Origin: Bacteroidales bacterium
GTDB taxonomy: Bacteria > Bacteroidota > Bacteroidia > Bacteroidales > UBA932
Direction of reading: 5' to 3'
DNA length: 39,069 nucleotides
NCBI GenBank assembly: GCA_030695025.1
Contig: JAUYTX010000001.1
Location: 1-39,069, forward strand
Part shown: one piece after another, positions 1 through 39,069 of the stretch
Layout of the letters: every line of letters starts with the position of its first letter
Position numbering within the stretch: position 1 is the stretch's first letter
The notes under the pieces: model-generated
What the model was told of the DNA's origin: nothing
Databases searched by the model: none
What the model saw: only the letters and a program-made list of their open reading frames with translations
Position numbers and translations under genes: made by a program

Positions 1-570
1 AACAGCTACTACCTCAAGTCCAATTTGCTTGTTAAGCAATGAGCCTTTCTCAATATCAATCGTGTGAGTTCCGTAATAGGTAGGGGCTCTCTGACTGTGC
101 TTTACATTTGAACCTCTAACCTGAGATGGAATATCTTGATAAAGAGAGCCTCCAAAAGCAACATTAAGCAGCTGGTGGCCTCTGCATATACCCAATAGCG
201 GTATATTTCTCTCAATTGCCATTCTGATAAGAGCAATATCAAAAGAGTCCCGCTCAGGAACAATCTGACCCATTCCGGGAACAGGCTCCTCGCCAAACCA
301 CTTTAGAGGATCAATGTCTTCGCCTCCTGTCATAATTATGCCATCAACACCATCAAGCATTCTGCTCATAATTTCAGGGTCATGAGTAATCGGAAGAACA
401 ACCGGAACACCGCCGGCTCTAAGTACCGATTTAACATAGGTTAAAGGGGCAGATACTGCTGTGCCCTCTCCCCAGGTAGAAGAGATGCCGATTACCGGCT
501 TTTTGCCTTGCTGCGCACATGCTGCAGCAGCCACAAGCAAAACAAGAACGATAGTTAAGAGTTTTTTCAT
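1..570 (-). CDS. Secreted class I glutamine amidotransferase-like hydrolase (peptidase C26, PuuD-like), 3' end outside window
   Basis: The first 190 codons are present; the reading frame is still open at base 1. The protein starts with a signal peptide (positive KK, hydrophobic run to about residue 18, small residues AACA before QQ), so it is exported, possibly as a lipoprotein although the lipobox is poor. The body matches the gamma-glutamyl-gamma-aminobutyrate hydrolase/peptidase C26 fold: an IGIS strand near residue 27, the TGGEDIDP motif near 81-88 and the nucleophile elbow GICRGHQ with Cys129. The catalytic His and Glu would lie in the missing part. Members of this family cleave gamma-glutamyl bonds; PuuD itself is cytoplasmic, so the leader is notable. 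It has its own promoter although AbgT ends only 37 bases upstream. Family is clear; substrate is unknown. Confidence 0.85.
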   Translation of the reverse strand, partial: MKKLLTIVLVLLVAAAACAQQGKKPVIGISSTWGEGTAVSAPLTYVKSVLRAGGVPVVLPITHDPEIMSRMLDGVDGIIMTGGEDIDPLKWFGEEPVPGMGQIVPERDSFDIALIRMAIERNIPLLGICRGHQLLNVAFGGSLYQDIPSQVRGSNVKHSQRAPTYYGTHTIDIEKGSLLNKQIGLEVVAV

Positions 571-586
571 TTTTCAGGGTTTTGTA

Positions 587-594
587 CAAATATA
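587..594 (-). promoter_or_regulatory. Bacteroidetes -7 element (TATATTTG) for the C26 hydrolase
   Basis: The minus strand reads TATATTTG, matching TAnnTTTG, with 16 bases between its last G and the ATG at 570. No convincing TTTG -33 element is seen. It suggests that the C26 gene can be transcribed apart from the abgT gene upstream. Confidence 0.6.
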
Positions 595-607
595 CAACTA
601 AAAAAAT

Positions 608-2122
608 TTATGGTAGGTACACCGGACCATCAAAGCCAACAGGTATTCCAATCCATATCCACAGAGCCATCATGATAACCCACACAATCATGAAGATTGT
701 AGTGTATGGAATCATAAGCGAGATTATTGTTCCTATACCGTTTTTCTCGTCATACTTTTGCGCATAAGTAACTATCAGGGCAAAGTAGCTCATCATTGGG
801 GTGATTACATTGGTAACAGAGTCTCCAATTCTGAAAGCTGCCTGTGTTAAGCCGGGGTGGTATCCAAGTATCATGAACATAGGTATGAATACCGGAGCCA
901 TGATTGCCCATTTTGCCGATGCGCTTCCCATAAACATATTCAGGAAAGCTGCTAAAATTACAAAGGCAATTATTAGTGGAATGCCTGTAAATCCAATATG
1001 GCTAAGGAATTCTGCCCCATCAATTGCAACAACCAAACCTAGATTTGAGTAGTTAAACCAATAGATGAACTGTGCCGCAAAGAATACAAGAACAATATAA
1101 CCGCCCAACCCCTTCATGGAGTGGGTCATGTGTTTTACTACATCTTTGTCGCTCTTGATTGTCTTCACAATCATTCCGTAGATAAGACCCGGTACGAAAA
1201 AGAGCAGCAGTAGCCCTACTACAATTCCGGAAAAGAAAGGAGAGCGTAGTATTCCTCCGGTTTCGGGATCGCGAAGAAGACCGTTTTCGGGAATTATGGT
1301 CCAGGCCATAAGTGCCAGAAATATAAGTGTACCGTAACCTGCCCATCTGAGTCCTTTTCTTTCAAGTGGCGTTATCTGCTCAATTTCAAGCGGTTTCTCA
1401 GTGCCGGTATATTTCCCCAGCCGGGGTTCAACAATTTTTTCAGTAATCCAGGTTCCCACAATCGTAACCATCACAGCACTAACCACCATAAAAAAGTAGT
1501 TTACCATAGGGTTAATGTTCATCTCTGCATCAATAATCTGAGCAGCAGAGGTAGAGAGACCGGCCAAAATCGGATCAACCGAGCCTATAAGAAAGTTTGA
1601 GCCAAATCCCGCGCTTACCCCTGCAAACGCAGCGGCAAAACCAGCCATCGGGTGGCGGCCAAGAGCGTGAAAAATCATGGCACCAAGCGGAATTAGTATT
1701 ACATATCCAACCTCAGATGCAAGGTGGGAGAAAATACCCGCAACAATTATGGCCGATGTTATGAGACTCTTTGGAGCACCCAAAACAAGCTGCCTGACAA
1801 GTACGGTAAAGAGTCCCGAACCCTCGGCAACCCCAATACCAATCATAATTACAAGTACAAGTCCCAGAGGGGGAAATTTCACAAAGTTGTGCTCTACATT
1901 GGTGTAGATCCATCTGATACCATCTGCACTTAAAAGGTTTTTCACCTTTATTATCTCTCCTGTTGCAGGGTGCGCAGCCTGCAGATCAAACGAGGCTGCA
2001 AGCCATGATAGCAATGCAACCAGAACTGCCATAATAAAAAAGAGGGTGGCCGGATGAGGCAGTCTGTTCCCAACCACTTCAATTGTGTCTAAGACACGGG
2101 CAAAACGGCTTTTTTTAGTCAT
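608..2122 (-). CDS. AbgT-family transporter (p-aminobenzoyl-glutamate type)
   Basis: A 504-residue, strongly hydrophobic inner-membrane protein with about a dozen predicted membrane segments, of usual length for the AbgT family. Recognisable parts are the N-terminal VVGNRLPHPATLFF region and the conserved FLNMFMGSASAKWAIMAPVF segment in the C-terminal half. AbgT of E. coli takes up p-aminobenzoyl-glutamate, a folate breakdown product; other family members have been described as sulfonamide exporters. The start ATG at 2122 lies 24 bases after the stop of the serine hydrolase upstream with no promoter motif in between, so the two are probably co-transcribed. Family assignment is firm; the substrate and direction of transport are not shown by the sequence. 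Confidence 0.9.
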   Translation of the reverse strand: MTKKSRFARVLDTIEVVGNRLPHPATLFFIMAVLVALLSWLAASFDLQAAHPATGEIIKVKNLLSADGIRWIYTNVEHNFVKFPPLGLVLVIMIGIGVAEGSGLFTVLVRQLVLGAPKSLITSAIIVAGIFSHLASEVGYVILIPLGAMIFHALGRHPMAGFAAAFAGVSAGFGSNFLIGSVDPILAGLSTSAAQIIDAEMNINPMVNYFFMVVSAVMVTIVGTWITEKIVEPRLGKYTGTEKPLEIEQITPLERKGLRWAGYGTLIFLALMAWTIIPENGLLRDPETGGILRSPFFSGIVVGLLLLFFVPGLIYGMIVKTIKSDKDVVKHMTHSMKGLGGYIVLVFFAAQFIYWFNYSNLGLVVAIDGAEFLSHIGFTGIPLIIAFVILAAFLNMFMGSASAKWAIMAPVFIPMFMILGYHPGLTQAAFRIGDSVTNVITPMMSYFALIVTYAQKYDEKNGIGTIISLMIPYTTIFMIVWVIMMALWIWIGIPVGFDGPVYLP

Positions 2123-2146
2123 TTTGTCATTTTTAAAAGTTTATAA

Positions 2147-3697
2147 TTATTTTAATTTAGTCCAGGCTCCAAAGTTTTCGGTATAACCGAAGTTTATGTC
2201 AAGTCCTGTACACTTTCCAGTCTTTTTATCAATTTCGAATGTTACTTTAAATTCATTTCCTCCCATTCTGAAGGCATACTCATTGCCATTGCTGTGTGAC
2301 AATTTGCTCTTCCAGCCCTTTGGGCCAATCTTTATATATAAATCACCGTTCTCAATGGTAACATAAGCCTTTCCAAACAGAGCGCCCTTATCGTAAATAC
2401 CCGGGAGCAATTTGGTGTCGGGAGCAGGTAGCTTCTCCTTTTCTGCCTCTTTTTTCATTGAAGTAAGCTGGCTCTTTTTTGAAGAGGCAAGCCATTCAGC
2501 ATAAAACTGAGTGTTGTAGTCCTTATCAGGAAAACCTTTGTAGAGGTCAATCATCCTCCTCATTATCGCATAGCGCGGAAAAGCAGGAGCTTCTGAGTTT
2601 ACCAGAATCATGATTCCAAGGTCGTATTCCGGCACATATGCACATAAAGCGGTAAAGCCCCAAGTAGTCCCCGTATGGAAAATCACCCTGTAACGGTTGT
2701 TCTGCTCAACAAACCAGCAATGGCCATAGAGAGTAATTCTGGATGAATCCTGAGAGGTGATGGTTTGCCCCCTTCTGATATACTCCATCTGCTCTTTGGC
2801 AACAACCTGTTTACCATCATATAAACCCTTGTTTATGTGAAAAAGGAGATACTTGGCCATATCATTTACATTAGAGCTTACAGAACCCGCAGGACCAATT
2901 ACTGTGAGCCAGTGCAAAGCCTGCTCGTCGCCATAAAGCGGATTAACCGCAACAGAATCAACCCATGTGGTGTCTGAAAGCATCTTTCCCCTCTTGTAAA
3001 CAAACTCGTGAGGAGTAGCAACATTCTCTGCAACAGCAAATTCCTCCCCCTCTACCCGACTTGAGGTCATTCCCAGAGGAGCAAAAATTCTCTCCCTCAC
3101 ATTATCTTCCCAACTCTTTCCGGTAAGTTTTTCAATAATTTTTGATGCAATTATGAATGTAATATTGTTGTATTCGTATGATCCTCTAAGGCTGTATTTA
3201 GGCTTAAGCAGAGGAAGCATATTATAAATGTCCTCCCTTTCGTAGCCCATATTTGGAATATAGGTGCCAAGCTGCCCCTGAAGGCCGGTTCGGTGAGTCA
3301 TAATATCTTTCACCTGCAGATTTGACTCCACCCATTTATCGTACATCTTAAAATCAGGCAGTATGTTTTTTACAGTATCTTCCCACTTAACCTTACCCTC
3401 CTCAACCAGTGAAGCCATAACAGCTGCAGTGAACGATTTTGAAACCGATCCTATCTGAAAAAGAGTGTTGGCATCAATCTTTTCGTCCTTCCCAAGCTCC
3501 TTCACCCCAAACCCATTCGAATAGATCATCTTTCCATCTTTAACCACAGAAATGGCCATGCCCGGTATTTGCCACTGTGCCTGAACCTTTTTGGCGTACT
3601 CTTCGGTTTTTCGAATGATCGCCTCATTGTCCTGCGAAAACACAGGAGCTGCAATAATTAAAAAAAGGGGCAGTAATGTCCCGATAAGTTTTTTCAT
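2147..3697 (-). CDS. Periplasmic beta-lactamase-fold serine hydrolase with C-terminal DUF3471-like domain
   Basis: A 516-residue exported protein. I place the start at the ATG at 3697, since it opens directly with MKKLIG, a hydrophobic core and a VFSQ signal-peptidase site; an upstream start would add a polar tail before the signal. The beta-lactamase/class C PBP fold is shown by the S84-V-S-K87 nucleophile motif, the Y176-N-N motif in the YxN position and HTGTT in place of KTG. The last roughly 100 residues form a separate beta-rich DUF3471-like domain. Such proteins are esterases, D-aminopeptidases or peptidases as often as beta-lactamases. The next gene, 24 bases on, is the AbgT transporter, so hydrolysis of an amide or peptide outside followed by uptake is a reasonable guess. 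Confidence 0.88.
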   Translation of the reverse strand: MKKLIGTLLPLFLIIAAPVFSQDNEAIIRKTEEYAKKVQAQWQIPGMAISVVKDGKMIYSNGFGVKELGKDEKIDANTLFQIGSVSKSFTAAVMASLVEEGKVKWEDTVKNILPDFKMYDKWVESNLQVKDIMTHRTGLQGQLGTYIPNMGYEREDIYNMLPLLKPKYSLRGSYEYNNITFIIASKIIEKLTGKSWEDNVRERIFAPLGMTSSRVEGEEFAVAENVATPHEFVYKRGKMLSDTTWVDSVAVNPLYGDEQALHWLTVIGPAGSVSSNVNDMAKYLLFHINKGLYDGKQVVAKEQMEYIRRGQTITSQDSSRITLYGHCWFVEQNNRYRVIFHTGTTWGFTALCAYVPEYDLGIMILVNSEAPAFPRYAIMRRMIDLYKGFPDKDYNTQFYAEWLASSKKSQLTSMKKEAEKEKLPAPDTKLLPGIYDKGALFGKAYVTIENGDLYIKIGPKGWKSKLSHSNGNEYAFRMGGNEFKVTFEIDKKTGKCTGLDINFGYTENFGAWTKLK

Positions 3698-3754
3698 AAT
3701 ATCTGGTTTAAAATTTTCATCCATGTTAACGGAAAATTCCCACTATTATTTATT

Positions 3755-3814
3755 TAACCGACTAACTGCCTGATTACACACGTTTTAAATAAGCAGGTTA
3801 AAATCGGTCGGTTA
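3755..3814. repeat. Inverted repeat between the serine hydrolase and radA (possible operator)
   Basis: TAACCGAC (3755-3762) and its reverse complement GTCGGTTA (3807-3814) flank 44 bases, with an inner pair CCTG (3769-3772) and CAGG (3794-3797). It sits in the divergent gap just upstream of the radA -7 element. It could be a regulator site or a weak cruciform; no regulator is identifiable here. Confidence 0.3.
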
Positions 3815-3846
3815 CAAAGATAATAGAATTTGGGAATCTATTTTCG

Positions 3847-3854
3847 TATATTTG
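3847..3854 (+). promoter_or_regulatory. -7 element (TATATTTG) for radA
   Basis: TATATTTG matches TAnnTTTG exactly and lies 18 bases before the radA ATG. A TTTG at 3829-3832 is too close to be a normally spaced -33 element. Confidence 0.6.
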
Positions 3855-3872
3855 TCTCACAAATTCAAGTTT

Positions 3873-5237
3873 ATGGCAAAAATCAAAAAGGCCTGGTTCT
3901 GCACATCGTGCGGAAACGAGAGCGCAAAATGGTTGGGGAGATGTCCCGCCTGCGGAGAGTGGAATACACTTCAGGAGGAGATTGTGAGTAAGGATGCGGG
4001 AGGTGCAGGCTCGAGGTCATCAGGGTTTCTGTCGGTAAGAAACCCAAAACCAGAATTATTGTCCGAGATCACCTTTACAGGAGAGAACAGAATCTCACTT
4101 GGCAACGGAGAGCTTGACAGAATTTTGGGAGGAGGTCTGGTAGCCGGCTCAATGGTACTTATAGGAGGAGAACCTGGTATAGGAAAATCTACCCTCTCTC
4201 TTCAAATTCCCATCCACTGCCCGGGACTAAAGACACTTTATGTATCGGGAGAAGAGAGTGCAAACCAGATTAAACTCAGAGCCCAAAGACTTGGCGGAGA
4301 CCACACCAACTGTTACATTCTGAGCGAAACCCTGCTTGAAAACATTTTAAACAGAGCTATTGAGAGCCAACCACAGTTAATAATAATTGACTCTATTCAA
4401 ACAGTTTATTCCCAACTTATTGAAAGCTCACCCGGCTCAGTTTCTCAGGTGAGAGAGTGTGCTGCCATGCTGCTAAAATATGCCAAGGAGACAAACACCC
4501 CGGTCTTTTTAATTGGCCACATTACTAAGGACGGAATGATTGCCGGGCCAAAAATTCTGGAGCACATTGTTGACGTTGTTCTGCAATTTGAAGGAGATAC
4601 CCGCCACTCATACAGAATACTACGAAGCATTAAAAACAGATTCGGCTCTACGGCAGAACTTGCAATTTACGAAATGGTAAATACAGGGCTTCGTGAAGTG
4701 AACAACCCTTCGGAGATGCTTATTCCCATGCACAAAGAGAACCTATCCGGAATAGCGGTTTCGGCAATGCTCGATGGCACGAGACCATTTTTAATTGAGA
4801 CACAGGCCCTTGTAAGCACAGCAGCCTACGGAACACCTCAAAGGTCAGGGACAGGGTTTGATGTCAGAAGAATGAATATGTTGCTTGCCGTTCTGGAAAA
4901 ACGAGCAGGTTTTCACCTATCGTCAAAGGATGTCTTTCTGAACATGGCAGGAGGATTAAAGGTGAGTGACCCTGCATGTGACCTTGCAGTTGTATGTGCA
5001 ATACTCTCATCAAATTTTGATGTCTCAATCTCACAGAAATACTGCTTTGCAGCAGAGGTAGGGCTTAGCGGCGAAATAAGGCCGGTTGCCCAGACCGAAA
5101 GAAGAATAGCCGAGGCAGAGAAACTTGGTTTTGAAAAGATCTTTATATCGGCATATAACAAACCCAAGACCAAATCGGCAATAACTGTAGTAACCCTTCA
5201 GGATATCCCCGATCTTGTGAAGGTGCTTTTCAGGTAA
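3873..5237 (+). CDS. radA: DNA repair protein RadA
   Basis: 454 residues, the usual RadA length. In order: an N-terminal C4 zinc finger (CTSCG then CPACGEW, residues about 11-33), a RecA-like ATPase core with Walker A GEPGIGKST, the RadA-specific KNRFG motif followed by STAELAIYEM, and a C-terminal Lon-protease-like domain. RadA is a DnaB-like branch-migration helicase acting in recombinational repair in the cytoplasm. I chose the ATG at 3873 (MAKIKK) because it is the normal RadA N-terminus and lies 18 bases after a -7 element; an in-frame TTG at 3852 overlaps that element. The gene stands alone, divergent from the serine hydrolase and convergent with the EamA transporter. Confidence 0.97.
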   Translation: MAKIKKAWFCTSCGNESAKWLGRCPACGEWNTLQEEIVSKDAGGAGSRSSGFLSVRNPKPELLSEITFTGENRISLGNGELDRILGGGLVAGSMVLIGGEPGIGKSTLSLQIPIHCPGLKTLYVSGEESANQIKLRAQRLGGDHTNCYILSETLLENILNRAIESQPQLIIIDSIQTVYSQLIESSPGSVSQVRECAAMLLKYAKETNTPVFLIGHITKDGMIAGPKILEHIVDVVLQFEGDTRHSYRILRSIKNRFGSTAELAIYEMVNTGLREVNNPSEMLIPMHKENLSGIAVSAMLDGTRPFLIETQALVSTAAYGTPQRSGTGFDVRRMNMLLAVLEKRAGFHLSSKDVFLNMAGGLKVSDPACDLAVVCAILSSNFDVSISQKYCFAAEVGLSGEIRPVAQTERRIAEAEKLGFEKIFISAYNKPKTKSAITVVTLQDIPDLVKVLFR

Positions 5238-5259
5238 GGAGATTTTTAATTCAGCAGCA

Positions 5260-5290
5260 GGGCAGCAACGACACCGGGCAGCAATGACAC
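5260..5290 (+). repeat. Two-copy 16-base tandem repeat after radA
   Basis: GGGCAGCAACGACAC (5260-5274) is followed after one base by GGGCAGCAATGACAC (5276-5290), 14 of 15 identical. It fills part of the gap between the convergent radA and EamA genes and is more GC-rich than its surroundings. It does not form a terminator-like hairpin. Confidence 0.5.
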
Positions 5291-5315
5291 TGTCCGGCAG
5301 GTTTACAAATCAGTT

Positions 5316-6347
5316 TTAAAGGAAAAACAGCGAGACACCCCCCACACTCAGAATCGCCCCTAACACCTCAATGAAGGTTACCTTACGCTTATAAAACAAC
5401 ACATAAGGGATAAGAATTATTATTGGTGTAGTGGCCATAATTGTAGAAGCCACGGCGGTGTTGGTGTATTGAACTGCCATCAGAGAGAGGGAGACTCCGA
5501 TGAAAGGGCCAAAAATTGCCCCCATGAAGATTGCACCCATTGCTCTCTTATCTTTGATTCCCTCTCTAAGCACCCCCACTCTTTTGGTGAGAAGTATAAT
5601 AAGGGCAAATCCGATTGCTCCGGTGATTATTCTCATCTGTGTAGCTGCAAAAGGGATATATGAAGCAACCTCACTGCCTGCAGCAGCTACAGAGTAGTGA
5701 TTCATCCCCTGTTTACTGAGAACAATACCCAGCCCTTGTCCCAAAGCTCCGCCAATACCAAGCAAAACACCCTTTAAAGGCAGGTGCAGCGAAACATTCG
5801 GAGTAATCTTTTTCAAAAAGCTTGTTTTCTCTTTTTCACAGCAGGCAACTACCGTCAGATTACTGGTGCCCGCAACAAGCGTATCACCAGAATTTGCTTT
5901 GCCTCCGTTTGCAGAACCCCGTTTAAGAATAGAGATTGCAATACCCAGCAGCGTCACAGACATCCCAAGAAAACCCATTGGCGATAATTTTTCACCAAGA
6001 AGCATCCACCCGAACAGAGCAGCAAACGGTGGTGCAAGAGTCATCAAAAGCTGTGAAAATCTCGCAGTAATTAATATGTATGAATAAAACAGGCATAAAT
6101 CGCCAAAGACAAACCCTACAACTCCCGAAAGCGACATCCAAATCCATGTCTTTGTATCAGCACCGGCAGGCAAAAAAGAGCCTGTTGTAAAGTAAAGCAT
6201 TGTGCCCAAAAGGAAAAAAGCAAAAAAGAGCCTCAGCAGATTTACTGACAGTGAGCCGATTCTCTTGCCCGCAAATTCAAAAAAGAGAGCGGTAAAGGTC
6301 CACGATACCGCAACCGAAATTGATATAAATTCACCAAAATATTGCAT
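5316..6347 (-). CDS. EamA/DMT-superfamily transporter
   Basis: A 343-residue membrane protein with two EamA halves of about five membrane helices each, as in the drug/metabolite transporter superfamily of inner-membrane permeases and exporters. The first half carries WTFTALFFEFAGKRIG and the SQLLMTLAPPFAALFGW re-entry into helix 4; the second repeats the pattern with YTNTAVASTIMATTPIIILI. Between them, about residues 143-190, is a polar linker longer than usual, with a Cys-Cys pair (VVACCEKEK) and several lysines. The ATG at 6347 lies only four bases after a TAnnTTTG element, so the message would be almost leaderless. The substrate cannot be told from sequence. Confidence 0.88.
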   Translation of the reverse strand: MQYFGEFISISVAVSWTFTALFFEFAGKRIGSLSVNLLRLFFAFFLLGTMLYFTTGSFLPAGADTKTWIWMSLSGVVGFVFGDLCLFYSYILITARFSQLLMTLAPPFAALFGWMLLGEKLSPMGFLGMSVTLLGIAISILKRGSANGGKANSGDTLVAGTSNLTVVACCEKEKTSFLKKITPNVSLHLPLKGVLLGIGGALGQGLGIVLSKQGMNHYSVAAAGSEVASYIPFAATQMRIITGAIGFALIILLTKRVGVLREGIKDKRAMGAIFMGAIFGPFIGVSLSLMAVQYTNTAVASTIMATTPIIILIPYVLFYKRKVTFIEVLGAILSVGGVSLFFL

Positions 6348-6351
6348 GCGG

Positions 6352-6359
6352 CAAAAGTA
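6352..6359 (-). promoter_or_regulatory. -7 element (TACTTTTG) for the EamA transporter
   Basis: The minus strand reads TACTTTTG, ending four bases before the ATG at 6347. With the usual start of transcription a few bases downstream, the transcript would begin at or next to the start codon. Confidence 0.55.
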
Positions 6360-6869
6360 GAAAAATTTTTGATTGCCATTATAAAGAATATTTACTCTTG
6401 TGCTTGTATGTTAAACCAAAACTGAATTCACATTTTCAGCAACATTTCAGTCACTTGTCAGCATTTAATGAGGAATAAATTTGGCATTTTATGACTAATT
6501 TCTCTTAAAGCGCTAATATTTAGCACATAGTGGCATTTTACAGTGCCGGCGGAATATAAACAATATAGTCGGGCTATTTGCCCACAGAACACTCACAACT
6601 TGCTGACAGTTTGCTGAATATTCAAATAGTCTGAGCGGCCGGAGTCTCTAAACGTGTCGGAACCTCTAAACGGAGGAGAGTGCCTCCTTTAATAAATTAT
6701 AATTATTTGGTTAATTGGATTTTAATTGATATTTTCACAACTGTAATCTCATGTTCAAAATCTAGAAGATTGATTTAGGAGACAAATCTTACAAATCATA
6801 ATAAATGCACCTCATTTAATTAGGTTTTCCAATTAGCTAGTATACCCCCGGTGTTGTAACTATTGGTGT
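6360..6869. other. About 510-base gene-free, AT-rich gap
   Basis: No reading frame with coding character on either strand and no tRNA-like pattern. Visible pieces are nested inverted repeats (6435-6463 against 6601-6618), a perfect small palindrome GCTAA-TAT-TTAGC (6512-6524), the direct repeat TGGCATTTTA (6482-6491 and 6531-6540), CTCTAAACG twice near 6646-6672, and a short hairpin GGAGG/CCTCC (6672-6687) followed by TTT. I see no clear promoter for the gene at 6870. It may be remains of a mobile element, but this is not proven. Confidence 0.4.
6435..6618. repeat. Nested imperfect inverted repeats (possible element relic)
   Basis: TTCAGCA (6435-6441) and TGTCAGCA (6456-6463) on the left match TGCTGACA (6601-6608) and TGCTGAA (6612-6618) on the right as reverse complements in the correct nested order. 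The inner spacing differs (14 against 3 bases). About 137 bases lie between the arms. No target-site duplication was found. Confidence 0.35.
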
Positions 6870-8102
6870 ATGAATAAAAAAATTAATAATATGAAGAAAC
6901 TCATTATTTTATTTATAATTGCTATTACATCCTGTCAGAACAATAGTGGCAATCAACCCAAAGATTTAAGAATAATTGACGTTGAAGGAGGGGTAGGTAA
7001 GGGTCGGTTGGTGAAATTGTCTGAGATAGCTGAGTCAATAGAATATATTCCGCTAGAGACAAATAGTGAAGCTGTTGTTGGAAAAATATTCTTTGAAAGA
7101 ATTATCTACGAGAAAGATTGTTTTTATTTTATGGAACGGAGCAGATCCATAATCATTTATGACAAGAGTGGTAAATATTTTAATAGAATTAATAGATATG
7201 GTCGAGGACCTCAAGAGTATGAAACTGCTTTTGATATGGATGTAGACATAATAACAGGCAATATTCTAATAGTAGGAATGAATAAAATTATCGAATATTC
7301 TATTAATGGTGATTTTATCAGGATTGTCAATTTTAGAAATAACACTTTATTAAACGATCAGTTTATAACTAAAGTGCAGAAGATAGATAATAAATATTTT
7401 CTACTTGCGCGTATTAGCAAAATAACAAAACACTCAGGATTTATAATTGACTCTGCGTCAAACATCATAAAAAGCATTTTCTACCCTGAATCCCAATATG
7501 AAATTTATCTAAGAAACCCCGACCTTATAATGCTGCCAACTTCATTTATGTTTAAAGATACAGTCAGATTAATAAAGGGCTATAATCAAGAGATATTAAG
7601 AATAAATAAAAAGTTCGAAGTAGATACTGCTTTCATTTTAAATTATGGAAAATATACTGCAGACTTAAATAATATGAACCACTTATTATCACGAGCTCCT
7701 TATATATGGTCGAGGTTTAAAATTTTCGAAAGCGACCAATATTTATTTATGTTTTTTCATGTTGGGCCATTGGCTGATAAACCAGCTAAAATGATTGGCA
7801 TGAGAGGAAATCAATATGATTATCAGCACGACTGCTCCTTCTTCAACAAGAGAACAGGAGAATTCCAATTTATTCACCAGCCTGAAATCAACCAACTTGG
7901 GTTTGTGGAGGACTTTGAAGGAGGCCCTGCTGTATGGCCAAAATATGTGAGTTCAGACGGCTACCTTATAACATATTTGTATGCACACGAGTTTAAAGCC
8001 CACGCAGAAACCCACGAAGTGTCAGAGAGATTTAAGCAGATTGCCCATAGCCTTAAAGATACCGATAACCCGGTCATAGTTAGGGTGAAACTTAAAAACT
8101 AA
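6870..8102 (+). CDS. Six-bladed beta-propeller lipoprotein (DUF5128-like)
   Basis: A 410-residue lipoprotein: a short hydrophobic leader ends in the lipobox ITSC, making Cys22 the lipidated residue (counted from the ATG at 6870; the ATG at 6891 is an equally good start). Right after the leader comes the family signature LSEIAESIEYIPLETNSEA and the INRYGRGPQEY blade motif, typical of Bacteroidetes six-bladed propeller proteins. The Cys is followed by QNN with no obvious surface-export signal. Function of the family is unknown; members are probably periplasmic or outer-membrane binding proteins. Its base composition is visibly more AT-rich than the flanking housekeeping genes, and it lies downstream of a long gene-free gap, both consistent with acquisition. 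Confidence 0.8.
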   Translation: MNKKINNMKKLIILFIIAITSCQNNSGNQPKDLRIIDVEGGVGKGRLVKLSEIAESIEYIPLETNSEAVVGKIFFERIIYEKDCFYFMERSRSIIIYDKSGKYFNRINRYGRGPQEYETAFDMDVDIITGNILIVGMNKIIEYSINGDFIRIVNFRNNTLLNDQFITKVQKIDNKYFLLARISKITKHSGFIIDSASNIIKSIFYPESQYEIYLRNPDLIMLPTSFMFKDTVRLIKGYNQEILRINKKFEVDTAFILNYGKYTADLNNMNHLLSRAPYIWSRFKIFESDQYLFMFFHVGPLADKPAKMIGMRGNQYDYQHDCSFFNKRTGEFQFIHQPEINQLGFVEDFEGGPAVWPKYVSSDGYLITYLYAHEFKAHAETHEVSERFKQIAHSLKDTDNPVIVRVKLKN

Positions 8103-8161
8103 TCAATTCATTTGATTAATTTCCTCCACAACATAATTATTAAGATAAAAAAATGAATAAT

Positions 8162-8179
8162 ATTCGTTTATAGACGAAT
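8162..8179. repeat. Short palindrome upstream of the DUF4143 ATPase
   Basis: ATTCGT (8162-8167) and ACGAAT (8174-8179) are perfect inverted repeats around TTATAG, 31 bases before the ATPase start. It may be an operator or a promoter-region palindrome. A near-consensus TATATTGG follows at 8186-8193. Confidence 0.25.
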
Positions 8180-8209
8180 TATTTGTATATTGGTGCAAAA
8201 TATTGGGCT

Positions 8210-9475
8210 ATGGAAGAATATTTCAAATTGCTGGAAAAGTATAACCTGTGGGGGAAAAAGTCGTTTGATTTTGGATTTAAGAGAGAAAGCTACACCCAAA
8301 AAATTATTGATTTTACAGGCACCAGACTTGTGAAAGTACTTGTAGGGCAACGGCGTTCCGGTAAAAGCTATATTTTACGACAAGTAGCCGCGGAGCTAGT
8401 TTCACAAGGAGTCAACCCTGTTAATATCCTCATTATAAACAGAGAGTTCACTGACTTCGATTTCCTTAAAACCTACAAAGAGCTGGATGAGTTGATAAAA
8501 ACATATCTAACGGAGATTAAGCCACAGGGCAGGGTTTACATTTTCATAGATGAAATTCAGAATATAGAACAATGGGAGAGGGTTGTAAATTCTTACTCAC
8601 AAGATTATTCAGACAGTTATGAATTGTTTATTACCGGTTCAAACTCAAAAATGTTATCCGGAGAGCTGGCTACTCTGTTGTCGGGGAGATATGTTAATAT
8701 TGAAATTTTCCCGCTGAGCTATAGTGAGTTTCTGGGAGTAACCAAAAAGGAGCCGGGGCGTATTAGCTATTCCGATTATATGAGCAGTGGGGGTCTGCCG
8801 GAATTATTTTTATTAAACAACCCGGAACTAAAGCAAAACTATGTATCTGCCGTAAAGGATACTGTGTTACTGCGGGATATAATCCAACGGAATAATATAA
8901 GGGAGCCAAAGTTACTTGAGGATCTCTTTGCCTTCTTAGTCAACAATGCATCAAATCTTATCTCAATCCCTAACATAGTTAAGTATTTTAAGAGTAAAGG
9001 AAGAAAGATAGGTTATGATATTGTCTCTACATACATTGGTTATATAGAGGATTGTTTCCTTATTCATAAATGTGACAGGTATGACATCAAAGGCAAGGAG
9101 ACTTTATCGGGAAATGCTAAATACTATGTTAATGACTTGTGTTATAAAAACTACCTATATCCGGGATTTGGATATGGACATGGACACCTGGTAGAGAATC
9201 TGGTTTATTTGCATTTGAAGCGGGCTGGTTTTAGTGTCTATGTAGGATCTCTCAGAGGTAAAGAGGTAGATTTTGTTGCAAAAAAGGCCGATCGCATAGT
9301 ATATCTGCAGTGCTCATATATGTTAACCGACAAAGCAACAGTTGAACGGGAGTATTCGGCTCTTGAGGCGATAGATGATAACTTTGAAAAAGTTGTGGTA
9401 TCGCTTGATGATGTTGTGCTTCCTCTGCGGGGCGGAATTAAGCATGTCAGGGCATGGGAATTGTTTAGTGAATAA
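8210..9475 (+). CDS. AAA-family ATPase with DUF4143 C-terminal domain
   Basis: 421 residues. The N-terminal AAA_14 domain has Walker A GQRRSGKSY, Walker B VYIFIDEIQNIEQW and a FITGSNSKML sensor segment. The C-terminal DUF4143 part has the usual VENLVYLHL, GKEVDFVAKK and YLQCSY motifs, which resemble a PD-(D/E)xK nuclease core whose last motif is degenerate (Q-C in place of E-x-K). Proteins of this architecture are common, often single genes scattered in bacterial and archaeal genomes; their role is unknown. I chose the ATG at 8210 (MEEYFKLL), the normal N-terminus of the family; an in-frame TTG further up has no support. It is separated from the convergent trpB2 by a strong hairpin. Confidence 0.85.
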   Translation: MEEYFKLLEKYNLWGKKSFDFGFKRESYTQKIIDFTGTRLVKVLVGQRRSGKSYILRQVAAELVSQGVNPVNILIINREFTDFDFLKTYKELDELIKTYLTEIKPQGRVYIFIDEIQNIEQWERVVNSYSQDYSDSYELFITGSNSKMLSGELATLLSGRYVNIEIFPLSYSEFLGVTKKEPGRISYSDYMSSGGLPELFLLNNPELKQNYVSAVKDTVLLRDIIQRNNIREPKLLEDLFAFLVNNASNLISIPNIVKYFKSKGRKIGYDIVSTYIGYIEDCFLIHKCDRYDIKGKETLSGNAKYYVNDLCYKNYLYPGFGYGHGHLVENLVYLHLKRAGFSVYVGSLRGKEVDFVAKKADRIVYLQCSYMLTDKATVEREYSALEAIDDNFEKVVVSLDDVVLPLRGGIKHVRAWELFSE

Positions 9476-9487
9476 ATTATATTTAAA

Positions 9488-9514
9488 AAGACCGGCAGTT
9501 TTCCTGCCGGTCTT
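9488..9514 (-). terminator. Intrinsic terminator of trpB2, possibly bidirectional
   Basis: An 11-bp perfect stem, AAGACCGGCAG (9488-9498) with CTGCCGGTCTT (9504-9514), has a five-base loop. On the minus strand the stem is followed by TTT and then AAAT, giving a run of five T, so it fits termination of trpB2 transcripts. On the plus strand the following bases are GCATTA, so it is less convincing for the ATPase gene that ends 12 bases before it. Confidence 0.85.
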
Positions 9515-9598
9515 GCATTACTAACGGCATAGTTTAGCTCGCGTCCTACTTCAACCCACAAATAAAATAAGGTGTTAAATTTTACTTTAAGTGACTGA

Positions 9599-10885
9599 TT
9601 ACAGGTAGTTTTCGTATGCACCCATGTCTAACAGGCCGTGACCGGAGAGGTTGAAGAGGATTACTTCGCTCTTTCCGTTCTCTTTTGCTTTGAGTGCCTC
9701 CCTGATGGTTGCTGCAATGGCGTGAGTTGACTCGGGTGCAGGAATTATGCCCTCTGTTTTTGCAAAGAGGAGGCCGGCTTTAAAGGTCTCTTCCTGTTCA
9801 ATAGCACATGAATTAATATAGCCATCTGCCTTTAGCTGGCTTACAAGCTGGCCGCCGCCGTGGTAGCGAAGGCCGGCTGCGTGAATCTGCTCGGGTTGAA
9901 AATCGTGACCGAGGGTGTACATGGGTATGAGGGGGGTCATGCCGGCCGTGTCGCCAAAGTCGTATTCCAGTTTGCCACGTGTAAGTTTAGGGCATGCGGC
10001 GGGCTCTGCTGCTATAAATTCGGTTGGAGTACCATCTGTGAGTCGGTGTCTGAGAAAAGGAAAAGATATTCCTGAGAAGTTTGAACCACCACCAAAACAG
10101 GCTATTACCTTATCAGGGTATTCACCTGCCATTGCCATCTGCTTCTCTGCCTCAAGGCCGATGATTGTCTGGTGCAAAAGCACGTGATTTAGAACGCTTC
10201 CCAAAGTGTATCGTGTATTTGGAGTAGTTACCGCCATCTCTACCGCCTCAGAGATTGCCATTCCAAGGCTTCCTCCACAATCCGGGTCCTGAGCCAGCAC
10301 CTTTCTTCCATACTCGGTAAGGTTAGTTGGTGATGGATGAACCTGCCCGCCGTAACTGTTAATAACTATCTTTCTGTACGGTTTCTGCTCAAAGCTTCGC
10401 TTGACCATAAATACAACCAGATCAATCCCGAAATACTGGCAAGCAATACTCATCGCCGAGCCCCACTGGCCTGCTCCGGTTTCTGTGGTTAACTTTTTGA
10501 TTCCCTGTTTATTGTTGTAATATGCCTGTGCAAGTGCTGTGTTGAGCTTGTGCGACCCAACCGGGCTTACACTTTCGTTTTTGAAAAAGATTTTGGCAGG
10601 TGTGTCAAGCGCTTTTTCGAGGGCTGTGGCTCTGACCAGAGGTGTGGGTCTGTATATTTTGTATAAATTAATTACCTCTTCGGGGATATCTATCCATCGC
10701 TCAGCTGAAAATTCCTGTTCTACCAAATCTTTTGCAAACAGCCCCTCCATTTCATGGGGTTGCAGAGGTTCTCTGGTTTGTGGGTTTAACAGTGGTTTGG
10801 GTCTGTTGGGCATATCTGCCACAATGTTATACCACCGTTGAGGAATTTCGCTTTCGCTTAACTGGAACTTTTTGGTTGTCTTCAT
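9599..10885 (-). CDS. trpB: Tryptophan synthase beta chain, TrpB2 type, stand-alone
   Basis: 428 residues, longer than ordinary TrpB (about 400) and matching the TrpB2 group: the N-terminal extension with IPQRWYNIVADMP, PTPLVRA, the PLP lysine K113 in GSHKLNTA, the ETGAGQWGSA motif carrying the catalytic Glu, and the phosphate-binding loop CFGGGSNFSG. It is a PLP enzyme of the cytoplasm that joins indole to serine (or a serine derivative) to make tryptophan. No trpA or other trp gene is nearby, so it probably works on free indole. It is preceded by a Trp-rich leader peptide, antiterminator and terminator, so its expression should rise when charged tRNA-Trp is scarce. The start ATG at 10885 lies 25 bases after the U tract of the leader terminator. 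Confidence 0.95.
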   Translation of the reverse strand: MKTTKKFQLSESEIPQRWYNIVADMPNRPKPLLNPQTREPLQPHEMEGLFAKDLVEQEFSAERWIDIPEEVINLYKIYRPTPLVRATALEKALDTPAKIFFKNESVSPVGSHKLNTALAQAYYNNKQGIKKLTTETGAGQWGSAMSIACQYFGIDLVVFMVKRSFEQKPYRKIVINSYGGQVHPSPTNLTEYGRKVLAQDPDCGGSLGMAISEAVEMAVTTPNTRYTLGSVLNHVLLHQTIIGLEAEKQMAMAGEYPDKVIACFGGGSNFSGISFPFLRHRLTDGTPTEFIAAEPAACPKLTRGKLEYDFGDTAGMTPLIPMYTLGHDFQPEQIHAAGLRYHGGGQLVSQLKADGYINSCAIEQEETFKAGLLFAKTEGIIPAPESTHAIAATIREALKAKENGKSEVILFNLSGHGLLDMGAYENYL

Positions 10886-10910
10886 CGTTAAAGAGATATT
10901 AATTGTGAAT

Positions 10911-10945
10911 AAAAAAAGAGGCCCGATGCGTGAGCATCGGACCTC
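10911..10945 (-). terminator. trp attenuator terminator (3:4 hairpin)
   Basis: On the minus strand GAGGTCCGATGC (10945-10934) pairs with GCATCGGGCCTC (10929-10918) around the loop TCAC: 12 pairs including one G-U, followed at once by seven T (10917-10911). This is a textbook intrinsic terminator, placed between the leader peptide stop and the trpB2 start, where it would stop transcription before the gene. Confidence 0.93.
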
Positions 10946-11007
10946 TGTTATGGTTAAATTATAATTAATCTAATTCTGGCTTAACATACATATAAAGGCG
11001 TACTCAC
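10930..11007 (-). promoter_or_regulatory. trp attenuator antiterminator (2:3 pairing)
   Basis: The RNA segment GUGAGUACGCCUUU (11007-10994) can pair without gaps on its own side to AGAGGUCCGAUGCUCAC (10946-10930): GUGAGUA with UGCUCAC, CG with CG, CCUUU with AGAGG, leaving a one-base and a two-base bulge. That is 14 pairs, two of them G-U, and it uses the whole 5' arm and loop of the terminator, so the two structures exclude each other. A smaller hairpin (10990-10980 with 10958-10946) fits inside the loop. Upstream, ACAAAU (11041-11036) can pair with AUUUGU (11011-11006) around the Trp codons, a candidate 1:2 hairpin. Pairings were found by eye; energies were not computed. Confidence 0.8.
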
Positions 11008-11061
11008 AAATCTATTTGACTTGTGCCACCACCACATTTGTATGTTCAGATTTCTTTTCAT
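10981..11061 (-). CDS. trpL: Tryptophan leader peptide (26 residues, three consecutive Trp codons)
   Basis: ATG at 11061 to TAA at 10981. The peptide begins MKRNLNIQ and carries MWWWHK at residues 9-14 (TGG codons at 11034-11026), ending in LYVC. Three adjacent Trp in 26 residues is far beyond chance, and the frame lies 13 bases after a TAnnTTTG element. Its job is to sense charged tRNA-Trp: a ribosome stalled on the Trp codons leaves the antiterminator segment at 11007-10994 free, while a ribosome that reaches the stop codon covers it and lets the terminator form. It resembles trpL of enteric bacteria in design, not in sequence; the symbol is used for function only. Confidence 0.92.
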   Translation of the reverse strand: MKRNLNIQMWWWHKSNRFVSTPLYVC

Positions 11062-11073
11062 TGTTTAGCGTGA

Positions 11074-11081
11074 CAAATGTA
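11074..11081 (-). promoter_or_regulatory. -7 element (TACATTTG) for the trp leader-trpB2 unit
   Basis: The minus strand reads TACATTTG, an exact TAnnTTTG, with 12 bases between its G and the leader ATG at 11061. It lies 50 bases beyond the prmC stop, so trpB2 has its own promoter. A -33 TTTG is not evident. Confidence 0.7.
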
Positions 11082-11123
11082 TAAAAAAATGGTTACGGTT
11101 GATAACTTTTTTGAAAATTATTT

Positions 11124-12020
11124 TTACTTTTTTATTGCCTTCACAACTCTGTCCTTTCCAAACAGGTCTTTAATTATCTCATTTTCTGAATAATTACCTC
11201 CATTAAAAAGCTCTGATGTTTGCCTTCCGAATTGTTCGTTTATCTCCATAAAAATTGCTCCTGAGGGCTTAAGATGGTTATCTGCAAGAGAGGCCAGTGC
11301 TTTGTAAAAGAGAAGTGGATTGTGATCAGGAACAAAGAGAGCCATGTGAGGTTCATATTCGGTCACATTCGGCCTCATCATTTTTTGCTCAGATTCTGTC
11401 ACATAAGGGGGGTTACTTACAATGAGGTCGAATTGTCCATTCATCGAGACAAATTTATCAGTCAACTCATCAGGGGACTGTTCCTGAGGAGATTTTAGCA
11501 GATCGTATTTGAAAATCAAATGCTGAGAAGAGGGTTTAAGGTTTTCTGTTGTTACCTTAAGTGCTTCTGAGGAGATGTCGCATGCATAAACATTTGCGTT
11601 TGGGAATCTTGCCGAAAGAGCTGTTGCAATACAGCCGGAACCGCAGGCGGCATCCAGGATATTTACCGAAGCATACTGTTTTCCCGAATCTATAAGGTAT
11701 TGCGATGCTGCAAGAACCAGCTCTTCAGTTTCGGGTCTTGGAATCAGGACTCCTTCTCGCACCACTATTTTTAGCCCGCAAAACTCCTGAAATCCAACAA
11801 CGTACTGCAAAGGGCGGGCGGCAGCAAGTTGCTGCAGAGCACTTTCGAGCAGCAGCAGATGTTCCGGAGAAATTGCCCCAAAAGGTTCAATTAACGGTTC
11901 ATACGAGCTAATGCCGCAAAAGTGCTCCAATAGCCTCACGGCTATCGCCCGCCCCTCTTCATTTGGGTAGAGGTGTGACAGACGCACCTTTGTAAGCTCT
12001 ATAAACTCTTTGTAAACCAA
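11124..12020 (-). CDS. prmC: Peptide chain release factor N5-glutamine methyltransferase PrmC
   Basis: 298 residues. The N-terminal helical domain (FIELTKVRLSHLYP ... RLLEHFCGISSYE) and the PRPETEEL linker are typical, followed by a SAM-binding Rossmann domain (ILDAACGSGCIATAL) and the catalytic NPPYV motif that grips the glutamine. It methylates the GGQ glutamine of RF1 and RF2 in the cytoplasm. No in-frame ATG exists between the upstream stop (12041-12039) and deep inside the domain, so translation most likely starts at the TTG at 12020, which gives the normal family N-terminus. It is the last gene of the PBP1A-ddl-phosphoesterase-prmC run, 11 bases after the preceding stop. The TGC in DAACGSG replaces the more common DLGTGSG pattern but is seen in relatives I know of. 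Confidence 0.95.
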   Translation of the reverse strand: MVYKEFIELTKVRLSHLYPNEEGRAIAVRLLEHFCGISSYEPLIEPFGAISPEHLLLLESALQQLAAARPLQYVVGFQEFCGLKIVVREGVLIPRPETEELVLAASQYLIDSGKQYASVNILDAACGSGCIATALSARFPNANVYACDISSEALKVTTENLKPSSQHLIFKYDLLKSPQEQSPDELTDKFVSMNGQFDLIVSNPPYVTESEQKMMRPNVTEYEPHMALFVPDHNPLLFYKALASLADNHLKPSGAIFMEINEQFGRQTSELFNGGNYSENEIIKDLFGKDRVVKAIKK

Positions 12021-12031
12021 TTGATATTGTT

Positions 12032-14434
12032 TTAAACCTTAATCGCCCACAGATTACCCCCCAAATCGGAAAAATATAGGGTGTTATTATCATTCACGAT
12101 ATTACCCAAAATTGGAGACCCAATATTTATTCGCCATCTGAAAACACCCGTGTTTGCATCAACACTGTACAGGTATCCGTCATTTGCACCAAAATATATA
12201 ACATTATCAAGCAAAAGAGCCCCGCTCTCAACAGTCATCTGAAAATCCTTTGTGTATGGTGCTGTGTAAATCAGGCCCGGATTTGTTTTGAAGTTCCACA
12301 ACTCTTTGTAACCATTCTGGCGGTCAAATGCAACAACCCCTTTATCTGTTGTCCCAAGCACAAAAAGCTTATCCGTTACAACCGGACGAGAGTTGTTATT
12401 TATGGTGTAGTTAATTTTGTGCTTTATAAGCTCCTCCCCGGTTTGAGGGTCCACCTCCATGATGTATTCAGGAGATGCATAGAGGAATTTTCCCTTGAAA
12501 TAAACCGGCGAATTGTCGGCAATTCTTGTGTCATCATCACGCTTCTGCCACAGAAGTTCTCCTGTTTTGGCATTGTGGGCAAATCTTCCTGTCCAGTAAG
12601 CAGCAGTCAGTAAAACTCCGGATTCCGGTTCTACAATTGGTGAGGCAGTTGTACATACACCGCCCCTCCACGATGTGTTTTTCCAGATTATATCGCCATT
12701 TTTGGCATCAAGCGCAGTAAGATAGTGCCCGTGTCCGGCATAAACAATACCATTGTGCACGGTAACCCCCTGGGTATATATCGGGTGAAGCTCTGCCTCC
12801 CTGAGTTTTTTACTCCAGATTAATTTTCCGGTCTCAGAATTTACCGCATAGAGATTCCCTTCAACATCACAGGCAAACAGAGTTCCGTTCCAAAGAGCCA
12901 TATTGTTCTTTACAGAGTTTTTAAGATTAAATCTCCAAACACTGTTTCCGTTATTCCTGTTAATAGCAATCAGGGCATTCCCGCCCTTTCCGTCATCGTC
13001 ATAAATAGCAGTAAATACCAATTCATTTGAAATTAACGGCGCAGTCATGTATGTGTTAAAACCATTTGAGGCAACCCACTTTACCACTCTTGGGTATTGC
13101 TCCTTTTCATTAATAGCTTTAACCCTTGAATTAATTATATTTCCATTTGCAAAACGCACCTTCAAAGTCAACTCTCTGTCAAGGGAGCCGATTTGATCCT
13201 CATTTACCTTACCGGGAAGGTCTCCTCTCCAGCTCCATGAGCTTACTCTTTTAAGAGGATACTCTCTCCCTTTAAATGTTACAACAGCACTCTCTGTATC
13301 ATAAGCAGTATCGTAAATGTTTGCAAAAATCTGAATGTTATTGTTTTGTCCTGTGAAGTAGCCTGCAATCACATGATTTTTAAGTGATGCGTGGCGAATT
13401 TCGGAGGAGATCTCCCCATTGCCGGTAATAGAAATAACTCTGAAAGATGATGGGGTATGATCTATTCCCCCTTTATTGGGCGACATTGAGCAGATTGTTG
13501 TAACACCTGTTTTATCTGACTTTTCAAAAAGATTAACATGGTAGTGGGCATACAGATAGGCCTTGAGGTTGTGCTTGAGAAGGTCAACTGACACGTTCTC
13601 CCCTTTGAGAGTAAAATCATCGGCATATCCCACAAAATGGTGGTCAATCAGCACAACAGGAGTGCCCGGTTCAACCTCTTCAAGATCCTTTTTTAGCCAG
13701 GAGTATACATCATCAGCTGTATATGAGGGCTTTCTGTCACCAGTCAGCACAGGAATATTCACAAAATGGACACCCTTGCTGTTAAAGGAATACCAGACAG
13801 GACCAAACAACTTTTCATAAAGCTCCTCGCCATACTCTCCATCAACCAGATCGTGGTTTCCCAAAGAGTAGACAGCTCTAACGCCCAGCTTTTCACTTGT
13901 CAGCTCCCTTGAATGATATTTTAAACCGTTTTCGTAGCAGATATCACCGTTGAATAACACAAAATCGGGCTGATTAAACGAAACATAATCCTTTAATACC
14001 TCAACCCACTCTTTTTGAATTCTGGCCTCAGTATCTCCAAGATGCAAGAAAGTTAACACTCCGCCTGACTCCTTCTCAACCCTGAAAACAACATTTGAAA
14101 GATCCTGTTTTATATTTGTTTTCTGCTGCATAACTGCAAGCGGCATATAAAAAGAACCCACTTGCCGGTAACCTTTGGGAGTAGTCATGAATAAAAACCT
14201 GCCCCTCCTGTTTGCCGTAATCTGAAATTCACCTCTGTTGTTGCTCTTTACAATATCAAAACCATCAGATAGTACAACACCTGCAACGCCCCTGCCGGTT
14301 TCGTCAACAACCTTTCCCTTTATAACCTCAACCACCTCATGTGCAGGGAGGGCGGCGGCAAGACTGTTAAGATGAAAAATCGCTGCAAAAATTGTTAATC
14401 CAATAACAAGACTGTAAGAAATAATTCTATTCAT
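12032..14434 (-). CDS. Secreted calcineurin-like phosphoesterase fused to a PQQ-type beta-propeller
   Basis: 800 residues from the ATG at 14434 (MNRII), which begins a signal peptide; the in-frame TTG at 14455 would only add a polar tail. In order: a carboxypeptidase-like beta domain (KGKVVDETGRGVAGVVLSDG, about 40-110), a metallophosphoesterase core with HLGDTEAR, FNGDICYENG, YSLGNHDL, LIDHHFVG and YAHYHVNLF metal-binding motifs, a beta-sandwich calcineurin C-terminal domain, and from about residue 470 a BamB/PQQ-like propeller with repeats such as LIAINRNNGNSVWRF, LYAVNSETGKLIWSK and LYSVDANTGVFRWRI. The first two parts are a known Bacteroidetes combination; the added propeller makes it about 300 residues longer. 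Substrate unknown; it should act in the periplasm or be exported. It lies in the peptidoglycan gene run. Confidence 0.85.
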   Translation of the reverse strand: MNRIISYSLVIGLTIFAAIFHLNSLAAALPAHEVVEVIKGKVVDETGRGVAGVVLSDGFDIVKSNNRGEFQITANRRGRFLFMTTPKGYRQVGSFYMPLAVMQQKTNIKQDLSNVVFRVEKESGGVLTFLHLGDTEARIQKEWVEVLKDYVSFNQPDFVLFNGDICYENGLKYHSRELTSEKLGVRAVYSLGNHDLVDGEYGEELYEKLFGPVWYSFNSKGVHFVNIPVLTGDRKPSYTADDVYSWLKKDLEEVEPGTPVVLIDHHFVGYADDFTLKGENVSVDLLKHNLKAYLYAHYHVNLFEKSDKTGVTTICSMSPNKGGIDHTPSSFRVISITGNGEISSEIRHASLKNHVIAGYFTGQNNNIQIFANIYDTAYDTESAVVTFKGREYPLKRVSSWSWRGDLPGKVNEDQIGSLDRELTLKVRFANGNIINSRVKAINEKEQYPRVVKWVASNGFNTYMTAPLISNELVFTAIYDDDGKGGNALIAINRNNGNSVWRFNLKNSVKNNMALWNGTLFACDVEGNLYAVNSETGKLIWSKKLREAELHPIYTQGVTVHNGIVYAGHGHYLTALDAKNGDIIWKNTSWRGGVCTTASPIVEPESGVLLTAAYWTGRFAHNAKTGELLWQKRDDDTRIADNSPVYFKGKFLYASPEYIMEVDPQTGEELIKHKINYTINNNSRPVVTDKLFVLGTTDKGVVAFDRQNGYKELWNFKTNPGLIYTAPYTKDFQMTVESGALLLDNVIYFGANDGYLYSVDANTGVFRWRINIGSPILGNIVNDNNTLYFSDLGGNLWAIKV

Positions 14435-14478
14435 AACCCAACGTTTAAGAACCAACTGAAAAATTAAAAAAAAACCAA

Positions 14479-15462
14479 CTACCCGAGCAGTTGGTTAAGA
14501 AACTCCCTTATTGTCATCCCGGCCGCCCGCACCTGCTGCGGAACAAGACTCATCTCTGTCATCCCCGGAACGGTATTTATCTCGAGGAAGAATATCTCGT
14601 CTCCTCTCACAATGTAATCTACCCTTACAATCCCCTTACATCCAAGATATTTGTATATTTTATGAGAAGTATCAATAATTCTCTCACTCAATTCACTGGT
14701 AATCTCTGCAGGACAAATCTCCTTTGATGCCCCCAGATACTTAGCCTCATAGTCAAAAAACTCATTGTTGGAGATAATCTCAGTGACAGGCAGCCTCACA
14801 AGTTTACCGTTGTATTCGTACACCCCGTTTGTCATCTCCCTACCCTGAATATACTCCTCAACCAAAACACTCTCGTCCTCCTTAAATGCGCTCTCTATTG
14901 CATCATTCAAATTTTCAAGATGCTTTACCTTTGTAACGCCAAAACTACTTCCCCCGTTGTTGGGCTTAACAAAAAGCGGAAGTCCCATTCTCGCAGAAAT
15001 ATCATAGGCATTGTAGCTGTCTCCCCTTCTTATGAACTGCTCCTTCGCCAGCTTCACACCTGTATCTCTCAGGTAGCACTTACACGCATACTTGTCAAAC
15101 GAAATAGCAGAAACAGTTGCCGAACATGTGGTAAATTTCATGCCAATCATCTCAAAGTACGCCTGTAACAAACCATTTTCGCCCGGAGTACCGTGAATCA
15201 TAATCAACGCCTTGTCAAACTTTACTCGTTTGCCCCCTATTCCCGACTCGTCGGGAATCACAAATGAAAAATCTGCCTTATCAATCAGATAACTCTTCTC
15301 TTCAGAGAAAAGAACTTTCCAGTCAGACCCTTTCATCAAAACCTCATAAACAAGGTATCTCTCCCTGTCTAAATGGCCCGAAATATGTTTTCCGCTTTTT
15401 ATTGATACTTCGTATTCGGAGGAGTCTCCTCCATATATAAGTGCGATTGTCTTCTTAGTCAT
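14479..15462 (-). CDS. ddl: D-alanine--D-alanine ligase
   Basis: 327 residues, standard length. N-terminal IALIYGGDSSEYEVSIKSG, the HGTPGENG loop, the ATP-grasp segments LPLFVKPNNGGSSFGVTKV and VLVEEYIQGREMTNGV, and the metal-binding EINTVPGMTEMSLVPQQ at the C-terminus. It joins two D-alanines with ATP to make the dipeptide for peptidoglycan precursors in the cytoplasm. The start ATG at 15462 lies 16 bases after the PBP1A stop, so both are one transcript; the phosphoesterase follows 44 bases later. Confident assignment. Confidence 0.97.
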   Translation of the reverse strand: MTKKTIALIYGGDSSEYEVSIKSGKHISGHLDRERYLVYEVLMKGSDWKVLFSEEKSYLIDKADFSFVIPDESGIGGKRVKFDKALIMIHGTPGENGLLQAYFEMIGMKFTTCSATVSAISFDKYACKCYLRDTGVKLAKEQFIRRGDSYNAYDISARMGLPLFVKPNNGGSSFGVTKVKHLENLNDAIESAFKEDESVLVEEYIQGREMTNGVYEYNGKLVRLPVTEIISNNEFFDYEAKYLGASKEICPAEITSELSERIIDTSHKIYKYLGCKGIVRVDYIVRGDEIFFLEINTVPGMTEMSLVPQQVRAAGMTIREFLNQLLG

Positions 15463-15478
15463 AAATCAATAACCGTAA

Positions 15479-17833
15479 TTAATTAAAGAAAAAGGGATCT
15501 CTGCCCGAAGAGGCACCCTCAAGCTCTTCGTCACCTCCGGTGCACCTCAGATCAGCCGAGAAACCCGGTGGTGCCGTAAACAAATCCTGCGTTGATACTC
15601 CCAAAGTCCCGTCTTTGAGCACCTTCTGCATGAACAAGCCCCAAATTGGCAACGCCATATTTGACCCTCCTCCCAGAGCAAGACTCTCAAAGTGAACCTG
15701 CCTGTCCTCTGCTCCCACCCAAACACCGGCTGTGAGTCTCGGCATGTATCCGATAAACCATCCGTCACTCTGATCATTTGTTGTGCCGGTCTTACCCGCA
15801 AGGGCTCCTACCGGAATATATTTGTAACGCAATCTTCCCGCAGTTCCCTCATTCACCACACCCTGCATTAGGTTAACCATAAGGTATGCAGTCTCTTCGC
15901 TTATTGCCTCCCTCTTTCTGGCAGTAAAATTACTTAGAACATTGCCCGCCTTGTCCTCAATTCTGAGAACAAACATTGGCTCAACGTGAACTCCTCTGCT
16001 GGGATATGTATTGTAAGCTCCAACCATCTCGAAAAGGGTAAGGTCGGCAGGCCCAAGACAGAGCGAAACCACAGGATCAAGAAAACTGTTTACCCCTAGC
16101 TTACGGCACATGTCAACCATTGCAAACGGACCAAATTGCTTCATCAGATAGGCCGAAATATTGTTGCTGCTTCGGGTCAGACCCCATTTGAGAGTTACGC
16201 TTTTACCAATCGATTCATCTTTATCGGTACTCTTAGGTGTCCATGTTGTGTCTCCCACAATAAAGGTTTGAGGCACATTAACAACCTTGTAACAAGGGGT
16301 ATATCCCTCCTGCATCGCCAGAGTATAGAGAAAAGGCTTAATTGTTGAACCTACCTGTCTTTTTGCCTGTCTTGCATTGTCATATTTAAAGAATCTGTAG
16401 TTTGGACCACCAACATATGCCTTGACAAATCCGGTTTGTGGTTCCATAGCCATAAATGATGCCCTCAGGAAAGATTTGTAGTACCTGATTGAGTCGTTTG
16501 GAGACATAACTGTATCAACACTACCCCTTTTGTTCCATGCAAAAACAGTCATCCTGATAGGTTTCGAAAAGCTCTCCTCAATCTCCTTTTCAGTTACTCC
16601 GGCAGCAGCCATCATACGGTACCTGTCACTCCACCTTCTGGCCTGTCTCATTATATTATCGGTAACGCTTTTTGGTTCGTTGTTCGAGAATGGACTGTTG
16701 TTTTTCCGTTTCAGCTCATTGAAAAAGACCCTCTGCAACTCGCCTCCCAAATGCTCTGCAACTGCCTCCTCGGCATAACGCTGCATTTTTGAGTTGATTG
16801 TAGTATAAATCTTGAGACCTTCCTTGTCCAGATTGTACTTTGTACCGTCCGGTTTGAGGTTTTTATTAAGCCAGCCATAAAGAGGATCGTCTCTCCATAG
16901 GGTTGAGTCTGCTTTGAAATCCTCGTGCTGACGGTAGTCCGACCGTCTTGGCTCATGGGCATTCATCACCCTGCGAAGCATATCCCTGAAGTAGGGGCCA
17001 AGGCCGGAATTGTGATCCTGCTGTGAGTATGATAGTGTTATTGGAATTTGTACTATTGAATCGTAAGCCGCTCTCTCGAGAAACCCATATTTACGCATCT
17101 GGCTCAGAACGTGATTTCTTCTTGCCAGAGAGAGTTCCGGATTCAATACCGGATTAAATCTGGTGGGTTTGTTTACCATTCCAACCAACATGGCTCCCTC
17201 CTCAACGGTCAGCTGTGACGGGTGTTTGCCAAAAAAAGTATTTGCTGCGGCTCTTATTCCATATGCATTACTGCCATAGAAGACAGCATTCATATACATA
17301 CTTACAATCTCCTGTTTAGTGTAATTCCGTTCCAGTTTTACAGCAGTAATCCACTCCTTGAATTTTGAGATTCCAAGCTTATAAATTTTTGCTCCGGGGA
17401 AACTGCTCCTGACAGAATCTCTCGGAAAGAGAGTCTTTGCAAGCTGTTGAGTTATTGTGCTTCCTCCTCCCCCTGAACGAGTTCTTCCAAGTATTATCGA
17501 TTTTACCCCAACCCTTGCAAGGCTGCGAAAGTCAATACCACTGTGGTTGTGAAACCGAACGTCCTCTGTAGCAATGACAGCGTCAATGAGTGAAGGAGAG
17601 AGCTGGTCATATGAAATAAATGATCTGTTCTCGATATGAAAGGTGGTGAGTATCTCACCATCTTCTGAGATGATTTCGGTTGCCAGATTATTTTTGGGGT
17701 CTTCAAGCTCTTCAAACGATGGAATGTCCGAAAAAACGCCCACCAGAAGAATCGTAACAATCAGTATGACAAAGGGACTCAGCAACGCTACCCAAAACCA
17801 TTTTATCAACTTTTTTCTCTTTGCTATATCCAT
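15479..17833 (-). CDS. Class A penicillin-binding protein (PBP1A type)
   Basis: 784 residues. A short cytoplasmic tail and one membrane helix (about 10-33) are followed by a GT51 glycosyltransferase domain (ATEDVRFHNHSGIDFRS, GGGSTITQQLAKTL, RNYTKQEIVSMYMN) and a transpeptidase domain with GSTIKPFLY (SxxK), RSSNNISAY (SxN) and AGKTGTTNDQSDGWF (KTG). It polymerises and crosslinks peptidoglycan at the outer face of the inner membrane. The ATG at 17833 (MDIAKRKK) is preferred over an in-frame TTG 12 bases up. It heads the run PBP1A, ddl, phosphoesterase, prmC and is divergent from topA, with its own -7 element 32 bases upstream. Confidence 0.96.
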   Translation of the reverse strand: MDIAKRKKLIKWFWVALLSPFVILIVTILLVGVFSDIPSFEELEDPKNNLATEIISEDGEILTTFHIENRSFISYDQLSPSLIDAVIATEDVRFHNHSGIDFRSLARVGVKSIILGRTRSGGGGSTITQQLAKTLFPRDSVRSSFPGAKIYKLGISKFKEWITAVKLERNYTKQEIVSMYMNAVFYGSNAYGIRAAANTFFGKHPSQLTVEEGAMLVGMVNKPTRFNPVLNPELSLARRNHVLSQMRKYGFLERAAYDSIVQIPITLSYSQQDHNSGLGPYFRDMLRRVMNAHEPRRSDYRQHEDFKADSTLWRDDPLYGWLNKNLKPDGTKYNLDKEGLKIYTTINSKMQRYAEEAVAEHLGGELQRVFFNELKRKNNSPFSNNEPKSVTDNIMRQARRWSDRYRMMAAAGVTEKEIEESFSKPIRMTVFAWNKRGSVDTVMSPNDSIRYYKSFLRASFMAMEPQTGFVKAYVGGPNYRFFKYDNARQAKRQVGSTIKPFLYTLAMQEGYTPCYKVVNVPQTFIVGDTTWTPKSTDKDESIGKSVTLKWGLTRSSNNISAYLMKQFGPFAMVDMCRKLGVNSFLDPVVSLCLGPADLTLFEMVGAYNTYPSRGVHVEPMFVLRIEDKAGNVLSNFTARKREAISEETAYLMVNLMQGVVNEGTAGRLRYKYIPVGALAGKTGTTNDQSDGWFIGYMPRLTAGVWVGAEDRQVHFESLALGGGSNMALPIWGLFMQKVLKDGTLGVSTQDLFTAPPGFSADLRCTGGDEELEGASSGRDPFFFN

Positions 17834-17865
17834 ATTATGAATCAATTTCCCGGTCTGTTAAAAGG

Positions 17866-17873
17866 CAAAATTA
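17866..17873 (-). promoter_or_regulatory. -7 element (TAATTTTG) for the PBP1A-ddl-phosphoesterase-prmC run
   Basis: The minus strand reads TAATTTTG, an exact TAnnTTTG, 32 bases before the PBP1A ATG. It is the only good promoter match found for the four-gene minus-strand run. On the opposite strand, topA has only the near-match TTACTTTG around 17910. Confidence 0.55.
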
Positions 17874-17940
17874 GAAATAAAAATTTTGATAATCCCTTAA
17901 TTTATCCTTTACTTTGCGCCATCAAGGATTATTTTCATCT

Positions 17941-20253
17941 ATGGGAGAGAACTTAGTTATCGTTGAGTCTCCGGCTAAAGCCAAGACTATCGAAAAGTTT
18001 CTGGGAAGCAGTTTTACGGTCAAATCAAGTTTCGGACATATCCGGGATCTTTCAAAAAAGAACCTCGGAATAGATATAGAAAACGGGTTTGAGCCGGATT
18101 ACCTCATTTCTGACGACAAAAAAAAGGTTGTATCGGAACTTAAATCACTTGCCAAAAAGGCAGAAACCGTCTGGCTGGCATCCGATGAGGACCGCGAAGG
18201 GGAGGCAATTGCATGGCACCTGTTCAAGACTCTTGAACTAAAGCCGGAAAAGACAAAAAGGATTGTATTTCATGAAATAACAAAAGAGGCCATTCTTCAT
18301 GCAATTGAGAATCCAAGGGCAATAGACATGAATCTTGTTATGGCCCAGCAGGCCAGAAGGGTTCTGGACAGGCTTGTTGGCTTTGAGCTCTCACCTGTTC
18401 TGTGGAAAAAGGTAAGACCAAAACTCTCTGCAGGCAGGGTGCAATCCGTTGCACTTCGTTTGATTGTAGAGAGAGAACGCGATATTCAGCAATTTGCAGC
18501 AAAGTCTCAGTTTAAAATTGAGGGGGTATTTAACCCCGAAGGGCAGGCAAAAACAGTTAAGGTAACTGCTGAGATTTCAGAAAGATTTGATAATGAAGAT
18601 ACCGCTCTTGAGATTCTAAAAAGCTGCAACGGTGCTCAGTTTAACATTGGCAATATAGAAGAGAAGGAGAGCAAAAGAACACCTCCGGCACCTTTTACCA
18701 CCTCCACATTGCAACAGGAGGCATCCCGCAAGCTTGGTTTCTCTCTGAGTCAGACCATGAGGAGCGCACAAAACCTCTATGAATCAGGGTATATTACATA
18801 TATGCGTACCGACTCCGTTAACCTGTCGAAGATGGCGATTGCAGCTGCAAAACAAGTCATTACCGATATGTACGGCAAGGAGTATTCCAAAACCCGTCAG
18901 TATGCAACTAAAAGTAAAGGAGCTCAGGAGGCACACGAAGCAATCAGGCCTTCATACATGAGTAACATTGAAGTTGACGCATCTCCTCAGGATAAAAGAC
19001 TTTATAATCTCATCTGGAAAAGGACCCTTGCGTCACAGATGTCAGATGCCACAATACAAAGGACACAAATAACAATAGTTTCACCTTCGGTCGCTCAAAA
19101 ATTTGAAGCCACTGCAGACAGAGTCACTTTTGACGGATTCCTCAAGGTTTACATGGAGTCTAAGGATGACGACTCAAACGATGATTCTCCGGAGATGCTT
19201 CTGCCTGCACTTAAAGAGGGTCAGAAGATGAACAGCCTGGTGATAAAGGCCACCGAAAAATTCACACAAAAACCTCCAAGATACACAGAAGCCAGCCTAG
19301 TTAAAAAGCTCGAAGAGCTTGGCATAGGCAGACCATCGACATACGCTCCCACAATTTCTACCCTAAGCCAAAGAGGTTATATTGTAAAAGATAACCGCCC
19401 CGGGCAAGAGAGGAGCTACAAAGAGATAGTTCTTGAGAAAAATGAGATAACATCTGCTATAAAAACCGAAATGTGGGGAGTAGAAAAATCGAAACTCTTT
19501 CCCGAAGACATTGGTATTATGGTAAATGACTTTCTGGTAGATAATTTTCAAACAATTATAGACTATAATTTCACTGCCGGAATTGAGGAGGATTTTGACC
19601 TTGTGGCAGAGGGTAAGCTTGTTTGGAACACACTAATTTCAAACTTTTATAAACCTTTCCACTTAAGGGTTGACGAGACACTCTCCGCCTCCAGGCCAAC
19701 CAATGCCGAGAGAGTTCTTGGTGCAGATACCAAAACAGGCAAGAAGGTTCTAGTAAGAATCGGCCGCTTTGGCCCTCTTGCTCAGATAGGCGAAAATGAC
19801 GATCCCGAAAAACGCTTTATGAGTCTGGCTAAAGGTCAGCTTATTGAAACAATCACACTCGAAGAGGCCCTTCGTCTCTTTGATTTACCAAGGGTTGTAG
19901 GTACTCATAACGGTGAAGAGATTGTTTGTGCAATAGGCAGATTCGGCCCATATATCAGGTACAAAGGATCATTTATCTCATTAGGAAAAGAGAACGACCC
20001 GCATACCATAAGTCTCGAAAAATGCATAACTTTAATTGATGAATACACCTCAAAAGAGGCAAAAAAGAGCATTAAGAGCTTTGCAGAGGATGGTATAGAG
20101 ATTTTAAACGGTCGTTTTGGTGCCTATATCAAAAAGGGAAAAAACAACTACAAGATTCCAAAAGGTGTTGAACCGGAATCAATCGATCTGGAAAAGGCAA
20201 AAGAGATCATTGCAAAAGCAGATACCGGTAGCAAGACCCGCAAAAAGAAATAG
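17941..20253 (+). CDS. topA: DNA topoisomerase I
   Basis: 770 residues. The Toprim domain opens with NLVIVESPAKAKTIEKFLG and contains ASDEDREGEAIAWHL; the active-site tyrosine is Tyr287 in GYITYMRTDS; the RPSTYAPTIS motif follows. Zinc fingers are absent; instead the C-terminus has three basic repeats (VLVRIGRFGPLAQIG, VCAIGRFGPYIRYKG, ILNGRFGAYIKKGK) of the Toprim-C type, as is usual in Bacteroidetes. The enzyme relaxes negative supercoils. The start is the ATG at 17941, which gives the normal MGENLVIVES N-terminus. The arginase-fold gene follows 27 bases later, probably co-transcribed. Confidence 0.97.
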   Translation: MGENLVIVESPAKAKTIEKFLGSSFTVKSSFGHIRDLSKKNLGIDIENGFEPDYLISDDKKKVVSELKSLAKKAETVWLASDEDREGEAIAWHLFKTLELKPEKTKRIVFHEITKEAILHAIENPRAIDMNLVMAQQARRVLDRLVGFELSPVLWKKVRPKLSAGRVQSVALRLIVERERDIQQFAAKSQFKIEGVFNPEGQAKTVKVTAEISERFDNEDTALEILKSCNGAQFNIGNIEEKESKRTPPAPFTTSTLQQEASRKLGFSLSQTMRSAQNLYESGYITYMRTDSVNLSKMAIAAAKQVITDMYGKEYSKTRQYATKSKGAQEAHEAIRPSYMSNIEVDASPQDKRLYNLIWKRTLASQMSDATIQRTQITIVSPSVAQKFEATADRVTFDGFLKVYMESKDDDSNDDSPEMLLPALKEGQKMNSLVIKATEKFTQKPPRYTEASLVKKLEELGIGRPSTYAPTISTLSQRGYIVKDNRPGQERSYKEIVLEKNEITSAIKTEMWGVEKSKLFPEDIGIMVNDFLVDNFQTIIDYNFTAGIEEDFDLVAEGKLVWNTLISNFYKPFHLRVDETLSASRPTNAERVLGADTKTGKKVLVRIGRFGPLAQIGENDDPEKRFMSLAKGQLIETITLEEALRLFDLPRVVGTHNGEEIVCAIGRFGPYIRYKGSFISLGKENDPHTISLEKCITLIDEYTSKEAKKSIKSFAEDGIEILNGRFGAYIKKGKNNYKIPKGVEPESIDLEKAKEIIAKADTGSKTRKKK

Positions 20254-20280
20254 ACATATCCACTTAATACATTTTCTGAT

Positions 20281-21279
20281 ATGGAATTCAACTACTCCAT
20301 AGAGATAATACCGGCTGCTGCCATAGGCGAAGCTATTGCCGGTACTCCCGCTTTGATTGTCGATACCACCACAAACGACGACATGGCAAAGCTATTGGGA
20401 GCTCTTTATTCTGTAAGCAACAAGAAGATATATTATACCCGGCCGGGGATAAATGGTCTCTCCCGCACTCTGGCACTTGCAGAAGAGAACGGTATCAGAT
20501 GTATAGTCCTGGGAGGAAAAAAGGCACCTGATTTCTCTACAGCTCTGCCCGCAGCAAGTTACTCTGCATCCCTTATTGCACCCGGCAACTCAAGTGCAGA
20601 TACCGCCAAGCTGCTCAAAAGTATAATTTCAGATAATAACGTTACCGAGTTTTCCCACATAGCATATCAGACATACCGTTACGAAGCCTCTGTCTTAAAA
20701 GAGCTTAAGGAGAGGCAATTCGAAGAGCTGCGACTTGGAGAACTTAGAAAAGATATTGCTTTGACAGAGCCACTGCTAAGAAACAAAGAGTATATTTTTA
20801 TGGACCTTCGCTCTGTCAGATACAGTGATTTTCCTGATAACGAGACTCACTCACCCAACGGCCTCTATGCAGAAGAGATATGTCAGATTGCAAGATATGC
20901 CGGAATGGGACAAAGGGTTAAGAGAATATACATATTCGGATACCCTTCCAAATGCAAAGCAGAATCACCCTCATCACAGCTTGCCGCCGAAATTCTGTGG
21001 CATATGACAGAGGCTCTGGCAACCAATAAACACGAAGATCCCGGAGCGTTGGGAAAGGATGAACACTTTCTTAGAAAAATCGTAAGCATGGGCGAACACG
21101 GGCAAGACATCGTCTTTGTAACAAGCTCCTCAACAGGGCGATGGTGGATGGAGGTTCCTGAGATAAAAATCAATAAAAATCAATACATTCCGTGCTCTTA
21201 TTCTGATTATCTGGCTGCCTGTTCGGGAGATGTGCCTATCAGATGGCTTTTCTTTTTTCAGAAAATAAATCCGAATTAA
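20281..21279 (+). CDS. Arginase/formimidoylglutamase-fold protein lacking metal ligands
   Basis: 332 residues. The stretch FMDLRSVRYSDFP and SPNGLYAEEICQIARYAGM (about 173-209) matches the Bacteroidetes branch of ureohydrolases, where the family motif is DxDvVR ... SPNGL. The ligands that bind the two manganese ions are not kept: the GGDH site reads GGKKAPD (78-84), the DAHxD strand reads YQTYRYEA (about 130-137) and DxD reads D175-L-R177. So it is probably not an active ureohydrolase and may be a structural or regulatory relative. It follows topA by 27 bases; I recall the same pair in other Bacteroidales but cannot check. The ATG at 20281 is the only reasonable start. Confidence 0.75.
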   Translation: MEFNYSIEIIPAAAIGEAIAGTPALIVDTTTNDDMAKLLGALYSVSNKKIYYTRPGINGLSRTLALAEENGIRCIVLGGKKAPDFSTALPAASYSASLIAPGNSSADTAKLLKSIISDNNVTEFSHIAYQTYRYEASVLKELKERQFEELRLGELRKDIALTEPLLRNKEYIFMDLRSVRYSDFPDNETHSPNGLYAEEICQIARYAGMGQRVKRIYIFGYPSKCKAESPSSQLAAEILWHMTEALATNKHEDPGALGKDEHFLRKIVSMGEHGQDIVFVTSSSTGRWWMEVPEIKINKNQYIPCSYSDYLAACSGDVPIRWLFFFQKINPN

Positions 21280-21293
21280 TTATAATTTATTAT

Positions 21294-21301
21294 TATATTT
21301 G
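21294..21301 (+). promoter_or_regulatory. -7 element (TATATTTG) for the Lrp-family gene
   Basis: TATATTTG lies 27 bases before the ATG at 21329, in an AT-rich gap after the arginase-fold gene. Confidence 0.6.
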
Positions 21302-21328
21302 TAATCAGACAATATATCTTTTACCAAT

Positions 21329-21826
21329 ATGCCAAAATATCAGATTGATCAGATCGATCAAAAGATTCTGTCATTTCTTGTTAAAAATGCAAGGATGCCA
21401 TTTCTTGAGATAGCCCGCGAATGTGGCGTCTCCGGAGCAGCTATTCACCAGAGAGTTAAAAAGATGGAGAACTTAGGAATTATAACCGGTTCGCGTCTTC
21501 TTGTAAAACCCCAAACTTTGGGACTTAATGTATGTGCCTTTGTAGGAGTGAGTCTGGCTCAGGCAAACCATTACCCTTCGGTGATCGAAGCACTCAGAAA
21601 CATCCCAGAGGTTGTAGAGTGTCACTTCGTAACCGGTAAACACGCTCTTATGTTAAAAATTTATTGCCAAAACCACGATCACCTAATGGAGATCCTTATC
21701 AATACAATCCAGAATATCCCGTCTGTTGAGCAGACAGAGACATTCATATCACTGGATCAGGCAATAGAGAGACAAGTGTGGGTAAAAGATTATCCCGGAA
21801 AAGTATCTTCCGTTAAAAAACGCTAA
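21329..21826 (+). CDS. Lrp/AsnC-family transcription regulator
   Basis: 165 residues, usual length. An N-terminal winged helix-turn-helix (IDQKILSFLVKNARMPFLEIARECGVSGAAIHQRVKKMENLGII, given here as family pattern over residues about 9-53) is followed by the RAM ligand domain (VGVSLA, VVECHFVTGKHALMLKI). Such proteins bind DNA as octamers or dimers and respond to amino acids; the ligand and targets here are unknown. It has its own promoter. Its 3' end overlaps the 3' end of the convergent ispD by 14 bases, both stop codons lying in the shared stretch. Confidence 0.93.
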   Translation: MPKYQIDQIDQKILSFLVKNARMPFLEIARECGVSGAAIHQRVKKMENLGIITGSRLLVKPQTLGLNVCAFVGVSLAQANHYPSVIEALRNIPEVVECHFVTGKHALMLKIYCQNHDHLMEILINTIQNIPSVEQTETFISLDQAIERQVWVKDYPGKVSSVKKR

Positions 21827-22481
21827 GTATTGCCTCAGCTAGCAGCAGATCTTCAGGTTTTGTTATTTTAATATTAACCGCCTTACCTTGTGTAAGGTGT
21901 ATGTTTACACCCATACCCTCAACAACAGAGGCATCATCGGTAAAAACAGGAGAGTATGCCTGGCTGTAAGCCTTCAAAAGTAAATCTGAATGAAATATCT
22001 GAGGAGTCTGCACAAAACGGTACTCCTCTCTTTTTACAACTTCTGAAATATCACCCTTCATCTGCCTCATGGAATCAGCAGGTTCCAGAACAGGAATTAC
22101 CGCCTCCATCTCTTCTGCCATTTCGAATAATTGTTCTATGAACTCTTTTGTCACAAAGGGGCGCACTCCATCATGAACGGCAACCAATGAACCCGGAGGA
22201 ATGTGTTTAAGCGCATTTTTAACTGAGTGAAAACGTGTAATGCCTCCGGAAACCAGTATGTGCCGGAATGTCAGTTTATTTTCGTAACAATAATCTTTCC
22301 AGTAATCTTTATAATCTGAGGGTAAAACAAGAATAATCTCTACAGGATATGAAAGAGAGAGGAATTTTTCAATTGTATGAACAAGAACAGGTTTGTCGCC
22401 AAGCAAAATAAACTGTTTGGCAATTTCGCCTCCCATCCGGCTTCCGCTGCCTCCTGCTACAATTATTGCATAGTGTTTCAT
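21813..22481 (-). CDS. ispD: 2-C-methyl-D-erythritol 4-phosphate cytidylyltransferase
   Basis: 222 residues from the ATG at 22481 (MKHYAIIVAGGSGSRMG). The nucleotide-binding AGGSGSRMGGEIAKQF loop, VAVHDGVRPFV and the C-terminal VNIKITKPEDLLLAEAIL segment are diagnostic. It makes CDP-methylerythritol from MEP and CTP in the non-mevalonate isoprenoid pathway. The longer in-frame start (22532) would add residues with no counterpart in the family and would cross the -7 element at 22530-22537. It is divergent from purH and overlaps the Lrp gene at its 3' end. Confidence 0.96.
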   Translation of the reverse strand: MKHYAIIVAGGSGSRMGGEIAKQFILLGDKPVLVHTIEKFLSLSYPVEIILVLPSDYKDYWKDYCYENKLTFRHILVSGGITRFHSVKNALKHIPPGSLVAVHDGVRPFVTKEFIEQLFEMAEEMEAVIPVLEPADSMRQMKGDISEVVKREEYRFVQTPQIFHSDLLLKAYSQAYSPVFTDDASVVEGMGVNIHLTQGKAVNIKITKPEDLLLAEAILSVF

Positions 22482-22529
22482 CTTACTGTTTGCGCACTTT
22501 AAGTTGATAAATATAGGTATTCGGTGTAA

Positions 22530-22537
22530 CAAAAGTA
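22530..22537 (-). promoter_or_regulatory. -7 element (TACTTTTG) for ispD
   Basis: The minus strand reads TACTTTTG, 48 bases before the ispD ATG at 22481. It supports that start against the longer one, whose coding region would begin inside the element. Confidence 0.55.
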
Positions 22538-22558
22538 GGTATTTATTGTATATTTTAG

Positions 22559-22566
22559 TAATTTTG
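22559..22566 (+). promoter_or_regulatory. -7 element (TAATTTTG) for purH and probably the mre run
   Basis: TAATTTTG lies 16 bases before the purH ATG. No further good match occurs between purH and rodA, where genes are separated by 6 to 14 bases or overlap, so this may drive all six genes. Confidence 0.6.
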
Positions 22567-22582
22567 TAAGCATTTACAGGAC

Positions 22583-24106
22583 ATGGAAAACAGAACAGTC
22601 AAAAGAGCACTAATCTCCGTATATCACAAGGAGGGAATTGAAACTATCGCAAAACAACTCAACGAATTAGGGGTTGAAATTTTATCTACGGGGGGGACTT
22701 ACGACTTTCTCACCGATCTTGGTATTCCTGTAACCACGGTTGAACATATCACCTCTTACCCATCAATACTGGGCGGAAGGGTAAAAACACTTCACCCGAA
22801 AGTCTTCGGAGGAATTCTTGCACGACGTGAGAACACCGAAGATCTTGCTCAACTTATTGAGTATGGTATTCCGGAGATAGATCTTGTAATAGTAGATCTC
22901 TACCCGTTTGAAAGATATGTTGCATCAAAGGCTCCACACAGGGAGGTTATTGAGAAGATTGATATCGGAGGCATCTCGCTTATAAGGGCAGCTGCCAAAA
23001 ACCATAAAGATGTACTGATTGTTCCATGTAAGGAGCTTTATCCACGACTTATCTCTATTCTTGAAGAGGGAAAAGGAGTAACAACATTAGAGCAAAGGGA
23101 GTATTTTGCAATGTGGGCTTTCAATGTAAGTTCACACTACGATACTGCCATCTTCAAATATTTCAACAGAGAACAAAAGGTAGAGAGCTTTAAGGAGAGC
23201 CAGACAGAGGCCACTCCTTTACGCTATGGTGAAAATCCTCACCAGAACGCCCGTTTTTTCGGCCCTGCTTCGGGAATACCTGTTCAGATTCACGGCAAAG
23301 AGATCTCATACAACAATCTGCTTGACATTGAGGCTGCAATTGAACTTATCTCAGACTTTGAAGAGACAACGGTTGCCATTCTCAAACACAATAATGCCTG
23401 CGGGTGTGCATCCCGCAAAACCGTAAAAGAGGCGTGGGACGCAGCTCTGGCTGCAGATCCTGTCTCTGCATTCGGGGGCATAATTATTACCAACCGTGAA
23501 GTTGAGGAGACAGCCGCCGAAGAGATGAACAAAATATTCTTTGAAGTGGTAATCGCTCCGGCATATACCCAAAAAGCGCTCGAAATTCTTAAGCAAAAGA
23601 AAAACAGAATCATATTAACCGATAACGGAAAACTCACAACCAACACCAAGTTCAGATCACTTCTGGGCGGAGTGCTGGTTCAGGAGAGAGATACAGCCAC
23701 CGAGGTTGCTGCATCACTTACAACTGTTACCAACAAAAAACCAAGCGAAAAAGAGGTTGCTGATCTTATCTTTGCCAACAAACTTGTTAAGCACTCCAAA
23801 TCCAACGCAATAGTTCTGGCAAAGGACTCTGCACTTGTTGCCTCCGGAATCGGACAAACCTCAAGGGTAGACGCCCTTAAACAGGCAATAACCAAAGCAA
23901 CCGGTTTCGGTATGCCGCTCCAGGGGGCAGTAATGGCATCTGATGCCTTCTTCCCTTTCCCCGACTGCGTTGAGATTGCGCACAATGCCGGCATCACAGC
24001 TGTAATTCAGCCCGGAGGTTCGGTAAGAGACGACGAAAGCACCCAATACTGCAATGAAAAAAACATTGCAATGGTAACAACAGGAACAAGACATTTTAAA
24101 CACTAG
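22583..24106 (+). CDS. purH: Bifunctional AICAR transformylase/IMP cyclohydrolase
   Basis: 507 residues, standard length. The N-terminal MGS-like IMP cyclohydrolase domain shows LISVYHKEGIE, STGGTYDFL, GGRVKTLHPKVFGGIL and the DLYPFE motif; the C-terminal transformylase has LRYGENPHQNA, the KHNNACGCA active-site loop, DPVSAFGGII and DAFFPFPDC. It carries out the last two steps of IMP synthesis with 10-formyltetrahydrofolate. The ATG at 22583 follows the -7 element by 16 bases. mreB starts 14 bases after its stop, so purine synthesis and cell-shape genes seem to share a transcript. Confidence 0.98.
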   Translation: MENRTVKRALISVYHKEGIETIAKQLNELGVEILSTGGTYDFLTDLGIPVTTVEHITSYPSILGGRVKTLHPKVFGGILARRENTEDLAQLIEYGIPEIDLVIVDLYPFERYVASKAPHREVIEKIDIGGISLIRAAAKNHKDVLIVPCKELYPRLISILEEGKGVTTLEQREYFAMWAFNVSSHYDTAIFKYFNREQKVESFKESQTEATPLRYGENPHQNARFFGPASGIPVQIHGKEISYNNLLDIEAAIELISDFEETTVAILKHNNACGCASRKTVKEAWDAALAADPVSAFGGIIITNREVEETAAEEMNKIFFEVVIAPAYTQKALEILKQKKNRIILTDNGKLTTNTKFRSLLGGVLVQERDTATEVAASLTTVTNKKPSEKEVADLIFANKLVKHSKSNAIVLAKDSALVASGIGQTSRVDALKQAITKATGFGMPLQGAVMASDAFFPFPDCVEIAHNAGITAVIQPGGSVRDDESTQYCNEKNIAMVTTGTRHFKH

Positions 24107-24120
24107 AGATAATATATATT

Positions 24121-25140
24121 ATGGCATTCTCATTTTTGACACAAGAGCTGGCGATAGACCTTGGAACTGCCAACACAATAATACTGATGAACGACAAAAT
24201 TGTCGTTGACGAACCATCTATTGTTGCTATAGACCAGAATACCGGCAAACCTATTGCCTTCGGACAGAAGGCTAGAATGATGCACGGTAAAACGCATGCA
24301 AACATCAAAACAATAAGGCCGCTGAGAGACGGGGTAATTGCCGACTTTAATGCAGCCGAACAGATGATACGCGGGTTCATAAAGATGATTAACTACAGAA
24401 ACTCTTTTTTCACCCCAAGCCTTAAGATGGTTGTATGTATTCCCTCGGGAAGTACAGAGGTTGAAATCAGAGCGGTAAGAGACTCTGCTGAGCATGCCGG
24501 AGGCAGGGATGTATATCTGATTTACGAACCAATGGCAGCAGCTATCGGTATAGGTCTTGATGTTGAAGCTCCTACGGGAAACATGGTTGTTGATATAGGA
24601 GGGGGCACAACTGAAATTGCTGTTATATCACTGGGAGGTATTGTAATTAACCAAAGTATAAGGGTTGCCGGTGATGTATTTACATCAGAAATTCAACAAT
24701 ATATGCGTCAGCAACACTCCATAAAAATTGGTGAATTAACCGCAGAGGACATCAAAATTAAAGTGGGAGCAGCTATGTCGGAACTGGACGTTTATCCCGA
24801 ACCTTACGCTGTAAGGGGTCCTAACCTCATGACCGCTCACCCGGTTGAGGTGAGTGTAACCAGCCAGGAGATTGCTCACAGTATTGACAAATCTCTGGTT
24901 AAAATAGAGGCTGCCATTATTCAGGTTCTTGAGCAGACACCTCCGGAATTGTACGCAGATATTGTACAAAACGGAATCTATCTCACAGGAGGAGGGGCAC
25001 TCCTCAGAGGCCTCGACAAGAGACTTTATGAAAAGATAAACATTAAGTTTCATGTATCTGATGATCCTCTTCACTCTGTAGCCAAAGGCACCAGCATAGC
25101 ACTAAAGAATGCAGAAAAACATTCGTTTTTAATGAGATAA
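24121..25140 (+). CDS. mreB: Rod shape-determining protein MreB
   Basis: 339 residues. Actin-fold signatures: AIDLGTANTI (phosphate 1), PSIVAID, VVDIGGGTTEIAVISLGG (phosphate 2), YEPMAAAIGIG and LTGGGALLRGLD (adenosine). MreB forms membrane-bound filaments that guide the elongation machinery of the side wall. The amphipathic N-terminus is MAFSFLTQE. It is the first of the mreBCD-pbp2-rodA group; mreC begins six bases after its stop. Confidence 0.98.
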   Translation: MAFSFLTQELAIDLGTANTIILMNDKIVVDEPSIVAIDQNTGKPIAFGQKARMMHGKTHANIKTIRPLRDGVIADFNAAEQMIRGFIKMINYRNSFFTPSLKMVVCIPSGSTEVEIRAVRDSAEHAGGRDVYLIYEPMAAAIGIGLDVEAPTGNMVVDIGGGTTEIAVISLGGIVINQSIRVAGDVFTSEIQQYMRQQHSIKIGELTAEDIKIKVGAAMSELDVYPEPYAVRGPNLMTAHPVEVSVTSQEIAHSIDKSLVKIEAAIIQVLEQTPPELYADIVQNGIYLTGGGALLRGLDKRLYEKINIKFHVSDDPLHSVAKGTSIALKNAEKHSFLMR

Positions 25141-25146
25141 ATGTAA

Positions 25147-25977
25147 ATGTGGGGAAGATCTCCTATTCTACGCGGCCTTGCCACCATTATCCTCTTTCTT
25201 ACCCTTGAGGTTGTTTCAATTTTATTTATTGCAAACGACAGCGTTTTTCAAAGGGTAAAGATTGGTGGAGCATTAATGTATTTTAAATCCGGAGTATCTT
25301 CAGCCACCTCTAATGTGAGGTACTACTTTGGACTAAAAGAGACCAACGAGGTTCTTCTCAGTGAAAATCAACGTCTTAGAGAACAATTATCAATTTACAA
25401 AACTAAAGCAGAGATGGCCGATACCCTTGAGGGCTTTTCTTCGGTTACCCCTGATTTTACATATATTCCCGCTAAGATCATCTCAAACAGCACAAATAAG
25501 CTTAACAATTTCATAATCATTAACAGAGGGAGGAAACATGGAGTACAGAAAGACATGGGAGTTATTTCTCCAGAGGGGGTAGTTGGCGTTGTGAGCTCTG
25601 TATCTGATAATTATTCATACATAATATCCTTTTTAAACATTAATCAGAGCGTAAGTGCCAGAATTGAACCATCAGGGGCATTTGGCCCCCTTGTATGGGA
25701 GGGGCGAAGCTCAGACTATGCAACCTTGACTGAAGTACCATACCATATTCGTGTATCGGTAGGTGATACGGTTTTTACAAGCGGTTTTTCCACACTGTAT
25801 CCCCCCAATGTTCCTCTGGGCACAATAAGGCGTTCAACGATAATTATGGGGTCACATCACAATTTTCAGGTAAGGTTGTTCCAGAATTTCAATTCACTTC
25901 GTTATGTAAGTGTAGTGGTTAACAATAAAAAAAATGAGCTAAACCAATTTCTAAAGGAGAATGAAGCTAAGAGGTAA
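25147..25977 (+). CDS. mreC: Rod shape-determining protein MreC
   Basis: 276 residues: one N-terminal membrane helix (about 10-30), a coiled-coil stretch (TNEVLLSENQRLREQLSIYK, residues about 66-85) and the periplasmic beta domains with VISPEGVVGVV and DTVFTSGFSTLYPPNVPLG. It links MreB/MreD to PBP2 and RodA. Its 3' end overlaps the start of mreD by 17 bases, which indicates coupled translation. Confidence 0.95.
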   Translation: MWGRSPILRGLATIILFLTLEVVSILFIANDSVFQRVKIGGALMYFKSGVSSATSNVRYYFGLKETNEVLLSENQRLREQLSIYKTKAEMADTLEGFSSVTPDFTYIPAKIISNSTNKLNNFIIINRGRKHGVQKDMGVISPEGVVGVVSSVSDNYSYIISFLNINQSVSARIEPSGAFGPLVWEGRSSDYATLTEVPYHIRVSVGDTVFTSGFSTLYPPNVPLGTIRRSTIIMGSHHNFQVRLFQNFNSLRYVSVVVNNKKNELNQFLKENEAKR

Positions 25978-26476
25978 CATACTGATGTCGTTTGTCGCTG
26001 TGCTATTAGTTCAGATAATGCTGAGCGGTCTTGTTGATTTTGGACCACTCGTATTTATTGCAATATATCCTCTTTTCATCTTTACTCTACCTATAAATAC
26101 CCCCGTTAACGGACTCCTTTTGTGGGCATTTGCAATGGGGTTAGCAGTGGATTATTTTACCAACTCAATAATGGGATTAAACAGTTCGGCATCACTTGTA
26201 ATGGCCCTGCTTCAACCCCAGATTTTTAAAGCCGTCAGCCGTAAAGGAGACCTTGAAAATCAGATCAGGCCGGGTCTTGCTCAACTTGGCTATGCAAAAT
26301 TTGCATTATATGCGCTCATTTTGCTAACAATACATCACATCTTTTTTTCAATGGCAGAGAGTCTGGGCTTCACCCACTTTATATACAATCTTCCCCGCCT
26401 GTTTGTAAGCATTGCCGCAAATACTTTGCTAATAATACTTGTAGAATACAGCCTTTTTTATAAATTGATGCGTTAA
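25961..26476 (+). CDS. mreD: Rod shape-determining protein MreD
   Basis: 171 residues, with five to six hydrophobic segments and the family pattern NTPVNGLLLWAFAMGLAVDYF. A small inner-membrane partner of MreC. The ATG at 25961 lies inside the end of mreC and is preceded by AAAGGAGA, which looks like a ribosome binding site but ends directly at the ATG; the ATG at 25985 would put it about 25 bases away. I keep 25961 because MKLRGNIL is a reasonable tail before the first helix. Confidence 0.92.
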   Translation: MKLRGNILMSFVAVLLVQIMLSGLVDFGPLVFIAIYPLFIFTLPINTPVNGLLLWAFAMGLAVDYFTNSIMGLNSSASLVMALLQPQIFKAVSRKGDLENQIRPGLAQLGYAKFALYALILLTIHHIFFSMAESLGFTHFIYNLPRLFVSIAANTLLIILVEYSLFYKLMR

Positions 26477-26487
26477 AGAGCATACGA

Positions 26488-28320
26488 ATGGCATTCACGT
26501 TTGATAAAAAGACAATATTAACAGTCGGGGTAATTGCCGTGGCACTGGTTTATATTGTGCAGCTCTTTAACTTACAAATACTTGACGAAGAGTATAAGAT
26601 AAACGCCAGCAATAACGCTTTCCGTTATGATATAAGATACCCTGCCAGAGGGCTCATTCTTGACAGAAACGGAAAAATACTCGTTGGCAACGAAACAGCT
26701 TACGATATAATGATTACCCCTCTTGAGGTAAAGGGGCTTGACACTGCAGACCTTTGTTCCGTTTTTAATCTTGACATTAACGATGTAAGGGCTAAACTCA
26801 AAGAGTACCACAGAGACCGCAGAAGAATAGGATATCAGTCACTCCCGTTTGTTAAACAGGTTCCCGGGTGGCAATACTCACTGTTTTTGGAAAAATCGTA
26901 TAAATTCCCAGGTTTCAGTGCAGTTTCAAGAACTATCCGAAACTATCCCTTTAGCGCAGGGGCCAACCTTTTTGGATATATTTCCGAAGTTGACACAGCA
27001 TTTCTTCGCAGAAATCCCGACTATCGCAGAGGTGATTATGTTGGCAGGACGGGCATTGAGCGATCCTATGAACATATTCTTAAAGGGAAAAAGGGGTACA
27101 ATATATTTCTGCGGGATGTTCACAATAAGGTTAAGGCCTCTTTCTCTGATGGTCAGTACGATCTGGATGCAATTCCCGGCAAAAGCATAACAAGCTCTAT
27201 TGATGGTGAACTGCAGCAATACGGAGAGTTGCTTATGACCAATAAAGTGGGGAGTCTTGTTGCAATAGAACCTTCAACAGGAGAGATACTTACGCTTGTC
27301 TCAAGTCCCGGAATAGATATTGACAAGCTTGCCCATATTAACAAGTTTTTTGGTGAAATTTCAGCCGATCCGTTAAAACCGATGTTCAACCGTGCAGTCA
27401 TGTCTCCCTACCCTCCGGGCTCGGTTTTTAAACTTGTAAATGCTCTTATAGGACTAGAAGAGGGCGTTTTAACCCATGATACAAGATACTCTTGTGCAGG
27501 CAGATACCCTGTAGGCAGAGGTGTCGGATGTCACCCCCACCCATCTCCTACTGACCTTACCCAGTCAATATATATGTCGTGTAACACCTATTATTGCTAT
27601 GTGTTCAGGAATATTATAGACAATCCCAAATATCCAAATGTAGCTGCCGGTTTCAACAGGTGGAAAGAGTTGGTTGAGAGCTTTGGATTTGGCAGCAAAC
27701 TCAATACCGATTTTCATGCAGAACAGGGAGGTACTCTTCCCACAACAGAAACTTACGACAGAATTCACGGTAAAAACAGGTGGAGTTCACTTTCGATAAT
27801 ATCTCTGGCAATAGGACAGGGAGAGATTGGCACAACCCCCCTGCACCTGGCAAATCTGGCAGCAACAATTGCAAACAGGGGGCACTTCTACACACCTCAT
27901 ATTGTAAAAGGCTCTCCCGATACTCTGATAAATTCTGACTACTCGGAGAAAAATTTTACAAAGGTTAAGCCGGAACACTTTCTTGAGGTTATTGAGGGCA
28001 TGTATCTGGCTGTAAATTCGCTTCCCGGTTCAGGAGCAACTGCTAGAATAGCTGCAGTTAAAGGTTTGGATATTTGTGGTAAAACCGGAACATCTCAGAA
28101 CCCTCACGGAAAAGACCACTCTGTATTTATCTGTTTTGCTCCAAAAGACAACCCAAAAATAGCCGTTGCAGCTTATATAGAAAATGCAGGTTTTGGTGCA
28201 ACATGGGCTGCCCCCATTGCGTCACTTTTGGTTGAAAGATACCTAAATCAGAAGGTTGACAGAAAGGATTTGGAGGCCTATGTGATTCAGGGAAATCTGA
28301 TAAGAAATGTTTTAAAGTAG
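26488..28320 (+). CDS. mrdA: Penicillin-binding protein 2, elongation transpeptidase
   Basis: 610 residues. An N-terminal membrane helix (about 12-30), the pedestal region starting with YPARGLILDRNG, and the transpeptidase domain with PPGSVFKL (SxxK), SCNTYYCY (SxN) and CGKTGTSQNP (KTG). It crosslinks peptidoglycan in the side wall together with RodA. Two cysteines near YSCAGRYPVGRGVGCHPHP sit where many class B PBP2s have a metal- or disulfide-forming loop. It starts 12 bases after mreD and ends eight bases before rodA. Confidence 0.97.
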   Translation: MAFTFDKKTILTVGVIAVALVYIVQLFNLQILDEEYKINASNNAFRYDIRYPARGLILDRNGKILVGNETAYDIMITPLEVKGLDTADLCSVFNLDINDVRAKLKEYHRDRRRIGYQSLPFVKQVPGWQYSLFLEKSYKFPGFSAVSRTIRNYPFSAGANLFGYISEVDTAFLRRNPDYRRGDYVGRTGIERSYEHILKGKKGYNIFLRDVHNKVKASFSDGQYDLDAIPGKSITSSIDGELQQYGELLMTNKVGSLVAIEPSTGEILTLVSSPGIDIDKLAHINKFFGEISADPLKPMFNRAVMSPYPPGSVFKLVNALIGLEEGVLTHDTRYSCAGRYPVGRGVGCHPHPSPTDLTQSIYMSCNTYYCYVFRNIIDNPKYPNVAAGFNRWKELVESFGFGSKLNTDFHAEQGGTLPTTETYDRIHGKNRWSSLSIISLAIGQGEIGTTPLHLANLAATIANRGHFYTPHIVKGSPDTLINSDYSEKNFTKVKPEHFLEVIEGMYLAVNSLPGSGATARIAAVKGLDICGKTGTSQNPHGKDHSVFICFAPKDNPKIAVAAYIENAGFGATWAAPIASLLVERYLNQKVDRKDLEAYVIQGNLIRNVLK

Positions 28321-28328
28321 GCGGTATT

Positions 28329-29753
28329 ATGAAGAATTACGATTACCGGAAACTTGACTGGCCACTGATAATTTGTTATCTTATTCTCACATTCGTGGGT
28401 TGGATAAGCATCTTTTCTGCAGTATATGACGAAGATCATGCTCAGATTTTTGATATTACCCAACGTTACGGAATGCAATTCATCTGGATAGTAACCTCGT
28501 TTGCAATTGCCTTTGCGGTTATCTTTCTTGTCAACTCAAAATTATACAGCACATTAGCCTGGATTATATATGGGTTGAGCATGCTTCTGCTGGTGGCCGT
28601 AATATTTCTGGGAATTGAGGTAAACGGCTCACGCTCATGGTTCGAATTCGGACCTGTTCGGTTTCAACCTGCAGAGGTGGCCAAAATAGCCACCACACTA
28701 GCTTTGGCGGCAATGATGAGCAGTCATCAGTTCAGGATTAAATCTGCAAGGAGTATCCTCAGAATAGTTGCTGTAATTTTTTTGCCTATGGCAATAATAG
28801 TAATGCAGAAAGAGACTGGGTCGGCTCTTGTCTTTCTTGCTTTTATCTTTATGCTTTTCAGGGAGGGTCTTAGCGGATGGTATATATTGTTCGGCATACT
28901 GGCTATCATGATCTTTCTGATAACCCTGAGTATCTCTCCGTTTGCAGCACTTATCGTTATGTTTGCCCTGCTGGTGATATCAAGGGGTATAATAATGCGA
29001 AGGATCTTCCTCCACATATTGTTTTTGAGCGTTTCTGTACCCATAATGATTCTCACTCCGCGAATCGGGGAGATTGGTTTTATAGCAGAAAGTATTGTAT
29101 TGCCCGATGAAGGCTGGCTAGCAGTTTTTATTGTGCCTGCCTTTGTGTATCATATTTACTCAACTGTAAAACACAAATTTTCAGGAATGTGGCTGGCTAC
29201 CCTCTCTTTTATTGGAGCTGTTCTGCTGGTCTTTTCAGTTGAGTTCTTTTTTGAGAGGGTACTTAAAGACCACCAAAGAGCAAGAATAGAGAACCTTTTG
29301 GGAATAAATGTCGATCTTAAAGGGGCCGGGTACAATGTACACCAGTCAAAAATTGCCATAGGCTCAGGAGGACTCAGTGGCAAGGGCTTTCTTAAAGGAA
29401 CTCAGACTAAATATAATTTTGTCCCAGAACAAAGTACAGACTTCATATTTTGCACAGTAGGAGAAGAGTGGGGCTTTTTGGGATCAACTGCGCTGATAAT
29501 GGTCTTCCTCTTTATGATTATAAGGATTGTTAATCTGGCAGAGAAGCAGAAAGACAACTTTAACCGCATATTCGGTTACTCCCTTGCATCAATAATGTTC
29601 ATGCACTTTCTCATCAATATTGGAATGACAATCGGGATTATGCCAGTAATAGGAATCCCCCTGCCCTTTGTGAGCTACGGGGGATCATCTCTATGGAGCT
29701 TTACGCTGTTTTTATTTATCTTTATTCGATTAGACCTAGATCGGTGGAAGTAG
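28329..29753 (+). CDS. rodA: Peptidoglycan glycosyltransferase RodA (SEDS family)
   Basis: 474 residues with about ten membrane helices and the SEDS motifs WFEFGPVRFQPAEVAKI, VMQKETGSALVFLAF and GIPLPFVSYGGSSLWS. It is about 100 residues longer than E. coli RodA because of extra hydrophobic segments between about 190 and 300, a common feature in Bacteroidetes. It polymerises glycan strands with PBP2. Its last 32 bases overlap the 3' end of the biotin carrier gene on the other strand. Confidence 0.95.
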   Translation: MKNYDYRKLDWPLIICYLILTFVGWISIFSAVYDEDHAQIFDITQRYGMQFIWIVTSFAIAFAVIFLVNSKLYSTLAWIIYGLSMLLLVAVIFLGIEVNGSRSWFEFGPVRFQPAEVAKIATTLALAAMMSSHQFRIKSARSILRIVAVIFLPMAIIVMQKETGSALVFLAFIFMLFREGLSGWYILFGILAIMIFLITLSISPFAALIVMFALLVISRGIIMRRIFLHILFLSVSVPIMILTPRIGEIGFIAESIVLPDEGWLAVFIVPAFVYHIYSTVKHKFSGMWLATLSFIGAVLLVFSVEFFFERVLKDHQRARIENLLGINVDLKGAGYNVHQSKIAIGSGGLSGKGFLKGTQTKYNFVPEQSTDFIFCTVGEEWGFLGSTALIMVFLFMIIRIVNLAEKQKDNFNRIFGYSLASIMFMHFLINIGMTIGIMPVIGIPLPFVSYGGSSLWSFTLFLFIFIRLDLDRWK

Positions 29754-30255
29754 CTCTGTCCATAATAATTTCAAACTCTTTATCAGACTTCAGGAACAGC
29801 ATTATCCCTCCTTTAGGGACCTTTTCTCCCTCCTTTACAAATATCTTCTCAATTGTACCGTCAAAAGGAGCCAGAACAAGATTCTGCATCTTCATAGCCT
29901 CGAATGTCATTATGTGACTTCCTTTCACAACATGGTCACCCTCTTTAATTTCGAGGGAGGTTACCACACCCGGGATAATTGATTTTACCTCCTGAGGGTC
30001 AGGTCTTTTCCACACCTTACGATTGATATATTTTTTCGTGAGCGTAGTTTTGTACATTCTTGCATTGGGAAAAACCTGAATAACATCATACTTCTGCTTA
30101 TCAGCTATCTCCTTTTCAATTAATTTTTTCTCCCTTTCAGCTGTCTTTTTCAGCTTTTTGGCCTCTCTCTCCTGCTCTTTCTTCATTTTGGCCAGCTCTT
30201 TATCCTTGGCTTTTTGTCTCTTAAGGACAAGTGCCCTTTTCTCAGATATTTTCAT
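29722..30255 (-). CDS. Biotin carboxyl carrier protein with long charged N-terminal helix
   Basis: 177 residues. The C-terminal half is a biotinyl domain: PGVVTSLEIKEGDHV, the biotinylation site EAMKM with Lys122, and APFDGTIEKIFVKEGEKV. The first 55 residues are almost entirely Lys, Glu, Arg and Ala in a heptad-like run, predicted to be a long helix or coiled coil, which is not typical of biotin carriers. It follows the carboxyltransferase gene by 56 bases on the same strand, so it most likely carries carboxybiotin for that enzyme. No biotin carboxylase or membrane decarboxylase subunit lies beside it. Its 3' end overlaps rodA by 32 bases. Confidence 0.88.
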   Translation of the reverse strand: MKISEKRALVLKRQKAKDKELAKMKKEQEREAKKLKKTAEREKKLIEKEIADKQKYDVIQVFPNARMYKTTLTKKYINRKVWKRPDPQEVKSIIPGVVTSLEIKEGDHVVKGSHIMTFEAMKMQNLVLAPFDGTIEKIFVKEGEKVPKGGIMLFLKSDKEFEIIMDRATSTDLGLIE

Positions 30256-30311
30256 ACCGATTCGTTTATTAGTAAGTAACTCCGTGATTTTTCAAAAAGA
30301 GTATCCTCTTT

Positions 30312-31862
30312 TTAAAATGGTGGAATACCATGTTTCTTTGAAGGTCTTTTAACCACCTTGTGTGAAGAAACATCAAACGAATGTATAAGGAACTTTCTGG
30401 TCTCTGAAGGATCAATAACAGCGTCAATATATCCTTTTGCAGCAGCTACATATGGATTTGCGAACTTTTTCTTGTACTCCTCAACCTTAAGTTTCCTCAT
30501 TGCTTCGGGATCTGCTGCCTCAGATATCTCTTTTCTGAAGATAATGTTTGCAGCACCCTCAGGACCCATAACAGCAATCTCTGCAAGTGGCCATGCGAAT
30601 ACAAAATCTGCCCTAAGATGGCGTGAGTTCATTGCAATATAACCACCACCGTATGCCTTTCTGAGAATAATGGTAACCTTTGGAACTGTTGCTTCACTAT
30701 AAGCATAGAGAAGTTTTGCTCCGTGGCGGATTACACCGGCATGCTCCTGGTCAACTCCCGGAAGATATCCCGGCAGATCTTCAAGGGTAACTATCGGAAT
30801 GTTAAAGGCATCACAATACCTTATAAACCTTGCTGCTTTATCGCTCGAATCACAATCGAGCACACCGGCCAGCACCATAGGTTGGTTACATACGAATCCA
30901 ACAGTTCTGCCTGCGATTCTTCCGAAACCGATTACAATATTTGCAGCCCAAAGTTCCTGAACTTCAAAAAATTTCGAGCCATCTGTGAGTGCTTTAATTA
31001 CATCTCTTACATCATAAGGTTTAGTCGGGTCTACAGGTACAATTTTCTCAATTTTATACTTTTTAATATCCGGTTCAACCACCTTTTCAATGTTACAGTT
31101 GCACTCATTATGAGATGGAATGTAGGCCAGTAGTGTCTTAATCTGTTCAAAGCACTCCTTTTCACTCAATGCAAAGAAGTGTGCATTTCCTGTTATTTCG
31201 CTGTGTACACGGGCTCCTCCAAGGGATTCCATGTCAATCTCTTCTCCCAGAACCGATTTTATAACTTCGGGACCGGTGATAAACATCTTTGATATCTTGT
31301 CTACAACAAATACAAAATCGGTTAATGCAGGAGAGTAAACTGCTCCTCCGGCACATGGTCCGAGAATTACCGAGAGTTGTGGTATAACTCCGCTTGAGAG
31401 TGTATTTCTGAAAAATATCTCTCCGTATCCGGCCAGGGAATTTACCCCCTCCTGAATACGCGCTCCACCTGAGTCATTAATCCCTATTATAGGAATTCTC
31501 ATTCTAAGAGCATAGTCCATTATTTTTGTAATCTTTCGGGCGTGCATCGAACCCAAAGAACCACCGGCTACGGTAAAGTCCTGGGCGTATATTGCAACCG
31601 GTCTGCCGTGAATAGTTCCGGTGCCTATTACAACTCCGTCACCTGCCAGATCTTTGCCTTCCATGCCGAACTCCCTGGCTTCGTGTTCGATAAAGAGGTC
31701 ATACTCGAAAAAAGATCCCGGGTCAAGCAACTGGCTTATTCTCTCCCTCGCGGGAAGCTTCCCCATTGCTATCTGCTTTGCTATGGCGGTTTCACCTCCA
31801 CCTTGTATGGCTTTGGCTCTCCTTTCCTGCAATTCAGAAATTTTTCTTTTTAATAGATTCAT
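30312..31862 (-). CDS. Acyl-CoA carboxylase carboxyltransferase subunit (propionyl-CoA carboxylase beta / methylmalonyl-CoA decarboxylase alpha type)
   Basis: 516 residues from the ATG at 31862 (MNLLKRKISEL); the longer in-frame start would cross the -7 element. Two crotonase-like halves: the first with DGVVIGTGTIHGRPV, DFTVAGGSLGSMHARKI, NDSGGARIQEG and GPCAGGAVYSPAL; the second with QPMVLAGVLDCDSSDKAARF, EDLPGYLPGVDQEHAG and KAYGGGYIAMNSRHL. It moves carboxyl between biotin and an acyl-CoA, most likely propionyl-CoA/methylmalonyl-CoA. A biotin carrier follows; no biotin carboxylase is present here, so carboxylase and decarboxylase roles cannot be told apart. Divergent from gcvP. Confidence 0.93.
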   Translation of the reverse strand: MNLLKRKISELQERRAKAIQGGGETAIAKQIAMGKLPARERISQLLDPGSFFEYDLFIEHEAREFGMEGKDLAGDGVVIGTGTIHGRPVAIYAQDFTVAGGSLGSMHARKITKIMDYALRMRIPIIGINDSGGARIQEGVNSLAGYGEIFFRNTLSSGVIPQLSVILGPCAGGAVYSPALTDFVFVVDKISKMFITGPEVIKSVLGEEIDMESLGGARVHSEITGNAHFFALSEKECFEQIKTLLAYIPSHNECNCNIEKVVEPDIKKYKIEKIVPVDPTKPYDVRDVIKALTDGSKFFEVQELWAANIVIGFGRIAGRTVGFVCNQPMVLAGVLDCDSSDKAARFIRYCDAFNIPIVTLEDLPGYLPGVDQEHAGVIRHGAKLLYAYSEATVPKVTIILRKAYGGGYIAMNSRHLRADFVFAWPLAEIAVMGPEGAANIIFRKEISEAADPEAMRKLKVEEYKKKFANPYVAAAKGYIDAVIDPSETRKFLIHSFDVSSHKVVKRPSKKHGIPPF

Positions 31863-31883
31863 AGGTTTTAGTTTTGTTCCGCA

Positions 31884-31891
31884 CAAAAATA
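31884..31891 (-). promoter_or_regulatory. -7 element (TATTTTTG) for the carboxyltransferase gene
   Basis: The minus strand reads TATTTTTG, matching TAnnTTTG, 21 bases before the ATG at 31862. Confidence 0.55.
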
Positions 31892-31930
31892 TGAAATTAT
31901 TTTAATAAGCAAATTTTATGATTTTTTAAC

Positions 31931-31938
31931 TACATTTG
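31931..31938 (+). promoter_or_regulatory. -7 element (TACATTTG) for gcvP
   Basis: TACATTTG lies 39 bases before the gcvP ATG. The short leader leaves no room for a glycine riboswitch. Confidence 0.6.
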
Positions 31939-31977
31939 TGCACAATTTGTTATTAAAAACCTAATAAATAATATCAT

Positions 31978-34803
31978 ATGTCAATCCCTTTTGCTGACAG
32001 ACACAATGGTCCGCGAACAGGTGAAATCGATGAAATGCTTAATGAGATAGGCGTAAAGAGTCTCGATGAACTTGTAAAGCAAACTGTTCCGGCCGACATC
32101 CTTTTAAAATCTCCTCTGAAAACCGACAAAGCTTTAAGCGAGTACGAATATCTTGCAAAACTTAAAGGTACAGCATCTAAGAATAAGAACTACAGGTCTT
32201 TGATAGGTCTTGGTTTTTACGGGACAGGCGTTCTCCCTGCGGTTGTCAGGAATATCTTTGAAAATCCAAGCTGGTACACATCATACACACCATATCAGGC
32301 AGAGATATCTCAGGGAAGGCTTGAAGCGCTTTTAAATTTTCAGACCATGGTTGCAAGCCTCACCGGCTTCAAGATGGCCAACAGCTCAATGCTGGACGAC
32401 TCTACTGCAGCAGCTGAAGCAGTAAGAATGATGTATGAACTCCGTTCAAGGGAGGCACAAAAGGCGGGCAAAAATCTACTTTTTATCGACTCAAACACAT
32501 TCCCTCAGGTAATAGCTGTAATTGAGACTAGGGCAGAGGCTCTGGGGATTGAGATTATTAAAGGTGAATTCAATAAATTTGAGTTTGATGACAGATGTTT
32601 TGGTGCAATTCTGCAATACCCTGCTGCAAATGGAGCAGTTGAGGATTATTCTTCGTTCTGCGAGACAGCCCACTCAAAGGGAATTCTGGTTACAGCAGTA
32701 ACCGACCTTCTGGCTCTTTGTCTGCTTAAAGAACCGGCTGCATGGGGAGCTGATATTGCCGTCGGAACAGCACAAAGGTTTGGCCTCCCTATGGGATTCG
32801 GCGGCCCAACTGCCGGCTTTATGGCTACACGTGACGAATACAAAAGAAATATGCCGGGAAGAATCATCGGCGTTTCTGTTGACCGCCTCGGTAAACCGGC
32901 GCTGAGAATGGCATTGCAGACAAGAGAGCAACACATCAAGAGAGAGAAGGCAACTTCAAATATCTGTACCGCTACAGCTCTTATGGCATCTATGACCGGA
33001 ATGTACGCTGTTTATCACGGCCCTCACGGCCTCAGGAGCATTGCAGCAAGAGTTCACGCATATGCAAAGAGTGTTGCCGTAGAGCTCACTAAAAACGGCT
33101 TTAAACTCACCACCGACAAATTTTTTGACACAATACAGGTTACCGGAGTTGATGCGGGTGCAATCAAAGCCGCAGCTCTTAATCACGGTTTCAATTTTTA
33201 CTACCCAAACAGCAAGACAGTACAAATGAGCTTTGACGAGCTTACCAACTGTGAGGAGGCTGTTAAAATACTCTCATTTTTCGGAATTTCAATTAAAGAG
33301 TGTCCCGGAGCACCGGCAGGCGAGATATTCCTGGTCCGTGAAAACGAATACCTTACAGAGGCAACCTTCAATAAATTCCACTCTGAGACAGAACTTATGC
33401 GTTATATCAAAAAGCTTGAACGCAGAGATATTTCGCTTACCCACTCAATGATTCCACTGGGTTCATGCACGATGAAACTTAATGCCGCAGTTGAGATGAT
33501 GCCTCTCAGTTGGTCTGAGCTTACCAATATGCACCCTTTTGTTCCTGCAGATCAGGCAGAGGGTTATATGCAGATTATTAAAGAGGTTGAGGAAGATTTG
33601 GCAGAAATTACCGGCTTTGATGCCTGTTCGCTTCAGCCAAACTCAGGAGCTGCCGGTGAGTATGCCGGTCTTATGACAATAAGGGCGTATCACCTTTCGA
33701 AAGGTGACACACACAGAAACGTTGCCATAATTCCAACATCAGCTCACGGAACCAACCCCGCCTCTGCTGCAATGGCAGGTATGGAGATCGTTCTTGTGTC
33801 TTGTGACCAGATGGGAAACATCAATGTTGACGAACTTCGCCAGAAGGCGCAGGAGAATAAAGAGAGATTATCATGCATAATGATAACCTACCCATCTACA
33901 CATGGTGTATTCGAGGTTAAGATAAGGGAGATAATGGATATTATCCATGAGAACGGAGGGTTGGTTTATATGGACGGAGCCAATATGAATGCTCAGGTAG
34001 GCCTTACAAATCCGGGCTTCATTGGTGCTGACGTATGTCACCTGAATCTTCACAAAACATTTGCAATTCCACACGGAGGTGGCGGTCCGGGAATAGGCCC
34101 GATTTGTGTAACAAAAGAGCTTGCACAATTCCTCCCATGCCATCCATTTATGGAAAACTGCACAACTAAGGGAGCAAAAGCAATTAGCTCAGCACCTTAC
34201 GGATATCCAATGGCATTGCCTATCACCCACGCATACATCAAACTACTTGGCCCTGATGGTCTCAAAAGAGCTTCAGAGCTGGCAATATTAAATGCCAACT
34301 ATGTCTCGGTAAAGCTGAAAGATCATTTCAAAACACTCTATACCGGATCTACGGGAAGGGTTGCACATGAATGTATTCTTGATTTAAGAGATTTTGCCAA
34401 AGAGTATGGTGTTGATGCAACCGATGTTGCAAAACGTTTGATGGACTACGGATTCCACGCCCCAACGCTCTCATTTCCTGTTGTTGGCACATTGATGGTA
34501 GAACCTACCGAAAGCGAACCGAAGGCTGAACTTGATCGTTTTATTGAGGCTATGATCTCAATAAAAGCAGAGTGTGAGGCTGTTAAAGCAGGCAAACTGG
34601 ACAAAGATGACAACCCTCTTAAAAATGCTCCACATACAGCAGGTGAGGTTACCGCTAACGAGTGGAGCCATAAATATGAGAGAGAGGTAGCCGCTTATCC
34701 TCTGGAGTGGATCAGAGACAATAAATTCTGGCCACATGTGGCAAGGGTAGACAACGGTTACGGAGACCGTAACCTGATGTGCAGCTGCGAAGGCTGGTTA
34801 TAG
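31978..34803 (+). CDS. gcvP: Glycine dehydrogenase (decarboxylating), single-chain P protein
   Basis: 941 residues, the full-length homodimeric form with N- and C-terminal halves. The N-terminus is FADRHNGPRTGEIDEML; the PLP lysine is Lys693 in HLNLHKTFAIPHGGGGPG; SAHGTNPASAAMAGM and MVEPTESEPKAELDRF are further family motifs. It decarboxylates glycine and passes the aminomethyl group to lipoylated GcvH. gcvH and gcvT are not beside it. An MscS-type channel follows 17 bases after the stop, so the two may be co-transcribed. Confidence 0.98.
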   Translation: MSIPFADRHNGPRTGEIDEMLNEIGVKSLDELVKQTVPADILLKSPLKTDKALSEYEYLAKLKGTASKNKNYRSLIGLGFYGTGVLPAVVRNIFENPSWYTSYTPYQAEISQGRLEALLNFQTMVASLTGFKMANSSMLDDSTAAAEAVRMMYELRSREAQKAGKNLLFIDSNTFPQVIAVIETRAEALGIEIIKGEFNKFEFDDRCFGAILQYPAANGAVEDYSSFCETAHSKGILVTAVTDLLALCLLKEPAAWGADIAVGTAQRFGLPMGFGGPTAGFMATRDEYKRNMPGRIIGVSVDRLGKPALRMALQTREQHIKREKATSNICTATALMASMTGMYAVYHGPHGLRSIAARVHAYAKSVAVELTKNGFKLTTDKFFDTIQVTGVDAGAIKAAALNHGFNFYYPNSKTVQMSFDELTNCEEAVKILSFFGISIKECPGAPAGEIFLVRENEYLTEATFNKFHSETELMRYIKKLERRDISLTHSMIPLGSCTMKLNAAVEMMPLSWSELTNMHPFVPADQAEGYMQIIKEVEEDLAEITGFDACSLQPNSGAAGEYAGLMTIRAYHLSKGDTHRNVAIIPTSAHGTNPASAAMAGMEIVLVSCDQMGNINVDELRQKAQENKERLSCIMITYPSTHGVFEVKIREIMDIIHENGGLVYMDGANMNAQVGLTNPGFIGADVCHLNLHKTFAIPHGGGGPGIGPICVTKELAQFLPCHPFMENCTTKGAKAISSAPYGYPMALPITHAYIKLLGPDGLKRASELAILNANYVSVKLKDHFKTLYTGSTGRVAHECILDLRDFAKEYGVDATDVAKRLMDYGFHAPTLSFPVVGTLMVEPTESEPKAELDRFIEAMISIKAECEAVKAGKLDKDDNPLKNAPHTAGEVTANEWSHKYEREVAAYPLEWIRDNKFWPHVARVDNGYGDRNLMCSCEGWL

Positions 34804-34820
34804 AATAAAAGCGATTGTTT

Positions 34821-36128
34821 ATGAATGAGACCGTGATAACAGAAAGGGCAACAGCTTTATTTGGCATTGTTGACGGTATTTACGATCTTCTTATCAGGTG
34901 GGGCCTCTCTCCGGGGATGGCCTCAACGCTTGATGAGATTATCAGCGTACTCCTTTTGTTTGTACTTGCCTTTGTAACAGATATCTTCGCAAGGGTTATC
35001 ATTCACAAAATTGTTGAAAGAATTGCAAAATACACCACATCCCGCTGGGATGATATTTTCATTGAACAAAAGGTAATCAGATATCTGGTTCATATAATTC
35101 CCGGTATAGTATTTTACATTGCAACACCGGTAGCAATAAGGAGCGATTTGTGGGTAATTGTTTTTCAGCGGGTAGCTCAAATTTTTATCGTGGTAGCCAT
35201 TATGCGTGCAGTTCACGCCTCAACAAAGGCTCTTACAGAGATCTATTCCGAGTCAAAAGATTATTCCGATAAGCCTATAAAGGTAATATTTCAGATTATT
35301 GCGGTTATTGCCTATTTCGTTGGTGGAATTGCAATTATAAGCATAATTATAAATAAAGATTTTACCACCCTGTTTGCAGCAATGGGTGCCTCAATGGCAA
35401 TTTTGCTGCTTATTTTTAAGGACAGCATTCTGGGTTTTGTGGCCGGCTGGCAGCTCTCTGCAAACGATATGTTAAGGCAAGGTGACTGGATAACGGTTCC
35501 CAAGTATGGTGCTGATGGAAACGTAGAGGAGATAAGTCTCTACTCTGTTAAGGTGCGCAATTTTGACAACACAATCACAACAGTACCTCCATACTCTCTT
35601 GTAAGTGAGTCGTTTCAGAACTGGAGAGGAATGCAGGAGTCAGGTGGAAGAAGGGTAAAGAGGTCTGTACTTATAGACATGAGCACCATTAAATTTTGCA
35701 CCCCTGAAATGCTCGAAAGGTTCAGCAAAATCAAATATCTACAGGAGTATATACAAATTACCGAATCAGAGATTGAGAGATACAATCGGGAAAACGAAGT
35801 TGACAACTCTGTACTTGTAAACGGAAGAAGACAAACCAACATAGGTGTATTCAGGGCATATCTTCAGGAGTACATAAGCCGTCACCCCGAGGTAAATCAG
35901 GAGATGACACACATGGTAAGGCAGCTCCAGCCTACCGAAAGAGGTATTCCTGTTGAGCTCTATTTTTTCATAAGAATCAAAGACTGGGTATACTACGAGA
36001 GCGTACAGTCAGATATATTTGACCATGTACTGGCAATAATCCCACAGTTTGACCTAAAGGTATTCCAGTATCCTACCGGAGTTGACTTCCCTCAGTTTTA
36101 CCCTACCGAAGAGGGACAACGTCAGTAA
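34821..36128 (+). CDS. MscS-family mechanosensitive channel (YbdG/MscM-like)
   Basis: 435 residues from the ATG at 34821 (an in-frame TTG six bases up adds nothing). About five membrane helices, then the pore-lining and beta-domain region FAAMGASMAILLLIFKDSILGFVAGWQL and WITVPKYGADGNVEEISLYSVKVRNFDNTITTVPP (only the family pattern around 35430-35600), and a long C-terminal cytoplasmic part. The motif order and the inserted segment after SESFQNWRGM match the YbdG/MscM group rather than small MscS. It should release solutes under membrane tension in the inner membrane. Its last 26 bases overlap the convergent SGNH hydrolase gene. Confidence 0.9.
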   Translation: MNETVITERATALFGIVDGIYDLLIRWGLSPGMASTLDEIISVLLLFVLAFVTDIFARVIIHKIVERIAKYTTSRWDDIFIEQKVIRYLVHIIPGIVFYIATPVAIRSDLWVIVFQRVAQIFIVVAIMRAVHASTKALTEIYSESKDYSDKPIKVIFQIIAVIAYFVGGIAIISIIINKDFTTLFAAMGASMAILLLIFKDSILGFVAGWQLSANDMLRQGDWITVPKYGADGNVEEISLYSVKVRNFDNTITTVPPYSLVSESFQNWRGMQESGGRRVKRSVLIDMSTIKFCTPEMLERFSKIKYLQEYIQITESEIERYNRENEVDNSVLVNGRRQTNIGVFRAYLQEYISRHPEVNQEMTHMVRQLQPTERGIPVELYFFIRIKDWVYYESVQSDIFDHVLAIIPQFDLKVFQYPTGVDFPQFYPTEEGQRQ

Positions 36129-37233
36129 TTATTCCAAAAAGAGCCTCCGAAAATCTTAAAAAACCAAGATCGGTAAGGTGTACTCCATCTACCGTAGCTT
36201 CGTTATCATCTCCCAGAAGATTGTCTCCCCTTACATAAATGATATTCTCAAATCCTTCACCTGCAAGTTGTGCATAGAGGTTTCTCCACGCTGCATTCTC
36301 CTCTCTCTGCTCTGCATTTGCTGTTTCGTTAAGCAGAAGATAGGGGAAGTTTGGGTTTTCGATCATAAATATTGGTGTTTGAGGATTTGCCAGTGCAATG
36401 TGTGTAATAAACCTGTATGCGCTGTCTCTAACCATCTGTGTGGTTGTATTTGGAAGGCAATCTATAACAATCGCCTCTGCATCAATCATGTTAATCGCTT
36501 TAGCAATTGCAAAATCCAATCTTGCATTTCCTGAAAAACCAAGGTTTATTGTCTCTCTGTCCATCATCCTGCCCAATATCGCAGGATATGCCATTCCCGG
36601 CCTTGATGCACAACCACCTTGTGTAATGCTGGTGCCGTAGAAAATTACCGGCTTTTTATTGCTATTAACACTTTTAACCAATCGTGTATTTCTTGGAAGA
36701 GAGATATCTGCTCCCGGATCAACCCCTATCTCCAGAGATTCAACTCCGTCGTAAAGCGGTAAATAGGCAATGTACTCCCTGTTTTGTCTTGTCATACTCT
36801 TTACAAAGACCGAGAATGACTCTTGTCCCGCCGGCCTGGCAGTTCCAACATACATCCATTTAGATCCCTCGAGTACATAGAGGTCAAGTCCCTTTATTCC
36901 TGTAGAGGCCATATGGTTAAAGCTTGTGTTATTGGTAACCTTCCATCTGGCCGAAATTGCCGTACTGTTGGTACTGAACCTAATTGCCAGACCCGAGCTG
37001 TTTGAACCAAGCGAAACAAGCTCTTTTCTGAACTCCCCCTCCAGCTCCTTAGGCAACCTGCCGTATTTTACAATACTTTGCTCAAATCCCTTTCCAAGCA
37101 ACATCAAACTGTCTGCCTGAACAAACTTCATCTCCTCCTGCTTCTGAGCTACAGCAGCCGAAGAGATAATCATCAACCCGCCAATTAACGCTAAACAGAA
37201 CCTTGCACTTACACTTCTCATCATATCTCTCAT
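36103..37233 (-). CDS. Secreted SGNH/GDSL hydrolase with N-terminal GxDLY domain
   Basis: 376 residues with a signal peptide ending near SAAVAQ (residue 30). An N-terminal beta domain carries the KGLDLYV motif (GxDLY, about 115-120); the C-terminal SGNH hydrolase has the nucleophile in FYGTSITQGG (Ser202), the oxyanion Asn in DCLPNTT and the catalytic Asp-His in DGVHLTDLG near the end. Members are esterases, often acting on acetylated or other esterified glycans; the exact substrate is not visible. The ATG at 37233 is used; ATGs at codons 4 and 5 are alternatives. It lies downstream of miaA after a 121-base AT-rich gap and overlaps the channel gene at its 3' end. Confidence 0.9.
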   Translation of the reverse strand: MRDMMRSVSARFCLALIGGLMIISSAAVAQKQEEMKFVQADSLMLLGKGFEQSIVKYGRLPKELEGEFRKELVSLGSNSSGLAIRFSTNSTAISARWKVTNNTSFNHMASTGIKGLDLYVLEGSKWMYVGTARPAGQESFSVFVKSMTRQNREYIAYLPLYDGVESLEIGVDPGADISLPRNTRLVKSVNSNKKPVIFYGTSITQGGCASRPGMAYPAILGRMMDRETINLGFSGNARLDFAIAKAINMIDAEAIVIDCLPNTTTQMVRDSAYRFITHIALANPQTPIFMIENPNFPYLLLNETANAEQREENAAWRNLYAQLAGEGFENIIYVRGDNLLGDDNEATVDGVHLTDLGFLRFSEALFGIITDVVPLR

Positions 37234-37272
37234 TTATATTGTTTTATATCGTTTAAATCTTGCATGTCCGGA

Positions 37273-37301
37273 AATAATTATATATCAATTTTATAATTAT
37301 T
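37273..37301. repeat. AT-only inverted repeat between miaA and the SGNH gene
   Basis: AATAATTATA (37273-37282) and TATAATTATT (37292-37301) form a perfect 10-bp stem with a nine-base loop. It is followed by no T tract on the minus strand, so it is at best a weak terminator; it may be a promoter-region feature. Next to it lies a pyrimidine-rich stretch at about 37303-37336. Confidence 0.35.
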
Positions 37302-37354
37302 ATTCTATTCTTTCTCTCTTACTCACTCTCTTTTTATTAATCTACTTTGATTTC

Positions 37355-38254
37355 TTATAAAACAAACTCAGAATCCGGTTCTACCCACTCAATCTTTATG
37401 CCTCTTCGCTCCATACCTCTGAACCAGGTCATCTGCCTTTTTGCAAACTGATGTATTGCCACAGCCAGACGATTGCGCATTGTCTCAAATGAAATCTGCC
37501 CTGTAAGATAGAGTGTAACGAATTTATATTCAAGCCCGTAATAAATCAGATCATCGGCAGCAATTCCACTCTCCATCAGCTCTTTTACCTCTTCAATAAG
37601 CCCCTCTTTGAGTCGCTCGTCAAGCCTTTTGTCAATTCTGGCAATACGCTCATCTCTGCTTACAAGCATTCCTATATATCGTGTGTTAATAGGCGGATAA
37701 CTTGCCACATTTATTGAGTGCCTCTCCATATAGATAGCAATCTCCAGAGCTCTGATAAGCCTTTTGCGGCTTTCAGTATCACTTGTGTTGTGAAGTTGCC
37801 TCATTGAAGCTAGCCTCTTTACAAGATCAACGGTGCTCTCCTTCTCTAACTCTGCCCTCAACGCAAAATCGGGGGGGACTTCGGGCAGTGAGTAACCCAT
37901 TGTTGCAGTCTCAATGTATAAACCGCTTCCTCCGCATAGAATCGGTTGCTTTCCCCTATTGACAATCTGGTTATATGCTTTGTGAAAATCCCTCTGATAT
38001 TCAAAAATATTGTATTTGGTACCCGCATCTGCGATATCTATAAGGTGATACGGGATTTTTTTGATTTTATCTTGCGGGGATTCAGAAAATGAGTATTCCG
38101 ATAAATCTTTGCCTGTTCCAATGTCCATTCCTCTGTACACCTGACGGGAATCAGCCGAGATTATCTCACCGTTTGTCTTTGCCGCAACTCTCACTGCAAA
38201 TTTTGTTTTGCCCGAAGCGGTTGGACCCAGAATGCATATCAATTGGCTGCTCAT
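37355..38254 (-). CDS. miaA: tRNA dimethylallyltransferase
   Basis: 299 residues from the ATG at 38254 (MSSQLICILGPTASGKT). The P-loop GPTASGKT, SADSRQVYRGMDIGTGK and the C-terminal MTWFRG motif are diagnostic. It adds a dimethylallyl group to A37 of tRNAs that read codons starting with U. The in-frame TTG at 38275 is rejected because it adds residues before the normal N-terminus and lies next to the -7 element. Divergent from smpB. Confidence 0.97.
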   Translation of the reverse strand: MSSQLICILGPTASGKTKFAVRVAAKTNGEIISADSRQVYRGMDIGTGKDLSEYSFSESPQDKIKKIPYHLIDIADAGTKYNIFEYQRDFHKAYNQIVNRGKQPILCGGSGLYIETATMGYSLPEVPPDFALRAELEKESTVDLVKRLASMRQLHNTSDTESRKRLIRALEIAIYMERHSINVASYPPINTRYIGMLVSRDERIARIDKRLDERLKEGLIEEVKELMESGIAADDLIYYGLEYKFVTLYLTGQISFETMRNRLAVAIHQFAKRQMTWFRGMERRGIKIEWVEPDSEFVL

Positions 38255-38279
38255 TAATCTCAAATATTGGCTCAATCCA

Positions 38280-38287
38280 CAAATTTA
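38280..38287 (-). promoter_or_regulatory. -7 element (TAAATTTG) for miaA
   Basis: The minus strand reads TAAATTTG, 25 bases before the miaA ATG at 38254. It lies three bases from the smpB -7 element, facing the other way. Confidence 0.6.
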
Positions 38288-38290
38288 CAC

Positions 38291-38298
38291 TAATTTTG
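38291..38298 (+). promoter_or_regulatory. -7 element (TAATTTTG) for smpB
   Basis: TAATTTTG ends seven bases before the smpB ATG, implying an almost leaderless message. Confidence 0.6.
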
Positions 38299-38305
38299 CA
38301 CTCCC

Positions 38306-38755
38306 ATGGTTAAAGGAAAGAGCAAAATAGAGATAAAAAACAAAAAAGCCTCATTTGAATATGAGCTTTTAGAGAGTTTTACTGCAGGAATTGTCCTCTC
38401 GGGTACCGAGATTAAGTCAATCAGGGCGGGAAAGGCATCTATTGTTGAATCCTATTGCTATTTTGTAAAGCGTGAGCTCTACGTTAAGAATATGCACATT
38501 GCCGAGTACTGGTGGGGGAGTTTCAATCAACATGACCCTCGTCGTGACAGAAAACTTCTGCTTAGCAGAAAGGAACTTAACAAACTTTTCAGGGCTACCC
38601 GTGAAAAAGGACTCACAATTGTAGCTACAAGACTCTTCATTGCAGAGAATGGTTATGCAAAACTTAATATCTCACTGGCAAAGGGAAAGAGAGAGTACGA
38701 CAAACGTCACACAATAAAAGAGAACGACCTGAGACGGGAAGAGGACAGAGGCTGA
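38306..38755 (+). CDS. smpB: SsrA-binding protein SmpB
   Basis: 149 residues, usual length. The OB-fold core shows [36 protein letters not shown] and [10 protein letters not shown], and the basic C-terminal tail [20 protein letters not shown] fits the ribosomal decoding site. SmpB binds tmRNA and rescues stalled ribosomes. The ATG at 38306 follows the -7 element by seven bases. tmRNA itself is not in the window. Confidence 0.97.
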
Positions 38756-38771
38756 TTTTATCCTTTTTTCT

Positions 38772-38805
38772 TTTTATGAGGCCTTCTCTTCTTTTATGAG
38801 ACCTT
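38772..38805 (+). repeat. Two-copy direct repeat after smpB
   Basis: TTTTATGAGGCCTT (38772-38785) and TTTTATGAGACCTT (38792-38805) match in 13 of 14 positions with a 20-base period, in a T-rich stretch after the smpB stop. No hairpin forms; meaning unknown. Confidence 0.4.
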
Positions 38806-38974
38806 TCAAAATCGTAGTTAAATACTAAATCCTGAAATACGGATTAAACTTGAAGGATGTTGAATTTTTAAGTTATCTTGTAATCTGCTTATTTTGTTTC
38901 AATTACATAATTCATGCGTTAAAAATACGTAACCGTTCATTGAGCCCCGCCTTTTTAGATGCATTTGTGATCCT

Positions 38975-38982
38975 TAATTTTG
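38975..38982 (+). promoter_or_regulatory. -7 element (TAATTTTG) for the gene at the window end
   Basis: TAATTTTG lies 18 bases before the ATG at 39001, the same distance as in radA. Confidence 0.5.
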
Positions 38983-39000
38983 CGTTTAAAATAAAAGGAT

Positions 39001-39069
39001 ATGACATCATTAAAAGCAGCGCAACGTTATGAGATATCTTATAATAGATATGTTTCTGGAGGATATTTT
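39001..39069 (+). CDS. Unidentified protein, first 23 codons only
   Basis: An open frame begins MTSLKAAQRYEISYNR and runs off the window. The support is the -7 element at the usual distance and the lack of a stop. Too short to assign a family. It is on the same strand as smpB but 245 bases away with its own promoter. Confidence 0.5.
   Translation, partial: MTSLKAAQRYEISYNRYVSGGYF

Follow-up and report, generated by a model that had tools for sequence, protein, structure and literature searches.

Organization of the trpB2 locus

The window, by which we mean the whole 39,069-nucleotide stretch of Bacteroidales DNA that was analyzed, carries on its minus strand a trpB2 gene (9599–10885) specifying a TrpB-like PLP enzyme. 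The product scored 632.7 bits with TIGR01415 (cut-off 518.85) and 699.8 bits with NF009057 (cut-off 366), and its best solved relatives, 6hul, 4qys and 6hte, are named tryptophan synthase beta chain 1 or 2. On the side away from the leader, trpB2 adjoins a gene on the opposite strand; upstream, prmC (11124–12020, a profile match) is on the same strand as trpB2 and lies outside the switch. The initial annotation had placed a complete tryptophan attenuator in front of trpB2, and inspection of the sequence together with folding located every one of its elements, on the minus strand, to which all coordinates below refer.

The −7 promoter element, TACATTTG (11074–11081), agrees with TAnnTTTG, the consensus for the Bacteroidetes main sigma factor given in PMC7366714, which also describes short frames resembling leader peptides in B. 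thetaiotaomicron. Next comes a 26-codon frame, MKRNLNIQMWWWHKSNRFVSTPLYVC, running from the ATG at 11061 to the stop codon at 10983–10981 (10981–11061), with three adjacent Trp codons (WWW), TGGTGGTGG, at 11026–11034. The promoter element, the frame and the three consecutive TGG codons are thus as first described. TTTG and the leader ATG are 12 nt apart, and the earlier figure of about nine bases for the leader upstream of the frame is an estimate. The expected number of TGGTGGTGG in the window is 0.14 and the observed number two, the second copy being inside trpB2; TGGTGGTGGCAC is found once in the 2.25-Mb genome, at the leader. The arrangement is that of a short, probably translated frame in which Trp codons adjoin one another, located immediately downstream of a predicted promoter, translation being suggested by the synonymous changes described below and the promoter by its match to consensus. 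Of 43 distinct leaders, 31 had TAnnTTTG no further than 60 nt ahead of the leader start. In three of the leaders (L096, L108 and L013) it lies only 4–6 nt before the start codon, so that the leader peptide may come from a leaderless transcript. L013 is the leader of Bacteroidales bacterium CF, a cultured bacterium.

The 150-nt leader folds with z = −6.7, and none of 200 shuffled sequences folded equally well. An intrinsic terminator (segments 3:4, 10911–10946), recognized by folding and covariation, lies between the leader frame and trpB2. It had been described as a 12-bp helix with seven T; the seven T are at 10917–10911, and the helix, 10946–10917, comes to 13 pairs when pairing of the first T is included. 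Segment 2 (10994–11008), the 5′ strand of the antiterminator, is within the leader frame, and pairs with segment 3 (10929–10946), made up of the terminator 5′ arm and loop and defined by folding and by the pairing permutations below. This antiterminator had been credited with 14 pairs; the pairing is present, and refolding gave 15 (11008–10994 with 10946–10929) at −15.3 kcal/mol, a pairing equalled in 4 of 300 shuffles. Absent from the initial annotation is a protector hairpin (segments 1:2), in which CACAAGUC (11025–11018) pairs with GAUUUGUG (11012–11005) to form the core. In an extension of this hairpin (11050–10975), the codons ahead of WWW pair with the end of the frame, enclosing the Trp codons. 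The protector is visible both in the minimum-energy fold and in the alignment A1, and it is mutually exclusive with the antiterminator.

Conservation of the leader within the genus

Alignment A1 consists of 19 distinct genus-group leaders, 18 from genomes of the genus plus L014, for which no genus is given; a near copy, L008, was left out of the 20 rows having WWWH. Relatives had been proposed as the place to look for the Trp codons and the exclusive pairings, and both were there. TGGTGGTGGCAC is carried by all 19 leaders and WWWH is invariant, the neighbouring codons changing synonymously. The antiterminator keeps its first seven pairs in 19/19, and the protector and terminator covary. For the protector core plus the terminator, both sides had changed in 8 of 21 pairs, the covariation score was reached by none of 500 shuffles, and 92.2% of cells were paired, versus 21–50% when the strands were slid. 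RNAalifold, unaided, predicted these same two hairpins. The covariation score of the extended protector was also reached by 0/500 shuffles, with 77.9% of cells paired; 12 of its 27 pairs showed both-side changes, a number reached by 24/500 shuffles. The antiterminator gave no covariation signal within A1, where 146 of 500 shuffles reached its percentage of paired cells, because its core hardly varies. The protector accounts for the invariant CAC following WWW, which partners the GUG of segment 2; given the footprint we assume, ribosome stalling at WWW would presumably mask this CAC.

The residues preceding WWW are also conserved in A1, with Q at −2 in all 19 leaders, I or T next to it in 19, N at −4 in 16 and L in 13, the codons changing synonymously. 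Thus LNIQ (window 11038–11049) is kept as amino acids, and it recurs in an Alistipes leader, L066, as FNIQTWWWWH. The nucleotides coding for LNIQ also pair in the extended protector.

R1, a model built from the 19 A1 leaders and matching those by construction, gave matches with E < 1e-18 in 22 of the 25 genus genomes; in one of these, G006, the match and trpB2 are on separate contigs. As for the other three genomes, trpB2 is cut at a contig edge in G003 and G012, and G022 has no trpB2. At each of the 21 genus trpB2 loci having upstream sequence on the contig, the leader was found.

Leaders outside the genus

Pairing was studied in 43 of 45 leader rows, two (L021 and L048) being excluded by eye. 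Outside the genus the peptide context is variable and the Trp codons are retained, numbering two to five per leader in the 43. The antiterminator sequence also differs and the pairing is kept, as in L053, where GTAAACAA pairs with TTGTTTAC, and in L036, where GTGGAG pairs with CTCCAC. For 19 representatives, hand-picked as one per group of like leaders, segment 2 paired with its own partner at a mean of −15.9 kcal/mol versus −10.4 kcal/mol for swapped partners, a value reached in none of 100000 permutations; the own partner was the best in 6 and among the top three in 14, and ranked 4–8 in L016, L036, L050, L086 and L090. When every row not belonging to the GTGAGC group was used (23 rows), 0/20000 permutations reached the own pairing. 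Shuffles of single rows were modest in outcome, with the antiterminator at no more than 15/300 in only 21 of 43 rows, and the pairing was no better than shuffles in L104 (207/300) and L096 (123/300). The antiterminator is exclusive with the terminator, and beyond the genus group it is kept as a pairing. The protector too is weaker over all 43 rows: at least four pairs join segment 2 to the preceding bases in 38, and the protector region was at no more than 10/200 shuffles in only 12. The last Trp codon is 7–19 nt, median 16, from segment 2.

A mechanical detector, calling a short Trp-rich frame followed by a terminator, was applied to 95 distinct trpB2 upstream regions drawn from an 80-genome set and the genus genomes. 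It was positive at 41 of these, as against none of 950 shuffled regions. It was also positive at 13 of 278 other start sites, among which there was no clear non-trp gene: nine were trpB2 with a shifted start, one was a frame overlapping trpB2, and three appeared by eye to be trpB1-like. The remaining 54 trpB2 upstream regions had no detected leader, the detector missing leaders with a single Trp codon (such as L037 and L061). At three Dysgonomonas loci (L020, L025 and L065) the detector was positive before trpB1, identified by eye, with trpB2 further down; no such leader was seen in the Parabacteroides upstream regions inspected.

Given that prmC is upstream on the same strand, ending at 11124, and that a prmC match accompanies 19 of the 43 leader loci, the hairpin could in principle be the prmC terminator, with the Trp-rich frame there by chance. 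We consider this highly improbable. At the other 24 loci, the leader and terminator accompany trpB2 where there is no prmC match in upstream sequence of at least 1252 nt each, or 388 nt in the case of L111; further, chance does not account for Trp codons that are invariant in 19 leaders, nor for a detector that was silent on all 950 shuffles. With leaders lacking prmC in hand, the prmC terminator reading was rejected.

Proposed mechanism

Ribosome-mediated Trp attenuation is a prediction that is well supported by comparison, and we give a probability of about 0.9 that trpB2 is controlled through this leader, acting as a transcription attenuator of four segments in which the ribosome responds to charged tRNA-Trp. 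With plentiful tryptophan, the ribosome would pass WWW and the protector (1:2) would form, making segment 2 unavailable, and the terminator (3:4) would then halt transcription ahead of trpB2. If charged tRNA-Trp runs low, the ribosome would stall at the TGG codons and cover the adjoining CACAAG, and the protector could not form. The freed segment 2 (GUGAG..) would pair with segment 3, the loop and 5′ arm of the terminator (2:3), before synthesis of the 3′ arm is complete, allowing polymerase to read into trpB2. The initial annotation had a ribosome at the stop codon covering 11007–10994; with the footprint size that we take a ribosome to have, such coverage would extend over no more than roughly the 3′ half of segment 2 (11008–10994), and the protector better explains the off state. 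The off state is likelier to be guarded by the protector than by a ribosome at the stop codon.

The alternative folds, whose computation had been suggested earlier, gave the antiterminator as the best fold, for a ribosome placed on the second or third Trp codon, up to the point at which the terminator 3′ arm has 9 of its 13 nt. For a ribosome on the first Trp codon, the antiterminator was displaced at that point, the 149-nt step. Once the leader is complete, the terminator is the more stable structure for each of these positions, ribosome stalling notwithstanding (−28.3 versus about −20.9), so that the decision would have to be kinetic, trapping of the antiterminator being assumed.

Codon sensing is not the only way in which a Trp-rich peptide might act. 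In E. coli, TnaC is a precedent for stalling by a nascent peptide, and LNIQxWWW might similarly stall the ribosome on free tryptophan or indole without being codon-specific. The conservation, in 19 leaders, of the residues before WWW as amino acids with synonymous codons would fit such a switch, as would a target enzyme that handles indole. Against this, leaders with two to five Trp codons fit codon sensing, the peptide context varies outside the genus while the Trp codons stay, and the conservation of LNIQ may be explained by the pairing of the same nucleotides in the extended protector. We judge a nascent-peptide switch very unlikely, though less so than a prmC terminator.

Relationship to known Trp leaders

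Scanning of the window with Rfam found no family at its cut-off. This result bears on whether trpB2 might instead be under a T-box, TRAP or riboswitch type of Trp control, the Trp codons being incidental. T-boxes, TRAP and riboswitches all use a competing terminator and antiterminator, as the trpB2 leader appears to do. The T-box family was, we presume, included in the library scanned, and neither it nor any riboswitch family reached its cut-off; further, the leader is short and has conserved in-frame Trp codons. Such control is, in our estimation, the least probable of the readings, and ribosome-mediated attenuation remains the one that we favor.

The E. coli trp attenuator (RF00513, Trp_leader) has consecutive Trp codons, a protector, an antiterminator and a terminator, and the switch in the window follows the same logic. 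It differs in controlling one gene rather than a pathway, in having segment 2 inside the reading frame, and in having a TAnnTTTG promoter a short way from the start codon; the window scored 15.4 bits with RF00513, whose cut-off is 41. RF01692, Bacteroid-trp, is from the same phylum, has its start and Trp codons in register with those of the window, and also has a long hairpin enclosing the Trp codons. The window's leader is therefore not the first Trp leader for Bacteroidetes. In Table 1 of PMC2864571 the RF01692 entry reads yes for RNA, yes for cis-regulation and no for switch, and according to PMC6414381 Bacteroid-trp precedes the F. psychrophilum trp operon.

RF01692 scored the window at 21.8 bits, far under the cut-off of 49, which was reached by none of 20 relatives' loci. 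In 198 genomes of the order it gave 16 matches at E ≤ 0.001, of which 13 were before trpB1 and none before trpB2; of the others, two were before trpE-like genes (best match TIGR00564, below cut-off) and one was at a contig end. Given these RF01692 loci directly, R1 found 15 of 16 in place at E ≤ 1 (E ≤ 0.02 for 14), missing only L130 at the contig end, whereas in a whole-genome scan with stricter filters (E ≤ 0.01) it recovered only 6 of the 16 RF01692 genomes. R1 matched 47 of the 198 genomes, the window's included. At 29 other R1 loci inspected, BLAST with three reference proteins gave the gene as trpE in 14, trpB1 in 10 and trpB2 in four, with one left unassigned. At E ≤ 0.001, R1 matched 32/198 genomes and RF01692 16/198, the sets overlapping in part and the R1 E-values being rough. 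The window and RF01692 share a layout, and RF01692 loci are recognized by R1, the model of the window's group. Grouping by layout and model recognition, we read these leaders as probably one wide class of Bacteroidales Trp leaders, part of which is held in Rfam.

In 2010 the authors of PMC2965389 wrote of knowing no leader-peptide system outside Proteobacteria and Actinobacteria before their own. Among attenuators of Actinobacteria, PMC1262725 describes a candidate Trp attenuator before a trpB2-named gene, as in the window, for trpB2A of C. diphtheriae; unlike in the window, that trpB2 is alongside trpA and beside a second trp operon. For Chlamydia trachomatis trpRBA, a Trp leader has been proposed for the salvage genes of an auxotroph, the attenuator being predicted only; there TrpR and YtgR also act, and the genes are trpBA, not trpB2 (PMC6504234). 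Our search of the open-access literature, a scope that most subscription papers fall outside, found no description of a leader before this kind of trpB2; for ribosome-mediated attenuation in Bacteroidales it found predictions and no experiment. The kind of switch is known, also within the phylum (RF01692), and what seems to be new is the target, a lone trpB2. With this leader, ribosome-mediated attenuation can be put to a direct test in Bacteroidales.

Tryptophan genes and the likely role of the switch

The genus genomes are 73–99% complete and mostly drafts. trpB2 is present in 24 of the 25, while trpA and trpC were each found in one, G017, with a trpA match below cut-off in G004. G017 is the only genus genome with a trp operon, and the only one in which the TIGR01415 search also matched a canonical-type TrpB (185 bits). 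PRAI (trpF) matches were found in three genomes, G017, G021 and G022. In the window's genome, 91% complete, trpA, trpC and trpF were not found; nor were they found in G010, a single contig of 2657245 bases that has trpB2 and the leader. The window's genome does have a tryptophanase (L145 2178–3557, G000:C14; NF053783 877.6 bits, cut-off 750), before which no leader was seen by eye in the upstream stretch inspected. TIGR02617 matched at more than 500 bits in 22/25 genus genomes, all below its cut-off of 825.8 and not individually checked.

A conserved Trp-codon switch before a lone trpB2 implies that the cell calls on the gene when it runs short of tryptophan, and so links the gene to tryptophan supply. 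As genomes of the genus usually show no tryptophan-forming gene other than trpB2, the switch most likely turns on the reaction indole + serine -> tryptophan, in which phosphoserine may take the place of serine. TrpB2 would probably serve to turn indole into tryptophan under a shortage of charged tRNA-Trp. Formation of tryptophan from indole by TrpB2 was reported for Thermococcus kodakarensis, according to PMC11085991. Pyrococcus horikoshii has trpB2 and no other trp gene, and in 2007 another function “has not been identified yet” (PMC1854888). The gut trp pathway variants that we noted in PMC9026213 include TrpAB-only and do not include lone TrpB2.

Leaders are not confined to genomes lacking the pathway, since trpC is present in some leader-bearing genomes. 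In a comparison of 44 hand-chosen genomes of the 80, those with a multi-Trp leader had trpC in 5 of 18 cases, those without a leader in 17 of 24, and those with a single-Trp leader in one of two (Fisher p = 0.012 for the first two groups, uncorrected for kinship). A more speculative proposal, to which we give somewhat less than an even chance, is a Trp-indole recapture loop, in which cells lacking the pathway and bearing tryptophanase would regain their own or their neighbours' indole through the lone TrpB2 when charged tRNA-Trp drops. If true, this loop would give stand-alone TrpB2 a physiological role across many Bacteroidales.

Other leaders in the genus

Besides the 22 trpB2 leaders, R1 gave 41 weaker rows in the genus, many of them opposite-strand echoes. 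Five weak rows were inspected: one was a trpE leader (G017), one a histidine leader (G005), and three resembled plain terminators, one after a tRNA-like stretch. The G017 leader (L140 4421–4550, plus strand) is a second Trp leader, MSKQLQNNVWWWLTKSQIGFCW, with its own terminator, before trpE, and by eye its antiterminator pair differs, being GGATTC/GAATCC. The histidine leader, MNRFLNIHTLHHHHLSNYLAGVLCYCIFKDS, is followed by a terminator and lies on the minus strand of L184 (G005:C135) at 2932–3090, before genes identified by eye as hisG, hisD and hisC. The genus seems to use the same kind of switch for histidine too.
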